DNA of 64,000 nucleotides, taken from NCBI RefSeq assembly GCF_014844035.1, contig NZ_CP062159.1, positions 4,464,001-4,528,000 of the forward strand. The letters run 5' to 3'. Shown here in pieces: positions 1 to 64,000 of this stretch (the stretch's first letter is position 1; every line of letters begins with the position of its first letter). Both the position numbers and the translations under genes were made by a program. The DNA comes from Flavobacterium sp. MDT1-60. Its GTDB lineage: Bacteria > Bacteroidota > Bacteroidia > Flavobacteriales > Flavobacteriaceae. The notes beneath the pieces are model-generated. The model saw nothing but the letters and a program-made list of their open reading frames with translations. It was not told the DNA's origin and made no database searches.

Positions 1-218
1 GATGATGGGACCGCCATTACAAAATAAGCAATATAAAAGGCAAAAGTTACAAAGTAAGCCTGTGAAGAAGAAAGCTCGCAAGCCAATTCAAAAAATGGAA
101 TTAAAGGTCCGTTTAGCCAGGTTACAAATCCGAGAATGAAAAATAATGCGGTCAGAATAACCATCGGAAGAATTGCATTCCTTTTTTCTACTTGTATGAC
201 ATTTTCAATGTTCGACAT
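1..218 (-). CDS. MFS sugar/H+ symporter, FHS family (N-terminal part)
   Basis: The ATG is at 218 on the minus strand and the gene runs off the left edge, so only about 72 residues are visible. After a short polar N-terminus comes a hydrophobic stretch with the signature FFILGFVTWLNGPLIPFF, then a second membrane segment (AYFVTFAFYIAYFVMAVPS). This is the start of the fucose/glucose/galactose:H+ symporter family (FucP/GluP-like) in the inner membrane. It lies downstream of the sugar kinase and nucleotidyltransferase genes on the same strand, 174 bp after the latter. It probably imports the monosaccharide that the kinase then phosphorylates. The actual sugar cannot be read from this fragment. 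Confidence 0.85.
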   Translation of the reverse strand, partial: MSNIENVIQVEKRNAILPMVILTALFFILGFVTWLNGPLIPFFELACELSSSQAYFVTFAFYIAYFVMAVPS

Positions 219-286
219 AATACTTTTGGTTGATTGTTAATAGATTTTTTGGTTTTCAATCTAAAATTAGTATCAACACTTTTAAT

Positions 287-330
287 GCATTGCCTTTTTT
301 ACGCATATTTTTGCGTTTTTTTTGCAATGC
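287..330 (-). terminator. nested hairpin between nucleotidyltransferase and transporter genes
   Basis: GCATTGC (287-293) pairs with GCAATGC (324-330), enclosing a second stem ACGCA (301-305) with TGCGT (312-316), all in T/A-rich sequence. It may be an attenuating terminator or an RNA-processing hairpin within the kinase-nucleotidyltransferase-transporter transcript. The remainder of the 219-392 gap shows nothing else recognisable. Confidence 0.35.
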
Positions 331-392
331 AAAAGTAATGTAATAAGTTGTACTTATCCCTAAAATAGATATGAATTTTTTGTTAATATTTG

Positions 393-1268
393 CTAAGCTT
401 CCCAGTCAAGCACTGGATAGTATTTTTTAAGGTATTCTTTTACATCTGCAATGTCTTCCTTGGCCGTTAAATCAGGAACGTGCTCAGAAAACGGAATTCC
501 CACAGTTGTATTCGGGTTAGCTTTAACCGAATTTAAAAGCACCGTTGGTAATTCTTTTTCATCTCTTTCCGGATTTACGGGACAATTTTTAAGATGCGTA
601 TACAAAGTGCTTCCGTTGAATTTGAAGGCATTCATACTCACTCTTATCTTTCCTTCTACATCTTTATAATGTTCTAAATCATCAGCTGTAGGTTTTTCTA
701 AAATATCCAATAATTGATTATTTTGATCTAATTTGGCAATCGCAAAACGCGAAATTCTTTCAGACGGAAATTCCAAAGCATCACGATCATAACTAATAAA
801 AGCATTTGGGCTTTGTGTTTCTCTCAGTGCCAATAAAGCTTTCGCCGAATACAAATTATCACTATTACAAACAGAATATTCCTGTGTATTCAATTCAGGA
901 AATTGTTCAACTGCCTGAAATAAAGCATCAGCAGTACCAAAAGGTTTTACTCTTCCTTCAGGAATGTATTGAACAGCAAATGAGATGTTAAGCCCGTGAA
1001 AATTGTTGTTTTCATTATGATTCCCATAAAATTCTTTAAACAACTCTCCTTGCTCTCCTATAATAATATAGATGTTTACATATCCTGCCTTTTTGGCATT
1101 CAATAAAAGATAATCCAGCAAAGGTCTTCCGCTTGCTCCAACGCCAATTAAACCTTTACTTCTTTCATTGGCCTGTGCAATTTCCTCGGGAGATAAATTA
1201 TCTAAAATGGCTTCTTTTTTCATACGAGAGGATGCACCACCCGCAAGAATAACTAAATTGTTGTGCAT
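393..1268 (-). CDS. sugar-1-phosphate nucleotidyltransferase
   Basis: This 291-residue protein opens with NLVILAGGASSRMKK, the nucleotide-binding signature of RmlA/GalU-type nucleotidyltransferases. It has a Rossmann-like NTase core and a central VCNSDNLYS in the place of the usual metal-binding aspartate region. It has no signal peptide and should be cytosolic. The start lies 9 bp downstream of the GHMP kinase stop, so the two are co-transcribed. The expected chemistry is sugar-1-phosphate + NTP to NDP-sugar + PPi, directly after the kinase. The pair looks like a salvage route for a monosaccharide released by the neighbouring hydrolases. The nucleotide and sugar specificities are not evident from sequence. 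Confidence 0.8.
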   Translation of the reverse strand: MHNNLVILAGGASSRMKKEAILDNLSPEEIAQANERSKGLIGVGASGRPLLDYLLLNAKKAGYVNIYIIIGEQGELFKEFYGNHNENNNFHGLNISFAVQYIPEGRVKPFGTADALFQAVEQFPELNTQEYSVCNSDNLYSAKALLALRETQSPNAFISYDRDALEFPSERISRFAIAKLDQNNQLLDILEKPTADDLEHYKDVEGKIRVSMNAFKFNGSTLYTHLKNCPVNPERDEKELPTVLLNSVKANPNTTVGIPFSEHVPDLTAKEDIADVKEYLKKYYPVLDWEA

Positions 1269-1277
1269 ATTTATATC

Positions 1278-2369
1278 TTAAATTTCAATATTTTCAATAA
1301 TTCTTACTCCTGGATCTACGCTAACCGAATAAGCTTCCAGGGCTCCGGCTTTTAAAATAGCGTCGATAACCAAATTTTCTTTTTCAGGATCAGCAATTAC
1401 AACGATACTGCCACCACCACCGGACCCTACAATTTTCGCTCCGTATGCACCTGCACGTAAAGCTGCGTTGATCATATCATCAATTCTTGGCACTGTAATT
1501 TTTAGTAAATCACGCAAAACTTCATGATGCTGATTCATTAATTCACCAATTTTTTTAAGATCTAAAACTGGTTTTTCAAATTCTTTTAAAGCGTCTTTGG
1601 TATAATGATAATTTTTTAAAGCTGCTTCAAAAAACGGAATCAATCGATCCGGCAAACAATTTCTGTATCGGTCAATATCCTCAATTTCAGAAGTATTCAA
1701 ATCAAAATTTGGAAAATTCTGTTTTACAATATCAATTGCCATCAAAGCATTACCTTTTAATTCACCAATTAATCCAATGGTTTCTTTAGGAACACCTGAA
1801 ACTCCGGTAATCAAACCTTTTAAATTGGTTCCGATAATTTTATACGAAAAAGGGTCTTTTGTATTAATATACACAATATTCCCTACTCCAATACTAAAAT
1901 GATCCATCATTCCACCTGGTTCTCCATGTTCTAAAACCTCAGAAGCATATCCTATTTTGGCAATAAATTCTGGAGTTACTTCATCATCAACTCCAAAGGC
2001 CGTAATCAAGAACTGAATCCATGCCATTAATAATGCCGAGGAACTTGATGTTCCCGAATTAATTGGAATATCTCCTGTAATAGTAATATCGTATCCTATT
2101 TTTGGTACACAACCATGTCTGCGTAAAACACGAAGCGATGAAGCAAAATAATCACGAGGTTCCAATTTTTCGAAAGTTGCATCAATATTTATCACACGTT
2201 TTTCATTAATATCAATCATATTAAGAACAAACGTTTTGGTTTGATTTTCCTGAGCAATTAATTTTATATCTCGATTTATAGCACAGGCTATAACGGGTAA
2301 TCCTAAATAATCCTGATGATCTCCAAAGAGGCATGTTCGGCCCGGGGCTAATGAAGTAATTTTTCTCAC
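1278..2369 (-). CDS. GHMP-family sugar kinase
   Basis: This 363-residue kinase has the three GHMP motifs: an N-terminal substrate region (SLAPGRTCLFGDHQDYLG, near residues 6-23), the ATP loop GDIPINSGTSSSSALL (around residue 100), and the C-terminal glycine-rich GAKIVGSGGGGSIVV. GHMP sugar kinases make sugar-1-phosphates (galactokinase, GalNAc kinase, arabino- and glucuronokinases). The following nucleotidyltransferase fits that product. The N-terminal motif differs from canonical GalK (GEHTDYNGG-type), so galactokinase is not assured, and a GalNAc-1-kinase role is a guess from the GH109 gene nearby. The start codon is GTG (2367-2369); no in-frame ATG precedes it before a stop. It is the first gene of a minus-strand operon driven by the operator-promoter module at 2458-2541. 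Confidence 0.8.
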   Translation of the reverse strand: MRKITSLAPGRTCLFGDHQDYLGLPVIACAINRDIKLIAQENQTKTFVLNMIDINEKRVINIDATFEKLEPRDYFASSLRVLRRHGCVPKIGYDITITGDIPINSGTSSSSALLMAWIQFLITAFGVDDEVTPEFIAKIGYASEVLEHGEPGGMMDHFSIGVGNIVYINTKDPFSYKIIGTNLKGLITGVSGVPKETIGLIGELKGNALMAIDIVKQNFPNFDLNTSEIEDIDRYRNCLPDRLIPFFEAALKNYHYTKDALKEFEKPVLDLKKIGELMNQHHEVLRDLLKITVPRIDDMINAALRAGAYGAKIVGSGGGGSIVVIADPEKENLVIDAILKAGALEAYSVSVDPGVRIIENIEI

Positions 2370-2457
2370 TTGAAAATTTTACATTAAAACATTGTAATTC
2401 AAATAATTACAACATTATTTGGTTATGAATTTATTTTATAATTTCGGTTTTGATTCT

Positions 2458-2491
2458 ACGAAACTATATATTATATTTTTATAAAACAAGA
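2458..2491 (-). promoter_or_regulatory. predicted promoter of the kinase operon
   Basis: Read on the minus strand, this stretch has TTG (plus-strand CAA, 2487-2489) followed by an AT-rich spacer and a TAGTTTCG -7 box (complement of 2459-2466). This is one mismatch from the Bacteroidota consensus TAnnTTTG, with roughly 20 nt spacing. It is nearly identical to the susC promoter at 4789-4819. Predicted transcription starts about 85 nt before the GTG of the kinase. Confidence 0.6.
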
Positions 2492-2504
2492 AAAAAATAA
2501 AAAA

Positions 2505-2541
2505 TGTGCTCGAACACACTAAATAAATGTTCTCGAGCACA
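2505..2541. promoter_or_regulatory. tandem LacI-type operator, copy 1
   Basis: Two 14-bp palindromes with a central TCGA, TGTGCTCGAACACA (2505-2518) and TGTTCTCGAGCACA (2528-2541), are separated by 9 bp, so their centres are 23 bp apart. A central CG is typical of LacI-family sites. The block lies between the leftward kinase promoter and the divergent lacI gene. The LacI-family protein encoded at 2602 is the obvious candidate to bind here, affecting both transcripts. The exact reverse-complement arrangement recurs at 4736-4772. Confidence 0.75.
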
Positions 2542-2562
2542 CAATACAATTCTCCTAAAAAA

Positions 2563-2596
2563 TTTTACTATAATTAAATCAAAGTTTCTATATTTG
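2563..2596 (+). promoter_or_regulatory. predicted promoter of the LacI-family gene
   Basis: A perfect TAnnTTTG box, TATATTTG at 2589-2596, ends only 5 nt before the ATG at 2602. A TTTTA run about 22 nt upstream (from 2563) could serve as the -33 region. If used, the transcript would start at or next to the start codon and be leaderless or nearly so. Confidence 0.5.
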
Positions 2597-2601
2597 CTTA
2601 T

Positions 2602-3642
2602 ATGGATAAAAAGTATACAATTAAGGATATTGCAAAAATGGCCGGAGTTTCTAAAGGAACTGTTGATCGTGTTTTGCATAATAGAGGAAAGGTTTCTCCT
2701 GCTGCATTGGAAAAAATCAATGAAGTTTTAAACGTCATTAATTATGAACCCAACTTAATTGCCCGAAATTTAAAAAATACTAAAGTTTATCGCATTTGTG
2801 TTTTACTTCCAGATCCTGAAATTGACCCTTATTGGCTTCCATGTGTTAACGGGATTCAGGATGCGATAACAGAATTTAAAGCCTATAGTGTTATTATAGA
2901 AACCTATTTTTTTAATCCTGAAAGTACTAAATCGTTTTTAAGTACCAATACTAAAATAATCGAACGATCGCCAGATGCCGTTTTAATTGCTCCTTTATTT
3001 CATAAAGAGACGCTCGAAATTATTAAGCAATACGACGAATTGGAAATTATAGTGAATACTTTCAACAACCAGGTTGAGTCTTCGTCTATTAAAAGTTTTG
3101 TTGGACAAGATTTGTACAAAAGTGGTCGTGTGGCGGCTAGTTTAATGAACCTGATTCTGACGGAGGGACAAATTGCAATAATCCATATTGATGAAAGTCT
3201 TAAAAATGCGGTTCACATGCAGGAGAAAGAAAAAGGATTTAGAAATTATTTTGATGAAAAAAAACTGTCTGATTTTTCTTTAACCACTTTAAAATTAAAA
3301 TACTCCAATATTGAAACTAAGTTTCCGGCATTTATAGAAGAAAACCCAAATTTACGTGGCATTTTCATTACAACTTCTAAAGCCTATCAGATTGCCTCCG
3401 TTTTATCTTCTCTAAAAAATAAAAAGATTGCACTTATTGGTTATGATTTAATTGAGAAAAATGTAAACTTCCTAAATCAGGGATTGGTTCATTTTTTAAT
3501 ACATCAAAATCAAAAGAGACAGGCTTATTTAGGAGTAAGCACCTTAGTGGAGCATTTTTTATTTCGAAAAGAAATACCGGAAACGATTTTGCTTCCAATA
3601 GATATTATTAATGTTGAGAACGCTTCCTTTTATGTATCATAA
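2602..3642 (+). CDS. LacI-family transcriptional regulator
   Basis: This 346-residue regulator begins with a LacI helix-turn-helix (TIKDIAKMAGVSKGTVDRVL, residues about 5-24). The hinge region NYEPNLIARNLK (about 50-62) follows, and then a type I periplasmic-binding-protein-like sensor domain to the C-terminus. It is transcribed divergently from the kinase operon, next to operator copy 1, with copy 2 upstream of susC. It is therefore the likely local regulator of the whole PUL, with a sugar or sugar phosphate as inducer. The operators lie upstream of the -33 boxes rather than over the -7 boxes, which would also allow activation. That is inference. Confidence 0.88.
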   Translation: MDKKYTIKDIAKMAGVSKGTVDRVLHNRGKVSPAALEKINEVLNVINYEPNLIARNLKNTKVYRICVLLPDPEIDPYWLPCVNGIQDAITEFKAYSVIIETYFFNPESTKSFLSTNTKIIERSPDAVLIAPLFHKETLEIIKQYDELEIIVNTFNNQVESSSIKSFVGQDLYKSGRVAASLMNLILTEGQIAIIHIDESLKNAVHMQEKEKGFRNYFDEKKLSDFSLTTLKLKYSNIETKFPAFIEENPNLRGIFITTSKAYQIASVLSSLKNKKIALIGYDLIEKNVNFLNQGLVHFLIHQNQKRQAYLGVSTLVEHFLFRKEIPETILLPIDIINVENASFYVS

Positions 3643-3648
3643 TAAAAT

Positions 3649-3712
3649 TGCTACAAAGACACAAAGGCGCTAAGTTTGTATTTCTTTGTGACTTAGTGGC
3701 TTTCTGGCAAAT
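3649..3712. repeat. CACAAAG/CACTAAG-type intergenic repeat
   Basis: This short stretch has related words in opposite orientations: ACACAAAGGCGCTAAG near 3660-3674 and CTTTGTGACTTAGTGGC near 3684-3700. It can fold into a hairpin between the convergent lacI and CBM9-like genes. It resembles the short intergenic repeats common in flavobacterial genomes and may double as a bidirectional terminator. Confidence 0.45.
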
Positions 3713-3717
3713 TATAA

Positions 3718-4356
3718 CTACTCCATCAAAATAAATTTCCCAAAAGAAGAAGCAATATGAAAATTGGGTTCCGGTGTATTTGGATTTACCCATGAAATCC
3801 AGGTAGGCTGATAGTTTTGATTTTCATCTTTAGAAAATTTAGCTCTATAAACTCCGGTTTCAATAATATTGTTTTGAATTAAATTCAATTCTTTCAAAGA
3901 AGCAATACTGATTGTTCCTCCAACAGTAAAAGAATTCTTCCCTTTTGAAGATTTTACTTCTATATGTTCTTTGGGCCACTTCCAATTAAAATCAAATTCC
4001 TTATTTGGCTTTGCCTCAAAATCCATTATTCTGGCTGCAGTATCCATTTCAAGGCAATAATAAGGATTTAAAGAATCGTTAGCTCTAAAAAACAGTTCTA
4101 CCCGATCTGAGTTTCCTATACTATCAACACTATCATCTTTTTCATCGATATAAATATCAGTATCAAAAACCTGAAAATTAAAATAGAAATTTTCTAAATC
4201 ATGAAGTGCCCGAAATTCAATTTTTGACATTGGATCGTTTTTCCATGGAGAAGAAAAATCAGTTAAACAATTTGCTTTTCCCCAAAAAGAAACATCTAAA
4301 ATTTCGAGATCTTTTTTCTGATTTTCATTAATTAAAACAACCTGATATTCTTTCAC
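3718..4356 (-). CDS. CBM9-like carbohydrate-binding protein
   Basis: This 212-residue protein resembles the family 9 carbohydrate-binding-like domains found alone in Bacteroidota. It has an early FWGKANCLTDFSSPW strand, IEFRALHDLENFYFNFQVFD, then SDRVELFF with CLEMDTAARIMDFE, and a closing WISWVNPNTPEPNFH. No signal peptide is visible, so it may be cytosolic or exported another way. The start is GTG at 4354-4356; the in-frame region upstream reaches a stop without an ATG. It lies between lacI (convergent) and operator copy 2, so it may belong to the same regulon from a leftward promoter that I could not define. Its ligand is unknown. Confidence 0.6.
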   Translation of the reverse strand: MKEYQVVLINENQKKDLEILDVSFWGKANCLTDFSSPWKNDPMSKIEFRALHDLENFYFNFQVFDTDIYIDEKDDSVDSIGNSDRVELFFRANDSLNPYYCLEMDTAARIMDFEAKPNKEFDFNWKWPKEHIEVKSSKGKNSFTVGGTISIASLKELNLIQNNIIETGVYRAKFSKDENQNYQPTWISWVNPNTPEPNFHIASSFGKFILME

Positions 4357-4735
4357 AATTTTGACTTTTAAATTTTATTATTTTCTAATTTTTGAAAAGC
4401 TTAAAATGCCCTGAAATCCGAATTGAAAACAGGTCGTTTTTAACATGACCAATATAGTTCAAAAATCAGGAACAAAATCTCCTTTCCTTAATTAAAATAA
4501 AATCATCGAAAAGCGATTTTCTTACTAAATAAAACAATAAGAAAATCCTGTTTAATTAATATCTATTTAATACCTGTATTGCGAAATTCATAAGATTTTA
4601 CAAAAGCATCAATTATAATTCATCTAAACAGCAATTTCGCATAAAAAAAGACCAAATAAAGAAGTCCCTTTAATTCCAAAAATAATTGTAAAAATCACAT
4701 CATTTAAGTCAAAAAAAACGTTTCGCATAATTTTA
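4357..4735. other. intergenic stretch upstream of operator copy 2
   Basis: No gene is supported. An inverted repeat GATTTTCTTA / TAAGAAAATC flanks a 13-nt loop near 4513-4545. The word TTTCGCATAA occurs twice (about 4631 and 4721), with an inverted relative near 4577. None can be assigned a function. A leftward promoter for the CBM9-like gene should lie here, but no clear TAnnTTTG box was found. Confidence 0.3.
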
Positions 4736-4772
4736 TGTGCTCGAGAACATAAATTTTGTGTGTTCGAGCACA
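4736..4772. promoter_or_regulatory. tandem LacI-type operator, copy 2
   Basis: TGTGCTCGAGAACA (4736-4749) and TGTGTTCGAGCACA (4759-4772) are separated by 9 bp. Each is the exact reverse complement of one half of operator copy 1, in matching order, so this is the same composite operator inverted. It ends 16 bp before the -33 TTG of the susC promoter. That position suits an upstream regulator or activator rather than a simple block of the start site. Confidence 0.75.
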
Positions 4773-4788
4773 TTTTTTGTGTTTTTTC

Positions 4789-4819
4789 TTGTTTTATAAA
4801 AATATAATCTATAGTTTCG
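4789..4819 (+). promoter_or_regulatory. predicted promoter of the susC operon
   Basis: TTG at 4789-4791 and TAGTTTCG at 4812-4819 are separated by 20 nt, matching the Bacteroidota TTG / TAnnTTTG promoter with one mismatch. Transcription would begin near 4825, leaving a leader of about 230 nt before the susC ATG at 5054. The sequence is almost identical to the inverted promoter at 2458-2491. Confidence 0.6.
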
Positions 4820-5053
4820 TCAGACATTAATCTTAAAACTAAGTTAATTCAGTAAAATTTTAGCTGATTTTGAGGCCTTAAAAAAGAATAAAAAAGGACA
4901 AAATAACCCGTTTTGAGATCAAAAAATGAAGTGAATATTTCAAAAGGAAATAAGTCAAATTGAAAAACAAAAATGAATTCCTGAATCAAAAAAGAAATCT
5001 AAAACTTACAATCAAGAAAAACAATTAAACATTAACCAAAACCAATTTTAAGT

Positions 5054-8000
5054 ATGAAATTATTAACCCAAAAAAAGCCAAGAGATTTTCGGATTAACAA
5101 TTTATCCGGAAAAGAAATCAAACTAACCGTTCTTTCGTTATTAGTTTTCACATTTCAAGCTTCTGCGGCTTCAACGATAAATACATCACACAAAAACAAT
5201 ACTGTGTTGTTTTTTGAAAAAACTGTAAAAGGTACTGTAACAGATCAAAACGGGCTGCCGTTACCTGGTGTAAACGTAACAGTTAAAGGCTCTAGTAAAG
5301 GTGTTCAAACTGATGTTGATGGAAGTTTTGCGATTACTGTACCGGATAATGCAACCAAACTTATTGTAACTTACATTGGTATGGAAGATCAGGAAGTTAC
5401 AATATCTGGCGCTCCGCTTAAAATTGTCATGAAAGAAGTAGGGCAAAAATTAGACGAAGTAGTTGTTGGATACGGAAAAGCAAAGAAAAAAGATCTTACC
5501 GGTTCTGTAAGTTCAATTGGAAAAGACAATCTAAACTTAGGCGGTACCGTTTCTAATGTTGGACAAGCTTTACAAGGACGTGCTTCGGGAGTTCAGGTAC
5601 AACAAAACAGTTACGCTCCCGGAACGAGTCCATCAATTGTAATTAGAGGAGGAAACTCAATCAACAACTCTAATGCGCCTTTGTATGTTGTTGATGGTTT
5701 TATTACAAGTACAGGTGCTTCTATTAGTCCAAACGATATCGAAAATATTCAGGTATTAAAAGATGCGTCTTCTACCGCTATCTATGGTGCGAGAGGAGCA
5801 AATGGAGTAATTTTAATTACAACCAAAAAAGGAAAACTAGGAAAAATGCAGGTTGAAGCAGAGATTTCTGATGGTTTTCAAAACATCATTAAAGAACCAT
5901 CTTTGCTAAACGGGCAACAATATGCTGATATTCAAAATACAATTGCAAAAGAAAATGGAAGACCACCTGTTTTCCCGGCAAGTTTTCCAATTGCAAATAC
6001 TAACTGGTTTGACGCAGCAACGCGCCCAGGAGAAGTATTGAACAGAACGCTTACTTTTAGCGGAAGCGATAAAACATCTAAATTTTTTCTTTCCGGAAAC
6101 TACATCAAACAAACCGGAGCCATTGAAAATACTGATTTTGAAAGATATAGCGTGAGAATGGGTGGTGAGAAAAGATTTAATGAAAAATTAAATATGGGTA
6201 CTAATTTTTATGGTGCTTCAAGCGAAGGAAATAACAGCGATTTTGGAGATAATATTTTATCACCAATGTTCTCTGTTCAGACTGCTCCACCTTCTATCCC
6301 AATTTATAATGCTGATGGATCTTACTATAAATATCAAGGAAAGGACAATGCTTTAGCTCTTTTATTGGAGCCTACTGATCACACAATCAACAGATTGGTA
6401 AACGGAAATATGTTCTTAGATTATGAAATTATTAAAGGGCTGACTTACCATTTTGGCGCAGGTGCTGAATGGCAAGAAGTTATTCAGGGAAAATATACAC
6501 CTAGTACATTGGTGGCTGGAGCTGCTTTAAAAGGCTCAGGATCTGAGGAAAACAGAACTTATTTTAGATGGAGTACAGAGCAATATTTGACTTATAAATT
6601 TAATATTAACGAACATGCTATAACAGCAATGATCGGTACTTCGAATCAAAAAGATACTTACGAAAGAGTAAAAGCGGCAGGTACAGGTTTTTCTAACGAT
6701 TTGCTGACTTATTACAATCTTCAGGGTGCAGCGATTAATTTAAAACCGGAAACAGAGAAAACGGAAACTAAATTGACTTCTTATTTTGGAAGGTTAAATT
6801 ATGCTTACAATGATAAATACTTAGCTTCTTTTACTTTAAGAAGAGACGGTTCATCTCGTTTTGGACCAAACAACAGATACGGAATTTTCCCTTCAGGGGC
6901 TGTAGCCTGGAAAATATCTAATGAGCAGTTTATGCAAAATTCAAATACTTTTTCTGAACTTAAATTAAGAGCAAGTTATGGTATTACAGGTGCAGATGGC
7001 ATTGGAGATTATGCTTACATGAACCGATTGACTTCCTGGGGTGTTTCACTTGCTCCTGATAGTTTTGTTCCTGGTACTGAACCGGCCAACTTAGCAAACC
7101 CTAACTTAAAATGGGAACAAACTGCTCAAACAGACATCGGTTTAGACATGGGATTCTTTAATGACCGACTTTCTGCTACTATTGATGTTTACGAAAAAAG
7201 AACTACAGATGCACTTTTAAATGTTCCAGTTGGAGGATGGTGGGGCTTTAGTACTCAAAGAGTTAATTCTGGAGTAATCAAAAACCAGGGAATTGAACTA
7301 GGAATTAGCAGTACTAATTACAGAAATGATAAATTCACCTGGACAACTTCCTTAAATGTTGCTTATAACAAACAAGAAATAGTTTCTCTTTCTGATAATG
7401 TTAAAATCATTAGTACCAATACTTCTAATCCAAGCGGAACTGTTTCCGGACAGGAATTTACAAGATTAGAACCAGGAAAAGAAATGGGAGTTCTTTTTGG
7501 ATATAAATATGCCGGAGTAATAAAAACCGGAGAAACTTATGCTGCTCAGCCATTATCTGTGGCAGGAGATCCAAAATACGAGGATGTTAACGGAGATGGT
7601 AAAATCACTGCTGATGACAGAACTTATTTAGGTAATTCTATACCACATTATATTGCCGGATTTAATAATGATTTTAAATATGGAAATTTTGATCTAAATA
7701 TCTTTTTCCAGGGCGCTTTTGATTATTCAGTATATAATATGACGGCAATGGTTGGTGAATCGTCTACAAGTACAGATGCTTTAAATCGTTGGGTAGTTGG
7801 TACAAATGAAAACACTGATATACCCAGAGATGGATATTACAAAAGTAAATATGGTAGTTATGTGAATTCAAAATTTGTTGAAGAAGCCTCTTACCTACGT
7901 TTTAAAAATGTTTCTATCGGATATTCTATTCCGGAAAGTGTTTTAAAACAAGCCAAATTTATTGACAGTATCAGATTATATGCTATAGGTCAAAATTTAT

Positions 8001-8137
8001 TGACTATCACAGACTATTCTGGAAATGATCCTGAAATAAATGGACACTCAAATAACAATTTAGGAGGAGGAATCGATTTCAACTCATTCCCGGCTTCAAG
8101 AACATTTATCTTGGGAATAAAAGTCGCAATTCACTAA
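5054..8137 (+). CDS. SusC-like TonB-dependent outer-membrane glycan transporter
   Basis: This 1027-residue protein has an N-terminal export signal ending near ...FQASA (about residue 38). A carboxypeptidase-regulatory-like beta-sandwich follows (VKGTVTDQNGLPLPGVNVTVKG, about 58-130). The SusC-type plug start is LDEVVVGYG (about 133), with DASSTAIYGARGANGVILITTKKG at the plug's end. A 22-strand type barrel ends in SRTFILGIKVAIH. It imports oligosaccharides across the outer membrane with the SusD-like lipoprotein 37 bp downstream. It is the first gene of the large PUL operon, with a leader of about 230 nt and operator copy 2 upstream. Length is normal for the family. Confidence 0.96.
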   Translation: MKLLTQKKPRDFRINNLSGKEIKLTVLSLLVFTFQASAASTINTSHKNNTVLFFEKTVKGTVTDQNGLPLPGVNVTVKGSSKGVQTDVDGSFAITVPDNATKLIVTYIGMEDQEVTISGAPLKIVMKEVGQKLDEVVVGYGKAKKKDLTGSVSSIGKDNLNLGGTVSNVGQALQGRASGVQVQQNSYAPGTSPSIVIRGGNSINNSNAPLYVVDGFITSTGASISPNDIENIQVLKDASSTAIYGARGANGVILITTKKGKLGKMQVEAEISDGFQNIIKEPSLLNGQQYADIQNTIAKENGRPPVFPASFPIANTNWFDAATRPGEVLNRTLTFSGSDKTSKFFLSGNYIKQTGAIENTDFERYSVRMGGEKRFNEKLNMGTNFYGASSEGNNSDFGDNILSPMFSVQTAPPSIPIYNADGSYYKYQGKDNALALLLEPTDHTINRLVNGNMFLDYEIIKGLTYHFGAGAEWQEVIQGKYTPSTLVAGAALKGSGSEENRTYFRWSTEQYLTYKFNINEHAITAMIGTSNQKDTYERVKAAGTGFSNDLLTYYNLQGAAINLKPETEKTETKLTSYFGRLNYAYNDKYLASFTLRRDGSSRFGPNNRYGIFPSGAVAWKISNEQFMQNSNTFSELKLRASYGITGADGIGDYAYMNRLTSWGVSLAPDSFVPGTEPANLANPNLKWEQTAQTDIGLDMGFFNDRLSATIDVYEKRTTDALLNVPVGGWWGFSTQRVNSGVIKNQGIELGISSTNYRNDKFTWTTSLNVAYNKQEIVSLSDNVKIISTNTSNPSGTVSGQEFTRLEPGKEMGVLFGYKYAGVIKTGETYAAQPLSVAGDPKYEDVNGDGKITADDRTYLGNSIPHYIAGFNNDFKYGNFDLNIFFQGAFDYSVYNMTAMVGESSTSTDALNRWVVGTNENTDIPRDGYYKSKYGSYVNSKFVEEASYLRFKNVSIGYSIPESVLKQAKFIDSIRLYAIGQNLLTITDYSGNDPEINGHSNNNLGGGIDFNSFPASRTFILGIKVAIH

Positions 8138-8174
8138 TCTAAAAAGCTTTTTTAGTAACATTAAATTTATTGAA

Positions 8175-9686
8175 ATGAAAAAATATACATTATTATTACT
8201 TATACTTACCGCCGGAGCACAATTTTCGTGCAACCAGGATCTTGATCCAACGGTCTATAGTAGTTTGACGAATACCAACGGGTATCAAACAAAGTCAGAT
8301 GCTATGGCAGCCGTTAATTCTATTTACGGCAGATTAAAAGGACCTTCGGTTACCGATAACTTCTCTTATTGGGCAACACGACATTTTGCTTTGACTGATA
8401 TTGCAACAGATTTAGGACATTGCCAATTTGGCGGAGATCCTGGACAATTGTCATTAGGAACGTGGAATTCCAGTAATGGATTACTAAAAGAAGATTGGCT
8501 TGCCATGTATAAGTTGATTGCCAACGCCAATAGTGCTATTTTCAATATTGTACCAATGTCTGGAATTACAGCAGCAGAAAAAGCACAATTTATAGCTGAA
8601 GCCAAATTTTTAAGAGCATCTGCTTATATGGATTTAACAGATTCATGGGGACCAGTAGTTTTAATTACAGAAGCTAACTTAGGTAATCCAGGTTATTTGG
8701 ATCAGACTCCGCCTTCATCTGTAGAAGAAATTGATGCATTTTTGGTTAAAGAATTGACTGAAGCTGCTGATGTATTACCGGTTAATTATAAAAATAATGC
8801 TATTTATGGTACTAATGATGTAGGACGCGCCACAAAAGGTGCTGCACTTACTTTAATGGCAAAATTATATTTACGCAGTCACGATTGGCAAAAAGTAGTT
8901 GCGCTTACACAACAGGTAATGAACCTAAACGAATACAGCCTTTATCCTTCTTACTTAGGATTGTTTAAAGAAAGTAACAAATGGTGTAATGAAAATATTT
9001 TTTCTTCCTTAAGTGATGCCAATACAAACGGAACTGAATTATTAAACCACTTTGGACCAGTTGATCACCCGGTTGTTCAAAACAGATGGCAGTATTATAC
9101 GGTAAACTGGGATTTCTACAATACTTTTGGAAATGAAGATGAGAGAAAAGAATGCTTCTTTCCTGAATATAAAGGCGTTGATGGTCTATTACACAAACAA
9201 GCACCTTCATTGGGTGCCGAGCCACCTGCAGGCGAATTTTACATGCAAGATGTATCGACAAGAAAATATGCTGATGATGAAACTACAACCTATTATGATG
9301 GTCATAGTGTAAACATTCTTCGTTATGCTGATGTATTATTAAGCAGAGCTGAAGCTTTAAATGAAATCAGCGGCCCAACCACTGAGGCTATCAATCTTAT
9401 CAATCAGGTTAAAGGAAGATCGCATGCTAAATTATTAGTTTTAGCTAATTACACTCAGGCTACTTTAAGAGATGCAATTTTGCAGGAAAGAGGATGGGAA
9501 TTTTTCTATGAAGGAAAACGTCGTGCTGATTTGATCAGAATGAACAAATATGATGTTTTGGTAAATGCTTATCATCTTAGAGTTGGTGAAGCTGCATTAA
9601 TCAAAATACCTCAAAATAAATATTACACATACCCACAAAGTCAGGTTGATCTTAACCCAAAATTAAGTAACGCTGACAGACAATAA
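8175..9686 (+). CDS. SusD-like surface glycan-binding lipoprotein
   Basis: This 503-residue protein has a lipoprotein signal with the lipidated cysteine at residue 19 (GAQFSC). The N-terminal SusD segment follows, with ATRHFALTDIATD and FIAEAKFLRASAYMDL. The typical C-terminal block is ILRYADVLLSRAEALNEISG, ILQERGWEFFYEGKRRADLIRMNKY and IPQNKYYTYPQ. It binds glycan at the cell surface and caps the SusC channel. It is 37 bp after susC and is followed by a hairpin that probably lowers expression of the downstream genes. Confidence 0.96.
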   Translation: MKKYTLLLLILTAGAQFSCNQDLDPTVYSSLTNTNGYQTKSDAMAAVNSIYGRLKGPSVTDNFSYWATRHFALTDIATDLGHCQFGGDPGQLSLGTWNSSNGLLKEDWLAMYKLIANANSAIFNIVPMSGITAAEKAQFIAEAKFLRASAYMDLTDSWGPVVLITEANLGNPGYLDQTPPSSVEEIDAFLVKELTEAADVLPVNYKNNAIYGTNDVGRATKGAALTLMAKLYLRSHDWQKVVALTQQVMNLNEYSLYPSYLGLFKESNKWCNENIFSSLSDANTNGTELLNHFGPVDHPVVQNRWQYYTVNWDFYNTFGNEDERKECFFPEYKGVDGLLHKQAPSLGAEPPAGEFYMQDVSTRKYADDETTTYYDGHSVNILRYADVLLSRAEALNEISGPTTEAINLINQVKGRSHAKLLVLANYTQATLRDAILQERGWEFFYEGKRRADLIRMNKYDVLVNAYHLRVGEAALIKIPQNKYYTYPQSQVDLNPKLSNADRQ

Positions 9687-9697
9687 TAAAAGGTTTC

Positions 9698-9739
9698 AAT
9701 CAGGAATAGATAGTTAAAAGAGTCTGTCTATTCCTGATT
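9698..9739 (+). terminator. hairpin after susD
   Basis: AATCAGGAATAGA (9698-9710) pairs with TCTATTCCTGATT (9727-9739) around a 16-nt loop, followed by a T-rich run. It is probably a partial terminator that lets susCD be expressed above the enzyme genes that follow. Confidence 0.65.
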
Positions 9740-9784
9740 TTTAAACAAAATAAGTACTTTTCTGTTTCATAAAAAGAGTTTCAG

Positions 9785-11193
9785 ATGATCAAAAAAATAA
9801 TAGTAAAAGGGAGTTTTATTTTTGCATTGCTTGCGTTGACAGGTTGTTCTAAAAATAAGGCGCGTATCACAAATATCAATATTGGGACACATAGCAACAA
9901 CGAATTGAAGATTCAAATCGATGTTACTACGAGTGACAATGTTCAGGTATATGCCGAATATTGGGCTGAAAAAAAGGAATAAAAAGCAAAATAAATTCTC
10001 CTATTTCAAAAACAGGTCTCTCCCACTCTTTGGTACTTTGCAATATTACTCCTGAAACGAATTATAATTTTCAATTGGTTACTATTCAGGGGCAGCAAAA
10101 AGACAGTAGTAAAGTTTATAATTTTAAGTCCAGAAGTTTACCGGAATGGCTTCAAAAGCGTTTTAAGGCAAATTGCCCAAAACCGGAACTTTTGTCTCAA
10201 AATTTTAAAAAAGGTTTCATGCTTTTAGCAAAAAGAGAAACACCGGGAGTTGCTTATATTGTTGATTACAAAGGCAACTTAAGATGGTATCATACTGTTG
10301 AAGGAGCCGGATTTAAGGTCGCTCATTTTACAAAAGATCAAACGATTATTTCCATTCTGGGAAAAAATGACGAACCAACAAGTTACGGAAGTGAAATCCT
10401 GGAAATCAATTTACAAGGTGACACTTTAACCCATATTAAAAAAGGTGAAGGCGATTTCAAACAAACTATTCACCATGAAATTATCAAAAAATCGGCTAAC
10501 GAAATTGTAACTATTACTGTAGACCAAAAAATAATCGATTTAACTTCCATTGGAGGAAAAAAGCAAGATACCATCAACGGAGACGGAATTCTAATTATGG
10601 ATAAAAAAGGAAAACAACTTTGGAAATGGAGTGTTTTTGATGATTTAGATCCAATGAAAGATAAGAATTTACTCAAAACCAAAAAAGACTGGACACATGC
10701 CAACAGTTTAAATTATGATAAAGATGGAAACTTTTTAATTTCATTTTACAATAACGGTCAGATTTGGAAAGTAGATTCAAAAACCGGAAAAGTAATCTGG
10801 AAATTAGGAAAAGATGGCAATATGAAAATGGCTGCAGATACTAATTTTTCTCAGGCTCATGCTGCACATATTAACGCAGATGGAAGCCTCATGTTCTTTG
10901 ATAATGGTGTAGATAAAAAACAATCATCTGTTTTTGCTCTTCAACTAGATGAAAAAGGTAAAACAGCAAAACTGGATTTTCATATCAATCTGCCCAAAGA
11001 CATTTACAATGACAGAATGGGAAGTGCTTATATGATCGATAAAGACGCCATCTTAGTTTGTTGTTCAAAAAGACATATTACTGTTTTAACGAATAAAAAA
11101 GGAGTTTTACTTTGGGCTTTAGAGTCTGAAATTCCGCCTTATCGTGTGCAGTTTATTCCGGAAGAAAATATGAAACCTTTTCTTCTCAATTAA
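9785..11193 (+). pseudogene. arylsulfotransferase-like propeller lipoprotein, frameshifted
   Basis: Two ORFs form one protein. Residues 1-65 (9785-9982) carry a lipoprotein signal with Cys21 (ALTGC) and the start of a beta-sandwich domain. The rest is read in the -1 frame through 11193. Reading ...YWAEKK then GIKSKINSP joins the two into about 469 residues. The long part resembles arylsulfotransferase (ASST)-type six-bladed propellers: VDYKGNLRWYH, DWTHANSLNYDKDGNFLISF, GKVIWKLGKDG and AHAAHINADGSLMFFDNG. True ASSTs transfer sulfate between phenols; homologues in PULs are mostly uncharacterised. The break is at A7 (9969-9975), within the slippery heptamer A AAA AAG (9970-9976). It may be a sequencing error, a real mutation or programmed frameshifting. 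Confidence 0.75.
9970..9976 (+). promoter_or_regulatory. A AAA AAG slippery heptamer in frame
   Basis: The zero-frame codons are GAA (9968-9970), AAA, AAG (9974-9976), GAA and TAA (9980-9982). The heptamer A AAA AAG is thus in the register used by bacterial -1 frameshift sites such as dnaX. A -1 slip continues directly into the long downstream frame, bypassing the stop two codons later. A chance one-base loss in a homopolymer gives the same picture. Confidence 0.45.
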
Positions 11194-11257
11194 AAATTAA
11201 AATAAAATCCTGAAGTTAGATTTTATTATATCGAATATCAGATTAAAAATTTTAGAC

Positions 11258-12247
11258 ATGAAAAAAATAATTCTTATTGGTATTTTTTCGGCATTGCCAA
11301 TTGTTGTTTTCAATTCCTGCAATACTTCAAATTCTCAAACTTTAGCAGAAAAAACGACTGAAGATGATTCCTATATTACGATCGATATATCTAAAATTCC
11401 GGACGATAAATTTGGAGAATCGGTACGTTACGGAAGAGAATTGATGCTAAAAACAGCTTATTATATTGGTCCAAATGGTGTTAAAGGAAAATATTTAGGC
11501 AATAAAATGAACTGTACCAATTGTCATCAGGATGCAGGTACAAAACCTTATGCCTTCAATTTAATGTCTTCACACGATAATTATCCACAATATCGTGGAC
11601 GAGAAAATAAGGTACTTACACTTGCCGAACGCGTAAATAATTGCATTATGCGCCCACACTCTGGAAAACCGCTTCCGCTTGATAGTGACGAAATGGTGGC
11701 CTTTTTATCTTACTTTAAATGGATCAGCAAGTTTGTTCCAAAAGATGGCGATTTTAAAGGAGCTAAAAACTTAGAAATTGAATTTCCTGATGTGGCTGCA
11801 AGTCCGGAAAGAGGAAAAACACTGTTTGTTGAAAATTGTGCCCGTTGCCACGGAAATAACGGCGAAGGAGTATACAATGCTGATAAATCAGGTTATACTT
11901 ATCCACCGCTTTGGGGAGAATACGGCTACCAGCCAGGTTCAAGCATGCACCGCGTTATCAAACAGGCACAATGGTTAAAAAGCAATATGCCTTATGATAA
12001 AGTGACGATTGGAAAACCTTATTTAACAGATCAACAAGCATTGGATATTGCAGCTTTTGTAAATGATGACGCCATACATTCAAGACCAAACCCAAAAACA
12101 TTCGATTATCCTAATAAAATGGGTAAACCTATCGATTACTCACATAGTCCTTTTCAGGATAATTTTACCGAAGAACAACACAAATACGGGCCTTACAAAC
12201 CCATTATTGCTTACTGGAAAAAAAATGGATGGAAAGCCGTATACTAA
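11258..12247 (+). CDS. di-haem cytochrome c lipoprotein, TsdA-like
   Basis: This 329-residue protein has a lipoprotein signal (Cys21 in FNSC) and two c-type haem motifs, CTNCH (about residue 86) and CARCH (about 194). Between them lie ERVNNCIMRPHSGKPLPLDSDEMVAFLSYFKWI, characteristic of thiosulfate dehydrogenase (TsdA)-like cytochromes. It should sit in the periplasm or on the cell surface and carry electrons. It lies within the PUL run, 64 bp after the propeller gene and 44 bp before the large hydrolase. Its link to glycan use is unclear. Thiosulfate oxidation is known for some family members, but is not shown for this one. Confidence 0.82.
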   Translation: MKKIILIGIFSALPIVVFNSCNTSNSQTLAEKTTEDDSYITIDISKIPDDKFGESVRYGRELMLKTAYYIGPNGVKGKYLGNKMNCTNCHQDAGTKPYAFNLMSSHDNYPQYRGRENKVLTLAERVNNCIMRPHSGKPLPLDSDEMVAFLSYFKWISKFVPKDGDFKGAKNLEIEFPDVAASPERGKTLFVENCARCHGNNGEGVYNADKSGYTYPPLWGEYGYQPGSSMHRVIKQAQWLKSNMPYDKVTIGKPYLTDQQALDIAAFVNDDAIHSRPNPKTFDYPNKMGKPIDYSHSPFQDNFTEEQHKYGPYKPIIAYWKKNGWKAVY

Positions 12248-12291
12248 ATTTCAAACTAACTACACCTTTTAAACCTGAATATTAAATTACA

Positions 12292-15200
12292 ATGAAACTA
12301 AACCTAAAAAACAGACAAACTCTTAACCGAATATTGATTATATGTCTTTGCATTTTCAGTATTCCATTGGCTGCACAAATAAAATATACAGATGGCAACG
12401 ACAGCTGGAATCCTAATTTATTAGGGAATCACCGTGTTGTTGTTGAATTTACCGGAAAAGATAATGTTGCCAAAACTACTATTGAATGGCGAAGAAGAGA
12501 TGAAAACCCGGAACTTAAAAGAATTATAGTTCAGGACGCGAATGGAAAGGAAATTCCAAACACAAAAACAGAAAACATAAATAGGGAAAACGGTACGATT
12601 TACTTTGAGCCAGTTTCAGGAAAAGGAACATATTACGTTTATTACATGCCTTATATTGATGAAGGAGATGCTAATTATCCTAAAGGAGTTTATGCAAAAC
12701 CTGAAAATAAAGCTGATGCTGCATGGTTATCTAAAATCAAAACTAATTTAAAAGACAATTGCACGGTTTCAGAAATTCAGAGTGTAAATTCTTTTAATAG
12801 TTTTTACCCAATGGAGGTCATTGCAACTGCGGCAGAAACCAAAGACATCATTGCTAAAAACAGTGGCAATTCCTTTTTAATTTTTCCCGAAGACAGATTG
12901 TATTCTATCCGAATGAAAAATGATTTACCTCAAAGATGGATTCAAAAGGGAGTTCAAAATAGTTTTGCTGATACAGCAATGAAAGGTGAATATTTAGCTT
13001 TTCAATTAGGTGTTTATGCCTTAGAAAATTTAAGCAATGTAAAAGTTCAGTTTTCAGATTTAAAAAATGAAACTGGAGCTGTAATTGAAGCAAAGAATAT
13101 CAATTGTATCAATACAGATGGAGTCCGTTACGACCAATCTATTTTTGCTGCTACTGTATCGGTTTTAAAAGGAAAAGTACAGGCTATGTGGTGCGGTGTT
13201 GACGTACTGGAAACTGCTGCTGCCGGAACTTACACAGGAAAAGCTACTGTTATTGCTGACGGAAAATCAAAAGAAATCACACTTCAGATAAAAGTAACGA
13301 ACGAGGTAACTAAAAATGGTGGAATAGACAGTCCTGAAAAAATGACGCGCCTAAAATGGTTAAACTCGACTTTAGCTCAGGGAAATACTGTTATTTCGCC
13401 TTATACTCCCTTAACAGTAAAAGGTTCTGAAATTTCATTATTAGGAAGAAAATTAATTTTAGGAACTGATGGTTTTCCTGCTCAAATTCAGACTTTCTTC
13501 ACACCGGAAATGACTGTTATCGGTACAAAAGCCAATGCTATTTTGAGTGCTCCAATTGCATTTCATTTTGTTGATGCTTCTGGGAAGGAATCGCTTCAAT
13601 GGAAAAACACAGGGGTTAAATTCCTTAAAAAAGAAGCAGGAACTATAGCCTGGGAAAGTGTTTCTACTTCGAAATCGCTTCAGATGGATGTAAATGCTTC
13701 TATTGAATTTGATGGTTTTGTACATTATACTGTCAAAATTACAGCTCTTGAAGATGCTTCTTTTACTGATATCAATATTCATTTACCAATGCAATCTTCA
13801 TCAGCAAAATACATGATGGGGTTAGGTCAAAAAGGCGGAAATCGTCCTGAAAATTTTGATTGGAAATGGGATGTTGCCCATAAAAACCAGGATGGTGCAT
13901 GGATCGGAAATGTAAATTCAGGTTTGCAATTTTCTTTAAGAGATGAAAAATACAGCCGTCCTTTAAACACTAATTTCTATCTGCAAAAACCATTATTATT
14001 ACCAACTTCATGGGGTAACGAAAATAAAGGTGGAATTTCTATCACTCCAAACCAAAAATCAGTTTTGGTAAATGCGTACAGCGGCGCTAGAAGTATGAAA
14101 AAAGGAGATGTTTTATATTACAACTTCAATTTATTGATTACGCCTTTCCGCACCATAGATACAGATTTTCAATGGAATACTAAATTCTATCATAAATACA
14201 GTCCAATCGATTCAATCGCGCAAACTGGTGCGACAGTAGTCAATATTCACCATGCAAATGCGATCAATCCGTATATTAATTATCCTTTTATTGAATATAA
14301 AAAGATGAAAACCTATATCGATGAAGCACATGAAAAAGGACTAAAAGTTAAAATTTACAATACAGTAAGAGAAGTTTCAAACAAAGCTTATGAAACTTTT
14401 GCCCTGAAAAGTTTAGGTCATGAAATTTATTCTCCAGGAAAAGGAGGCGGATTCTCATGGTTGCAGGAACATGTTGGCGACGATTATATCGCAGCATGGT
14501 TTGTACCTGAAATTAAGGATGCTGCCATTGTAAATAGCGGTATGAACCGTTGGCATAATTATTATGTGGAAGGGATGAACTGGTTAACTCAAAACGTTGG
14601 TATTGATGGTATTTATCTGGATGATGTAGCTTTTGACAGAATCACGATGAAACGTATCAAAAGAGTTTTGACGAAAGATGGACATCCGGGAATTATCGAT
14701 TTACACAGTGCCAATCAGTACAATAAAAGTGACGGATTTAACAACAGTGCAAACTTATACATGGAACACTTTCCATACATCAATAAACTTTGGTTTGGAG
14801 AATATTTTGATTACGAAAAAAATCAACCTGACTTTTTCTTAACCGAAGTAAGCGGAATTCCTTTCGGATTAATGGGCGAAATGCTGCAGGATGGAGGAAA
14901 TCCTTGGAGAGGAATGGTTTACGGAATGACAAACAGAATGCCTTGGAGCCATAATGCCGATCCTAGACCTATCTGGAAGTTATGGGATACATTCGGAATC
15001 AAAGGTTCCAAAATGATTGGATACTGGAGTGAAAACTGTCCTGTAAGAACAAATAATGACAAAGTATTGGCTACTGTTTACAAAAAGAACGGTTCAACTT
15101 TAATTTCAATTGCAAGCTGGGCTGATACTGATGTAAAAGTAAAACTAAGCATCGACTGGAAAAAACTGGGAATCGATCCTTCAAAAGCTACAATAACGGC

Positions 15201-15297
15201 TCCTGAAGTTGCTAATTTTCAACCAGCGCAAACTTTTACTGTAAAAGACGAATTGCCTGTAAGTAAAGGAAAAGGATGGTTGTTAATTATTAAATAA
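12292..15297 (+). CDS. large putative glycosidase (DUF6067 / GH123-N-like)
   Basis: This 1001-residue secreted protein has a signal peptide ending near IPLAAQ (about 29). Its N-terminal beta-sandwich region includes the VVEFTGKDNVAKTTIEWRRRD strand. A central domain holds WDVAHKNQDGAWIGNVNSGLQF. A C-terminal TIM-barrel-like segment has VNIHHANAINPYINYPF, GLKVKIYNTVREVS, GIDGIYLDDVAFDR (about 772-785) and EMLQDGGNPWRGMVYGM. The YLDD and nearby acidic residues look like a retaining or neighbouring-group-assisted glycosidase site. It resembles the DUF6067 group, which I associate tentatively with the GH123 N-terminal domain (beta-GalNAcase). No substrate can be read directly. It is co-directional in the PUL. 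Confidence 0.6.
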   Translation: MKLNLKNRQTLNRILIICLCIFSIPLAAQIKYTDGNDSWNPNLLGNHRVVVEFTGKDNVAKTTIEWRRRDENPELKRIIVQDANGKEIPNTKTENINRENGTIYFEPVSGKGTYYVYYMPYIDEGDANYPKGVYAKPENKADAAWLSKIKTNLKDNCTVSEIQSVNSFNSFYPMEVIATAAETKDIIAKNSGNSFLIFPEDRLYSIRMKNDLPQRWIQKGVQNSFADTAMKGEYLAFQLGVYALENLSNVKVQFSDLKNETGAVIEAKNINCINTDGVRYDQSIFAATVSVLKGKVQAMWCGVDVLETAAAGTYTGKATVIADGKSKEITLQIKVTNEVTKNGGIDSPEKMTRLKWLNSTLAQGNTVISPYTPLTVKGSEISLLGRKLILGTDGFPAQIQTFFTPEMTVIGTKANAILSAPIAFHFVDASGKESLQWKNTGVKFLKKEAGTIAWESVSTSKSLQMDVNASIEFDGFVHYTVKITALEDASFTDINIHLPMQSSSAKYMMGLGQKGGNRPENFDWKWDVAHKNQDGAWIGNVNSGLQFSLRDEKYSRPLNTNFYLQKPLLLPTSWGNENKGGISITPNQKSVLVNAYSGARSMKKGDVLYYNFNLLITPFRTIDTDFQWNTKFYHKYSPIDSIAQTGATVVNIHHANAINPYINYPFIEYKKMKTYIDEAHEKGLKVKIYNTVREVSNKAYETFALKSLGHEIYSPGKGGGFSWLQEHVGDDYIAAWFVPEIKDAAIVNSGMNRWHNYYVEGMNWLTQNVGIDGIYLDDVAFDRITMKRIKRVLTKDGHPGIIDLHSANQYNKSDGFNNSANLYMEHFPYINKLWFGEYFDYEKNQPDFFLTEVSGIPFGLMGEMLQDGGNPWRGMVYGMTNRMPWSHNADPRPIWKLWDTFGIKGSKMIGYWSENCPVRTNNDKVLATVYKKNGSTLISIASWADTDVKVKLSIDWKKLGIDPSKATITAPEVANFQPAQTFTVKDELPVSKGKGWLLIIK

Positions 15298-15303
15298 GTT
15301 AAA

Positions 15304-15489
15304 GCTCCGGCGGAGCGTCATATTTATAGCCAAATTATATGGTTTTGTAAAAAGCTCCAGCGGAGCGGCATATTTATAGCCTCCAGCGGAGCGGCATTAC
15401 AATTTCAATTATCAAATAAATGTCACCCCGATGGGGTTCGTTTGAAACAAACTATTATCTCTATAAATATAACGTCCCGCCGGGACTTC
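15304..15489. repeat. mini-hairpin repeat array 1
   Basis: Five short hairpins occur in 185 bp: GCTCCGGCGGAGC (15304), GCTCCAGCGGAGC (15354), CTCCAGCGGAG (15381), ACCCCGATGGGGT (15425) and GTCCCGCCGGGAC (15474). The first two are followed by TATTTATAGC, and the last is preceded by CTATAAATATAAC. The array therefore begins and ends with the same outward-to-inward layout. It fills the 227-bp gap between two PUL genes. A similar array follows the GH35 gene. Confidence 0.75.
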
Positions 15490-15524
15490 ATAAAATCTAA
15501 AACCTCAAAAAAATAGCTCTCCAT

Positions 15525-18500
15525 ATGAAACTTAAACCTTTCCTATCTATTTTACTCTTTGGAAGCCTCTTTGTCACCGCACAAAATAAACCAACCTTTA
15601 AGGAATATAAAAAAGTCTTTACCACGTATCCTTTTTCCGATCCTGATCCAATTCCGAAACCAGATACAAAAGTGTATCCTTATTTCCGTTTTGATGGTTT
15701 TACAGATAAACCGGTTCAAAAAGAATGGAAAGTAATTGAAATCGAAAACGATTATATCAAACTGATGATTCTTCCTGAAATTGGTGGAAAAGTCTGGTCG
15801 GCTGTTGAAAAATCAACCGGAAAAGATTTTATTTACAACAATCATGTAATCAAATTCAGGGATATCGCTATGCGCGGTCCATGGACAAGTGGCGGTGTTG
15901 AAGGGAATTACGGAATTATCGGCCACACGCCAAATTGCGCGACTCCCGTAGATTATAAAATAATAACCAGAGAAGATGGAAGTATCAGCTGCGTTATTGG
16001 CGTATTAGATTTACTGACGCGTACTTCATGGAAATTAGACATCAATTTACCAAAAGATAAAGCTTATTTTACAACGAATTCATTTTGGTTCAACTCAACT
16101 GAATTTGAACAACCTTATTATACCTGGATGAATACAGGAATTAAGGCATCCCAAAACTTACAATTTATCTACCCGGGACAAAGTTATATTGGACATAATG
16201 GCGAGCATAATTCGTGGCCAATTGACAAAGAAAACGGTAAGGATTTATCCTTTTATAAAAACAATGATTTTGGCGGTTACAAGTCATATCATGTTTTTGG
16301 TAAATACAATGATTTCTTTGGAGGCTATTACCATGACGAAGATTTCGGAATGGGAAGATATGGTAATCACGATGACAAACCCGGTAAAAAAATATGGATA
16401 TGGGGGCTGTCACAGCAAGGCATGATCTGGGAAAAATTATTGACCGACACTGATGGACAATATGTTGAAGTACAAAGCGGAAGATTATTTAATCAGGCGA
16501 GCGAAGGCAGTAATTTAACGCCTTTTAAACAACGCTCTTTTGCACCTTATCAAACAGATGCCTGGACAGAATATTGGTTTCCGGTAAAACAAACTAAAGG
16601 TTTTGTAAAAGCGAATAATTACGGTGCTGTCAATGTTAAAAACGAAAATGGCTGGTTAAAAATCTATTTTTCTCCTCTTCAAAAATTAAATGAAAAATTA
16701 GAAGTTTTTGATAATGGTAAAAAAGTTTATTCTAAAGAAATTACCTTAAATACTTTACAATTATTCAAAGATTCGATTCCCGTTTCTGTTGATTCAAACA
16801 AATTAAAACTGGTTCTTGGCGATAATAAACTGGTTTGGAATTCAGCTCCTGAAGATGGTAATCTGGCCAGACCTTTAGAAGTTCCAAAAGATTTTGATAA
16901 TAATTCGGTTTACGGCTTATATCTGCAGGGAAAAAGCTACATCAGTTTTAAAGATTATATAAAAGCAGAAGAATTCTTAACGGCCTGTCTTAAAAAAGAT
17001 CCCAACTACGCTCCTGTCCTTTCGGATTTGGCTGGGTTGCAAATCAGAAAATTGGAATACAAAGAAGCTGTTGCTACAGCGAGCAAAGCATTATCAATCG
17101 ACACTTATAATCCTGCAGCCAATTATTATTACGGTCTTGCAAATCTTCATTTAGGAAATGTAACGGATGCAAAGGATGGTTTTGATATTGCTGCTGCAAG
17201 TGTTGAATTTCGAAGTTCGGCCTATACTGCGTTGAGTAAAATTTATTTTGCAGAAAACGATGAGACGAAAGCAATTGAATATGCTGAAAAAAGCTTGTTA
17301 AACAATCAGAATAATCTGGAAGGTCTACAATTATTAGCGGTGATCTATCGTCTTCAAAACAAATCTGAAAAAGCAAATTCGCTCTTAGATAAAATTAATG
17401 CTGTTGATCCTCTAAATCATTTTGTTGGTTTTGAAAAATTCCTTTGGAACAATTCAAATGCTTCAAAATTGAATTTCACTTCATTAATTCAAAATGAAAT
17501 GCCGGAGCAGACTTATCTTGAATTAGGTATTTGGTATCAGCATCTGGGCCGTACGGATGAAGCCTTGAAAGTTTTTTCAGTGGCGGCTCCAAGTGCTGAA
17601 ATTATATATTGGAAATCATTTTTAGAAAACAAAGCAGTTGATTTAAGTAAAATTCAACCCGGAATTAGTTTTCCTTTCCGTGGTGAAACGGCCGAAATTC
17701 TTGAAAAACTGATTAAGACGAATGATCAATGGCAATTAAAATACCATTTGGCTTTGATCGAATGGAATCGCAACAACATTTCAAAAGCAAAAGAATTGTT
17801 TTTACAATGTGCATCAAAATCAAATGATCCGGCTTTTTATGCTGCAAAAACTTCCTTATTCAAAGATGATTCTCAATTGGTAATTACAAGCCTTCAACAG
17901 GCAATCAAATTAGATCCTCAAAGTTGGAGATATCCAAAATTATTGGCGGAACATTATATCATCCAAAAACAAAATGATAAAGCATTGGCTACTATCGAGC
18001 CATTCTACAAACATCATACTGAAAATTATGTGGTGGGAATGTTATATGGTAAAACGCTTTTACTGAATAAAAAGTACGCTGAAGCGGATGCCTTTTTAAC
18101 AAAACTAAAAATTCTTCCTTTTGAAGGAGCAACAAGTGGAAGACAATTGTATCATGAAGCCAAACTGATGCAGGCTTTGGCACAAATGAAAAATAAGCAG
18201 TATAAAAAAGCACTTCAATTTATTGGCGAAGCAAAATTATGGCCGGAGAACCTGGGAGTTGGAAAACCATACGATGAAAATATCGATGAAAGACTGGAAA
18301 ACTGGCTGGATTATCAATGTTTTACAAGTCTTGGCCATACTGAAACGGCTAAAAAATCTTTAGAAAAAATCGTTGCATTCAATCCAAAAATTGATAATAC
18401 AGTAATGAACTTCTTACCGGCAAATCAATTGGTTTCGGCCTGGGCTATCGAAAAAACCTCTTCTTCAAAACAAGCAGAAGAATGGCTTAGACATCAGGCA

Positions 18501-18620
18501 GAATTATATCCGACAAATAAAATTGTTCAATGGTGTTTAGCGGTTTACACTAAAAAACCATCCAATAATTTAACTGAAGATGAAAAAGATGGCGAAGTTA
18601 TAATTATAGAAAAACTTTAA
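15525..18620 (+). CDS. DUF5107-TPR secreted protein
   Basis: This 1031-residue protein has a signal peptide (cleavage near VTAQ, about 20). Residues 20-430 form a galactose-mutarotase-like beta-sandwich of the DUF5107 type: IENDYIKLMILPEIGGKVWSAVEKSTGKDF, MRGPWTSGGVEGNYG, TWMNTGIKAS and TDAWTEYWFPVK. From about residue 470 onward come tetratricopeptide repeats, such as AEEFLTACLKKDPNYAPVLSDLAGLQ. It acts in the periplasm or at the surface. Family members occur in PULs near glycosidases, and the fold suits carbohydrate binding or hydrolysis, but I know of no function that can be assigned here. A hairpin array of 185 bp precedes it. Confidence 0.72.
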   Translation: MKLKPFLSILLFGSLFVTAQNKPTFKEYKKVFTTYPFSDPDPIPKPDTKVYPYFRFDGFTDKPVQKEWKVIEIENDYIKLMILPEIGGKVWSAVEKSTGKDFIYNNHVIKFRDIAMRGPWTSGGVEGNYGIIGHTPNCATPVDYKIITREDGSISCVIGVLDLLTRTSWKLDINLPKDKAYFTTNSFWFNSTEFEQPYYTWMNTGIKASQNLQFIYPGQSYIGHNGEHNSWPIDKENGKDLSFYKNNDFGGYKSYHVFGKYNDFFGGYYHDEDFGMGRYGNHDDKPGKKIWIWGLSQQGMIWEKLLTDTDGQYVEVQSGRLFNQASEGSNLTPFKQRSFAPYQTDAWTEYWFPVKQTKGFVKANNYGAVNVKNENGWLKIYFSPLQKLNEKLEVFDNGKKVYSKEITLNTLQLFKDSIPVSVDSNKLKLVLGDNKLVWNSAPEDGNLARPLEVPKDFDNNSVYGLYLQGKSYISFKDYIKAEEFLTACLKKDPNYAPVLSDLAGLQIRKLEYKEAVATASKALSIDTYNPAANYYYGLANLHLGNVTDAKDGFDIAAASVEFRSSAYTALSKIYFAENDETKAIEYAEKSLLNNQNNLEGLQLLAVIYRLQNKSEKANSLLDKINAVDPLNHFVGFEKFLWNNSNASKLNFTSLIQNEMPEQTYLELGIWYQHLGRTDEALKVFSVAAPSAEIIYWKSFLENKAVDLSKIQPGISFPFRGETAEILEKLIKTNDQWQLKYHLALIEWNRNNISKAKELFLQCASKSNDPAFYAAKTSLFKDDSQLVITSLQQAIKLDPQSWRYPKLLAEHYIIQKQNDKALATIEPFYKHHTENYVVGMLYGKTLLLNKKYAEADAFLTKLKILPFEGATSGRQLYHEAKLMQALAQMKNKQYKKALQFIGEAKLWPENLGVGKPYDENIDERLENWLDYQCFTSLGHTETAKKSLEKIVAFNPKIDNTVMNFLPANQLVSAWAIEKTSSSKQAEEWLRHQAELYPTNKIVQWCLAVYTKKPSNNLTEDEKDGEVIIIEKL

Positions 18621-18670
18621 ACTGAAAACATTTTAATCATCATCAAAAACAAACTTTATAAAATTATAAA

Positions 18671-20846
18671 ATGAAAAAGCTCTTTTTAAAATATATCATT
18701 TTTAGCCTTGTTGTCATTATGGGTCAAAAAATGGAAGCACAAAATACAGATCAAAAAGCAGACGAATTAACTACTTACAGAGTTACTACATTAAAAGTTC
18801 ATGATTTGATTCATACTAAATTAGACGTTTCATTTGATTATGGAAAACGTTATTTATATGGAAAAGAATGGATTACTTTAAAACCTCATTTTTACGAAAC
18901 GGATCAGCTTACTTTAGATGCCAAAGGAATGGAATTCAAAGAAATTGCGATCATTGATGGCAAAAAAAACTATACCATTAAAATACACTCAGGACAGCGA
19001 ACAGGTTTTTATTACTTTAAACAAAAAATATAAAAGCACTGAAAAATACGTTGTTTACATTGATTACATCGCAAAACCTAATGAGCTAAAAACAAAAGGC
19101 GGCGAATCTATTACGGATTCAAAAGGATTGTATTTTATAAACCCTGATGGAAAAGAAGATAAGCCTGTACAAATTTGGACACAAGGTGAAACGGAAGCTT
19201 CTTCAGCCTGGTTTCCTACCATTGACAAACCAAATCAAAAAACAACTTCTGAAATCGCAATGACAGTCGATTCAAAGTACACAACGCTTTCTAATGGAAA
19301 ATTAACTTCTCAAAAAGTCAATAAAAACGGAACAAGAACAGATGTATGGAAAATGGACCAGCCAAATGCGCCGTATTTATTTATGATGGCCGTTGGAGAT
19401 TTTAAAATATATAAAGACACTTATAACGGTAAAGAAGTTAGCTATTATTTGGAACCAAAATATACACCTTATGCCAAACAAATTTTCTGGAAAACACCAG
19501 ATATGATGAACTTTTACAGCAAAATGCTGGGAGTCGAATATCCCTGGGCAAAGTATTCGCAGATTGTTGTAACTGATTATTTTGGAGGTGCAATGGAAAA
19601 CACTTCGGCAACGGTTCACGGTGCTTATGTGCAAAAGACAGAAAGAGAATTACTTGATGACAATCAAGAAAGTACTATTGCCCACGAACTTTTTCATCAG
19701 TGGTTTGGAGATTATGTTACCGCTGAATCCTGGTCGAATTTAACCATGAATGAGTCTTTTGCCACTTTTGGAGAAGTACTTTGGCACGGACACGATGCCG
19801 GGCAAGATGGCGAAGACAGATCACGTTATGAAAAATTACAAAACTATTTGCGCTCTCAAAAAAATGGAGATAGCCCTGTTTTAGCTCGTTTTCATTATAA
19901 AAACAAAGATGATATGTTTGACAATATCAGCTATTCAAAAGGTTCTATCATTTTATATGCAATCAAAAATCAAATGGGTGACGAAGCGTTTTTCAAATCT
20001 TTAAACCATTATTTGACAACAAATGCCTATAAATCGGGAGAAACACACCAATTGCGTCTGGCGATGGAAGAAGTAACCGGCAAAGACTGGAGTCCGTATT
20101 TTAACCAATGGTATTATCAGGGCGGAAATCCTATTCTGAATATTGAATACGGATATATAAATGGTAAAGCAACCATCGCTGTAAAACAAGTTCAGGAAAG
20201 TACCGTTCAGACGTTTAGTCTCCCATTAAAAGTGGATTATTATGTGAATGGAACAAAAATCAGAAAAGAAATTTTAATTGATCAGAGAGAACAACATTTC
20301 AGTTTTGACATTCCATCTCAACCTACCTTTGTAGATCTTGATCCTGATAAAATTTTAGTGGGACAAGTTATAGACAACAAAAAAATAGCGGATTATTTGT
20401 ATCAATACAAAAATGTTCCAACGTATTACAACCGAATTGAAGCGATAAAATATGCTATCACAGATAAAAGCCACGACGCTCAACTAATCCTTTTAGCCGG
20501 ATTAAAAGATCAACAAGATGATTTGCGAGTACTTAGTATCAAGGCAATTGATTTGGAGGATAATCAAATCAAAGAGGAAGTAATTAAAACCTTGCTTGAC
20601 ATTGCTAAAAATGACAAAAAAACAATTTCAAGAGCGAATGCGATTATAAAATTGGCTGCTACAGGTGATGTAGCTTATAAAGCATTAATGGAGGAAAGCA
20701 TCAAAAATCAATCTTACAATGTAATTGCAGGAGGCATAATTGGTTTGACAAAATTTGCTCCGGCAGAAGGAGAAAAAGCATTATCATCATTGGATGAAGA
20801 CACAAAAAAACACGTTACACCATTAATTAAAAGGCTAAGCAAATAA
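18671..20846 (+). pseudogene. M1-family aminopeptidase, frameshifted
   Basis: Residues 1-100 (from 18671) are read in one frame, with a signal peptide near GQKMEAQ. The rest is read in the next frame through 20846. Removing one A from the A8 run (18962-18969) gives ...IIDGKKTIPLKYTQDS, a smooth join of about 724 residues. The M1 signatures are intact: GGAMENTSA (about residue 305), and the zinc motif HELFHQWFGDYVTAESWSNLTMNE (HExxH then E, about 337-360). A HEAT-like C-terminus follows. The enzyme removes N-terminal residues from peptides, here exported. Its place in the PUL suggests glycopeptide use. The break is either a real mutation or a homopolymer error. Confidence 0.82.
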
Positions 20847-20925
20847 CAGGCATATAGCCGAACTTTATATTCTTTAGTAATTAGTATGTGAATTTAAATT
20901 CAAAAGTTTTAATTATTTAGAATTG

Positions 20926-20982
20926 TTTGTTTTTGAAGCCTCTCTAATTTGGTTCATTAGAGAGGTCCTTCAAAAAACAAAC
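20926..20982 (+). terminator. long hairpin after M1 peptidase
   Basis: CCTCTCTAAT (20939-20948) pairs with ATTAGAGAGG (20956-20965). The outer TTTGTTTTTGAAG pairs with CTTCAAAAAACAAA after a small bulge. This extended stem sits 15 bp before the next start codon and probably ends or attenuates the upstream transcript. Confidence 0.65.
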
Positions 20983-20996
20983 AAATTATTCAGCAA

Positions 20997-22316
20997 ATGA
21001 AAAATTTATTTTACACATCCCTTGCTTTCTTGTTCGGATCTTTTTCCTATTCAAATGGTATCGATTCGGTTAAAAAAATACTTGTCGAAAATCCGAAAAC
21101 GATAATTTCATTTCCTTTGGCGGGAAATACTTTTAGTTCAAAACATATCGACGGAAGTAATACCATTACGGATAACGGAATTGAAAACTGGACAGATTCC
21201 AGTGAATATTTCACAGCTTATTTTAGAGTTTCAAAACCTGGAACTTTTCAAATTACGGTCGAAGAATCTGTTGAAGTTTTTGGAAAATCAGAATTGGAGT
21301 TTTCAATTGGGAATGAAATCAAAAAAGTAAAATTTACCACTTCAAAAAAAGCAATAATTGTTGGAAATTGGAAAATCAACCAGGAAGGTTATGTTGCCAT
21401 CAAAATAAAAGGAATCAGTAAAACCGGAGATCGTTTTCCATCTATAAATCGCCTTACTATTTCGAGTACAGATTATGATGGCAAAATATCATATGTCCCA
21501 AATAACGAAAGGAATCTTTATCACTGGGGGCGTCGCGGCCCATCGGTACATTTAAATTATCAGGTTCCCGAAAACATAAATGCCGAATGGTATTATAATG
21601 AAATGACCATTCCTGTAAACGAGGACAAAATTGGTTCTTATTTTATGGCCAATGGTTTTGGCGAAGGTTACTTTGGAATTCAGGTAAACTCAGCAACCGA
21701 AAGAAGAGTTTTATTCTCCGTTTGGAGCCCGTTTTCAACCGATGATTCAAATAGTATTCCTGATTCTCATAAAATTAAACTACTAAAAAAAGGTAAAAAC
21801 GTTCACACTGGCGAATTCGGAAACGAAGGTTCTGGTGGTCAAAGTTATCTGAAATACAATTGGAAAGCCGGAACGACTTATAAATTTCTATTAAAAGGAA
21901 TCCCGGAAGGAAATAATTATACCACTTATACTGCCTATCTTTATGCGCCAGAATTGAATAAATGGCTGTTAATTGCAAGTTTCAGTCGCCCTCAAACGAG
22001 TACTTATTTAAAAAGATTTCATTCCTTTTTAGAAAATTTTGTTCCCGAACAAGGCGATTTATCTCGTCGGGTTTTATTCAATAATCAATGGATTTGCGAT
22101 GAAAAAGGAAATTGGTCTGAGATCAATTCGGCGCGATTTACAACAGACAATACCGGAGCAAAAGAATACCGAATGGATTTTGCCGGCGGACTTGAAAAAA
22201 ATTCTTTCTATTTAAAAGACGGAGGTTTTTTCAATAATTATACAACGCCAAAAACAACATTTACAAGACCTTTAAACAATAAAAAACCAGAAATCGATTT
22301 TACCAAATTACCGTAA
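20997..22316 (+). CDS. DUF5077/DUF3472-like secreted protein
   Basis: This 439-residue protein has an N-terminal signal (FGSFSYSNG). Residues about 35-165 form a beta-sandwich of the DUF5077 kind, starting FPLAGNTFSSK and ending FPSINRLTISS. The C-terminal part (about 175-400) matches the DUF3472 pattern: HWGRRGPSVHLNY, WYYNEMTIP, YFMANGFGEGYFGIQVNS, LFSVWSPF, GGQSYLKYNW and WLLIASFSRPQT. It lies 4 bp (or 28 bp, by start choice) before the GH109 gene, so the two are an operon. Function is unknown. The sandwich folds suggest glycan binding at the cell surface or in the periplasm. Confidence 0.75.
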   Translation: MKNLFYTSLAFLFGSFSYSNGIDSVKKILVENPKTIISFPLAGNTFSSKHIDGSNTITDNGIENWTDSSEYFTAYFRVSKPGTFQITVEESVEVFGKSELEFSIGNEIKKVKFTTSKKAIIVGNWKINQEGYVAIKIKGISKTGDRFPSINRLTISSTDYDGKISYVPNNERNLYHWGRRGPSVHLNYQVPENINAEWYYNEMTIPVNEDKIGSYFMANGFGEGYFGIQVNSATERRVLFSVWSPFSTDDSNSIPDSHKIKLLKKGKNVHTGEFGNEGSGGQSYLKYNWKAGTTYKFLLKGIPEGNNYTTYTAYLYAPELNKWLLIASFSRPQTSTYLKRFHSFLENFVPEQGDLSRRVLFNNQWICDEKGNWSEINSARFTTDNTGAKEYRMDFAGGLEKNSFYLKDGGFFNNYTTPKTTFTRPLNNKKPEIDFTKLP

Positions 22317-22344
22317 AAGAATGATTTCGAAAATAAAGCTACCT

Positions 22345-23724
22345 ATGAAAACTACTCTTTTTAAATTCACAATAGTCTTTTTTCTTCTGTTCGGATGGAC
22401 GATTGCATCGGCACAAATGATCAAGACAAAGACGCCTAACCGTCCAAAAGGTCAGCAAGATGTTTTGCGTTTAGCTACAGCACCAATTCCAACAGTTCGT
22501 GTCGCTTTCATCGGACTTGGAATGCGTGGTCCAGGAGCCGTAGAAAGAATGACACATATTCCGGGAGTTGAAATCGTAGCACTTTGTGATATGTTAGAAA
22601 AAAATACGCAATCGGCAAATGAAATTGTAACCAAAGCGGGACTTCCAAAAGCACAGGAATTTTTTGGAGATGAAAATGCCTGGAGAAAAGTAACGACACT
22701 TCCAAATGTTGATTTAGTATACGTTGCAACAGACTGGAAACATCATGCTATCATTGGCGTTCAGGCTATGAAAGATGGAAAACATGTGGCAATTGAAGTT
22801 CCGGGCGCATTGACGATGAAAGAAATTTGGGATCTTATTGATACTTCTGAAAAAACAAGAAAACATTGTATGCAGCTTGAAAATTGTGTGTACGATTTCT
22901 TTGAGTTAACAACTTTAAATATGGCGCAACAAGGTTTATTTGGAGAAATTCTTCATGCTGAAGGGTCTTACATTCACGGTTTACAGCCATTCTGGGGAGA
23001 ATACTGGAACAACTGGAGAATGGATTATAACATCAAACACCGCGGTGATGTTTATGCGACTCATGGAATGGGGCCAGCGTGTCAGGCATTGAATATACAT
23101 CGTGGTGATAAAATGAATTTCCTTGTTTCTATGGATACAAAAGCAGTTGGAAACCCTGCTTATATTAAAGAAAAATCAGGTCAGGAAATAAAAGATTTCA
23201 GAAATGGAGACCATACGATGACCATGATTCGTACCGAAAATGGGAAAACAATTCAAATTCAGCATGATGTAACTTCTCCGCGTCCCTATAGCAGAATGTA
23301 TCAATTGAGCGGAACAAAAGGTTTTGCAAACAAATATCCGTTAGAAGGTTATGCTTTGGATGGAAAAGAATTAGGTGATGATGTTAAGCCGAATCACGAA
23401 AAATTAAGTGCACATTCCTTTGTTCCTGAAGAAGTAAAAAAAGCTTTAATGGCAAAATACAAACATCCTATTGTAAAAGATATCGAAGAACAAGCCAAAA
23501 AAGTTGGTGGTCATGGCGGAATGGATTTCGTAATGGATTATCGTTTGATCCACTGCCTTCAAAAAGGACTTCCGTTAGATATGGATGTTTACGATTTAGC
23601 CGAATGGTCTTGTTTAGGTCCATTAACCGAAATTTCTCTTGATAAAGGTTCCGTTCCCGTAGAAATTCCGGATTTCACACGTGGTGGCTGGAACAAATTA
23701 CAAAAATTAGAGTTTTCAGAATAA
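22345..23724 (+). CDS. GH109 alpha-N-acetylgalactosaminidase
   Basis: This protein of about 459 residues from MKTTLFKF has a signal peptide (TIASAQ). It then has an NAD-binding Rossmann fold (VRVAFIGLGMRGPGAVER) and Gfo/Idh/MocA-type features (HVAIEVPGALTMKE). The GH109 blocks are ENCVYDFFEL, GSYIHGLQPFWGEYW, RGDVYATHGMGP, HDVTSPRPYSRMYQLSG and HGGMDFVMDYRLIHCL. GH109 enzymes use tightly bound NAD+ to cleave terminal alpha-GalNAc, as in blood-group A structures. An upstream in-frame ATG at 22321 would add eight residues. I prefer 22345 because it gives a standard signal peptide. Specificity inside GH109 varies, so alpha-GalNAc is likely but not certain. Confidence 0.88.
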   Translation: MKTTLFKFTIVFFLLFGWTIASAQMIKTKTPNRPKGQQDVLRLATAPIPTVRVAFIGLGMRGPGAVERMTHIPGVEIVALCDMLEKNTQSANEIVTKAGLPKAQEFFGDENAWRKVTTLPNVDLVYVATDWKHHAIIGVQAMKDGKHVAIEVPGALTMKEIWDLIDTSEKTRKHCMQLENCVYDFFELTTLNMAQQGLFGEILHAEGSYIHGLQPFWGEYWNNWRMDYNIKHRGDVYATHGMGPACQALNIHRGDKMNFLVSMDTKAVGNPAYIKEKSGQEIKDFRNGDHTMTMIRTENGKTIQIQHDVTSPRPYSRMYQLSGTKGFANKYPLEGYALDGKELGDDVKPNHEKLSAHSFVPEEVKKALMAKYKHPIVKDIEEQAKKVGGHGGMDFVMDYRLIHCLQKGLPLDMDVYDLAEWSCLGPLTEISLDKGSVPVEIPDFTRGGWNKLQKLEFSE

Positions 23725-23746
23725 ATATTTATTGGTTAGTTAGGTG

Positions 23747-23784
23747 AAACAAGAGAGCACAATTCATATCTTGCTCTCTTGTTT
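23747..23784 (+). terminator. hairpin between GH109 and GH35 genes
   Basis: AAACAAGAGAGCA (23747-23759) pairs perfectly with TGCTCTCTTGTTT (23772-23784) over a 12-nt loop, followed by T-rich sequence. It is a likely intrinsic terminator or attenuator. Confidence 0.7.
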
Positions 23785-23811
23785 ATTTACCTCTCCTTAA
23801 TTTTAAAAAAA

Positions 23812-25668
23812 ATGAAAAAAGTTTATATCACTCTCCTCTTTTCTATCTTCCTTGTATCTTCGATATCCGCGCAACAAAAACAAACATTTGCCATAAGTGA
23901 TGGGAATTTTTTATTGAATGGAAAACCAATACAAATCCATTCAGGCGAAATGCATTATTCACGAATTCCACAGCCTTATTGGCGTCATCGTTTACAAATG
24001 ATGAAAGCGATGGGATTAAATGCAGTGGCAACTTATGTATTTTGGAATTATCATGAAGTAAGCCCGGGAGTTTGGGATTTTAAAACGGGAAATAAAAACT
24101 TAGCAGAATATATTAAAACCGCTCAGGAAGAAGGATTATTCGTGATTCTTCGTCCAGGTCCATACGTTTGTGCGGAATGGGAGTTTGGCGGTTATCCCTG
24201 GTTTTTGCAAAACGTTCCAAATATGGTTATTCGTGGAAATAACGCGGCATATTTAACGGCTACAAAAGCTTATTTTACAGAGTTGTACAATCAGGTTGCA
24301 GCTTTACAAATTACCAAAGGCGGGCCTATTATTATGGTTCAGGGTGAAAACGAATTTGGTTCTTATGTCGCGCAACGTAAAGATGTTTCGCTTGAAGAGC
24401 ACAAAAAATACAGTGCGGCTGTTTTTCAACAATTAAAAGATGTTGGTTTTGAAGTTCCGTTTTTCACTTCTGACGGAAGCTGGCTTTTTGAAGGCGGTGC
24501 CTTGCCGGGAGCTTTACCAACAGCCAACGGCGAAGATGATGTTGTAAAATTAAAAGCAGTAGTAAATCAATTTAATAACAACCAAGGTCCTTATATGGTA
24601 GCCGAATTTTATCCGGGATGGTTAGATCATTGGGCAGAACCATTCCCAATACAAAAACCCGAACAAACCGTTCGTCAAACTAAAAAATACCTGGACAATC
24701 AGGTTTCCTTCAACTATTATATGGTTCATGGTGGTACTAATTTTGGCTTTACTTCAGGGGCAAATTATGACAAAGAACACGATATTCAACCTGACATGAC
24801 CTCTTATGATTATGATGCACCAATTAGCGAGGCCGGCTGGGCAACTCCAAAATATAATGCTTTAAGAGAATTATTAAAAACACCTGAAACTCCTGCTGTT
24901 CCGGCAAAAATACCTGTGATCACGATTCCCAATATCGCGTTAACCAAGTCCGTTGATTTAGCAGATTTAAAAGCTAAAATTAATCCGGTAATTGAAGATA
25001 ATCCGCAAACATTCGAGCAACTAAATCAAGGTGATGGTTATGTTTGGTACAGCAAAAAATTTACACAACCCATCAGCGGAAAATTAGAACTGAACGGATT
25101 ACGTGATTATGCGATCGTATATGTAAACGGAAAAAAGGTGGCCGAATTAAACCGATATTACAAGAAGTACGATTGTGAAATTGAAGTTCCTTTTAATGCA
25201 ACTTTAGACATTGTTGTGGAAAACATGGGACGCATCAATTACGGTTCTCAAATTAATGCCAATAATAAAGGAATTATAAGTCCCGTAATTATCAACGGAC
25301 AAACTATTACCGGAAATTGGGAAATGTATCAATTACCAATGAATAAAGAACCGGATTTGACGTCTTATAAAAATTCAGGAAAAACAAACCGACCAACTTT
25401 ATATCAGGGAACTTTTAGCCTAAATAAAACAGGAGATACATTTCTGGATATGCGGGATTGGGGCAAAGGAATTGTTTTCATCAACGGAATCAATATTGGA
25501 AGATACTGGAGCGTTGGGCCACAACAAACACTTTATGTGCCCGGATGCTGGCTTAAAAAAGGCAAAAACAATATTATAGTTTTTGAGCAAAAAAACGAAA
25601 AAATTCAAAAGGAAATAAAAACTATTGCGACACCAATTCTCGAAGATTTAAAACCTGAAAAAGGTTAA
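23812..25668 (+). CDS. GH35 beta-galactosidase
   Basis: The start MKKVYITLLFS at 23812 gives a clean signal peptide (SSISAQ) and 618 residues; an upstream in-frame ATG at 23779 lies inside the preceding terminator stem. The GH35 barrel is clear: LNGKPIQIHSGEMHYSRIP, FWNYHEVSPG, LRPGPYVCAEWEFGGYPWFL, the acid/base glutamate in QGENEFGSY (about 178) and the nucleophile in AEFYPGWLDHW (about 265). C-terminal jelly-roll domains follow, with GKGIVFINGINIGRYW. It releases terminal beta-galactose in the periplasm and is the last gene of the PUL. It should act with GH109 on Gal/GalNAc-containing glycans. Confidence 0.93.
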   Translation: MKKVYITLLFSIFLVSSISAQQKQTFAISDGNFLLNGKPIQIHSGEMHYSRIPQPYWRHRLQMMKAMGLNAVATYVFWNYHEVSPGVWDFKTGNKNLAEYIKTAQEEGLFVILRPGPYVCAEWEFGGYPWFLQNVPNMVIRGNNAAYLTATKAYFTELYNQVAALQITKGGPIIMVQGENEFGSYVAQRKDVSLEEHKKYSAAVFQQLKDVGFEVPFFTSDGSWLFEGGALPGALPTANGEDDVVKLKAVVNQFNNNQGPYMVAEFYPGWLDHWAEPFPIQKPEQTVRQTKKYLDNQVSFNYYMVHGGTNFGFTSGANYDKEHDIQPDMTSYDYDAPISEAGWATPKYNALRELLKTPETPAVPAKIPVITIPNIALTKSVDLADLKAKINPVIEDNPQTFEQLNQGDGYVWYSKKFTQPISGKLELNGLRDYAIVYVNGKKVAELNRYYKKYDCEIEVPFNATLDIVVENMGRINYGSQINANNKGIISPVIINGQTITGNWEMYQLPMNKEPDLTSYKNSGKTNRPTLYQGTFSLNKTGDTFLDMRDWGKGIVFINGINIGRYWSVGPQQTLYVPGCWLKKGKNNIIVFEQKNEKIQKEIKTIATPILEDLKPEKG

Positions 25669-25675
25669 AACAATA

Positions 25676-25884
25676 GCTCCAAAGGAGCGGAATGTTTATA
25701 GTCAATAAAATATTCCAATGTATTAAAGCTCTAGCAGAGCGAGATATTTTTATTTTAATAGTATACAAAATTAATTATCATAAGCTGCTTCAGGATGGCT
25801 TTACGCCAATAATATTTCGCCTCTATGAGGCTTTATATCTTCACAAATAATTAATCTATAAACATTACGTCCCTTTGGGACTTT
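25676..25884. repeat. mini-hairpin repeat array 2
   Basis: The 13-nt hairpins GCTCCAAAGGAGC (25676), GCTCTAGCAGAGC (25728), GCCTCTATGAGGC (25819) and GTCCCTTTGGGAC (25869) each have a 5-bp stem and 3-nt loop. The first is followed by GTTTATAG and the last is preceded by CTATAAACATTAC, the same frame as array 1 at 15304-15489. It lies between the PUL and the convergent osmC-like gene. Confidence 0.75.
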
Positions 25885-25898
25885 AGTATACAAAATAA

Positions 25899-25932
25899 AA
25901 TAGGCTGTCTCAAAAAAATGAGACAGCCTATT
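25899..25932. terminator. bidirectional terminator
   Basis: AATAGGCTGTCTCA (25899-25912) pairs perfectly with TGAGACAGCCTATT (25919-25932) around six A residues, with A and T runs outside. It separates the plus-strand PUL from the minus-strand osmC-like gene and can serve both. Confidence 0.85.
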
Positions 25933-25951
25933 TATCATTCTATTAAAAAAA

Positions 25952-26353
25952 TTAACTCCAGTTAAAAGTAATTTTCTTTTCAATTTCAGAGCTTAAACTT
26001 AGAAATACCGGGCAAGTCATTGCTGCGCGTTCCAAAATTGTTCTGTTTTTTTCATCTTCAACACCTTGCATATCAAAAACGATTTCAATTGCTCCAATTC
26101 GTCTTGGTTCAGCATTCATTATTTTAGTCACTTCAGCAGTCGAATTAATGAAATCTACATTCAAATCGCGCGCTTTGATTCCCATAATAGTCATCATGCA
26201 ACTAGCCAAAGCATTGGCTACAGTATCTGTTGGGGAAAACGCTTCGCCTTTTCCGTTATTATCTAGTGGTGCATCTGAAATGATTTCGCTTCCTGATTGC
26301 ACATGAATTGATTTTGTTCTTAAATCACCTAAATAGGTTACTTTTGATGTCAT
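25952..26353 (-). CDS. OsmC/Ohr-like peroxide-reducing protein
   Basis: This 133-residue protein has the OsmC fold pattern, with two cysteines at Cys52 (ALASCMMTIMG) and Cys114 (AAMTCPVFLSL). These are the redox pair that reduces organic hydroperoxides in this family. The start codon ATG overlaps by one base with the stop of the upstream LysM gene (TAATG), so translation is coupled. It is cytosolic. The pairing with a LysM envelope protein has no obvious functional reason. The YhfA-like subgroup is the closest type by length. Confidence 0.85.
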   Translation of the reverse strand: MTSKVTYLGDLRTKSIHVQSGSEIISDAPLDNNGKGEAFSPTDTVANALASCMMTIMGIKARDLNVDFINSTAEVTKIMNAEPRRIGAIEIVFDMQGVEDEKNRTILERAAMTCPVFLSLSSEIEKKITFNWS

Positions 26354-28443
26354 TAGTTTGCTACTTTTAAAGTTAAATCTGAGTCGTAATGTAAAATGTA
26401 CACCCCTTTGTTGGCGTGCCCTCCATCTTCTTTTTTATAATATTGAAATTTATTGTCAACTTGTTCTGTTGTCATTAAATCTGCCGTTTCCTGATAGGTT
26501 TTTCCTTGTACCAAACGCATCATTGTATCAAAAGTAACATCAAAACCACGAGTTGCATACGTATTTGGATTCACTTTATTTTTTAGACGATACTCTTTTT
26601 CAAAAATTAAAACATTCGCCTCATCACTTTCACGTGTTACTGACGGATACATTAATTTCAGTTTAATTAGATTTTCAAAACTAATTTCATCTGTATCAAG
26701 TGTACTATTTGGTTCTAAAATTACCAATTGTACCTGACATGATTTTTGCGCATCAAGCAAAGCTTTTATTGTTGTTTTAACCATTGCCGTATTTCCGGTT
26801 TCCATTACCACGTAATTGATTCTGTTTGGCAATAGCAGGCTTTTTAGATTAGCTACATCTAAGCCTCCGGTTTCTGTTAAAGCAGCAAATACAACCCCTT
26901 TTTGATTTTGTTTGATGTAACTAATTACAGATTCTTTTTTCTTATCTACAACAGCAACAATATTTCCGTTTTTAGCACGCATATAATCAAAAATAGCGTT
27001 TCTAACAACATCATTTGTTGGTATAGACTGATATAAATTATCAATTGGATTCGCACTATCTTTTGACAATGGTGAAATTACCGGCACATTATACAAGCTT
27101 AATGAATTAGCCGTTGTTTCCGCATTAGTTTGATAAAATGGTCCAATCACAGCATTGGCATCCTGCAATTTATTCTGAGCAATTAAACCCGAAACATTCG
27201 ATGCTGTTTTAGTTTCTCCTGAATCATAAATAGATACATCAATTGGCAATTTTAAGGTTTTAGCCGAATCGATTGCCATCATCGCTCCTGAATAAAAATC
27301 CAGAGTCATGTTCAAAAATTTATCATTTTTAATTCTATTAGCCGCACTTGTCGTATCATTTTGCATTTTAGCTAAGTTAAATGGCAATAATAAAACCATT
27401 TTTTTACGTTCTGTCTGTCCTCTCTTTTTGGTCAGTTCAATCACTTCCGGATCTGCTGAAACGGTTTCTGATTTTACCTTTTCTAAAATTTTAATACCTC
27501 CTCCACCTGTATTTTCAACTGGTTTTTCAATTGATTTCTCTACTGCCTTTTCAACTGGCTGTGCTTGTGCAATGATTGGAGTCGGTGCCAAATATCCTGA
27601 TGGAACTTTTAAAACCATTCCTTCTTTTACTCCTTCAGAAAGTGCAGGATTCAATTCCGTTAATTCTTCCTGAGTAATATGAAACGTTCTTCCTAAACTA
27701 TAAAAAGTCTCTTTCGGTTTAACCTGATACTCCATATAAGTAGTTACTTTTTTTGGAGTTTCCGCAGGTTTGGCAGCATGAGTCACTGGTGCTGAATTTT
27801 CTGTTTTAGGAGCTGTTCCTTTTATAGTCAATCGAGATCCAACCAGCAAACTAGAAATTATTTCTGGATTCCGTTTTTCTAATTCTTCAACTGTGATTCC
27901 GTATTGTTTAGCAATTCCAAATTTAGTTTCCTTTGCAGCAACATCATGATAGACATATTTTTCAGGACCTTTTTCTTTAGTTTTTTTTGCAGAAGCTGAA
28001 CTAACTTTTGGAGCACTTCCTTTTGCCGGAATTACTAATTTTTGACCAATCTGAACTCCTGTTTTTTCAAGTCCGGGATTTGCTGCTTTTAAAGCTTCAT
28101 CAGAAACACCGTATTTTTTTTCGATACTGTAGAAAGTCTCTTTTGGCTGAACTTCGTGTATTATTTCTTTTGAATTTGCAGCTGTTTTAGCGTTAGTTGC
28201 TTCTGTTTTACTTGCAGCAACTTTACTAACATTCGTCGGAATTAATAAAACCGTATTTGGTTTCACTCCACTTCTTGCATCTGGATTTAATGCATAAATA
28301 TCATAAGGCGTAATCTTAAATTTTACGGAAATCTGGTTAATAGTTTCTCCACTGGAAACGGTATATTTTATCACTTTTTCCTGAGAAAACGCAGAACAAG
28401 TAATAAAAAACACAAGGGATAATAAGGCGAAATAATATTTCAT
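26353..28443 (-). CDS. LysM protein with periplasmic-binding-type fold
   Basis: This 696-residue protein has a signal peptide (ITCSAFSQ, about 21). Four LysM peptidoglycan-binding repeats follow at about residues 24-70, 94-140, 164-208 and 234-282, each with the (K)ETxxSI(A)xxY pattern. After a proline/glutamate-rich linker, residues 345-690 resemble type I periplasmic-binding folds (KMVLLLPFNL, FYSGAMMAIDSAK, NAVIGPFYQTNAETTANSL, VPVISPLSKDS). The arrangement suggests an envelope protein tethered to peptidoglycan that senses or holds a ligand. The E. coli synthase activator LpoA has a comparable C-terminal fold, but that analogy is mine. It overlaps the downstream osmC-like gene by one base. 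Confidence 0.85.
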   Translation of the reverse strand: MKYYFALLSLVFFITCSAFSQEKVIKYTVSSGETINQISVKFKITPYDIYALNPDARSGVKPNTVLLIPTNVSKVAASKTEATNAKTAANSKEIIHEVQPKETFYSIEKKYGVSDEALKAANPGLEKTGVQIGQKLVIPAKGSAPKVSSASAKKTKEKGPEKYVYHDVAAKETKFGIAKQYGITVEELEKRNPEIISSLLVGSRLTIKGTAPKTENSAPVTHAAKPAETPKKVTTYMEYQVKPKETFYSLGRTFHITQEELTELNPALSEGVKEGMVLKVPSGYLAPTPIIAQAQPVEKAVEKSIEKPVENTGGGGIKILEKVKSETVSADPEVIELTKKRGQTERKKMVLLLPFNLAKMQNDTTSAANRIKNDKFLNMTLDFYSGAMMAIDSAKTLKLPIDVSIYDSGETKTASNVSGLIAQNKLQDANAVIGPFYQTNAETTANSLSLYNVPVISPLSKDSANPIDNLYQSIPTNDVVRNAIFDYMRAKNGNIVAVVDKKKESVISYIKQNQKGVVFAALTETGGLDVANLKSLLLPNRINYVVMETGNTAMVKTTIKALLDAQKSCQVQLVILEPNSTLDTDEISFENLIKLKLMYPSVTRESDEANVLIFEKEYRLKNKVNPNTYATRGFDVTFDTMMRLVQGKTYQETADLMTTEQVDNKFQYYKKEDGGHANKGVYILHYDSDLTLKVAN

Positions 28444-28538
28444 AATATGGCTTAAACAATTTAATTTTTAATTTAAAAACAAGATACTAATTTTGTTCCA
28501 AGCAAGATTCAGGCCACTTGTTAATTTTTTTCCAATTA

Positions 28539-30455
28539 TTATCTAAGGTCAATTTCTGTCTTAGCAATAATAATATCTTTATATAACTCATCTTCCTCTT
28601 TTTTCTTGCATTTATATAGAACTTCTTCCATATTTTGGTATCTGTCTGAATAAACATAATACGAAAGACTGTTTATATTAAAGAAAAAACTAGCGTTAAA
28701 ATCCCCGGAATCAATAAGTTTCATAATAAACTTATCTCTCGGTATCGCATCGGTAAATATACCTAAAACTAAGTAATAGCCATTTGAAACTTCTTTAAGA
28801 TTATCAAAAACTTCTACTTTTATTGTTTTATCATTTTTAAGCGGATTTTCCTTCAATTCTCTTTTCATTTCTTCTAAAGAAATTGCTTTTGAAGCTTCAT
28901 CGGAATTGGTTTTATTTTGATTTTTTAAAGCATCGTCCTGATATTTTTTCAATTTTATCAAAGCGAGTTTGTCATCAAATTGTCGGGCTTCCATACTATA
29001 AAATGAAGCTTTACTAATATGTCTTTTTACTTCGATTTTTTTCTGAGTATCTAACGAATCAATCTTGGCAATCAAAAGTTGATTTTGTGCATCACCTTGC
29101 TCCTGCTCTATTTTGTAATGTTTAAGTTCTTCTAAAAAAAGACGTTTCTGCAATGAAGTTGATGGTTTATTCTTTTCACTTTCGCGGACTTTCTTCTTGT
29201 ATTCCTGATTTTCTTCAACAGCAATTTTCTCTACTTTGTTCATTAAACCGGCATAAGCTTTTCTGTTTTCAGCTAATTCCTTTTTTAATTGAGAAGATAA
29301 CTCATTTGTTTTTCCGATGCTTTCATACGATTGTTTTTCCAGTCGTTTTGATTCATCAACATTCAAAACATCCATCCTTTTCAAATCAACCAAATCATTA
29401 TTCATAGTATTAACTAATGAATCTAATTTGGCCATTAAAATATCCTGCACATTTTTGTTCGCTTCTAAAACCAATCGCAATTTTTCAACCGAATTATCTT
29501 TCGATCCATTCATATCATTCAGATTGACTTTCAAATCATTGATTTTTATGATTTTCTGATTCATTTCTTTCTGAACAACCAATCTGTCTTTTAAATCATC
29601 AATTTCAACTGTTTTGGCTTTTGTTTTTTCAACCACAACTTGTTTTTCAGCAAGAGCCAACATCAATTCTTCGCTTTCGTTTGTTGGTTTAATCTCTTTT
29701 GTGTTGATGGCCAATTTATTACCAACTATCAATCCATTTACAATTTCAGGGTTTTGAGATTCTAACTGATCAATTGAAATTCCATATTTTTTAGCAATTG
29801 AAAATTTAGTTTCTTTAGCTTCAACCACATGAAAAATGGTTTCCTGATTAATAACGCGAACTCTTCCGTCTAATGTTTTTCTTTTGTTCGGAATGGCAAT
29901 CACCTGACCAATTTGTAATCCGTTTTGAAGTAATTCTTTATTGAGAGTTTCAAGATCCTGAACCGAAACATTATATTGTCTGGCAATACTGAACAACGAT
30001 TCTTTAGCAACTACCTGATGTGTCAATTTTAAAGATGTCGTAATTTCTGTTTTTGGAAGATCTACAAGATTTTGAGGAATTACTAATTCCTGACCTATTT
30101 GAAGCCCGTTGGCAAGAATTTCAAGATTTGCATTCTGAATGGCATCAACGGTAACTTTGTATTGTTTTGAAATGCCGTAAAGTGTTTCTTTTGCAGCAAC
30201 GATGTGGGTAATTTGTTGCTTCTGATTTTGCTTCTCCGTGGAGTGAACTGGGATTTTAAGAACTTGATTGTCTTGGATTCCGCTTTGTGATTCAGGGTTG
30301 AGTTTGTAAATTTCATCAACAGAAACCTTATATTTTTGGGCAATAAAATAAGCGGTCTCCCCTTTTTGAATTTTGTGTTCAATAATTGAATCTTGTGCAG
30401 TTATTTTGTTAAAAGACAAAATAAAGACAAGAGAAATCGTTAAAAGTTCTCTCAT
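28539..30455 (-). CDS. LysM-coiled-coil protein with SPOR-like tail
   Basis: This 638-residue exported protein has a signal peptide (FNKITAQ, about 21). Four LysM repeats lie at about 25-70, 82-128, 143-190 and 206-252. A long, highly charged helical region follows, predicted coiled coil (about 260-540). The C-terminal module (EVFDNLKEVSNGYYLVLGIF ... SYYVYSDRYQNMEE) resembles SPOR-type peptidoglycan-binding domains. It is paralogous in its LysM part to the next gene downstream, 95 bp away on the same strand. It is probably a structural envelope protein. A link to division or motility is unproven. Confidence 0.8.
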   Translation of the reverse strand: MRELLTISLVFILSFNKITAQDSIIEHKIQKGETAYFIAQKYKVSVDEIYKLNPESQSGIQDNQVLKIPVHSTEKQNQKQQITHIVAAKETLYGISKQYKVTVDAIQNANLEILANGLQIGQELVIPQNLVDLPKTEITTSLKLTHQVVAKESLFSIARQYNVSVQDLETLNKELLQNGLQIGQVIAIPNKRKTLDGRVRVINQETIFHVVEAKETKFSIAKKYGISIDQLESQNPEIVNGLIVGNKLAINTKEIKPTNESEELMLALAEKQVVVEKTKAKTVEIDDLKDRLVVQKEMNQKIIKINDLKVNLNDMNGSKDNSVEKLRLVLEANKNVQDILMAKLDSLVNTMNNDLVDLKRMDVLNVDESKRLEKQSYESIGKTNELSSQLKKELAENRKAYAGLMNKVEKIAVEENQEYKKKVRESEKNKPSTSLQKRLFLEELKHYKIEQEQGDAQNQLLIAKIDSLDTQKKIEVKRHISKASFYSMEARQFDDKLALIKLKKYQDDALKNQNKTNSDEASKAISLEEMKRELKENPLKNDKTIKVEVFDNLKEVSNGYYLVLGIFTDAIPRDKFIMKLIDSGDFNASFFFNINSLSYYVYSDRYQNMEEVLYKCKKKEEDELYKDIIIAKTEIDLR

Positions 30456-30471
30456 AAATAGTAGGTTTAAA

Positions 30472-30505
30472 AAATTAAGGCGTTACAAATGTAACGCCTT
30501 AATTT
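30472..30505. terminator. bidirectional terminator
   Basis: AAATTAAGGCGTTACA (30472-30487) pairs perfectly with TGTAACGCCTTAATTT (30490-30505) with a 2-nt gap. It lies between the guaA stop and the LysM gene start, both on the minus strand, and would end guaA transcription. Confidence 0.85.
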
Positions 30506-30516
30506 GAAAAATAGTA

Positions 30517-32046
30517 CTATTCCCACTCAATTGTTGCAGGTGGTTTTGAACTTATATCATAAACAACGCGATTCACGCCTTTTACCTTATTTATAATGTC
30601 ATTCGACACTTTCATCAAGAAGTCATAAGGTAAATGAACCCAGTCAGCAGTCATACCATCTGTCGATTCTACAGCTCTAAGCGCCACTACTTTTTCATAA
30701 GTACGCTCATCGCCCATCACACCAACAGAATTTACCGGAAGCAAAATTGCTCCAGCCTGCCAAACTTTATCATATAATCCCCAGGATTTTAATCCGTCAA
30801 TAAAAACAGCATCCACATCTTGTAAAATCTGAACTTTCTCCGGAGTAATATCTCCTAAAATTCTTATTGATAATCCCGGCCCCGGGAAAGGGTGTCTTCC
30901 TAATAACTCAGGATCTATTCCTAAAGTAGCACCAACTCTGCGAACTTCGTCTTTAAACAACATTCTAAGTGGTTCAACAATTTTTAATTTCATGTAATCC
31001 GGCAATCCACCCACATTGTGGTGCGATTTAATAGTTGCCGACGGTCCTTTTACAGAAACCGATTCGATAACGTCAGGATAAATAGTTCCCTGAGCCAGCC
31101 ATTTTACATCTTCAATCAAATGTGATTCATCATCAAAAACTTCGATAAATACACGACCAATTGTTTTACGTTTTGTTTCAGGATCACTGATTCCAGCCAA
31201 TTCACCAAGAAAACGATCTCCTGCATCTACTCCTTTTACGTTCAATCCCATTCCTTTGTATTGATCTAATACATTTTGGAATTCGTTTTTACGAAGTAAA
31301 CCGTTATTTACGAAAATACAGTATAAGTTTTTACCAATTGCCTGATGTAATAAAACTGCTGCTACAGTTGAATCAACTCCTCCGGATAATCCTAAAACTA
31401 CTTTATCGTTACCTAATTTTTCTTTTAATTCTCCCACCATTTCTTCTACGAAAGCGTTTGGTGTAAAGTTTTGAGGAACTTCAGCAATATCTACTAAAAA
31501 GTTTTTCAGCATTTTTGATCCATCCGTAGAATGGAAAACTTCCGGATGATATTGAATAGCATAAGTCGTTTCGCCTTCAATTTTATACGCAGCATATTCT
31601 ACGTCATGCGTGCTTGCTAATTTCACTGCATTTGTTGGCAAAGCTTTGATACTATCACTGTGGCTCATCCAAACCTGACTGTTTTCTGAAACGTCGTTAA
31701 AGAAAACTTCGTTCTCCTTAATATAAGATAAATTAGCTCTACCATATTCTCTGGTGTTCGAAGCTGCTACTTCTCCTCCGCTAAAGTGGGCTAAGTATTG
31801 TGCTCCGTAACAAACTGCTAACATTGGAAGCTTGCCTCGAATTTGAGATAAATCAGGATGTGGAGCGTCTTCTGCACGAACAGAAAATGGGCTTCCTCCT
31901 AAAATTACTGCTTTATAAGGTGATAAATCACTAGGAAAGTGATTGTAAGGGAAAATTTCGCAGAATATATTTAATTCGCGAACTCTACGCGCAATAAGTT
32001 GAGTATATTGCGATCCGAAATCTAAAATAAGTACGTTGTGTTGCAT
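30517..32046 (-). CDS. guaA: GMP synthase (glutamine-hydrolysing)
   Basis: This 509-residue protein starts at ATG 32046 ([13 protein letters not shown]). A longer reading from TTG 32052 is not needed. An N-terminal class I amidotransferase has the nucleophile cysteine in [13 protein letters not shown] and the His-Glu pair in YHPE. The ATP-pyrophosphatase loop is [18 protein letters not shown]. The C-terminal dimerisation domain has [16 protein letters not shown], ending in PPATIEWE. It makes GMP from XMP, glutamine and ATP in the last step of guanine nucleotide synthesis. A TAnnTTTG box (complement of 32050-32057) lies 4 nt before the ATG. Confidence 0.98.
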
Positions 32047-32049
32047 GCG

Positions 32050-32057
32050 CAAAAATA
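32050..32057 (-). promoter_or_regulatory. possible guaA -7 box, leaderless
   Basis: The complement reads TATTTTTG, a perfect TAnnTTTG match ending 4 nt before the guaA ATG. Transcription would begin at the start codon. No good TTG -33 partner was found, so confidence is limited. Confidence 0.35.
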
Positions 32058-32077
32058 CTTTTTATATTCGAATTTGA

Positions 32078-32126
32078 AAAATTGGAGATGTGAAAAAAAA
32101 TATTTTTTTTTCACATCTCCAATTTT
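32078..32126. repeat. perfect 23-bp hairpin in guaA upstream region
   Basis: The arm 32078-32100 (AAAATTGGAGATGTG followed by A8) pairs base for base with 32104-32126 around a 3-nt loop. It lies between the divergent guaA and lipoprotein genes, where no terminator is expected. It could be a repeat-element remnant, a cruciform, or a terminator for antisense transcripts. Confidence 0.7.
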
Positions 32127-32135
32127 AGGTACAAA

Positions 32136-32206
32136 GGTTCAGAGTAACAAAGGTCAAAAGGTTTTGAAATTTGCAATTTCACAACTTTTCTTTGTTACTT
32201 TGAACC
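32136..32206. repeat. GGTTCAAAGTAACAAAG inverted repeat, copy 1
   Basis: GGTTCAGAGTAACAAAG (32136-32152) and the complement of CTTTGTTACTTTGAACC (32190-32206) match at 16 of 17 positions. The same word recurs downstream of the following gene (32800-32871), so that gene lies between two copies. Confidence 0.65.
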
Positions 32207-32262
32207 CAAATAAGAAAAACCACTTTTACAAAAACAACGTAGTTAAGGAAAACCTATTAAAT

Positions 32263-32790
32263 ATGAAAACAAAACTTATTGCCCTTTCTCTTTTTTTATC
32301 TTTATTTTTAAGTTCTTGCGATGCTGTTGATGATTTATTAACTTTTAATATCTCAAATGAAGCTTCAATAAAAATAAAAAGTATTTCTCCTATCAATTTG
32401 CCTACGGAAATTATAATGCCCGATGTAACGACAAATTCTTCGGCTGAATTTGAGAATAACAAAACAAAAGCGAGTCTTGTAAAAGATGTAAAATTGAGAT
32501 CACTTCAATTATCAATCACTGATCCTGCGGATAAAACATTTACGTTTTTAAAATCGGTGCATTTGTACATATCAACAACAGATTCTGATGAAGTAGAATT
32601 AGCTTATCAGGACAATATTATGTCTACAACAAATAAAATTGATTTGATTTGTACCGATAAAAAATTAGATCAATACATTAAAGCAGAAAAATATAAAATT
32701 AGAACTCAAGTTACTCTGAAGGAAACACTTCCTAAAGATGTTACTGTAAAAGCTGACATGACGTTTAAGGTTACTGCGGATCCGTTTTAG
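32263..32790 (+). CDS. small lipoprotein of unknown function
   Basis: The start MKTKLIALSLFLSLFLSSC at 32263 gives a classic lipoprotein signal with Cys19 and 175 residues; the longer open frame upstream covers repeat DNA. After the lipobox comes an acidic DAVDDLL, then a soluble domain with regular beta-strands (SIKIKSISPINLPTEI, KLRSLQLSITDPADKTFTFL, KYKIRTQVTLKETLP, VTVKADMTFKVTADPF). I do not recognise the family. It is flanked on both sides by the same inverted-repeat family and is divergent from guaA. Role unknown; it is likely anchored in an outer or inner membrane leaflet facing the periplasm. Confidence 0.75.
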   Translation: MKTKLIALSLFLSLFLSSCDAVDDLLTFNISNEASIKIKSISPINLPTEIIMPDVTTNSSAEFENNKTKASLVKDVKLRSLQLSITDPADKTFTFLKSVHLYISTTDSDEVELAYQDNIMSTTNKIDLICTDKKLDQYIKAEKYKIRTQVTLKETLPKDVTVKADMTFKVTADPF

Positions 32791-32799
32791 TCTGAGGTA

Positions 32800-32871
32800 C
32801 AAAGGTTCAAAGCAACAAAGGTGCAGAACAACAAAGGTTCAAAGTTTTTCAAAAACTTTGAACCTTTGTTG
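32800..32871. repeat. GGTTCAAAGCAACAAAG repeats and terminator hairpin
   Basis: Direct copies of AAAGGTTCAAAG with a CAACAAAGG word lie at 32810-32845. The final block is a 21-bp hairpin whose arms are 32829-32849 and 32851-32871, followed by TTTT. It acts as terminator between the convergent lipoprotein (+) and secreted-protein (-) genes, and is the second member of the repeat family at 32136. Confidence 0.7.
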
Positions 32872-32886
32872 CTTTTAACCTCGAAG

Positions 32887-33600
32887 CTACTCTTTCGTCA
32901 CTATTATTGAAGCTTTAAATCCAGCTGCTAAGTTATCCCAATAATCATTTGTTACTAATTGTCCTTTATCATCATAAACCTGTATTTCAGCAGTATTACC
33001 GCCTAAGGAACCAATATTTAAGGCTTCAAAATCTAATTTATTGAAACCATTTACCAGATTAATTTTAACGTCTTTAAAATTAGAATCTAAAAATAGCTGA
33101 GATTGTATTACCTGATCATTTGATGAAATTTTCACTAAATCACCGTCAATAGCTCCGAAATCACGAAATTTTACAATAAAATAATTCGATTTGGTTTTAA
33201 AATCTCCTAAAGAAATATTTTTCTTAACCAAAGTCCCTCTACCTTCTCTTAGACCTGCATCTTTCAAGGCTCTATCTAGATCTTTTTCCATTTTAGCTAC
33301 ATAACGATCACCGGGATTGGCAAAATCGGTTTCTGTAGACATGGTAAATTTGCTTTTTTGTTCTCCTATTTGAAATTTAGATTTAGACGTAATAGTATTA
33401 TTATCATAAACATTTGGAGTTTTTATACTCGGTACCTCTGCTGCTGGAGCGGAAGGATCTAATGTTTCAGGCTGGGGAATTTTTTTCGGTTTAGCACTAA
33501 ATTTTGGAGCCGGAATTGACTTGTACTTTGTACCAAATTCAGTTTGAGCTGATACTGTTACAACGGTAAAAAATAATATGAAAAATAAAATGTGCTTCAT
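32887..33600 (-). CDS. secreted protein of unknown function
   Basis: This 237-residue protein has a signal peptide (FTVVTVSAQ, about 18). A proline-rich linker follows (about 28-65). The C-terminal half is soluble and beta-rich, with conserved-looking blocks NYFIVKFRDFGAIDGDLVKI, SQLFLDSNFKDVKINLVNGFNKLDFEALNIGSLGGNTAEI and QVYDDKGQLVTNDYW. This pattern resembles secreted proteins conserved in flavobacteria, but I cannot name a family. The gene is convergent with the small lipoprotein and divergent from the chaperone pair. Its function and partners are unknown. Confidence 0.7.
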   Translation of the reverse strand: MKHILFFILFFTVVTVSAQTEFGTKYKSIPAPKFSAKPKKIPQPETLDPSAPAAEVPSIKTPNVYDNNTITSKSKFQIGEQKSKFTMSTETDFANPGDRYVAKMEKDLDRALKDAGLREGRGTLVKKNISLGDFKTKSNYFIVKFRDFGAIDGDLVKISSNDQVIQSQLFLDSNFKDVKINLVNGFNKLDFEALNIGSLGGNTAEIQVYDDKGQLVTNDYWDNLAAGFKASIIVTKE

Positions 33601-33930
33601 TGAAAAAGTTTTATCGAATCGGCTTTTATAATTTTATAAAATAATAGCATAGCAAAGCAAAAATAGCATAATTTAATTACTCACTTTAACTTTAAGACTT
33701 TTATAACAATATATTAGGCTAATTTTTGGAAACAAAAAACTTGCCAAAAATCATTATTAATATCCAAAAGAAAAATTCTAAATTCCAAATTGACCTGTCA
33801 TCCATTGACAAACAATTGATTGAAATCACAATACGTTATTTTTTATTTAAAAATAATTACATCGTTTTGATAATTAACCACTTATTCATAACTTCAAGAT
33901 TTTAATTAATTTTATTAAAAGACTTGTAAA
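33601..33930. other. intergenic region, divergent promoters expected
   Basis: These 330 bp separate the minus-strand secreted-protein gene from the plus-strand chaperone gene. The sequence is AT-rich, and no small ORF, CIRCE-like element or clear hairpin was seen. A short run resembling the ATTCCAAATT repeat word lies near 33777. Promoters for both genes must be here but cannot be placed with confidence. Confidence 0.3.
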
Positions 33931-34851
33931 ATGGATTATATCGACTACTATAAAATTTTGGACATTACAAAATCAGCTACGGAGGCCGAAATCAAAAAAG
34001 CATATCGAAAACTGGCTCGTAAATACCATCCCGATTTAAATCCGAATGATAAAGAAGCAGAGAAAAAATTCAAGGAAATTAACGAAGCCAACGAAGTTTT
34101 GAGCAATCCGGAGAATCGTAAAAAGTATGATAAATACGGAAAAGACTGGAAACATGCTGATGAATTCGAAAAAGCAGGTTACGACCCGAATCAACAACAA
34201 TATTCAAGACAACAACAGCAAGGAAGTAATCAGGATTTTTCTGGTTTTGGAGGAGATTTTTCGGGAAGTGATTTTTCTGACTTCTTCAATTCGATGTATG
34301 GTGGAGGAAGAAGTTCAAGATCGCAATCGAAATACCGTGGGCAGGATTTCAATGCCGAATTACAATTGGATTTAGCTTCGGCTTACACCACACACAAACA
34401 AAGTTTAACTGTAAATGGTAAAAATATCCGTATTACAATTCCGGCCGGTGTTGAAAATGGTCAGATTATAAAAATTCCCGGACATGGCGGCCCCGGGGCC
34501 AACGGAGGGCCAAACGGAGATTTGTATATCACTTTTAATATCGAAAACAACTCAGACTTTAAACGAGAAGGCAATAACCTATATTCTGATGTTGATCTTG
34601 ATTTCTATACTGCCATTTTAGGAGGTGAAGTTTTCGTGAATACTTTTGATGGAAAAGTAAAAGTGAAAGTTCCCGCTGAAACCCAAACCGGAACGAAGGT
34701 AAAATTAAAAGGAAAAGGATTTCCAGTATACAAAAAAGAGAATCAGTTTGGCGATTTATACATTACTTATAATGTCAAAACGCCAACGAAATTGTCTCAA
34801 AAAGAGAAAGAATTATTTGAAGAATTAGCTAAACTAAGAAATCATGAGTAG
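33931..34851 (+). CDS. cbpA: CbpA-like J-domain chaperone
   Basis: This 306-residue protein has an N-terminal J domain with HPD at residues 33-35 (KYHPDLNPN). A Gln/Gly/Phe-rich linker follows (QQQYSRQQQQGS, FGGDFSGSDFSDFF). Two DnaJ C-terminal beta domains come next (ITIPAGVENGQIIKIPGHGGPG; VKVKVPAETQTGTKVKLKGKGFP). It lacks the DnaJ zinc finger, which makes it the CbpA class of DnaK co-chaperones. The stop overlaps the next gene by 8 bp. That neighbour is the CbpM-like modulator, as in E. coli, which supports the assignment. Confidence 0.9.
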   Translation: MDYIDYYKILDITKSATEAEIKKAYRKLARKYHPDLNPNDKEAEKKFKEINEANEVLSNPENRKKYDKYGKDWKHADEFEKAGYDPNQQQYSRQQQQGSNQDFSGFGGDFSGSDFSDFFNSMYGGGRSSRSQSKYRGQDFNAELQLDLASAYTTHKQSLTVNGKNIRITIPAGVENGQIIKIPGHGGPGANGGPNGDLYITFNIENNSDFKREGNNLYSDVDLDFYTAILGGEVFVNTFDGKVKVKVPAETQTGTKVKLKGKGFPVYKKENQFGDLYITYNVKTPTKLSQKEKELFEELAKLRNHE

Positions 34852-35149
34852 TAAAAACTTAATCCAGATAAAACAGTTTTGTTTGTATCACGAAATTGAA
34901 AACACCTTTATAACGGAACTGAATAATTATGGTTTAGTGGAAATTATTATTCAGGAAGAAGATGAATATTTACAACCTGAACAATTGCCGGCCATTGAAA
35001 AAATGATTCGCATGCATTATGATCTCAAAATAAATTTAGAGGGAATTGACGCTATTTATCATCTGCTAAACAAGATTGAAGTTTTGCAACAAAATTTAAC
35101 GGCAACCCAAAATAAACTTCGCCTTTTTGAACACTATCAAATTGAATAA
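34844..35149 (+). CDS. cbpM: CbpM-like chaperone modulator
   Basis: This 101-residue protein resembles the CbpM/MerR-like family. It starts QIKQFCLYHEIENTFITELNNYGLVEI, continues with EQLPAIEKMIRMHYDLKINLEGIDAI, and ends in a coiled coil (LLNKIEVLQQNLTATQNKLRLF). CbpM binds the J domain of CbpA and blocks its action on DnaK. The gene overlaps cbpA by 8 bp (34844-34851), so the two are translated together. Sequence conservation in this small family is low, so the name rests partly on the neighbour. Confidence 0.75.
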   Translation: MSSKNLIQIKQFCLYHEIENTFITELNNYGLVEIIIQEEDEYLQPEQLPAIEKMIRMHYDLKINLEGIDAIYHLLNKIEVLQQNLTATQNKLRLFEHYQIE

Positions 35150-35316
35150 TCATTCAAAATTTGAGTCTTTAAATATCACAAAAAATAATATTTTACAGAT
35201 TGATTTCAAATAAATCTATACTCTTTTCAGTTACATATTTTATAAATTGCAGCCGTATTAACTAACCGGAATTGTTTTTAAAAATTGCTAAAAAATAATT
35301 CAAAAAAACAGAAGAA

Positions 35317-35700
35317 ATGAAAAGAGAAAACATCTTGACAGGATCACCATGGGAAGACAAAATGGGATATTGCCGTGCGGTACGAATTGGCAATATTATT
35401 GAAGTTTCGGGCACTGTGGCTATTGTTGATGGCGATAAAGTAAAAGCTGATGATGCTTATGCTCAAACTTATAATATTTTAGAACGTGTTGAAAAAGTAC
35501 TGGAAGATTTGAATGTTGGAATGAAAGATGTCATCAGAACCCGAATTTTCACTACAAATATTTCAACTTTTGAAGAAGTTGCAAGAGCACACTCCGCATT
35601 CTTTAAAGACGTAAAACCTACAACCGGTTTTTATGAAATCAGTAAACTGGTTGCTCCCGAATATTTAGTTGAAATTGAATTTACAGCTGTTGTTCAGTAA
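35317..35700 (+). CDS. RidA-family enamine/imine deaminase
   Basis: This 127-residue protein matches the RidA (YjgF/YER057c/UK114) family: an N-terminal GSPWEDKMGYCRAVRIGNIIEVSGT, a central YNILERVEKVLEDLNVGMKDVIRTRIF and the C-terminal KLVAPEYLVEIEFTAVV with the conserved Glu. RidA proteins hydrolyse reactive enamine/imine intermediates from amino acid metabolism, in the cytosol. The usual catalytic arginine appears to be R100-like only in part of the family (here VIRTRIF), so the subgroup is uncertain. It stands alone between repeats, 167 bp after cbpM. Confidence 0.85.
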   Translation: MKRENILTGSPWEDKMGYCRAVRIGNIIEVSGTVAIVDGDKVKADDAYAQTYNILERVEKVLEDLNVGMKDVIRTRIFTTNISTFEEVARAHSAFFKDVKPTTGFYEISKLVAPEYLVEIEFTAVVQ

Positions 35701-35710
35701 TTTTTTTTTT

Positions 35711-35836
35711 AGCCACTAATTACACGAATTTTCACTAATTATTCTTTTGCCACAGATTAAAGAATTTAAAAAGATTTCTTTTAATTTTTCTCAATTTAAA
35801 AGCTATTAATTCGTGAAAATTAGTGAAATTCGTGGC
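35711..35836. repeat. GCCACGAATTTCACTAATT-type inverted repeat
   Basis: GCCACTAATTACACG and related words start at 35712. Their inverted counterpart, with ATTCGTGAAAATTAGTGAA and ATTCGTGGC, ends at 35836. About 65 bp of AT-rich DNA with a CCACAGATT word lies between them. The same family appears at 63060-63472. It could form a long hairpin after ridA. Confidence 0.7.
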
Positions 35837-35855
35837 AAAAAACTTTTTATAATTA

Positions 35856-37112
35856 ATGACCTCTCAAAAACTAAAAGAAATATTCCTGAACACTTTCAAA
35901 TGGATTTTGATCTGTTTTTTGATAGGTATATTTTCAGGATCGGCTTCGGCGTTTTTTTTGGTTTCACTAGAATGGGTTACACAATTTAGAATTCAGCACG
36001 ACTGGATCATTTGGCTTTTGCCTTTCGGCGGATTAATTGTCGGATTTAGTTATTATTATTGGGGAGAATCTGTCGTAAAAGGCAATAATTTATTGTTGGA
36101 AGAATACGAAAATCCAAAAAAAGTGATTCCGTTTAAAATGGCTCCTTTAGTACTTTTAGGAACTTTAGTTACCCATTTATTTGGAGGTTCTGCAGGCCGT
36201 GAAGGAACTGCTGTACAAATGGGGGGCGCCATCGCAGACCAATTCACCAAATTCTTCAACTTAGATAATTCCGAAAGAAAAATATTGATTATTCTCGGAA
36301 TCAGTGCGGGATTTGCTTCTGTATTTGGAACTCCTTTGGCGGGTGCTATTTTTGCTTTAGAAGTTTTATATTTTAGTAAAATCAATATCAAAAGCGTTAT
36401 TTTATCTTTTTTAGTGGCCTATGTGGCTTACTTTACTGTCGAGTTCTGGCAGGTAAAACATACACATTATATCATTCCTATTGTTCCAAAACTAGTGTCC
36501 AGCACTTTATTTTATACCGTAATTTTAGGACTATTATCAGGATTAGCCGCTTTATTATTTGCAAGAAGCACTCATTTTTGGAGTTCTCTTTTTTCAAAAA
36601 ATATTAAATATCCTCCGTTGCGACCTTTTATTGGAGGAATTATTTTAGCCATTGCAATTGCTGGTTTCGGCTTTACAAAATTCTCGGGTTTAGGCGTTCC
36701 GGTTATTATAGATTCTTTCTCAAACCAAAATCAATGGTATGACTTTTTACTAAAAATATTGTTTACAGGCTTTACTTTAGGAGCTGGTTTTAAAGGCGGA
36801 GAAGTAACACCATTGTTCTTTGTGGGAGCAACTTTAGGAAGTGCTTTATCAGCAGTTATTCCAATGCCAATCGCTCTTTTAGCCGGAATAGGATTTGTAG
36901 CTGTATTTTCGGGCGCGACCCACACTCCTATCGCCTGCACCATAATGGGAATGGAATTATTTGGAATTCAACCCGGAATTTTCATTGCCATTGCGTGCGT
37001 CATTGCCTATTTTTCTTCAGGTTCTGTTGGAATCTATAAATCGCAGCTTGTAAAGGGTGCAAAATATAAATTGTACCAGAAATTACAGAAAAAAGAATTG
37101 GAACATTTGTAG
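35856..37112 (+). CDS. ClC-family chloride channel/antiporter
   Basis: This 418-residue membrane protein has at least ten hydrophobic segments and the ClC filter motifs: GSAGREGTAVQMGGAIADQ (GREGP-like, about 111-129), ISAGFASVFGTPLAGAIFALEV, and GAGFKGGEVTPLFFVGATLG. The glutamate in GREGT is the external gate position. There are no CBS domains, as in short bacterial ClC proteins. It moves chloride or related anions, such as fluoride, across the inner membrane. Which anion, and whether it exchanges protons, is not readable here. The next gene starts 68 bp later. Confidence 0.9.
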   Translation: MTSQKLKEIFLNTFKWILICFLIGIFSGSASAFFLVSLEWVTQFRIQHDWIIWLLPFGGLIVGFSYYYWGESVVKGNNLLLEEYENPKKVIPFKMAPLVLLGTLVTHLFGGSAGREGTAVQMGGAIADQFTKFFNLDNSERKILIILGISAGFASVFGTPLAGAIFALEVLYFSKINIKSVILSFLVAYVAYFTVEFWQVKHTHYIIPIVPKLVSSTLFYTVILGLLSGLAALLFARSTHFWSSLFSKNIKYPPLRPFIGGIILAIAIAGFGFTKFSGLGVPVIIDSFSNQNQWYDFLLKILFTGFTLGAGFKGGEVTPLFFVGATLGSALSAVIPMPIALLAGIGFVAVFSGATHTPIACTIMGMELFGIQPGIFIAIACVIAYFSSGSVGIYKSQLVKGAKYKLYQKLQKKELEHL

Positions 37113-37180
37113 ACAAATATTTTTTCTAATAATTAAGACTTTTTTTGTAGTATTGTTTTCCTAAATCAAATCTTACTACA

Positions 37181-38662
37181 ATGGCATTTGGATTCCCAGC
37201 TAACTTTTCAGAATTAATTCCGTTAAACAATTTGTCACAATCGGCTTTCATATTGGTTACAATCAGCATTTGTAAAAAACTAGATTGGAATTTGATTTCT
37301 GTTAATGAAAACGGAGTTCTCGCATTTTCCAAAAACAAAAAAAACACCTGGAACGAAACTATTGCCATTGCATTTGATGAGGAGAATATCGCAATTGTTA
37401 CCAGTTCATCAAACGGAAATCAATTTTACGATCGAGGCCGAAATAAAAAAAACACTGACAATTTTTTAAACCTTTATTTCGAAGAATTAAAAGAAATTTC
37501 AAATCTAAATTTGAGTCAGGATGCTTTTCAGGAACAAATTAAAATAGAGCAGAAAAACCTTTTAACACTGGAAAAAACAGAGCAAAACATTACTTCATTT
37601 TATTCCGTTTTTTCAATTTTTATCCCAACAAAAAGCTATTTGATCACGCCAATTATAATCTATTTAAATATTATATATTTTCTGATAATGATATTTTCAG
37701 GGGTCCATTTTTTCGCTCCAGAAGTTCAGGAAATAATTGACTGGGGAGGAAATTATGGTCCTCTTACTTATGAAAACCAATATTGGAGGCTATTATCAGC
37801 TTGTTTTATACATATTGGATTTTTTCATTTAGTAGCTAATTGTATTACGCTGGCTTATGTTGGATTGATTTTAGAATCCTATCTAAAAAAATGGAGTTTT
37901 CTAATTACGTATTTGTTCTGCGGAATCCTGGCGAGCTTAAGTAGTTTGTATTGGAATAAGGATCTTGTAAGTGCTGGAGCATCGGGAGCCATATTTGGAA
38001 TGTTTGGTGTTTTGTTAATTGCTGCTCTAGGGAAAAGAATAGACACAAAATTAACTGCTAAAATTGTCTTTTTGGTAGTTCTAAACATTTGTTACAGCTT
38101 TAGTGATGGAATTGACAGTGCAGCTCATATTGGCGGATTTCTTGCAGGAATTGTTTTTGGCATAACTGTTTTTATTTCAGGTGAAAAAAGAAAAATTGGA
38201 CTTGCCTCAATTTATTCAGTAGCCTTAATTTCAATCATTTGCCTTTATATAAATTTCAAAAGTTCTCAAGTTTATATTTATCAGATAATGGAATATGAAA
38301 AAAGAATGCAAGAGTTTGTTGACATGGAAAAAATGGCTTTAGAAGCTTATAGTGTTCAATATGGCAATTCATATTCTGAAAATAAAGAAAGTACTCTGTA
38401 TCTAATTAAAGACCGAGGCATTTATTATTGGAACGAAAACATTACTTTGATGACTGAACTGGATAAATTATATCTCCCAAAAGAAATTCATGAACAAAAT
38501 GAAAGATTAATCGAATATTGCAAATTGAGAATTAGCTTTTATGAACTTGCTTATAAAAAAATCGTGGAAAACAGCACTTTATATGATGAAAAAATGCTTG
38601 CTCTAGACTTCAAAATATCAAGTATTATGAATCAGATTAGTAAAGCAAAATCCAAGACTTAA
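37181..38662 (+). CDS. rhomboid-family intramembrane serine protease
   Basis: This 493-residue protein has a soluble N-terminal domain (1-155). Six or so membrane segments follow (about 160-365), with WRLLSACFIHIGFFHLVANC, the nucleophile serine in SAGASGAIFGMFGVLL (about 269) and the catalytic histidine in SAAHIGGFLAG (about 316). An unusual C-terminal tail of about 125 residues is charged and helical. Rhomboids cut transmembrane helices of substrates inside the membrane. The extra N- and C-terminal domains probably recruit substrate or control activity; neither is recognised. The pseudo-repeat after the stop separates it from nrnA. Confidence 0.9.
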   Translation: MAFGFPANFSELIPLNNLSQSAFILVTISICKKLDWNLISVNENGVLAFSKNKKNTWNETIAIAFDEENIAIVTSSSNGNQFYDRGRNKKNTDNFLNLYFEELKEISNLNLSQDAFQEQIKIEQKNLLTLEKTEQNITSFYSVFSIFIPTKSYLITPIIIYLNIIYFLIMIFSGVHFFAPEVQEIIDWGGNYGPLTYENQYWRLLSACFIHIGFFHLVANCITLAYVGLILESYLKKWSFLITYLFCGILASLSSLYWNKDLVSAGASGAIFGMFGVLLIAALGKRIDTKLTAKIVFLVVLNICYSFSDGIDSAAHIGGFLAGIVFGITVFISGEKRKIGLASIYSVALISIICLYINFKSSQVYIYQIMEYEKRMQEFVDMEKMALEAYSVQYGNSYSENKESTLYLIKDRGIYYWNENITLMTELDKLYLPKEIHEQNERLIEYCKLRISFYELAYKKIVENSTLYDEKMLALDFKISSIMNQISKAKSKT

Positions 38663-38749
38663 ATTAAATTTGGAATTTCACTCTTATTATAAAACAAAAT
38701 AATTTCCCTCAAATCCCAAATACTAAATTTTAAAAATAAAATTCACTAT

Positions 38750-38784
38750 AACTCATAACTTATAACTCCTAACTCATAATTTAT
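38750..38784. repeat. AACTCATAACT tandem words
   Basis: TAACTCATAACT, TATAACTCC and TAACTCATAATTTATAA occur in a row before nrnA. These are short direct repeats of a kind common between flavobacterial genes. No function is seen. Confidence 0.4.
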
Positions 38785-38833
38785 AAAAGTGTGTTAATCT
38801 CCAAAATGTTTTCAGCATTACATTAAAAAAATG

Positions 38834-38841
38834 TAAATTCG
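38834..38841 (+). promoter_or_regulatory. possible nrnA -7 box
   Basis: TAAATTCG matches the Bacteroidota -7 box at all but one base and ends 6 nt before the ATG at 38848. The transcript would be nearly leaderless. The same variant box precedes the DoxX-like gene. Confidence 0.4.
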
Positions 38842-38847
38842 CACACT

Positions 38848-39852
38848 ATGAAAATACAAGATATTCAGGCAATAGAATTGTTGCTTGCGACTCCAAAGAA
38901 AATTGCAATTATACCGCACAGAGGACCTGATGGCGACGCTATGGGTTCTACTTTAGGTTTATACCATTTTTTATTAAAAAACAATCACCATCCAACCGTG
39001 ATTGCTCCTAATGATTTTCCTGATTTTTTAGCCTGGCTTCCAGGTTCAGAAACTGTAAAAATATTTGAAAAAGATACTGAAAACTGTACCAAAATATTAG
39101 AAGAAGCAGAGTTAATTTTTACACTTGACTTTAATGCTTTTCACCGTACAGGAGAAATGGAACATACTTTAGCAAAACTGACTGCTCCATTTATTATGAT
39201 TGATCATCACCAAAAACCTGATGATTATGCTGCTTACACTTACTCCGATACATCATTTGGATCAACTTGCGAAATGGTTTATAATTTTATTTCTTTCTTA
39301 AACAAAAAAGAAGATTTAGATAAAACCATTGCAACTTGCATTTATACCGGAATCCTGACTGATTCAGGTTCATTCCGTTTTCCGGGAACTACAGGAAATA
39401 CACATAGAATCATTGCAGAATTAATTGATTTAGGAGTTGAAAATACTCAGATTCCAGTTTTATTATTTGATAACAGTTCATACAGTCGTTTACAATTATT
39501 AGGGCGTGCTTTACAGAATATGAAAGTTCTGGAAGAACATAAAACATCATATACATCCCTTACTCAGGACGAGCTGGACTCGTTTGATTATGTAAAAGGC
39601 GATACTGAAGGAATTGTAAATTACGGACTAAGTATAAAAGGTATTGTTTTTACCGCTATTTTTATCGAAAATAAAGATGAGAAAATTATCAAAATTTCTT
39701 TCCGTTCGCAAGGTGGATTTGATGTGAATCAGTTCGCAAGAGATCATTTTAACGGTGGCGGGCATAGTAATGCAGCTGGCGGAAGATCAGACGTTTCGAT
39801 GGAAGAAACTTTGAAAAAATTCGAAGATTTAGTAACTAAACTAAAAATATAA
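38848..39852 (+). CDS. nrnA: DHH phosphoesterase, NrnA-like oligoribonuclease
   Basis: This 334-residue cytosolic protein has all the DHH/DHHA1 metal motifs: IIPHRGPDGDAMGS (about 19-32), FTLDFNAFHRTGE, IDHHQKP (about 113-119), GILTDSGSFRF and the C-terminal GGGHSNAAGG. NrnA degrades nano-RNA oligonucleotides and dephosphorylates PAP. It leads a tight run in which gldI starts 7 bp after the stop. Conservation of this order suggests an operon with the three exported isomerases. Exact activity (oligoribonuclease, PAP phosphatase or cyclic dinucleotide intermediates) is not settled by sequence. Confidence 0.9.
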   Translation: MKIQDIQAIELLLATPKKIAIIPHRGPDGDAMGSTLGLYHFLLKNNHHPTVIAPNDFPDFLAWLPGSETVKIFEKDTENCTKILEEAELIFTLDFNAFHRTGEMEHTLAKLTAPFIMIDHHQKPDDYAAYTYSDTSFGSTCEMVYNFISFLNKKEDLDKTIATCIYTGILTDSGSFRFPGTTGNTHRIIAELIDLGVENTQIPVLLFDNSSYSRLQLLGRALQNMKVLEEHKTSYTSLTQDELDSFDYVKGDTEGIVNYGLSIKGIVFTAIFIENKDEKIIKISFRSQGGFDVNQFARDHFNGGGHSNAAGGRSDVSMEETLKKFEDLVTKLKI

Positions 39853-39858
39853 CCTACT

Positions 39859-40566
39859 ATGAACTACATAAAACTAAGCATTTACACGCTCCTTTTTGCT
39901 GTTTTATTGGTTAGCTGTAAACAACATGAAGATGCCAGAAGACCTATTTCAAGAGCTTCTGGGACTTTTATGAAAAAGTCAGTTGACCGTAACAAAAAAT
40001 TAATAGCAGACGAAGAAAATGTTATTAAGAAAATCATCAAAAGCAATCCAAAGGTAAAATATTACGCTACAAGAAAGGGCTATTGGCTTTCTTATGACGA
40101 AAGAAATTTAAACGAAACGCAAACGCCCCGAAAAGGAGATATTGCTTATTTCAATTTGGAAGTAAAAGACATGAAAGGCAATGTGATCTATTCAGAAGCT
40201 GATCTTGGTCCACAAACCTATTATGTAGACAAACAAGACATCATGATGGGTTTGCGTGACGGTATCAAACTGATGCGTAAAAACGAAACCGTAACTTTCT
40301 TATTTCCATCACATATTGCATACGGATATCATGGCGATAATAAAAAAATTGGCCCCAATGAATCCTTAATGTGTACGGTTACACTACGTAATTTTGTTCC
40401 GGATCCGGCAGCTCCACAACCAGCAGCTCCAGCAGCACAAGTTCCAACAGGTCAAACAGCAGCTCCAACAACAACAGCGACAGGACAAGCTCCAAAACCG
40501 GCAACATCAAAACCTGCAGCGGTAAAACCAGTAACTCCAATTAAAAAAGATACAATAACCCCATAA
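39859..40566 (+). CDS. gldI: GldI-type gliding motility peptidyl-prolyl isomerase
   Basis: This 235-residue lipoprotein (LLVSC, Cys20) has the GldI hallmark KQHEDARRPISRASGTFMKKS after the lipobox. Its FKBP domain (about 65-170) contains YYVDKQDIMMGLRDGIKLM and FLFPSHIAYGYHGDNKKIG. In Flavobacterium johnsoniae, GldI is needed for gliding and probably helps fold type 9 secretion/motility parts in the periplasm. Here the domain is followed by a Pro/Ala/Thr-rich tail of about 55 residues (PAAPAAQVPTGQ ...), longer than I expect for GldI. It starts 7 bp after nrnA and precedes two more isomerases. Confidence 0.9.
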   Translation: MNYIKLSIYTLLFAVLLVSCKQHEDARRPISRASGTFMKKSVDRNKKLIADEENVIKKIIKSNPKVKYYATRKGYWLSYDERNLNETQTPRKGDIAYFNLEVKDMKGNVIYSEADLGPQTYYVDKQDIMMGLRDGIKLMRKNETVTFLFPSHIAYGYHGDNKKIGPNESLMCTVTLRNFVPDPAAPQPAAPAAQVPTGQTAAPTTTATGQAPKPATSKPAAVKPVTPIKKDTITP

Positions 40567-40582
40567 AAACAACATTTTAAAA

Positions 40583-41659
40583 ATGAAAAAGAGTATTTTA
40601 TTATTACTACTAGCCGTTACCTCATTTTATTCTTGTAAAGACGAGCATAGCAATTTGCCTGATGGTTTGTATGCTGACATTGAAACAAACAAAGGGCATA
40701 TTATTGTTGAACTGGATTATAAAAAAGCACCAATTACGGTAGCAAATTTTGTAACCTTAGCTGAAGGTAAAAACGAATTTGTAACTAAAGAATATCTTAA
40801 AGGCAAACCTTTTTACGACGGTCTAAAATTTCACAGAGTAATTGAAGAATTCATGATTCAAACCGGAGATCCCGAAGGAACTGGTTCTGGAGACACTGGC
40901 TATAAATTTAAAGATGAGATCACTGATTTAAAATTTGATAAAGCAGGTGTTTTGGCTATGGCTAATAATGGTCCCGGAACAAACAGCAGCCAATTTTTTA
41001 TTACACATGTCGAGACTCCATGGTTAGACGGAAAACACACTATTTTTGGTCATGTAGTTGAAAAAGGACAGGAAGTAGTAAATCAGGTAAAACAAGACGA
41101 TAAAATTGTTTCTGTAACTATCATCAGAAATGGTGAAGCGGCTAAAAAGTTTGATGCCGTAAAAATATTTCATGATTATTTTTCGGAAATAGCAAAAGAA
41201 CAAAGCAAATTTGCAGGAGTTCAAAAAGAAAAAGTGGATGCACTTGCTGCCTTAAAAGCAAAAGCAACAAAAACAAGTACTGGATTAGAATATGTAATCA
41301 CAGAAAAAGGAACAGGCAAAAAACCTGCAAATGGAACTCAGGTTTACATTCATTACTCAGGTTTCTTAGAAAACGGAACCCTTTTTGATTCAAGTGTAGA
41401 AGAGGTATCTAAAACTTTTGGTAAATATGACCCTGCAAGAGCTGAAGCAAAAGGATATCAACCGATTCCTTTTACAGCCGGAAGTAAATCAGGTTTAATT
41501 CCTGGGTTTATTGAAGGAATTGAACAACTTTCATTTGGAGATAAAGCGGTTATTTTTATCCCATCTCATTTGGCTTATGGCGCAACAGGAGCTGGTAACG
41601 TTATTCCTCCAAACGCTAATATTGTTTTCGAAATTCAATTATTAGAAAAACCACAATAA
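40583..41659 (+). CDS. cyclophilin-FKBP fusion lipoprotein
   Basis: This 358-residue lipoprotein (FYSC, Cys18) has a cyclophilin domain (about 28-205: GLKFHRVIEEFMIQTGDP, MANNGPGTNSSQFFITHVETPWLDGKHTIFG). A helical linker follows, then an FKBP domain (about 240-358: VYIHYSGFLENGTLFDSS, SKSGLIPGFIEGIEQLSFGDKA, IPSHLAYGATGAGNVIPPNA). Two different prolyl isomerase folds are thus joined in one periplasmic protein. It starts 16 bp after gldI. It is a paralogue of the next gene. Proline isomerisation of exported proteins is the likely role. Confidence 0.92.
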   Translation: MKKSILLLLLAVTSFYSCKDEHSNLPDGLYADIETNKGHIIVELDYKKAPITVANFVTLAEGKNEFVTKEYLKGKPFYDGLKFHRVIEEFMIQTGDPEGTGSGDTGYKFKDEITDLKFDKAGVLAMANNGPGTNSSQFFITHVETPWLDGKHTIFGHVVEKGQEVVNQVKQDDKIVSVTIIRNGEAAKKFDAVKIFHDYFSEIAKEQSKFAGVQKEKVDALAALKAKATKTSTGLEYVITEKGTGKKPANGTQVYIHYSGFLENGTLFDSSVEEVSKTFGKYDPARAEAKGYQPIPFTAGSKSGLIPGFIEGIEQLSFGDKAVIFIPSHLAYGATGAGNVIPPNANIVFEIQLLEKPQ

Positions 41660-41700
41660 ATATATTTAAAAACCTATCATAGACTTAAATTCGGAATACG

Positions 41701-42831
41701 ATGAAATTTAAATTTCTATTTTTATTTTGCCTGGCAATAGTAAATATTCAGGCTCAGACAACAAAAAAACCGGTTGCAAAACCAAAAGCTGTACCAACAA
41801 AAACAGTCGCTAAAGCAGATCCAAATGATGGTATTTTTGCTACTATTTCTACAACAAAAGGAGACATTGTTGTTTCTTTAGAATATGTAAAAGCTCCTGT
41901 TACTGTAGCTAACTTTATTTCTTTGGCAGAAGGTAAAAATCCTAATGTAAAAGTGGAAAAATTAAAAGGAAAGCCATTTTATGACGGATTAAAATTCCAT
42001 CGAGTTATTAATGATTTCATGATTCAGGGTGGAGATCCTGACGGAAATGGTTCAGGTGGACCTGGATATTCATTTAAAGATGAATTTACAGAAGAATTAA
42101 AATTTGACAAAGGCGGTATTCTGGCAATGGCAAATTCTGGCCCGGCAACTAATGGAAGCCAATTCTTCATTACGCATAAAGAAACACCCTGGTTAAATGG
42201 AAAACATACTATTTTTGGACATGTCGTTTCCGGAATGGATAATGTTAATAAAATTGTTCAGGATGATATCATGACAAAAATTACCATTACACGTAAAGGG
42301 ACAGCTGCTAAAAAATTTGACGCCGTAAAAGTTTTAACTGAAGACGCTAAAAAAGACGAAGCAAAAAAATCAGAATCTCAAAAAGTGGTTAAGGATAAAG
42401 CTGCTTATTTTGCAGCAACAAAAGCTAAAGCAACTATAACAGCATCTGGTTTAAAATATGTAGTAACACAAAAAGGAACTGGTGTAAAAGGTGCTGAAGG
42501 TTCTAACATTTATTTTCATTATGCCGGTTATTTTGAAGACGGAACTCTTTTTGACAGCAGTATGCCAAGTGTAGCTAAAGCATATGGTAAATATGACGCC
42601 AACCGAGATGCACAAGGTGGATACAAAGCTTTTCCTTTTACTGTGGGTAAAAAAGACGGAATGATTCCAGGATTCATCGAAGCTCTTGGAATGATGACTG
42701 ATGGCGAAAAAGCAATTTTCTTTCTTCCAGCCAATTTAGCTTATGGTGAAAAAGGCGCCGGAGGTGTAATTCCACCAAACGCTACTTTGATTTTTGAAAT
42801 TGAAACTTATACAAATCAACCAGTGAAGTAA
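41701..42831 (+). CDS. secreted cyclophilin-FKBP fusion
   Basis: This 376-residue protein has a signal peptide without lipobox (IVNIQAQ, about 18), so it is free in the periplasm. A Lys/Pro/Thr-rich linker is followed by a cyclophilin domain (GLKFHRVINDFMIQGGDP, MANSGPATNGSQFFITHKETPWLNGKHTIFG). A charged linker (EDAKKDEAKKSES) leads to the FKBP domain (IYFHYAGYFEDGTLFDSS, KKDGMIPGFIEALGMMTDGEKA, LPANLAYGEKGAGGVIPPNA). It is closely related to the preceding lipoprotein and is a likely tandem duplication. It is the last gene of the nrnA-gldI run, closed by the terminator at 42862. Confidence 0.92.
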   Translation: MKFKFLFLFCLAIVNIQAQTTKKPVAKPKAVPTKTVAKADPNDGIFATISTTKGDIVVSLEYVKAPVTVANFISLAEGKNPNVKVEKLKGKPFYDGLKFHRVINDFMIQGGDPDGNGSGGPGYSFKDEFTEELKFDKGGILAMANSGPATNGSQFFITHKETPWLNGKHTIFGHVVSGMDNVNKIVQDDIMTKITITRKGTAAKKFDAVKVLTEDAKKDEAKKSESQKVVKDKAAYFAATKAKATITASGLKYVVTQKGTGVKGAEGSNIYFHYAGYFEDGTLFDSSMPSVAKAYGKYDANRDAQGGYKAFPFTVGKKDGMIPGFIEALGMMTDGEKAIFFLPANLAYGEKGAGGVIPPNATLIFEIETYTNQPVK

Positions 42832-42861
42832 TTAATTCTTATTATTTTAAGTGAAAAATAC

Positions 42862-42894
42862 AAAGCCATCAAATCACAGATTTGTTGGCTTTTT
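42862..42894 (+). terminator. terminator after PPIase genes
   Basis: AAAGCCATCAAATC (42862-42875) pairs with GATTTGTTGGCTTT (42879-42892), with one mismatch and a 3-nt loop, followed by T residues. It ends the nrnA-gldI-PPIase-PPIase transcript. Confidence 0.8.
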
Positions 42895-43014
42895 TGTTTT
42901 AACCGATTTTTAATATTCTGATAAATCTTCAATTTGCACTTTAATCAGACCTATAAAAATAGATAAAGAATAACCTTTTCCTCGATTTTATAATAAATCA
43001 CAAACAAAATACGT

Positions 43015-43022
43015 TACCTTTG
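43015..43022 (+). promoter_or_regulatory. -7 box before EamA transporter gene
   Basis: TACCTTTG is a perfect TAnnTTTG box, 31 nt before the ATG at 43054. No clear TTG -33 was seen in the expected window. Confidence 0.5.
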
Positions 43023-43053
43023 CCGGCTTTAATTTTTTAAAAAATAAATTTAG

Positions 43054-43950
43054 ATGTCACAAAACAATGTATTAAAAGGAGTATTTTTAGTTGCTTTAGG
43101 AGCTACAACTTATGGAATGTTAGCCACTTTTGTAAAAATGGCTTATTCTGAAGGATACACAACTGCCGAAGTAACAACCTCTCAATTTGTTTTGGGGATT
43201 ATTGGAATTCTACTAATCAATGCATTCCAAAAAATAAAGCACAAAGACAATGTTGTAAAAGCTACTCCAAAAAATATTTTTAACTTAATGCTGGCTGGAA
43301 CCTCTTTAGGAATGACAAGTTTGTTTTATTACTTGGCTGTAAAATACATTCCGGTTTCAATTGGTATCGTTTTATTAATGCAAACGGTTTGGATGGGTGT
43401 TTTACTTGAGATGATTTTAGAAAAAAAATTACCATCAAAACAAAAAGTAATCGCAGTTTTTATTGTCCTTGTTGGAACTGTTTTGGCTACTAATATCATC
43501 AATAACGATATAAAATTGGATTGGAGAGGAATTGCATGGGGCGTTATGGCCGCGGCTTCTTTTACTACAACCATGTTCACCGCAAATCGTGTTGCAACTG
43601 AAATTTCATCAGCACAACGAAGTTTATATATGCTGTTAGGTGGTGCTGTAATTGTATTTTCATTCGCATTTGTTACTCAGGTAACACCATTCAATCTGGA
43701 AATTTTTATGAAATGGGGAATTGTACTGTCTTTATTCGGAACTATTATTCCGCCAATGCTTATGAATGCAGGTTTTCCGTTAACCGGAATTGGTTTAGGA
43801 AGTATCGTTTCTGCTTTAGAATTACCTGTTTCTGTAATGATGGCTTATGTACTTTTAAATGAAAAAGTGATCTTTTTACAATGGGTTGGAATTGTTTTAA
43901 TTATTTTGGCCATTATTATTATGAATGTAAATTTTAAACGTAAAAACTAG
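43054..43950 (+). CDS. EamA/DMT-family transporter
   Basis: This 298-residue protein has ten predicted membrane helices in two repeats of the EamA fold. The first starts GVFLVALGATTYGMLATFVKMAY and the second GIAWGVMAAASFTTTMFTANRV. The typical end is GSIVSALELPVSVMMAYVLLNEKVIFLQWVGIVLI. Such drug/metabolite transporters move small metabolites or amino acids across the inner membrane, often as exporters. Substrate is unknown. It has its own promoter-like box and no tight neighbour. Confidence 0.9.
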   Translation: MSQNNVLKGVFLVALGATTYGMLATFVKMAYSEGYTTAEVTTSQFVLGIIGILLINAFQKIKHKDNVVKATPKNIFNLMLAGTSLGMTSLFYYLAVKYIPVSIGIVLLMQTVWMGVLLEMILEKKLPSKQKVIAVFIVLVGTVLATNIINNDIKLDWRGIAWGVMAAASFTTTMFTANRVATEISSAQRSLYMLLGGAVIVFSFAFVTQVTPFNLEIFMKWGIVLSLFGTIIPPMLMNAGFPLTGIGLGSIVSALELPVSVMMAYVLLNEKVIFLQWVGIVLIILAIIIMNVNFKRKN

Positions 43951-44010
43951 TTCATTTTACATAGACTTAAAAAAAAGCTTCTTGTAATGTTATAATTGTT
44001 AATTTTTTTA

Positions 44011-44018
44011 TAAATTCG
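44011..44018 (+). promoter_or_regulatory. -7 box before DoxX-like gene
   Basis: TAAATTCG is one mismatch from TAnnTTTG, 17 nt before the ATG at 44036. Same variant as upstream of nrnA. Confidence 0.4.
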
Positions 44019-44035
44019 TGATAAACAATAATATC

Positions 44036-44392
44036 ATGAATTCACCCTGGCATTTATATTTAATGGCTTCTCTATATATAATTGCTGGAATTAATCATTT
44101 TATAAAACCCGGAATGTATCTCAGGATCATTCCTCCCCTATTCAAAAACCCCAAATTAATAAATACTTTAAGTGGAGTTGCCGAAGTACTTTTAGGTATT
44201 CTCCTGATGTTTCCTTTTTCAAAAAAAATTGCTGCATGGGGAATTATAGCATTGCTAATTGCTGTATTTCCAGCCAATTTATTTATGTATCGAAATAAAA
44301 AAGCAAGTTTTGGTCTGCCAAGATGGATTTTATTTGTACGTTTGCCCTTACAAATTATTTTGATTTATTGGGCTTACCAATATACATTCTAA
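44036..44392 (+). CDS. DoxX-like small membrane protein
   Basis: From ATG 44036 the protein has 118 residues and four hydrophobic helices: LYLMASLYIIAGINHF, LINTLSGVAEVLLGILLMF, IAAWGIIALLIAVFPANLFMY and FVRLPLQIILIYWAY. The pattern GINHFIKPG with FPANLFMY fits the DoxX-like family. An upstream GTG at 44018 overlaps a TAAATTCG promoter box (44011-44018), which argues for the later ATG. It precedes aqpZ by 24 bp and is probably co-transcribed with it. Function of this subgroup is unknown. Confidence 0.8.
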   Translation: MNSPWHLYLMASLYIIAGINHFIKPGMYLRIIPPLFKNPKLINTLSGVAEVLLGILLMFPFSKKIAAWGIIALLIAVFPANLFMYRNKKASFGLPRWILFVRLPLQIILIYWAYQYTF

Positions 44393-44416
44393 CATTAACC
44401 ATTAAATTATTTTATT

Positions 44417-45124
44417 ATGAAAAAATTATTTGCAGAATTTTTCGGAACCTATTGGCTGGTATTTGGAGGTTGCGGAAGCGCCATTTTTGCTGCCGGAATT
44501 CCTGAATTAGGAATTGGATTTGCAGGTGTAGCTTTAGCTTTTGGTTTAACCGTATTAACAATGGCTTACGCTGTTGGGCATATTTCAGGCGGACATTTTA
44601 ATCCTGCTGTATCGTTTGGTTTATGGGCAGGTGGAAGATTTCCAGCAAAAGACCTTATTCCTTACATCATTGCTCAATGTGTTGGCGCAGTAGCGGCAGC
44701 GGGAACCTTGTACACCATTGCTTTAGGAAAAGCCGGTTTTGTCATTGACAATACTAAAGCAGGGGCATTTGCATCTAATGGTTTTGGGGCATTTTCTCCA
44801 GATGGATATTCACTAACATCAGCTTTTATTGCTGAATTTGTTCTAACCTTGTTTTTCTTATTGATAATCTTAGGAGCAACTGATAAATTTGCAAACGGAA
44901 GATTTGCTGGACTTGCTATAGGTTTGGCTTTGACTTTAATTCACTTAATTAGTATTCCAATTACCAATACATCTGTAAATCCTGCAAGATCGTTATCACA
45001 AGCTGTTTTTGTTGGAGGTGAGCCTTTATCTCAGGTTTGGTTATTCTGGGTTGCGCCTATTTTAGGAGCAATAGTTGCCGGATTTATTTATAAATCATTA
45101 CTACAGAATCACGACGAGGCATAA
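44417..45124 (+). CDS. aqpZ: aquaporin Z-type water channel
   Basis: This 235-residue protein has six membrane helices and both NPA motifs: [12 protein letters not shown] in the first half and [16 protein letters not shown] in the second. The N-terminus [21 protein letters not shown] is typical of AqpZ. The arginine after the second NPA and the small residues around it fit a water-selective channel rather than GlpF. It lies in the inner membrane. The gene follows the DoxX-like one by 24 bp and ends at a terminator at 45149. Confidence 0.95.
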
Positions 45125-45148
45125 TTTTTTTATCAATTATAAAATTTT

Positions 45149-45190
45149 AAGAGAAAATCAGATATATTTATATTTGATTTTCTCTTTTTT
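45149..45190 (+). terminator. terminator after aqpZ
   Basis: AAGAGAAAATCA (45149-45160) pairs with TGATTTTCTCTT (45175-45186), followed by TTTT. Intrinsic terminator. Confidence 0.8.
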
Positions 45191-45220
45191 ATTGATTTGT
45201 TTTTGTAAAATTACATTGCC

Positions 45221-46048
45221 ATGAATGAAATTATTGCTTATTTCAGTACGATTCCGTCTTCTCACCGCAGTTTAATTTTGGTGGGAGGAATTACCATTTT
45301 TTGGCTAATCGAAAACACTTTTCCGTTATTCCAGATGCAATACAAAAAATGGCATCATGCCGGAATCAACTTTTTCCTGACATTTACTACGATTATCGTC
45401 AATTTTGTTTTGGCCTTTATCTTAATTAAAACCGCAGCCTGGACGACTGAAAATCATTTCGGAATTCTGGAATGGCTGCCTGAACTACCCATTTGGTTGT
45501 ACACCATTATTGGATTACTTCTGTTAGATTTGATTGGGGCATATCTGGCACATTTTGTTCAACACAAAGTAAAGATGCTTTGGCGCTTTCATCTCATTCA
45601 TCATACTGATACCTGGATTGATACTACAACAGCAAACAGACACCATCCAGGCGAGAGTATCATTCGTTTTTTATTTACAACTGCGGGTGTTTTAATTGTG
45701 GGAAGTCCGATGTGGATGGTTTTTCTATATCAATCATTATCTGTTGTAGCTTCGCAGTTTAATCATGCCAATATTTCACTACCTGGTAAATTAGATGTTT
45801 TTTTGAGTTACTTCATAGTATCTCCCAACATGCATAAAGTACATCATCATTATGTTTTGCCTTATACGGATAGTAATTATGGAAATATTTTTTCTGTTTG
45901 GGATCGTCTTTTTGGCACTTTTACCACATTGCCCAAAGAAGAATTAATTTACGGAGTTGATACACATATGGCACCTGAAGAGCATAACAAATTGAAAAAT
46001 TTACTGCAAATTCCGTTTCAAAATTCAAAATCAATAAAAAACAGTTAA
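45221..46048 (+). CDS. sterol desaturase / fatty acid hydroxylase family protein
   Basis: This 275-residue membrane protein has four to five hydrophobic helices. The histidine clusters of the di-iron fatty acid hydroxylase superfamily are HFVQHKVKMLWRFHLIHHTD, then TANRHHPGES, and HKVHHHYVLPYTDSNYG. These bind two iron atoms and support O2-dependent hydroxylation or desaturation of lipids. It is not tightly linked to another gene. Bacterial members act on fatty acids, carotenoids, ornithine lipids or other lipids, so the substrate is open. Confidence 0.88.
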   Translation: MNEIIAYFSTIPSSHRSLILVGGITIFWLIENTFPLFQMQYKKWHHAGINFFLTFTTIIVNFVLAFILIKTAAWTTENHFGILEWLPELPIWLYTIIGLLLLDLIGAYLAHFVQHKVKMLWRFHLIHHTDTWIDTTTANRHHPGESIIRFLFTTAGVLIVGSPMWMVFLYQSLSVVASQFNHANISLPGKLDVFLSYFIVSPNMHKVHHHYVLPYTDSNYGNIFSVWDRLFGTFTTLPKEELIYGVDTHMAPEEHNKLKNLLQIPFQNSKSIKNS

Positions 46049-46168
46049 AATCATTAAAAAAAATATCACAGATCGAACCAAGTAATTATTTTTTTTATTA
46101 ATATTGATACTTAAATTGAAAATCAATCTATTAATCATTAACCCCTATTTTGAATTAATTTTCACGTG

Positions 46169-46447
46169 ATGAAAAAGAGTAACCGCAAAGAGTTGAGCTG
46201 GGAACAAACGGAAAAACTTGTTTCGCTAGCCTTGGAAGAAAGAAATCCATTTGAAATTATAAAAAAAGAATTTGGATTGGCAGAAAAAGAAGTTTTGGAA
46301 ATCATGAAAAAGAAAATGCCGCTTGAAAAATTTGAAATGTGGAAGAAGAAGGCTGTAGCAAATAAACCAAAACCAAAACCCGTTAAAATAGATGATTTTG
46401 ATGAAGATCTGGATGGCAAATATTACATAAAGAACAAACTAGACTAA
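46169..46447 (+). CDS. DUF2805/TIGR03643-type small protein
   Basis: From ATG 46169 (a GTG at 46166 is the alternative) the protein has 92 residues. The core LSWEQTEKLVSLALEERNPFEIIKKEFGLAEKEVLEIMKKKMPLEKFEMWKKK is one helical domain resembling a helix-turn-helix. A basic linker and acidic tail follow. It matches the DUF2805/TIGR03643 group, which is conserved in several phyla without a known role. It is cytosolic, stands alone, and ends at a strong terminator. Confidence 0.82.
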   Translation: MKKSNRKELSWEQTEKLVSLALEERNPFEIIKKEFGLAEKEVLEIMKKKMPLEKFEMWKKKAVANKPKPKPVKIDDFDEDLDGKYYIKNKLD

Positions 46448-46452
46448 GATAG

Positions 46453-46480
46453 AACTCCTGAAATTCAGGAGTTTTTTTTT
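46453..46480 (+). terminator. terminator after DUF2805 gene
   Basis: AACTCCTGAA pairs with TTCAGGAGTT (46453-46473), followed by nine T residues. Strong intrinsic terminator. Confidence 0.9.
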
Positions 46481-46548
46481 ATATTTATATCTGCACTGTA
46501 ACAATTTCATATTTTATCAGTCAAATACAAATAATTAAACGCGAACAA

Positions 46549-48408
46549 ATGAAAAAAATAATTTACACCTTAGCTCTAGCTGTAACACTATGGAGCTGTA
46601 AAACGGGTAGTACATCAGGAGCTGCAAAAAGCAATACCGTAGATGTAAACATTAATCTTGTCGATGTAAAAGACGATAAAGTTTTGGTAACTGTTACTCC
46701 ACCAGCAATTAAAACAGACGAAATTATCTACAGTATCCCAAAAACAGTTCCCGGAACTTACTCTACTGATAATTATGGTAAATATTCAGATGGTTTTAAA
46801 GCTTTTGATGCTAAAGGAAATGAATTAACTGTAAAAAGAATTGATGATAATTCATGGTCAATTGCCAATGCCAAAACATTAAAAAAGATCACCTATTTAG
46901 TTGGAGATACTTTTGACACTGAAAAAGGAGCTGGTTTTGGAGGAGGAGATGTTTTTTCTCCGGCTGGGACTAACATCAACGCAGGAATTAATTTCATGGT
47001 GAATACTCATGGTTTTGTAGGTTATTTTAAAGATAAACTGGATGTTCCCTACAAAGTTACTGTGACACATCCTGAAACATTATTTGGAGCAACTTCAATG
47101 AACGATGAAGATGCAAGCAAAACAAGTGACGTTTTTACAACGCCTCGTTATGCTGTTTTGGTTGAGAATCCAATTATGTACTCTAAACCGGATTACACCA
47201 CATTCAACGTTAACGGAATGGATATTTTGATCGCTGTATATTCTCCAACAGGAAAATTTACTGCAGAAAGCATTACTCCTGAGATGAAAACGATGATGAC
47301 AGCTCAGAAAAACTTTTTAGGAAAAGTAAATGCTACTAAAAAATATACCGTTTTATTGTATTTATCAAGCATGGCTAAAGATGATGCACATGGTTTTGGA
47401 GCATTAGAGCACCCAACAGCTACAACTGTTGTCTTGCCAGAATCGATGCCAAAAGAAAAATTGGTAGAGTCTATGAAAGATGTGGTTTCTCATGAGTTTT
47501 TCCATATTGTAACCCCATTAACTATTCACTCAAAAGAAATTCAGTTTTTTGATTACAATGATCCAAAAATGTCTGAACATTTATGGATGTATGAAGGTGT
47601 AACAGAATATTTTGCAAACCTTTTCCAAATCAATCAGGGATTAATTAATGAAGAGGAATTTTACACTCGAATTGCTGATAAAATTGAGCAGGCAAAAAGA
47701 TTAGATGATACTATGTCATTTACAAAAATGAGTGCTAATGTTTTACAAGAGCCATATAAAGATCAGTATTTAAATGTATACCAAAAAGGAGCTTTAATCG
47801 GTATGTGTATTGATATTATCATCAGAGAAAAAAGCAACGGAGAAAGAGGAATTCTTGATTTAATGCATAAATTATCTGATGAGTATGGTATCGAAAAACC
47901 ATTTAATGACAACGAACTTTTCGCAAAAATCACACAATTGACTTATCCTGAAGTTGGTGAATTCCTAACTAAATATGTTGCCGGAACAACGCCAATTCCT
48001 TACGATTTTTATTTGGCTAAAGTTGGTGTAACCAAATCTTCTGAGAAAAAAGCAGGATCAATTTTCATTAAAGGACAAACTCCTTATATTGGCGTTGACA
48101 AGGCAACTAAAGCAATAAGTGTGCGCCCTGATATTGACTTAAACGTATTCTTTACTAATTTAAATCTTAAAGCTGGTGATGGAATTGTTGCTATTAACGA
48201 TAAAGCTTACAACTTAGACAATATTTATGATTTAATTGGAGAAAGTGAAAACTGGAAAGAAAACGATCTGATTACAGTTAAAATAAAACGTGCTGGTGCT
48301 GAACAAACCATTAAAGGAACTGTAAAAGTACCATTTGAAGAAACAGAAACTTTTAAAGCTACAGATGTTTCAAAAGAAAAGCTTAAAAATGCATGGTTGA
48401 AAGGATAA
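46549..48408 (+). CDS. M61-family metallopeptidase with PDZ domain
   Basis: This 619-residue lipoprotein (TLWSC, Cys17) has an N-terminal beta domain. The gluzincin core contains the zinc motif SHEFFHIVTPL (about 312-322) with a downstream MYEGVTEYFANL glutamate helix. The C-terminal PDZ domain (about 500-590) includes LNLKAGDGIVAINDKAYN. It fits the M61 glycyl-aminopeptidase family, acting on peptides in the periplasm or at the surface. It is monocistronic between two terminators (46453 and 48426). Confidence 0.9.
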   Translation: MKKIIYTLALAVTLWSCKTGSTSGAAKSNTVDVNINLVDVKDDKVLVTVTPPAIKTDEIIYSIPKTVPGTYSTDNYGKYSDGFKAFDAKGNELTVKRIDDNSWSIANAKTLKKITYLVGDTFDTEKGAGFGGGDVFSPAGTNINAGINFMVNTHGFVGYFKDKLDVPYKVTVTHPETLFGATSMNDEDASKTSDVFTTPRYAVLVENPIMYSKPDYTTFNVNGMDILIAVYSPTGKFTAESITPEMKTMMTAQKNFLGKVNATKKYTVLLYLSSMAKDDAHGFGALEHPTATTVVLPESMPKEKLVESMKDVVSHEFFHIVTPLTIHSKEIQFFDYNDPKMSEHLWMYEGVTEYFANLFQINQGLINEEEFYTRIADKIEQAKRLDDTMSFTKMSANVLQEPYKDQYLNVYQKGALIGMCIDIIIREKSNGERGILDLMHKLSDEYGIEKPFNDNELFAKITQLTYPEVGEFLTKYVAGTTPIPYDFYLAKVGVTKSSEKKAGSIFIKGQTPYIGVDKATKAISVRPDIDLNVFFTNLNLKAGDGIVAINDKAYNLDNIYDLIGESENWKENDLITVKIKRAGAEQTIKGTVKVPFEETETFKATDVSKEKLKNAWLKG

Positions 48409-48425
48409 TAATTCTTTTAGAACGC

Positions 48426-48457
48426 AAAAAGCCGACAAGTGATTGTCGGCTTTTTTT
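48426..48457 (+). terminator. terminator after M61 peptidase
   Basis: AAAAAGCCGACAA pairs with TTGTCGGCTTTTT around GTGA, followed by T residues. Strong intrinsic terminator. Confidence 0.9.
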
Positions 48458-48499
48458 ATGATTTATTGACTCTGTTATTCGTTTACTCACATTACGAAA

Positions 48500-48522
48500 C
48501 TTCGACTTCGCTCAGTCTGACA
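48500..48522. repeat. CTTCGACTTCGCTCAGTC repeat word
   Basis: The word CTTCGACTTCGCTCAGTC with TGACA is a type of intergenic repeat frequent in flavobacteria. A related inverted pair lies at 54662-54715. It is in the gap between convergent genes. Confidence 0.5.
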
Positions 48523-48533
48523 AATATTAAATC

Positions 48534-48977
48534 TTACTTCTTAACTGGAAATTTCCAGTCGAATTCGTCTTTGTCATTGATGATAGCACCAATTTCAAAC
48601 TTCACCACTTCATCAAATTCGGTTTGAAGAATAAACCAGTTATCTTCATTGAAGTAATTCTCGAAAGTATCAAAAGTTTCCTGATTGTATTTTGTAATAC
48701 CTTTTGTTGCTAAATCTTTCTTTACATCGGCAATTTTTCTTCCGATTATCTTGAATCCGAAAACTTCAAGATCATTGCTTGATGCTACTAAATAACCTAA
48801 TTTCAATTCTTCTTCCTGATAAAATGTCAATCTGATTTTATGTGAATTGTACACGAAAATAACATTATCATCTTCGTCTATATAATTTTTATCAGGTTTG
48901 CCCAAAACAGCCGTAACATCATTTTGCTTCATTCCGAAAAGCAATTTATCAATTCCTGATTTTAGATTTATTTTCAT
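48534..48977 (-). CDS. unknown cytosolic protein
   Basis: This 147-residue protein has no signal or membrane segment. It begins INLKSGIDKLLFGMKQNDVTAVLGKPDKNY, which resembles the start of small SmpA/BamE-like or immunity-type folds (GMKQxDVxxxLGxPD). Acidic, mixed alpha/beta sequence ends in DEFDWKFPVKK. The 'GM..DV...LG.PD' pattern is shared by many small beta-alpha proteins, so I do not assign a family. It is convergent with the M61 gene. The upstream neighbour on the same strand starts 75 bp away. Confidence 0.6.
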   Translation of the reverse strand: MKINLKSGIDKLLFGMKQNDVTAVLGKPDKNYIDEDDNVIFVYNSHKIRLTFYQEEELKLGYLVASSNDLEVFGFKIIGRKIADVKKDLATKGITKYNQETFDTFENYFNEDNWFILQTEFDEVVKFEIGAIINDKDEFDWKFPVKK

Positions 48978-49052
48978 ATGGATTTAATTAAATTTTGAAG
49001 TGCAAATTTCGTGAAGTTTTTATAAAGTTAGGTATGTTTCTCTTTTTATTAA

Positions 49053-49415
49053 TTATTTTATTCGTCCAACTTTTTGAGCAACTATTAAATAATCTTCTGA
49101 TTCAACAAATTTTATAGCTTCTAAAATTATTCGACTCAAGGAATCTTTTTCACTTTTAGATATTTTTGTTCCGAATTTAGCAGCTTTAATTTCTGAAAGT
49201 ATTTCTTTCTCTAATAGTATCCCGACTTCCTTTCTGTTTAACAAAAGACTCCCTGGAATGAGGCTATTTTCAATTTCTCTTTTGCCTTTGTCTAAAATAA
49301 CTTTTTGTACAAAATCAATTTCATAAAAAATTGAATTATCCTTTTTCATTTTTAATGTGACAGTTCCACCATCCATCCAAACACCAACATTTTCAATTAT
49401 AATTTCCTTTTCCAT
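49053..49415 (-). CDS. unknown small protein downstream of GH92
   Basis: This 120-residue cytosolic protein starts 6 bp after the GH92 stop on the same strand, so it should be co-transcribed. Sequence is alternating strands (EKEIIIENVGVWMDGGTVTLKM, NSIFYEIDFVQKVIL) then helices (EVGILLEKEILSEIKAAKFG, SLSRIILEAIKFVESEDY). No family is recognised. It has no signal peptide while GH92 is exported, so a direct partnership is unlikely. Coupling may only reflect gene order. Confidence 0.55.
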   Translation of the reverse strand: MEKEIIIENVGVWMDGGTVTLKMKKDNSIFYEIDFVQKVILDKGKREIENSLIPGSLLLNRKEVGILLEKEILSEIKAAKFGTKISKSEKDSLSRIILEAIKFVESEDYLIVAQKVGRIK

Positions 49416-49421
49416 TTGAAA

Positions 49422-51758
49422 TTAACTACGAATAAAATTCTTCTTATTCGGTTTACTAGTCATATAAAAAGTAATCTTTCCTCCATTTATAACATCCGAA
49501 TGTTTCAGGAAAGGCTTAGAAAGTTGTTTTCCGTTTAAAAGCACTTTGCTCACAAACACATTTTTATCAGATTGATTCACCGTTTCCACCTCAAATTTCC
49601 TTCCGTTTTCTAAATTAAAAACAGCATTTTTAACCAACGGACTTCCCAACGCATATTCATCAGAACCTGGCGCTACTGGATAAAATCCTAAACTACTAAA
49701 AATATACCAGGCACTCATTTGTCCGAAATCATCATTTCCTCCTAAACCGTCGGCACCATTTCGGTACATCTTTTTCAGGATCATTCTGATTTTGTCCTGT
49801 GCTTTCCATGGTGAATTTGTCCAATTGTATAAATAAACCACATGATGCGAAGGTTCATTTCCGTGAACATAATTCCCGATGATTCCCTCTCTGGTAATAT
49901 CTTCTGTATTTTCAAAATATTTATCCGGCAAATGCATGTTGAACAACGAATCTAATCGAACATTAAATTTATCATTTCCTCCCATCATTTTAATCATTTC
50001 GGCAGGGTCTTGAGGCACATACAAACTATAATTCCATGAATTCCCTTCGATGAAACCTTGTCCATGCGTATCTAATGGATCAAATTCTTTTTTGAAAGTT
50101 CCATCATTTAATTTAGGGCGCATGAAACCTGTTTTTACATCGTAAACGTTTTTGTAATTTTTAGATCTTTCGATGAATTCATTATAAATTTCGGTTTTCC
50201 CTAATTTCTTCGCAGCCTGGGCAATCGCCCAGTCATCATAAGCATATTCTAAAGTTTTTGAGACCGAAGAACCATTTTTATCTTCTGGAACATAACCCAT
50301 TTTCATATAATATTCCAATCCGTCATAATAAAATACTTTTGCTGTGTTAACACAAGCCTGAAGTGCTTTTTCAGAATCGAAATTGGTATTGCCTTTTACA
50401 ATGGCATCTGCAACGACAGAAACCGAATGATAACCAATCATACACCAATTTTCATTGGCATAATGTGACCAGATTGGCAACATTTTATGCACACTTTGAT
50501 CTGAATGCGCCAACATCGAACTCACCATATCTGAATTTCTTGTCGGTTGTACAATATTAAAAAACGGATGCAATGCTCTATAGGTATCCCAAAGCGAATA
50601 ACTGGTATAATTTTTAAAGTTTTCAGCCTTATGAACATTCATATCCAAACCTTTGTAATTTCCATCAAGATCCATATATTCTGTCGGACCTAAAAAAGCA
50701 TGATACATTGCGGTATAAAAATTCACATAATCTTCTTTCTGAATAGCATCAATCTGAATTTTGTTAAGCTCGTTATTCCACACTTCCTGGCTTTGTTTTT
50801 TTACTTTTTCAAAATCCCAGCCCGGAACTTCTTTTTTCATATTTTCTAATGCTCCCGCTGAACTTACAGGCGACAATGCCATTTTTATTTTGATTTTCTC
50901 TCCATCTTCGGTATTAAAATCAAAAAATAATTTTAAGTTTTGACCTGCCATTTCAGGGAATTTTTTGGTTTGATCAAATCTTCCCCAAAAACCTCTGTAC
51001 ACACTTTTTTCCTGCGCTGCCTGTCCGTAGCTTTTAATTGGTTTACTGAAAGACATGGCAAAATAAACTGTTCTCGTTCTCGCCCAACCATTTGTCTGAC
51101 GGTATCCGGTAATTAAAGTATCGTTCTCAACACGAACAAATGTCCACACATTCTTTTTATCGTAATTGTAAATTCCTGAAGTTAAGTCCAGAATTATATG
51201 CGCTTCATCTGACTTTGGAAAAGTATATTGATGCATTCCGACACGCGTTGTTGCAGTAAGTTCTGCCTTAATATTATGGTCTTCTAAAAGGACACTGTAA
51301 TAGGCCGGTTCTGCTTTTTCTGTAGAATGCGCAAATGCCGAACGATAACCTGAATGTGGTTTTGAAGCCGTACCTGGATTCAATTGCAGTTTACCAGTTG
51401 TTGGCATGATTAAAAAATCACCTAAATCAGAATGACCTGTTCCGCTAAAATGGGTGTGGCTAAAACCTACAATTGTTTTATCCTCATATTGATATCCAGC
51501 ACAATATTTATAGACTTCACCATTATATTTTCCATTTAATCCGTAGGCAATCGTATCGGTTTCAGGGCTTAATTGTACACTTCCAAAAGGAACCGTTGCA
51601 CCAGGATAAGTGTGCCCCATTTTTGCAGTCCCAATCATTGGATCTACATACTGAATCAAGTTCCGTTTTTCAGTTATTTTTTTCTGTGCATTGGTAGCGT
51701 ATCCTAGCATTAAAAATGACAACCCTAAAAGAAAATTTTTATAATTTATTTTATTCAT
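49422..51758 (-). CDS. GH92 alpha-mannosidase
   Basis: This 778-residue exported protein (signal ending ATNAQ, about 24) opens with YVDPMIGTAKMGHTYPGATVPFGSVQLSPET. GH92 blocks continue with GFSHTHFSGTGHSDLGDFL, YTSYSLWDTYRALHPFF, GQGFIEGNSWNYSLYVPQD, and the C-terminal GNDDFGQMSAWYIFSSLGFYPVAPGSDEY. GH92 enzymes are calcium-dependent exo-alpha-mannosidases that trim N-glycans or yeast mannans. It is away from the PUL and has no SusCD partner here. The start codon follows a run without clear promoter, and the small gene at 49053 is in the same transcript. Confidence 0.94.
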   Translation of the reverse strand: MNKINYKNFLLGLSFLMLGYATNAQKKITEKRNLIQYVDPMIGTAKMGHTYPGATVPFGSVQLSPETDTIAYGLNGKYNGEVYKYCAGYQYEDKTIVGFSHTHFSGTGHSDLGDFLIMPTTGKLQLNPGTASKPHSGYRSAFAHSTEKAEPAYYSVLLEDHNIKAELTATTRVGMHQYTFPKSDEAHIILDLTSGIYNYDKKNVWTFVRVENDTLITGYRQTNGWARTRTVYFAMSFSKPIKSYGQAAQEKSVYRGFWGRFDQTKKFPEMAGQNLKLFFDFNTEDGEKIKIKMALSPVSSAGALENMKKEVPGWDFEKVKKQSQEVWNNELNKIQIDAIQKEDYVNFYTAMYHAFLGPTEYMDLDGNYKGLDMNVHKAENFKNYTSYSLWDTYRALHPFFNIVQPTRNSDMVSSMLAHSDQSVHKMLPIWSHYANENWCMIGYHSVSVVADAIVKGNTNFDSEKALQACVNTAKVFYYDGLEYYMKMGYVPEDKNGSSVSKTLEYAYDDWAIAQAAKKLGKTEIYNEFIERSKNYKNVYDVKTGFMRPKLNDGTFKKEFDPLDTHGQGFIEGNSWNYSLYVPQDPAEMIKMMGGNDKFNVRLDSLFNMHLPDKYFENTEDITREGIIGNYVHGNEPSHHVVYLYNWTNSPWKAQDKIRMILKKMYRNGADGLGGNDDFGQMSAWYIFSSLGFYPVAPGSDEYALGSPLVKNAVFNLENGRKFEVETVNQSDKNVFVSKVLLNGKQLSKPFLKHSDVINGGKITFYMTSKPNKKNFIRS

Positions 51759-51903
51759 CAGATATTTTTTAATTATTTATTCTGTTTACAGAACTCTATC
51801 AAGTATTTACTAAAACGTTTTATCAATATTTTTAGGTTAGAAAAATACAATAAAATATGCTTTTTAAAAAATATAAATTTCCCTGAGCTAAAAAGGTTTT
51901 AGA

Positions 51904-51911
51904 TACCTTTG
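51904..51911 (+). promoter_or_regulatory. -7 box before secreted protein gene
   Basis: TACCTTTG is a perfect TAnnTTTG box, 24 nt before the ATG at 51936. Confidence 0.45.
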
Positions 51912-51935
51912 ATTGACTAAAAATGCTATACAATT

Positions 51936-52559
51936 ATGAAAAATTATATTTTCATTCTGGTTCTTTTTTTTACAACATTTATCTATGCTCAAAAAATAGA
52001 AAGTTACAGACTGACAAAAGAACAAATTATAGAACGCGAACTGGATGGCACAACAGATTTTCCAATCTATAAAGCGTTTGAATATTGGGATAAAGGCGGT
52101 GTTTATGAATTGCTTTTATGCGAAAATCAAAAAACAATTAGCAAAAAAGATACTCTAAACACAAAAATCCAAGCCATCTGTACGATAAATGATCATGGTG
52201 GTTTTCTTGAAAAATGGCGTATAAATGATCTTCTTGAAACTACAGAACCAAAAGAAACCAATATTTGGTTCTGGACAAAATATTGCAGTACGAAAGACAT
52301 TGACACAGACGGTTATATTGATCCTATACTAGTTTATGGAACAAGAAATGAAAATGATGAAATAAGTCGCGTTAAAATCATTACTGTTTACAAAAACAAA
52401 AAATATGTGATTCGCGCTGTCGAATGCGATTTAGATTATTGCAGAAGTTTTAAAAAAGATGCAAATTGGAATTTATTGCCGCAGAAAATAAAAACCAATG
52501 TAGATAAATTAGTCGAAAAAATAAGAAAAGATCAGGGGCTATTATTGAAAGATGGTTAG
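51936..52559 (+). CDS. secreted protein, M949_RS01915-like
   Basis: This 207-residue protein has a signal peptide (TFIYAQ, about 18). It resembles small secreted flavobacterial proteins annotated as 'M949_RS01915 family surface polysaccharide biosynthesis protein', by features such as KGGVYELLLCENQKTISKKDTLNTKIQAI and the closing WFWTKYCSTKDIDTDGYIDPILVYGT. The acidic DIDTDGYIDP could bind calcium. The family name is from memory and its biochemical role is not established. It has its own promoter-like box and ends before a repeat block and terminator hairpin. Confidence 0.5.
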   Translation: MKNYIFILVLFFTTFIYAQKIESYRLTKEQIIERELDGTTDFPIYKAFEYWDKGGVYELLLCENQKTISKKDTLNTKIQAICTINDHGGFLEKWRINDLLETTEPKETNIWFWTKYCSTKDIDTDGYIDPILVYGTRNENDEISRVKIITVYKNKKYVIRAVECDLDYCRSFKKDANWNLLPQKIKTNVDKLVEKIRKDQGLLLKDG

Positions 52560-52565
52560 GTCTAA

Positions 52566-52692
52566 ATTCCAATTTTAAAATTCCAAATTCCAAACTTCAA
52601 TTGATGAATGTCATATAAAAAAACTGATGTTTTTTCGCTTCTCTAAACTGGACTGAAGTCCAGCCCTACAATATTTTAGAGCCTACGGCTCT
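52566..52692. repeat. ATTCCAAATT words with two hairpins
   Basis: AAATTCCAATTTTAAAATTC-like words (52565-52595) are followed by two hairpins. CTGGACTGAAGTCCAG lies at 52648-52663, and AGAGCCTACGGCTCT at 52678-52692 is followed by T residues. The last hairpin can end transcripts from both sides, between the secreted-protein gene and the GNAT gene. The others look like dispersed repeats. Confidence 0.6.
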
Positions 52693-52695
52693 TTT

Positions 52696-53304
52696 TTACA
52701 GCTTGCGCTTTAGATTTTCTTTTACTTCTTCAAACCATTCGTCTTTAAGAATACTCAAAACAATAGAATCACGACGAACTTCACTGTTTGAGGTTGGCAT
52801 GTGGCTTCTTAAAACGCCTTCAACTTTACAGCCTATACTTTTCATTGCAGCAATACTTCTTTCATTGTTATTATCAGCGCGGAATTCTACTCTTTCTAAT
52901 CCGAGAGTTTCAAAAGCAAATTGAAGTAATAGGAATTTACAATGCTTATTAAGACCCGTTCCTCGAAAAGCAGAACCGTACCAGGTATAGCCTAACTGTA
53001 ATGTTTTATAGGAAAGCTGAATGTCATAAAAACGCGTTGAACCAGCGTATTTTTGAGATTTTTTATCGAAAACAATGAACGGAAATTCTCTTTTTTCGTC
53101 TCTTGCTTTTATGGCAGATTGAATATAGTTGATCAGGTTTTCTTTTCCGTCTGCTCCTACTAAAGAATATTTCCAGGTTTCTGGTTCATTTATTGAGATT
53201 TCTAATAAATTTTCAACATCTGATTCTTGCAATGGACGCAATAAAACTAAATCGTCTTCTAAAATAATATTGTCTGAGAAACTGAAATTATATTCTTGAT
53301 TCAT
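52696..53304 (-). CDS. GNAT-family acetyltransferase, RimJ/RimL type
   Basis: This 202-residue cytosolic protein has the GNAT pattern: LVLLRPLQESDVENLLEIS, the AFRGTGLNKHCKFLLLQFAFE acetyl-CoA-binding segment (QxxGxG/A variant RGTG), then LGLERVEFRADNNNERSIAAMKSIGCKVEGVLRSHM. This is the N-acetyltransferase subgroup related to RimJ/RimL. Substrate could be a protein N-terminus or a small amine. It is convergent with the preceding gene. Confidence 0.88.
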   Translation of the reverse strand: MNQEYNFSFSDNIILEDDLVLLRPLQESDVENLLEISINEPETWKYSLVGADGKENLINYIQSAIKARDEKREFPFIVFDKKSQKYAGSTRFYDIQLSYKTLQLGYTWYGSAFRGTGLNKHCKFLLLQFAFETLGLERVEFRADNNNERSIAAMKSIGCKVEGVLRSHMPTSNSEVRRDSIVLSILKDEWFEEVKENLKRKL

Positions 53305-53493
53305 ATTTTATTCTTTTTAAATTCTCTATAAATTTTTCGTGTCTATTGACTGAGGTTTGTAAAGATATTTGAAAAAAAATAATTGACAGAAAAAATTACG
53401 TTGATTCACTAATTAATTTTTCAAAAAAAACAACTTTAAAATAAGATTTTTCTTTCTTTATTTGTATTATTGCAATTATTTTAAATTAAGATT

Positions 53494-54075
53494 TTGAATA
53501 TTTTATTAGCCTCGCAAATAGCATTAAAAAAGGATTTTGGAGATACTTTTTGGTATGACTTATTAATTGCCTTATTTACAGGAGTATTATCTTGCTTAAT
53601 ATTTTATTTAGCACTTCGCATATTTAAACCCAACATTAAAACATGTAGTATTCTTTGTAAAGAAAATGAAACTTTTGATAGTGAAACAAAAACCAGATAT
53701 TACTTAAAATTTATAAACAAAACTTATTCAGATATCGAAAACGTATCTATAAATCTATTACTTATAGAAGACTATATTCATGGAAGTGGTAAAAATTTTA
53801 TCGGAAAAGAATTAAAACTAAAACGATATGATTTTAAAAATATTCCTGGCAAGTGGAAAAAAAATAAAGAGATTCACAATAATTGCGTTCAGATGTTAAT
53901 TGACGAAGATTTGGAAGACCTATGGGACGGAAAAAAAGAATACCTGGAATTACAAATTGATTGTACGCATTCTAAAAGTGGAAGAAGGCTGGTGCATGTA
54001 CAAAAATACACAGATGTAAAAAATACAATCAAAAATGGGCGTTTTGATTCAGGCGAAAACTTTAACATTATATAA
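53494..54075 (+). CDS. single-pass membrane protein of unknown function
   Basis: This 193-residue protein begins at a TTG codon (53494), as no ATG lies near in frame. One strong membrane segment (WYDLLIALFTGVLSCLIFYLALRIF, about 21-45) is followed by a soluble beta-rich domain (TRYYLKFINKTYSDIENVSINLLLI). The sequence ends IKNGRFDSGENFNII. The soluble part likely faces the cytosol by the positive charges after the helix (KPNIKT). I do not recognise the family. The gene has no linked neighbours and ends before a terminator hairpin. Confidence 0.6.
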   Translation: MNILLASQIALKKDFGDTFWYDLLIALFTGVLSCLIFYLALRIFKPNIKTCSILCKENETFDSETKTRYYLKFINKTYSDIENVSINLLLIEDYIHGSGKNFIGKELKLKRYDFKNIPGKWKKNKEIHNNCVQMLIDEDLEDLWDGKKEYLELQIDCTHSKSGRRLVHVQKYTDVKNTIKNGRFDSGENFNII

Positions 54076-54189
54076 AACTAAACTAATATTTAAATTTGTA
54101 ATTTTATATATCAAAACTAAAAATCATGAAAAACGATATTATTTGGAAATAGTTGAAAATAGCAAAACTATTCCTCTTTGATGATAAAC

Positions 54190-54220
54190 AAAAAACCTCT
54201 AATTAATTAGAGGTTTTTTG
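54190..54220. terminator. bidirectional terminator
   Basis: AAAAACCTCTAATT pairs with AATTAGAGGTTTTT (54191-54218). It sits between convergent genes ending at 54075 and 54236. Confidence 0.85.
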
Positions 54221-54235
54221 TTTAGTATTTCTCGT

Positions 54236-54613
54236 TTATTCACTCATTTCGTCATAACGTTCCGGTACTTGTGGGTCATATAACGGGCATTTGAATTCTT
54301 CCATCAGTTCAACTAACTTATTCATGGTTTTGCCTTCGGTTCCGTAACAGTCGATTTTGATGCTTTGTGAGGTTGAAATTACTTGAAAGGCGCCTTTTCC
54401 AGAGTTATTTTTCCAGCTGTTTTCATCTACTTTTTCCCATTCTGAGAAAACAGAATTGATTCGATTCATAATAACCTCAACCGGAAGTATTTCCAAACCT
54501 TCAACTTGTTCTTTTTCAAGAAGCGCTTCGTAAACTTCGTGATGATTTAAATAAATCTCATCTAAATATCTCCAAAAAAGTAGTTCGTACATAGCTTGTG
54601 TTTTATAAACCAT
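54236..54613 (-). CDS. unknown small cytosolic protein
   Basis: This 125-residue acidic protein may alternatively begin at Met8 (54592, MYELLFWRYLDEIYL). Helices (MYELLFWRYLDEIYLNHHEVYEALLEKEQ, VEVIMNRINSVFSEWEKV) are followed by a short beta region (GAFQVISTSQSIKIDCYG) and an acidic end. No signal or membrane part is seen. The pattern is like immunity or barrel-adaptor type small proteins, but nothing supports a name. An inverted repeat lies upstream, between it and purM. Confidence 0.55.
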   Translation of the reverse strand: MVYKTQAMYELLFWRYLDEIYLNHHEVYEALLEKEQVEGLEILPVEVIMNRINSVFSEWEKVDENSWKNNSGKGAFQVISTSQSIKIDCYGTEGKTMNKLVELMEEFKCPLYDPQVPERYDEMSE

Positions 54614-54661
54614 ATAAGTTATATAAGAAATATAATCTACATTCCTTAATTTAAAAATGGC

Positions 54662-54715
54662 GTCAAGCTCATCGAAGTAAAGGAATTAGATTACCTGGAC
54701 TTCGCTAAGCTTGAC
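54662..54715. repeat. GTCAAGCTTAGCGAAGTCC-type inverted repeat
   Basis: GTCAAGCTCATCGAAGT starts at 54662. The complement of 54694-54715 reads GTCAAGCTTAGCGAAGTCC. The two arms match at most positions and are 10 bp apart, forming a hairpin. It is related to the dispersed word at 48500. Confidence 0.6.
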
Positions 54716-54769
54716 ATTTATTTCATTAAGTTTAAATGAACTTATATTACTTATATGGTAAAATATTTT

Positions 54770-55948
54770 TTAATATATAAAAGTACCGTATTCGCTGGTA
54801 ATCGTTAATTTCTTAGTATCTGCAGCTTCTACTCTACCTACTATTTGTGCATCAACATTAAATGATTTTGAAATCGCAATAATATCTTGTGCAATGTTTT
54901 CAGGAACATAAATTTCCATACGGTGTCCACAATTGAAAACCTGATACATTTCTTTCCAGTCTGTTTTTGATTGTTCCTGAATTAATTTGAACAATGGCGG
55001 AACCGGAAATAAATTATCTTTTATAATGTGTAAATTCTGAACGAAATGTAAAATTTTAGTTTGTGCTCCTCCACTGCAATGCACCATTCCGTGAATTTCG
55101 TTTGGAGTATAAGTATCTAAAATTTTCTTGATAATTGGTGCGTAAGTTCTAGTTGGAGAAAGTACCAATTGACCAGCATTTATTGGGCTATTTTCAACTT
55201 CATCAGTTAAGTTTACCTGACCTGAATAAATTAATTCTTCAGGAACAAGTGCATCATAACTTTCAGGATATTTTTTAGCTAAATATTTTCCAAAAACGTC
55301 GTGGCGTGCAGAAGTTAATCCGTTACTTCCCATTCCGCCATTATAGCTTTTCTCGTAAGTTGCCTGACCAAAAGAAGCCAAACCAACAATTACGTCACCG
55401 GCTTTAATGTTTGCATTGTCGACAACATCACTGCGTTTCATACGTGCCGTTACAGTTGAATCTACAATTATAGTACGAACAACATCCCCAACATCTGCAG
55501 TTTCGCCGCCTGTTGAATGAATGGTAACGCCAAATGATTTTAATTCGTTGATTAATTCTTCTGTTCCGTTGATAATTGCCGAAATAACTTCTGCCGGAAT
55601 TAAGTTTTTGTTTCTTCCGATAGTAGAAGAAAGCAAGATATTATCTGTTGCCCCAACACATAATAAATCATCAATATTCATGATTAAAGCATCCTGAGCA
55701 ATTCCTTTCCAAACAGAAATATCACCAGTTTCTTTCCAATACATATACGCCAGAGACGATTTTGTACCAGCACCATCAGCATGCATAATTAAGCAATGCT
55801 CATCGTCCTGAGTTAAATAATCAGGTACAATTTTACAAAATGCCTGAGGAAATAAACCTTTATCAATATTTTTTATGGCGTTGTGTACGTCTTCTTTTGA
55901 TGCTGAAACACCTCTTTGTGCGTACCTTTTGCTAGAATCTGAACTCAT
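54770..55948 (-). CDS. purM: PurM-type AIR synthase (phosphoribosylformylglycinamidine cyclo-ligase)
   Basis: From ATG 55948 (MSSDSSKRYAQRGVSASKED) the protein has 392 residues. An upstream ATG at 56026 would add 26 unlikely residues. It carries the PurM/AIR synthase pattern: LIMHADGAGTKSSLAYMYW, AQDALIMNIDDLLCVGATDNILLSSTIGRNK, HSTGGETADVGDVV, IVGLASFGQATYEKSYNGGMGSNGL, and HCSGGAQTKILHF. This form is longer than E. coli PurM (about 345) and typical for Bacteroidota. It makes AIR in purine synthesis. A terminator follows its upstream side only. Confidence 0.88.
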   Translation of the reverse strand: MSSDSSKRYAQRGVSASKEDVHNAIKNIDKGLFPQAFCKIVPDYLTQDDEHCLIMHADGAGTKSSLAYMYWKETGDISVWKGIAQDALIMNIDDLLCVGATDNILLSSTIGRNKNLIPAEVISAIINGTEELINELKSFGVTIHSTGGETADVGDVVRTIIVDSTVTARMKRSDVVDNANIKAGDVIVGLASFGQATYEKSYNGGMGSNGLTSARHDVFGKYLAKKYPESYDALVPEELIYSGQVNLTDEVENSPINAGQLVLSPTRTYAPIIKKILDTYTPNEIHGMVHCSGGAQTKILHFVQNLHIIKDNLFPVPPLFKLIQEQSKTDWKEMYQVFNCGHRMEIYVPENIAQDIIAISKSFNVDAQIVGRVEAADTKKLTITSEYGTFIY

Positions 55949-56028
55949 GAAAATTAGTTTGTGTTGATGTGGTGCAAAGATAATCCCTTTTTTTAATTCT
56001 TTGATTGATTCGTATGTCTGATTCATAA

Positions 56029-56063
56029 AAAAAATCGGCAGTATTTGAATACTGCCGATTTCT
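56029..56063. terminator. hairpin upstream of purM
   Basis: AAATCGGCAGTAT pairs with ATACTGCCGATTT (56032-56060). It ends transcription of the tiny gene at 56142 before purM. Confidence 0.75.
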
Positions 56064-56141
56064 CAGATTTATTATCTTGGTTATTCTGGTTTTTGCTGGT
56101 TATCTTCAATTCCCTATTAAGGGAGTTTAAAATAAATATAT

Positions 56142-56234
56142 TTAGCTTCTGTATGATGACTTCCAAAGTGTGCAGTAAACAAAAGATGCACCTAAAAACA
56201 ACAACGCAAGGGCTCCTATAATTAAGTTTTTCAT
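56142..56234 (-). CDS. 30-residue membrane peptide
   Basis: The ATG at 56234 on the minus strand opens a 30-residue frame ending at TAA 56142. It begins MKNLIIGALALLFLGASF (18 of its residues) and ends in a short polar tail with WKSSYRS. It is one hydrophobic helix with a K at the N-terminus and basic residues at the end, so it should insert in the membrane. It sits between glnN and purM in 520 bp of otherwise empty DNA, with a terminator hairpin just downstream. Flavobacteria contain many such short membrane peptides of unknown role. Expression is unproven. Confidence 0.45.
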   Translation of the reverse strand: MKNLIIGALALLFLGASFVYCTLWKSSYRS

Positions 56235-56532
56235 AATAAATATATTTAAATGGTTATTAACACATTATATTATGCAGGTATACTTTTGGGGCGGAAATTC
56301 AGGGCAGGAAATTAGATATTGTGAAAACCAATTTTCTTTTTTTTTGATTTCATATTTCAAAATTAGAAAACTTATCGAAAGATTTTCAGCTGTAAACATT
56401 TATTTTTTAGAGCTTTAATGCCTTTCCGATGAAATACAAAATTTTTACGACCAAATACTGTTTTCCTCTTTTTTGTTAATAGGAAAAAAGCTATTTGTTA
56501 GTTTTTTTACTTTTTAAGAATTCAGATGATAT
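56235..56532. other. intergenic stretch with no other gene
   Basis: This region lies between the 30-residue peptide gene and the glnN terminator. A promoter for the small gene should lie here. TATACTTTTG near 56279-56288 is the only box-like word on the plus strand, and nothing clear was found on the minus strand. No further ORF or repeat. Confidence 0.3.
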
Positions 56533-56562
56533 AAAAAACCTGTCTTAAAGACAGGTTTTTTT
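56533..56562 (-). terminator. terminator after glnN
   Basis: AAAAAACCTGTCTT pairs with AAGACAGGTTTTTT (56533-56562). It closes the glnN transcript. Confidence 0.88.
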
Positions 56563-56580
56563 AGAAGTATTTTAAAAATA

Positions 56581-58770
56581 TTATTTTGTAAATAACAATT
56601 CTCTGTATTTTGTTAACGTCCAGCTTTCGTCGTCAACCAATAACTCTAATTTGTCACAGTGATTACGGATATCTTCAAAATATGGTTTTACGTTATTACA
56701 ATAAGCTTCAGCCATTTTTTGGGCATCTGTCAATTGATTAGCTTTTTTTCTTTCGTTGGTCATCGCCAGTACTTTAGAATTAATTCCTTCAATATGACCC
56801 GAAATTTCTTTAATTAAAACGATTTGTTCTTTAGCAATAGTTTCAAATTCTTTTCCGAAAATTTCTTTTAAACCTTTTACGTTTTCAATCAAAGTGTTTT
56901 GGTAACGAATGGCTGTCGGAATAACATGATTTCTCGAGATATCTCCTAAAACTCTTCCTTCAATCTGAATTTTTTTAGTGTATTCTTCCAATTCAATTTC
57001 GTAACGAGCTTCAGCTTCAACGTGATTCAGAATTCCTAATTCATCAAATAAATCAAGTGCTTGTTTCGAAACTTTAGCTTTAATCGCTTCCGGAGTAGTT
57101 TTAAAGTTACTTAAACCTCTTTTAGCCGCTTCCTTTTCCCAGGCATCGCTATATCCGTCACCTTCAAAAAGTATTTTTTTAGATTGTTTGATGTATTCTC
57201 TCAAAACATTAAAAATAGCATCGTCTTTTTTCATGTCTTTTGAGTCGATCAAATTATCAACTTCTATTTTAAAATCTTTCAATTGTTTGGCCACAATTGC
57301 ATTTAAAGTTGTCATTGCGTTCGAACAGTTTGCATTCGAACCAACCGCTCTAAACTCAAATTTATTTCCAGTAAAGGCAAAAGGTGAAGTTCTGTTTCTG
57401 TCTGTATTGTCTAAAAGAACGTCCGGAATTTTACCCACAACATTCAGTTTTAAATCTGTTTTTTCTTCCGGGGATAATTTACCAGTTGTTACACTTTCTA
57501 ATTCAGACAAAACTTTCGTTAATTGCGCTCCGATAAAAACAGAGATAATTGCCGGTGGCGCTTCATTTGCTCCTAACCTATGATCATTACTTGCTGTTGC
57601 GATAGAAGCCCTTAATAAAGTTTCATAATCATTTACCGCTTTAATCGTATTGATAAAGAAAGTCAAAAACTGTAGATTACTCATCGGTGTCTTACTCGGA
57701 CTTAATAAGTTAACTCCAGTATCTGTTGCCAAAGACCAGTTATTGTGTTTTCCTGAACCGTTTACACCTTTAAATGGTTTTTCGTGAAATAAAACTTTAA
57801 AATCGTGACGTTCTGCTACTCTTTGCATCACATCCATTAATAAAGAGTTATGATCTACCGCAAGATTTGTTTCTTCAAAAATAGGTGCCAACTCAAATTG
57901 ATTTGGTGCCACCTCGTTATGACGTGTTTTTACCGGAATTCCCAACAACATACATTCCTGTTCTAAATCTCTCATATACGTTAAGGCACGAGTTGGAATA
58001 GAACCAAAATAATGATCATCTAATTGTTGTCCTTTTGCAGATGTATGTCCTAGTAAGGTTCTTCCTGTCATCATTAAATCAGGACGGGAATTGGCTAATG
58101 ATTTATCTATAAGGAAATATTCCTGCTCCCAGCCTAAAGTTGCTGTTACTTTTTTGACATTTTTATCAAAATACCTGCATACCTCAGTTGCAGCTTCATC
58201 CATAGCAGATAATGCTCTTAATAACGGAATTTTATTATCTAAGGCTTCACCTGTATAGGCTATAAAAACGGTTGGAATACATAAGGTAGTTCCATAAATA
58301 AATGCCGGAGATGTAGGATCCCAGGCTGTATAACCTCTGGCTTCAAAAGTATTTCTGATTCCGCCGTTCGGGAAACTTGACGCATCTGGCTCTTGTTGTA
58401 CCAATTGTGCTCCACCAAATTTCTCTACAGGATCACTTCCATCATAAGAAATATCAAAAAAGGCATCATGTTTCTCGGCCGTTGTTCCTGTAAGCGGCTG
58501 AAACCAGTGTGTATAATGCGTAACGCCTTTAGCCAAAGCCCATTCTTTCATTCCCATGGCGATATAATCTGCAAGTTTTCTCTCTATTTTAGTTCCGTGC
58601 TGAATAGCATCCCTAACTCCTTTTAAAGCATCAGAAGTTAAATATTGCTTCATTGCTTTTTCATTAAACACATTTGAACCAAAAATGTTAGACTTTCTAT
58701 CAATTTCTTCAAAATGTACTGGCTTTCTTGTAGAAGCTTCTTTTAAAGCTTGGAAACGTAATGTTGACAT
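56581..58770 (-). CDS. glnN: glutamine synthetase type III
   Basis: This 729-residue protein has the usual GSIII length. It begins RFQALKEASTRKPVHFEEIDRKSNIFGSNVFNEKAM, and the catalytic region reads WEQEYFLID, KTRHNEVAPNQFELAPIFEETNLAVDHN and FHEKPFKGVNGSGKHNNWSL. A C-terminal helical extension typical of GSIII follows. The enzyme makes glutamine from glutamate, ammonia and ATP, and forms a large double-ring in this class. It is divergent from a second, unrelated glutamine synthetase (59199). The palindrome at 59007 lies between the two. Confidence 0.96.
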   Translation of the reverse strand: MSTLRFQALKEASTRKPVHFEEIDRKSNIFGSNVFNEKAMKQYLTSDALKGVRDAIQHGTKIERKLADYIAMGMKEWALAKGVTHYTHWFQPLTGTTAEKHDAFFDISYDGSDPVEKFGGAQLVQQEPDASSFPNGGIRNTFEARGYTAWDPTSPAFIYGTTLCIPTVFIAYTGEALDNKIPLLRALSAMDEAATEVCRYFDKNVKKVTATLGWEQEYFLIDKSLANSRPDLMMTGRTLLGHTSAKGQQLDDHYFGSIPTRALTYMRDLEQECMLLGIPVKTRHNEVAPNQFELAPIFEETNLAVDHNSLLMDVMQRVAERHDFKVLFHEKPFKGVNGSGKHNNWSLATDTGVNLLSPSKTPMSNLQFLTFFINTIKAVNDYETLLRASIATASNDHRLGANEAPPAIISVFIGAQLTKVLSELESVTTGKLSPEEKTDLKLNVVGKIPDVLLDNTDRNRTSPFAFTGNKFEFRAVGSNANCSNAMTTLNAIVAKQLKDFKIEVDNLIDSKDMKKDDAIFNVLREYIKQSKKILFEGDGYSDAWEKEAAKRGLSNFKTTPEAIKAKVSKQALDLFDELGILNHVEAEARYEIELEEYTKKIQIEGRVLGDISRNHVIPTAIRYQNTLIENVKGLKEIFGKEFETIAKEQIVLIKEISGHIEGINSKVLAMTNERKKANQLTDAQKMAEAYCNNVKPYFEDIRNHCDKLELLVDDESWTLTKYRELLFTK

Positions 58771-59006
58771 GTATATAAGTTTAAAGATTCGTAATAAATT
58801 TCACTAAAAAAAGAGGAACAAATATAAGCAATAAAACAGCCTGTCTGAAAGATAAATTATCGAAATTTATGTAGTAATATTTCAATAGAAGCTCGTTTTT
58901 TCAAAGAATAATTAATTCAATTTGAAGAAATGTAACAAAATACACCGGTATTATTCATTAAATAAACATTTTTTCATAATTCCTTAACTCAGAAATTCAA
59001 AAAAGT

Positions 59007-59023
59007 TTCGTAATTATTACGAA
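59007..59023. promoter_or_regulatory. perfect palindrome between the glutamine synthetase genes
   Basis: TTCGTAATTATTACGAA is a 17-bp perfect palindrome about 236 bp from glnN's start and 176 bp before the GSII gene. It could be the binding site of a nitrogen-responsive regulator. No regulator gene is nearby, and chance is possible in AT-rich DNA. Confidence 0.45.
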
Positions 59024-59129
59024 TTTATTTTTTTATAGTGTTAAAAATTGCTTTTTTCAAAATATACCCCTGTCTAAATTACGCTTCTCTAAAAAATTAT
59101 ACTCCATAAAACAAAATAGCCCCCTAATT

Positions 59130-59159
59130 TTTAGGACTAAAAAAATAAATCTATATTTG
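59130..59159 (+). promoter_or_regulatory. predicted promoter of the GSII gene
   Basis: TATATTTG at 59152-59159 is a perfect -7 box, 40 nt before the ATG. A TTTTTAGG word with CCTAATTTTTAGG dyad (59123-59135) lies about 20 nt upstream and may act as -33 region or operator. Confidence 0.6.
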
Positions 59160-59198
59160 ACCCAACGAAAAAAAACAAAAAAATAAATTTATATTATT

Positions 59199-60212
59199 AT
59201 GGCTAAAATTAAGTTAGAGTACATTTGGTTAGATGGATATGAACCAACTCAAAATCTTAGAAGTAAAACTAAAGTTGAAGAGCACGAAAATTTCAAAGGA
59301 ACATTAGAAGAACTTGGAAACTGGTCATTTGATGGTTCATCAACAAAACAAGCCGAAGGAGGTTCTTCAGACTGTTTATTAGTTCCTGTTGCTATTTACC
59401 CAGATCCAACTCGTATTAATGGATACTTAGTAATGACAGAAGTTATGTACGCTGATGGAACTCCACACTCTTCTAACGGTAGAGCTACTATTGATGATGA
59501 TGGAGATTTTTGGTTTGGTTTCGAACAAGAATATTTCATCATGGACACTAAAACTTTATTGCCATTAGGTTTCCCTGTTGGAGGTTATCCTGCTCCACAA
59601 GGTATGTACTACTGCTCTGTAGGTGGAAAAAACACTCACGGAAGAAAATTAGTTGAAGAACATGCTGATTTATGTATTGCTGCCGGAATTAACTTTGAAG
59701 GTATTAACCAAGAGGTTGCTTGCGGACAATGGGAATTCCAATTATTTGCTAAAGGTGCTAAAAAAGCCGGAGACGAAATTTGGGTTGCTCGTTACTTATT
59801 AGATCGTTTGACTGAAAAATATGGTTACTATATTGAATATCACCCAAAACCACTAGGAGATACAGACTGGAATGGTTCAGGTATGCATGCTAACTTCTCT
59901 AACGAGGTGTTAAGAACGTGTGGAGATCAGGCAACTTACGAAAGAATTTGTGAGGCTTTCCGTCCTGTTACTGCTGAGCATATCGCGGTTTATGGAGCTT
60001 ACAATGACCAACGTTTAACTGGTAAACACGAAACTGCCTCTATCCACGATTTCTCTTATGGAGTTTCAGACAGAGGATGTTCTATCAGAATTCCTTTAAT
60101 GACTGTTCAAAAAGGATGGAAAGGTTGGTTAGAAGACAGAAGACCAGCTTCAAACGGAGACCCATACAAAATTGCTGCTAGAATTATCAAAACTGTAAAA
60201 TCAGCGCTATAA
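59199..60212 (+). CDS. glnA: glutamine synthetase, type II-like (beta-grasp)
   Basis: This 337-residue protein is close in length and pattern to eukaryote-like GSII: LEYIWLDGYEPTQNLRSKT, GNWSFDGSSTKQAEGGSSDC, WFGFEQEYFIMD, AGINFEGINQEVACGQWEFQ, GMHANFSNE and SIRIPLMTV. It has none of the GSI adenylylation loop. It makes glutamine from glutamate, ammonia and ATP. Having GSII divergent from GSIII suggests alternate use under different nitrogen supplies. The gene ends at a strong terminator. Confidence 0.93.
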   Translation: MAKIKLEYIWLDGYEPTQNLRSKTKVEEHENFKGTLEELGNWSFDGSSTKQAEGGSSDCLLVPVAIYPDPTRINGYLVMTEVMYADGTPHSSNGRATIDDDGDFWFGFEQEYFIMDTKTLLPLGFPVGGYPAPQGMYYCSVGGKNTHGRKLVEEHADLCIAAGINFEGINQEVACGQWEFQLFAKGAKKAGDEIWVARYLLDRLTEKYGYYIEYHPKPLGDTDWNGSGMHANFSNEVLRTCGDQATYERICEAFRPVTAEHIAVYGAYNDQRLTGKHETASIHDFSYGVSDRGCSIRIPLMTVQKGWKGWLEDRRPASNGDPYKIAARIIKTVKSAL

Positions 60213-60232
60213 TTCAAAGTCATATTATATTC

Positions 60233-60268
60233 AAAGTGCCATCATAACTGATGGCACTTTTTTTTGTT
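60233..60268 (+). terminator. terminator after GSII gene
   Basis: AAAGTGCCATCA (60233-60244) pairs with TGATGGCACTTT (60249-60260) around TAAC, followed by T residues. Strong. Confidence 0.92.
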
Positions 60269-60399
60269 TAAGAGTGTTGATTTAAGAATCTTTCTCAAAG
60301 TTTAAAACTTTGACAAAGTTCAATCGCCAACAATTGAAACTTGTCCTTAATTTGAAAGTTATTTTCTAATAATTAATTTTTAAGTTAAACTTCAAAACT

Positions 60400-60407
60400 T
60401 ATCTTTG
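60400..60407 (+). promoter_or_regulatory. -7 box before terC
   Basis: TATCTTTG is a perfect TAnnTTTG box, 23 nt before the ATG at 60431. A TTTTTAAG word is about 20 nt upstream. Confidence 0.5.
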
Positions 60408-60430
60408 TAAATCATTTAAAAAATATCATA

Positions 60431-61396
60431 ATGGTTTGGATTTTCTTTTTATTAGCCGTCATAATTATTCTTGCTTTAGATCTGGGAGTTTTTAATAAAA
60501 CACCTCACATTATTAGCACTAAAGAAGCAAGCAAATGGACATTGATTTGGGTGACACTTTCGTTCGCCTTTTCAGGAGTAATTTACTGGCTTTATACTAC
60601 AGATTACATTGCCAATCCAGATCAGCTAAAACCTGCAGTGGCTTCTATGAAGTTTATTACGGGTTACTTAATAGAACTTTCTCTAAGTGTTGACAATATT
60701 TTTGTGATTGCCATTATTTTTGCATCGTTTAAGATTCCGCAAAAATACCAGCACCGTGTTTTATTCTGGGGAATTTTAGGAGCAATCGTTTTCCGTGGAT
60801 TGATGATTTTCTTCGGAGTTATGTTAATCAATAAATTTACATGGACTACCTATGTATTTGGTTTATTCTTAATTTTTACGGCTGTAAAAATGTTGTTTTC
60901 CGGAGAAGACGAAGATTTCCAGCCAAAAGATTCTTTTGTATATAAAACACTTGGAAAAATCATTCCGATTACCTCTCACATGGAGCATGAGAAATTTTTT
61001 GTTTTAACTGAAAAAGGAAAAAAAGCCGCAACTCCATTATTTGTAGCCTTAATTGTTATTGAAGTTATGGATGTGCTTTTTGCTGTAGACAGTGTCCCTG
61101 CAATTTTAGCTATTACTTCTGATCCATTCCTAGTATTTAGTTCTAATATTTTTGCGATTCTTGGATTACGTTCTATGTATTTCTTCCTGGCAAATATGCT
61201 GGCAAAATTCAGCTATTTAGAATACAGCTTAGTTGCTATTTTAGCTTTTGTCGGATTAAAAATGCTGCTGCACGATTTTATCCACGTACCGGAATGGGCT
61301 TCTTTAGGATTTATTGCACTATCGCTTTTAGTGGGAATTATGGTTTCTCTTAAATTTGGCAAAGAAAAAGAACTTACTGATTTAGATCTGGATTAA
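60431..61396 (+). CDS. TerC-family membrane protein
   Basis: This 321-residue protein has about nine membrane helices and the TerC/Alx features: LALDLGVFNKTPHIISTKEASKW, TGYLIELSLSVDNIFVIAIIFASFKIP, and VMDVLFAVDSVPAILAITSDPFLVFSSN. The acidic residues inside those helices bind metal ions. TerC-family proteins export manganese or load metal onto exported enzymes, and are linked to tellurite resistance elsewhere. Here it is single, with its own promoter box, and is closed by the terminator at 61408. Confidence 0.92.
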   Translation: MVWIFFLLAVIIILALDLGVFNKTPHIISTKEASKWTLIWVTLSFAFSGVIYWLYTTDYIANPDQLKPAVASMKFITGYLIELSLSVDNIFVIAIIFASFKIPQKYQHRVLFWGILGAIVFRGLMIFFGVMLINKFTWTTYVFGLFLIFTAVKMLFSGEDEDFQPKDSFVYKTLGKIIPITSHMEHEKFFVLTEKGKKAATPLFVALIVIEVMDVLFAVDSVPAILAITSDPFLVFSSNIFAILGLRSMYFFLANMLAKFSYLEYSLVAILAFVGLKMLLHDFIHVPEWASLGFIALSLLVGIMVSLKFGKEKELTDLDLD

Positions 61397-61407
61397 TTTT
61401 CCGACAT

Positions 61408-61461
61408 ATATATTCATAAAAAAAAGGAGATCAAATGATCTCCTTTTTTTTATGAATATAT
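61408..61461. terminator. very long bidirectional terminator
   Basis: A perfect stem of about 26 bp (61408-61433 with 61436-61461), with only two unpaired bases at the tip. The core is GGAGATCA/TGATCTCC flanked by A8 and T8. It separates terC (+) and the minus-strand lipoprotein gene. Confidence 0.9.
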
Positions 61462-61471
61462 GGAATAATAA

Positions 61472-61987
61472 TTATAGTTTTATTTTTTTTAAATTACTAT
61501 CATCAATATTGTACTTTTTAATTACAGCATTATAATCTGAGAAATCAGGCTTATTAACAGACTTATTACTAAAATAACCTGGGATAATTACAATTCTAAA
61601 TATTTGATTTGTTCTAAAAGAAGTTTGAACACTCGCTAAATCATTTCCATCCAAATAAATGCTAACATCATTTTTTGTAAAGTTAAAATTGTAACCAAAA
61701 TTGAATGTTCCATTTGCAAAATAATAAAGTTCAGGAGTCATTTTCCAAACATCCTGACCATTTTCCACTCCTGCTAATCTATACAAAACAACCATATCCG
61801 AATCGAAAATAGCTGGATTTAGAGGAATTATAGGATTATAATCGTTAGCAGCGGTAAAATTAACATTACTAACTTCGTAAACTTCTGCTGGTATTGATCC
61901 ATCCTGTCCCGGAGGCCCTTCTGGTCCTTCACAGCTTGAAAATGCAATTAATCCAACTACTGCGAAAAGGGTAAGTATCTTTTTCAT
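61472..61987 (-). CDS. lipoprotein with collagen-like GPEGPPG motif
   Basis: The start MKKILTLFAVVGLIAFSSC at 61987 gives a lipoprotein signal with Cys19 and 171 residues. Just after the lipid anchor comes GPEGPPGQDG, a short collagen-type triplet run (three G-x-y units). The mature domain is beta-rich (VYEVSNVNFTAANDYNPIIP, TFNFGYNFNFTKNDVSIYLD, NQIFRIVIIPGYF). This is a common type of flavobacterial surface lipoprotein of unknown function. The longer frame start at 62035 is rejected because it disrupts the signal. Confidence 0.8.
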   Translation of the reverse strand: MKKILTLFAVVGLIAFSSCEGPEGPPGQDGSIPAEVYEVSNVNFTAANDYNPIIPLNPAIFDSDMVVLYRLAGVENGQDVWKMTPELYYFANGTFNFGYNFNFTKNDVSIYLDGNDLASVQTSFRTNQIFRIVIIPGYFSNKSVNKPDFSDYNAVIKKYNIDDSNLKKIKL

Positions 61988-62076
61988 GGTATTTATTTTT
62001 AAAAATGTTATATATAAAGATATTTCAAAAATCAAACCAAAAAAAATTTTAACCCCCTTCTTTCTTAAAAAAAATA

Positions 62077-62946
62077 CTATTTTTTCGCAACCAGTTGATT
62101 CTTAAGCAGAATTTTGTTAAAAAATAATACATGATAAGGCAATGAATTTTCCCAATACTCCCAAGTATGAGCTCCCGGACGTTCTGTATAATCATGTTCT
62201 ACTTTATTATAAACTAATCTTCGGTGTAATTCGCGGTTTGGTTCTATTAAAAAATCGTCAACACCACAGTCTATAATCAAAGGCAGTTTATTTTCTTTGA
62301 TTTTATCCAGCATATTCATAACAGCATATTTTACATACATTTCAGAGCTATCGCTTTTATCTCCAAAAACAGGCTGCATTAATTTGACAACCTGAGCTGA
62401 TGATTCACGATTCAGCATTGTGCTCATATCTACAGCTCCGCTCATACTTCCGGCGGCGCAAAATAAATCCGGATGTTTGGCAGACAAATAAAGTGCACCA
62501 TGCCCGCCCATCGAAAGTCCGGTGATTACTCTTCCATTTCTATTGCTAATCGTTCGGTAGGTTTTATCTACTTTCTGAATTACTTCCTGAGTAATAAAAG
62601 TTTCAAACTGACTTTCCTTATTTACCGGACTATCCAGATAAAAACTAAAAGTTTCCCCCTCTGGCATCACAATAATTACATTGTATTGGTCAGACAATCC
62701 CTGAACTAGTTTTTTATTTGGTGTATTTTTCAACCAATCACCAAAATGCCCGTAAGCACCATGCAACAAGTACATCACTGGGAATGCCGCTTTGCTTTTG
62801 GCATAAGAATTTGGCAATACAACTGCAGCTTTGTAAGTTTTACTCATTGCTGTACTGGCAATTTGCAAAGTATCTACTTTTGCAGCATAACTCATAGAGG
62901 TGATGCACAAAAAAGCTGTAAACACTAAATTTTTAAAGTTTTTCAT
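62077..62946 (-). CDS. secreted alpha/beta-hydrolase esterase
   Basis: From MKNFKNLVFTAFL at 62946 (signal ending SMSYA) the protein has 289 residues. A longer frame from 63063 is unlikely. It is an esterase-D/FrmB-like fold: AFPVMYLLHGAYGHFGDW, IIVMPEGETFSFYLDSP, the nucleophile elbow VITGLSMGGHGALYLS, the acid in DCGVDDFLIEPNRE, and the histidine in RPGAHTWEYWENSLPYH. Such secreted esterases often remove acetyl or feruloyl groups from glycans. No glycan genes are adjacent. Specificity is unknown. Confidence 0.87.
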   Translation of the reverse strand: MKNFKNLVFTAFLCITSMSYAAKVDTLQIASTAMSKTYKAAVVLPNSYAKSKAAFPVMYLLHGAYGHFGDWLKNTPNKKLVQGLSDQYNVIIVMPEGETFSFYLDSPVNKESQFETFITQEVIQKVDKTYRTISNRNGRVITGLSMGGHGALYLSAKHPDLFCAAGSMSGAVDMSTMLNRESSAQVVKLMQPVFGDKSDSSEMYVKYAVMNMLDKIKENKLPLIIDCGVDDFLIEPNRELHRRLVYNKVEHDYTERPGAHTWEYWENSLPYHVLFFNKILLKNQLVAKK

Positions 62947-63059
62947 ATTGGTGTTTTTTTGATTAGGGATTGTAAATATAGTTTTTTCAAAATAAATCAT
63001 ATGAAAAATCCGACCTATTTTTTTATCGGTAGAACTAGCTATTTGTTGTGTTTTTTTTG

Positions 63060-63472
63060 CCACAGATTAAAATGATTTTACAGATTACTAAAAAAGGTTG
63101 CCACGAATTTCCACGAATTAATTTTATTATCGTTTGTGATAAAAAAGAAGATTAAATAACCTATTTAATTAGTAAAAATTCGTGCAATTAGCGGCAGAAA
63201 AAAATCATTTCAATATTTAATCCGGGACTTATCGGGAGTGGCAGAAACAAAAAACCATTCGCTGCATAAACTGTAACGAATGGTTTTTACTTTATGAAAA
63301 TTTATTTCTTACCAATTACCTCTCTCGATAGCTATCGGGATAAATTTTATATAGATTATAAAAAAGGTTCACCACGAATTACACTAATCTGCACTAATTT
63401 AAATCTGTGTTTATTTCTTATCACAAACGATAATAAAATCAATTCGTGGAAATTTGTGAAATTCGTGGCAAA
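63060..63472. repeat. repeat mosaic with 45-54 bp inverted arms
   Basis: The arm 63098-63142 (TTGCCACGAATTTC ... CGTTTGTGATAA) is inverted at 63418-63471. The copies match except for a 9-nt gap and one base. Between them lie CGATAGCTATCGGGA and CCACGAATTACACTAATCTG words and a second copy of the terminator and stop codon of the M13 peptidase (63249-63314). It is built of dispersed flavobacterial repeats. Confidence 0.8.
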
Positions 63473-63510
63473 AAAACCATTCGCAGCAACGAATGGTTTT
63501 TACTTTATGG
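63471..63510 (-). terminator. terminator after M13 peptidase
   Basis: AAACCATTCG pairs with CGAATGGTTT around CAGCAA (63474-63499), with T and A runs outside. A near copy lies at 63249-63290. Confidence 0.8.
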
Positions 63511-63521
63511 AAATTTATTAC

Positions 63522-64000
63522 TTACCAGATTACAACACGCAAACTATCCGGCTGATACATTTTATCTCCTTTTTTGACATTAAATGCTTTGTAAAATTCA
63601 GGAATATTGCTCAATGGTCCGTTTACTCTAAATTGTTCCGGGGCATGAACATCAGTCGTAATTTGATTGATTTTAGATTCATCTCTTCTATTCACCATCC
63701 AGGAATAAGCATACGCCAGAAAATAACGCTGATCAGGAGTCTGTCCGTTAATTTTTTCATTCTTTTTATATTGCTCGGTTTTTTGAAACGCTTCATAACC
63801 CATTACTACTCCACCTAAATCGGCAATATTTTCACCCTGAGTTGCATCTCCATTTACATTTTTGCCCAAAATTGCAAATTTGTTGTATTGCGAAACAATC
63901 AACTTGGTTTTAGCTTTAAACTTTTTCAAATCTTCTGCGGTCCACCAATTATTCAGGTTTCCTTTTTCATCGTATTGGCTTCCCTGATCATCAAATCCGT
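63522..64000 (-). CDS. M13-family metallopeptidase (C-terminal part)
   Basis: The last about 159 residues of the gene are visible, entering from the right edge; no start is in the window. The sequence GFDDQGSQYDEKGNLNNWWTAEDLKKF, then GENIADLGGVVMGYEAF (with the third zinc ligand Glu) and the end VNGPLSNIPEFYKAFNVKKGDKMYQPDSLRVVIW, matches the neprilysin/PepO family M13. The zinc-binding HExxH lies outside the window. These are exported endopeptidases acting on short peptides. A 60-bp copy of the gene's last codons and terminator lies downstream (63249-63314). Confidence 0.9.
   Translation of the reverse strand, partial: GFDDQGSQYDEKGNLNNWWTAEDLKKFKAKTKLIVSQYNKFAILGKNVNGDATQGENIADLGGVVMGYEAFQKTEQYKKNEKINGQTPDQRYFLAYAYSWMVNRRDESKINQITTDVHAPEQFRVNGPLSNIPEFYKAFNVKKGDKMYQPDSLRVVIW

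Follow-up and report, generated by a model that had tools for sequence, protein, structure and literature searches.

A duplicated operator-promoter module at a Flavobacterium polysaccharide utilisation locus as a candidate activation cassette for a LacI-family regulator

Results

Gene content of the locus

The window analysed here (64,000 nt of the Flavobacterium sp. MDT1-60 genome) contains a SusCD polysaccharide utilisation locus (PUL), in which a susC-susD pair lies near genes for GH123, GH109 and GH35 enzymes (Table 1). A lacI gene is located between the two operons of interest, one on the kinase side and one on the susCD side. The NagP-like transporter gene of the kinase operon runs out of the window to the left, where a NagB-like gene follows it. 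The regulator combines an N-terminal helix-turn-helix (HTH) domain (PF00356, 55 bits against a cut-off of 27) with a C-terminal periplasmic-binding-protein-like sugar domain (PF13407, 101 bits against a cut-off of 35; 3gbv_A, E 1.5e-39). Its residues 3-58 align with residues 2-57 of the lac repressor chain (1cjg) over equal lengths, placing L57 on L56, which we take to be the hinge leucine of E. coli LacI; L57 is invariant across the 17 aligned sequences.

Table 1. Genes, operators and predicted promoter elements at the locus (positions in the window).
Feature	Position	Strand	Sequence	Remarks
MFS transporter like NagP	1..218	-		start only; below the cut-off of the NagP model
Sugar-1-phosphate nucleotidyltransferase-like protein	393..1268	-		PF00483
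GHMP-family sugar kinase	1278..2369	-		galactokinase / mevalonate kinase / GalNAc-kinase-like
Predicted kinase-operon promoter	2459..2489	-	TTG-N20-TAGTTTCG	TTG 2487-2489, box 2459-2466; predicted start ~2454
Operator A1, promoter-proximal for kinase operon	2505..2518		TGTGCTCGAACACA	centre ~-57.5 from predicted kinase-operon start
Operator A2, distal	2528..2541		TGTTCTCGAGCACA	centre ~-80.5 for kinase promoter, -66.5 for lacI
Predicted lacI -7 box	2589..2596	+	TATATTTG	ends 5 nt before ATG
LacI-family regulator	2602..3642	+		346 aa; PF00356 HTH, PF13407 Peripla_BP_4
CBM9-like protein	3718..4356	-		between lacI and susC; promoter part of second module faces away
Operator B1, distal	4736..4749		TGTGCTCGAGAACA	centre ~-81.5 from predicted susC start
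Operator B2, proximal	4759..4772		TGTGTTCGAGCACA	centre ~-58.5 from predicted susC start
Predicted susC promoter	4789..4819	+	TTG-N20-TAGTTTCG	TTG 4789-4791, box 4812-4819; predicted start ~4824
SusC/RagA TonB-dependent receptor	5054..8137	+		
SusD-family lipoprotein	8175..9686	+		

An inverted pair of modules

An earlier note on this DNA had described one operator-promoter module, duplicated in inverted orientation, ahead of the two operons, and the alignment bears this out. The reverse complement of 2458-2541 is identical to 4736-4820 at 79 of 85 columns of a global alignment, with 1 gap and 5 mismatches, three of which fall inside the 9-bp gap between the operators. Local alignment of the two intergenic regions scores 140, whereas 300 Markov-resampled copies of one region average 27.8 and reach 41 at most. 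All the elements named in the note were located in both copies: a pair of 14-bp palindromes, centred on TCGA and spaced by 23 bp, leads into a TTG promoter, and owing to the single indel the operator-TTG distance is 15 bp for the first module but 16 bp for the other, such that the operators lie wholly upstream of the -33 element in each. To this we add that the TAGTTTCG box differs from the standard Bacteroidetes -7 box, TAnnTTTG. Predicted starts were derived from the 4-5 nt box-to-start spacing given in a passage of PMC6847099.

At one mismatch or fewer these four operators are the only ones in the 5.56-Mb genome, and a 90-bp module compared with the whole genome gave two strong matches, namely the two copies (E 4e-41 and 5e-29; next E 0.019). 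These results support the compact regulon proposed earlier and contradict the possibility, raised in the same note, of many unrelated copies. A search for further targets at two mismatches returned 17 places, close to the reversed-pattern control and with no clear excess (21 places in total against 18). Within the window, the scan detected no internal operator and none preceding the DUF3472-GH109-GH35 genes, where the best nearby site matches at 11/14. One relative carries the module ahead of its own DUF3472-GH109-GH35 genes.

Two near-identical, inverted copies might also be produced by a recent inverted duplication or a repeat element with no regulatory role, but we regard this as extremely improbable given the copy number of two, the drop in susC-side conservation just past the box, and the apparent age of the duplication: across 24 two-module genomes (including one module truncated at a contig end, in G046) likeness is 0.840 within genomes and 0.820 between them. 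On the same values, concerted evolution of the copies is weak at most.

The modules accompany lacI

The operator pair is conserved in relatives, contrary to the lack of conservation that had been named as a sign against the proposal, and occurs in 88 of 398 genomes of the genus (reversed control, 0). Among 150 sampled genus genomes, 28 contain the pair and 29 the complete module, and every one of these belongs to the 31 that encode a close lacI orthologue, while the other 119 contained neither (for the pair, 28/31 versus 0/119, Fisher p 2e-27, ignoring relatedness and linkage). This confinement supports the earlier suggestion that the palindrome is a candidate motif for LacI. The same operator-promoter layout, within the pattern's own limits, is fitted by 58 places in 29 of the 150 genomes. 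The module is retained even at the loci (7 of 31) whose downstream susC is just 32-33% identical, and stands ahead of other glycan operons in some relatives. Flavobacterium johnsoniae CI04 carries both modules together with a LacI of 90% identity. One genome with a lacI orthologue (G105, 67%) showed no operator site on its 13.5-kb contig.

Neighbouring operators are spaced by 23 bp in 67 of 82 cases (some genomes counted twice). Single operators occur in several relatives, for example at L164 (kinase side), L180 and L186, and the 14-15 kb loci L163, L165, L167 and L169 each yielded just a single operator, so that this is not an obligate double-site regulog of the RafR/ScrR type. The operators are even palindromes with a central CG, as in the LacI/GalR family, although 14 bp long where the listed lengths are 16-22; a passage of PMC4052901 describes such palindromes as typical of the LacI family, along with tandem sites whose spacing peaks at 22 bp. 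On the protein side, HTH residues S17-K18-G19-T20-V21-D22-R23 are invariant in 17/17 sequences (the LacI studied here and 16 orthologues sharing 61-93% identity with it), and the operator core is constant. On the basis of the co-occurrence with lacI orthologues, the invariant HTH facing a constant operator core, and the family-typical palindromes and tandem spacing, the protein encoded at 2602-3642 is very probably the one that binds the operators. It is very unlikely that lacI is a mere neighbour and that a LacI paralogue or Crp-like protein reads these sites. The genome does encode at least one more LacI of similar type (32% identity), but the operator accompanies lacI across genera: in all 14 pair-bearing genomes of other genera there is a LacI relative (47-60% identity) inside the 3-kb locus, and the Arenibacter and Zobellia loci have a lone operator between lacI and a different susC.

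Promoter geometry

A TAnnTT core lies 37-40 bp from the operator on at least one flank in 50 of 64 dissimilar operator groups, compared with a mean of 13.2 and a maximum of 24 in shuffles (n=500), indicating a fixed helical phase between operator and promoter except in the 14 groups in which the core is missing at this distance. This test covered loci L130-L192 (63 of 80; the distant L193-L209 were left out), required at least 13/14 operator matches per group and skipped 1 operator group <75 bp from a locus end. It replaced a forward-only version (26/43 against a shuffle mean of 4.7), some targets being on the other strand. The window of 36-39 bp holds the core in 45/64 groups and the next-highest, 16-19 bp, in 18/64. 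At the 31 genus loci the core is present at 36-41 bp in 59 of 62 groups, the three misses being G117, where the site is imperfect, G046, truncated at a contig end, and G092. Shared ancestry may explain some of the constancy in spacing, which counts against activation.

Target and lacI promoters were compared at 44 of the 80 loci, namely those where an operator lies no more than 600 bp upstream of lacI (L187, with 37% identity and one imperfect site, was left out). The target box was sought 36-41 bp from the operator, and the search for the lacI box covered the final 20 nt. A target box of at least 5/6 is present at 39/44 loci, always 38-39 bp from the operator, whereas the operator lies 19-378 bp from lacI's own box. 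The full TAnnTTTG is found in 5/44 target boxes versus 41/44 lacI boxes, and TAHHTTTG in 2/44 versus 41/44. In the genome studied here, TTG-N19-21-TATMTTTG is over-represented (108 occurrences, compared with 38 of the reversed pattern), the TATMTTCG version hardly so (29 against 24), and the TAGTTTCG version falls below its control (11 against 29). In a set of F. johnsoniae promoters picked by motif search, a passage of PMC6847099 reports six nearly invariant -7 bases and a virtual absence of G at -10/-9; TAGTTTCG departs from this pattern on both counts. A full TAnnTTTG does stand at the activator distance at L161, L165, L167, L171 and L172 and in the single-operator module of G051 (L058).

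The TTTCGT of the box ends in CGT, and an ECF sigma factor could read the promoter part, with the operators as a second layer. SM6 promoters of F. psychrophilum have a CGT box, according to a passage of PMC9723704, and a T follows the box in both window modules. The box in the same place is, however, TACTTTAG, TAGTTTTG, TAATTTCA or TACATTTG in other genera and some Flavobacterium, with no constant CGT, and we give this explanation little credence.

Activation or repression

We propose that each copy is a complete control module, in which two operators, each for a LacI dimer, would stand 23 bp or about two turns of the helix apart, ahead of a promoter whose -33 TTG begins 15-16 bp past the pair. 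LacI would bind both modules and so jointly control the kinase-nucleotidyltransferase-NagP-like-NagB operon and the susCD operon. It would most likely act as a position-fixed activator that sits just upstream of -33 and aids RNA polymerase where the -7 box may be too poor for the promoter to work well alone. The effector would be a glycan-derived sugar, and an amino sugar, for example GalNAc or its phosphate, is the probable candidate. From the sequence comparisons we put the probability that the module is such a LacI-bound, position-fixed activator cassette at about 0.6.

Activation, an option in the earlier note, is now the favoured mechanism because the operator-box distance is fixed and the target box poor, while lacI has a consensus box at variable distance, and because CcpA, itself of the LacI family, generally activates from sites upstream of -35 (with exceptions such as lev; PMC3463425). 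Operator position does not decide the sign of control, since GalR, bound at -60.5, is a contact repressor of galP1 but an activator of galP2 (PMC4693257). LacI might instead repress from its upstream position, inhibiting RNA polymerase through contact as GalR does at galP1, or bridging the two modules across ~2.2 kb, or both, until a sugar releases it. We consider this unlikely, though it agrees with the galP1 precedent, with paired operators that are compatible with cooperative binding, and with a statement in PMC4052901 that most members of the LacI family bind DNA in their ligand-free state. At loci of some other genera the operator is only 17-18 bp from a full TAnnTTTG on the target side (L110, L122, L160, L166 and L113, the last showing the same sequence as L166); this is a repressor layout, in which the operator would cover -33, and it speaks against activation. 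In the genus modules with a recognisable box, however, the operator leaves -33 uncovered. Target promoters are also mostly off-consensus, for which a repressed promoter has no need, and bridging is not general, since only one operator was detected at several loci.

Discussion

The arrangement that we interpret as an activator module resembles several known systems. CcpA likewise is a LacI-family protein that activates from a palindrome (cre) just upstream of the -35/-33 element, at B. subtilis ackA, pta and ilvB, and helix-face dependence is reported for it (PMC3463425). CcpA is, however, global and works with HPr-Ser-P, whereas the regulator gene here is local and adjacent to its operons, the operators are paired, and the promoter at which activation is proposed is of the Bacteroidetes -33/-7 type. 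GalR is a sugar regulator of the same family, and the OE centre of the E. coli gal operon (-60.5) is 2-3 bp from the operator centre here (PMC4693257), although in gal one operator is upstream and the other internal, in place of two adjacent upstream ones. The double-site regulogs of RafR (Enterobacteriales) and ScrR (Burkholderiales) share tandem operators about two turns apart (PMC4052901), but here the spacing is mostly 23 bp and relatives have single-operator modules. KdgR, UxaR, UxmR and UxuR of Bacteroides thetaiotaomicron are Bacteroidota LacI-family sugar regulators also predicted by comparative genomics (PMC3878776); they are, however, listed for uronate pathways. A LacI-family activator of a Flavobacteriaceae PUL was not reported among the open-access PMC matches listed, nor in the LacI passages of PMC12125979, PMC9131120, PMC10766802 and PMC5306329.

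PUL control in Bacteroidota is usually described in terms of hybrid two-component systems, SusR and ECF/anti-sigma pairs. It is an evenly balanced possibility that, in Flavobacteriaceae, local LacI-family proteins are true activators of PUL operons through a portable cassette, an operator pair in fixed phase with a deliberately poor promoter, which evolution has placed ahead of different susCD and glycoside-hydrolase operons to form one amino-sugar regulon. If this is true, such a LacI-type activator, its operator, promoter and geometry all defined, would provide a testable model of how Bacteroidetes -33/-7 promoters are positively controlled, and regulon members across genera could be predicted directly from the 14-bp motif.

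Two inverted copies of one operator-promoter unit

The two modules are inverted copies of one unit, with 79 identities across 85 alignment columns, which confirms the duplication described in the earlier note; the local score of the first against the second module region was 140, against a maximum of 41 for resampled sequence (n = 300). Each contains two TCGA-centred 14-bp palindromes separated by 9 bp, their centres 23 bp apart, followed downstream by 15 or 16 bp of T-rich sequence, TTG, 20 bp and TAGTTTCG, and lacI starts 60 bp beyond operator A2. When the genome (one contig of 5,563,897 bases) was scanned for the operator TGTGYTCGARCACA, sites with at most one mismatch were found only at the four module positions, and a 90-base module query gave two strong matches. 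Allowing two mismatches yields 21 sites in total, and the reversed pattern yields 18. This genome also encodes another LacI of this type (32% identity), with a two-mismatch site about 2.5 kb away.

Positions of features (window coordinates unless another locus or contig is named)
Feature	Position	Strand	Remark
First module	2458-2541	minus	two operators, predicted promoter
Operator A1	2505-2518		first module
Operator A2	2528-2541		first module
lacI -7 box	2589-2596		TATATTTG
lacI	2602-3642	+	346 aa
Second module	4736-4820		two operators, predicted promoter
Operator B1	4736-4749		second module
Operator B2	4759-4772		second module
susC leader	4824-5053		predicted, ~230 nt
GC-rich inverted repeats	15297-15530		GCTCCGGCGGAGC, GCTCCAGCGGAGC, others
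Second LacI	G000:C1:2936868-2937869		own genome
Two-mismatch operator site	2940416		own genome
Operator pair with two flanking boxes	~12372-12408		locus L151

The first module is directed towards genes for a GHMP sugar kinase, a sugar-1-phosphate nucleotidyltransferase-like protein and a NagP-like transporter, the last of which extends beyond the window edge; a NagB-like protein is encoded just outside. The second faces susC and susD, beyond which lie genes for an ASST-like protein, a c-type cytochrome, GH123, a DUF5107-TPR protein, an M1 peptidase, DUF3472, GH109 and GH35. PDB matches to the kinase include mevalonate kinase, galactokinase and an N-acetylgalactosamine kinase (2a2c, E 5e-19), which makes GalNAc a fair guess as its substrate. 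The GC-rich inverted repeats in the otherwise AT-rich intergenic region upstream of the DUF5107-TPR gene look like dispersed intergenic hairpin repeats.

Conservation of the module with lacI

Of 150 genus genomes, 31 carry a close lacI orthologue (59-100% identity, counting our own gene), and all 31 regions were fetched. In 29 of these the 700 bp upstream of lacI hold operators, and in 25 an operator pair is located downstream of the gene. The pair was found in 88/398 genus genomes (reversed control, 0), while the complete module (operator-N14-18-TTG-N18-22-TANNTTCG) has 58 sites in 29/150 genomes and none in the control; all 29 belong to the 31 carrying lacI, although such counts are not independent events because the genomes are related. 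The proposed regulon is thus supported both by the four genomic operators and by conservation alongside lacI. In seven of the 31 regions the pair precedes a susC just 32-33% identical to our own, and there the sequence beyond TTTCGTC differs, so the conserved unit stops at the promoter.

Across the family, the pair occurs in 16/397 genomes and 11/237 genera. Two of these genomes belong to our own genus; the other 14 all have a LacI relative (47-60% identity) in a fetched locus. The motif is kept in Gelidibacter, Algibacter, Polaribacter, Zobellia and Arenibacter loci with 45-54% LacI identity; among named genomes, Flavobacterium sp. Root420 has the closest LacI (97%; own-genome records were perhaps omitted there). 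LacI is very probably the protein that binds the operators.

In place of a pair, the operators beside lacI form arrays with a 22-23 bp period, three-membered in L074 (G094), L151, L171 and L172 and four-membered in L175. A site, CGTTATCGAACACA, recurs 95-162 bp upstream of lacI in seven Bacteroides loci (L199, L202, L203, L205-L208; LacI relatives with 34-36% identity) and may be a diverged form of the operator.

Promoter geometry and the sign of control

With transcription starting 4-5 nt beyond the -7 box (PMC6847099), the proximal operator would centre at about -57.5 in the first module and -58.5 in the second. Of 64 dissimilar operator groups from the family, 50 have a TAnnTT core at 37-40 bp on one flank or both (shuffles: mean 13.2, maximum 24), the next-highest distance window being 16-19 bp (18/64). 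In the 31 genus loci the core stands at 36-41 bp in 59 of 62 groups, just one of the 59 having the full TAnnTTTG. As an internal control we used lacI's own promoter in 44 loci. Its box matches the consensus in 41, within the final 20 nt before ATG, at operator distances of 19-378 bp; the -7 box of the operon faced by the module (target box) matches in 5/44, and lies 38-39 bp from the operator in all 39 of the 44 loci scoring at least 5 of 6.

TAGTTTCG differs from TAHHTTTG at two positions. In our genome, TTG-N19-21-TATMTTTG occurs 108 times versus 38 for the reversed pattern, the same layout with TATMTTCG 29 versus 24, and with TAGTTTCG 11 versus 29.

A fixed upstream operator and a constantly poor promoter are what an activator requires, which favours activation by LacI through the modules (probability roughly 0.6). 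Six loci (L161, L165, L167, L171, L172, L058) are exceptions to the poor target box, having the full TAnnTTTG at activator distance. CcpA, of the same protein family, generally activates from sites upstream of -35 (PMC3463425), and our system looks like such an upstream-acting activator. Position by itself does not fix the sign: from -60.5, GalR acts as a repressor of one promoter and as an activator of a second lying 5 bp off (PMC4693257). Repression by LacI, through contact or looping, is the less likely reading; in some other genera (L110, L122, L160, L166) the operator lies 17-18 bp from a consensus box and would cover -33, so same-family members may repress there. In Polaribacter L165 and L167 the lacI box TATATTTG and an operator are 19 bp apart, a spacing that would fit lacI autorepression, and the opposite flank has a full box at 38-39 bp. 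In L151 both flanks of one operator pair have a TAnnTTCG box 39 bp away, the single pair seemingly serving two divergent promoters.

The lacI box stops 5 nt short of ATG, so little or no leader is predicted for the lacI mRNA; in F. psychrophilum, leaderless mRNAs made up 5.5% (PMC9723704). At about 230 nt, the predicted susC leader well exceeds the F. johnsoniae mean of 33 nt (PMC6847099), and additional regulation within it is possible.

Further modules and the target glycan

Twelve regions with further modules in other genus genomes were fetched, and 10 proteins from five of them scanned. The module precedes DUF3472-GH109-GH35 in L210 (proteins scanned) and in L212 and L218 (gene lengths only); a second susC, then DUF3472 and GH109, in L211 (scanned) and L213-L216 and L221 (lengths only); an APH-type kinase, then GH35, in L217; and DUF3472-ricin-lectin proteins in L219 and L220. 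The shared theme of these genes suggests that the target glycan would be of Gal/GalNAc type.
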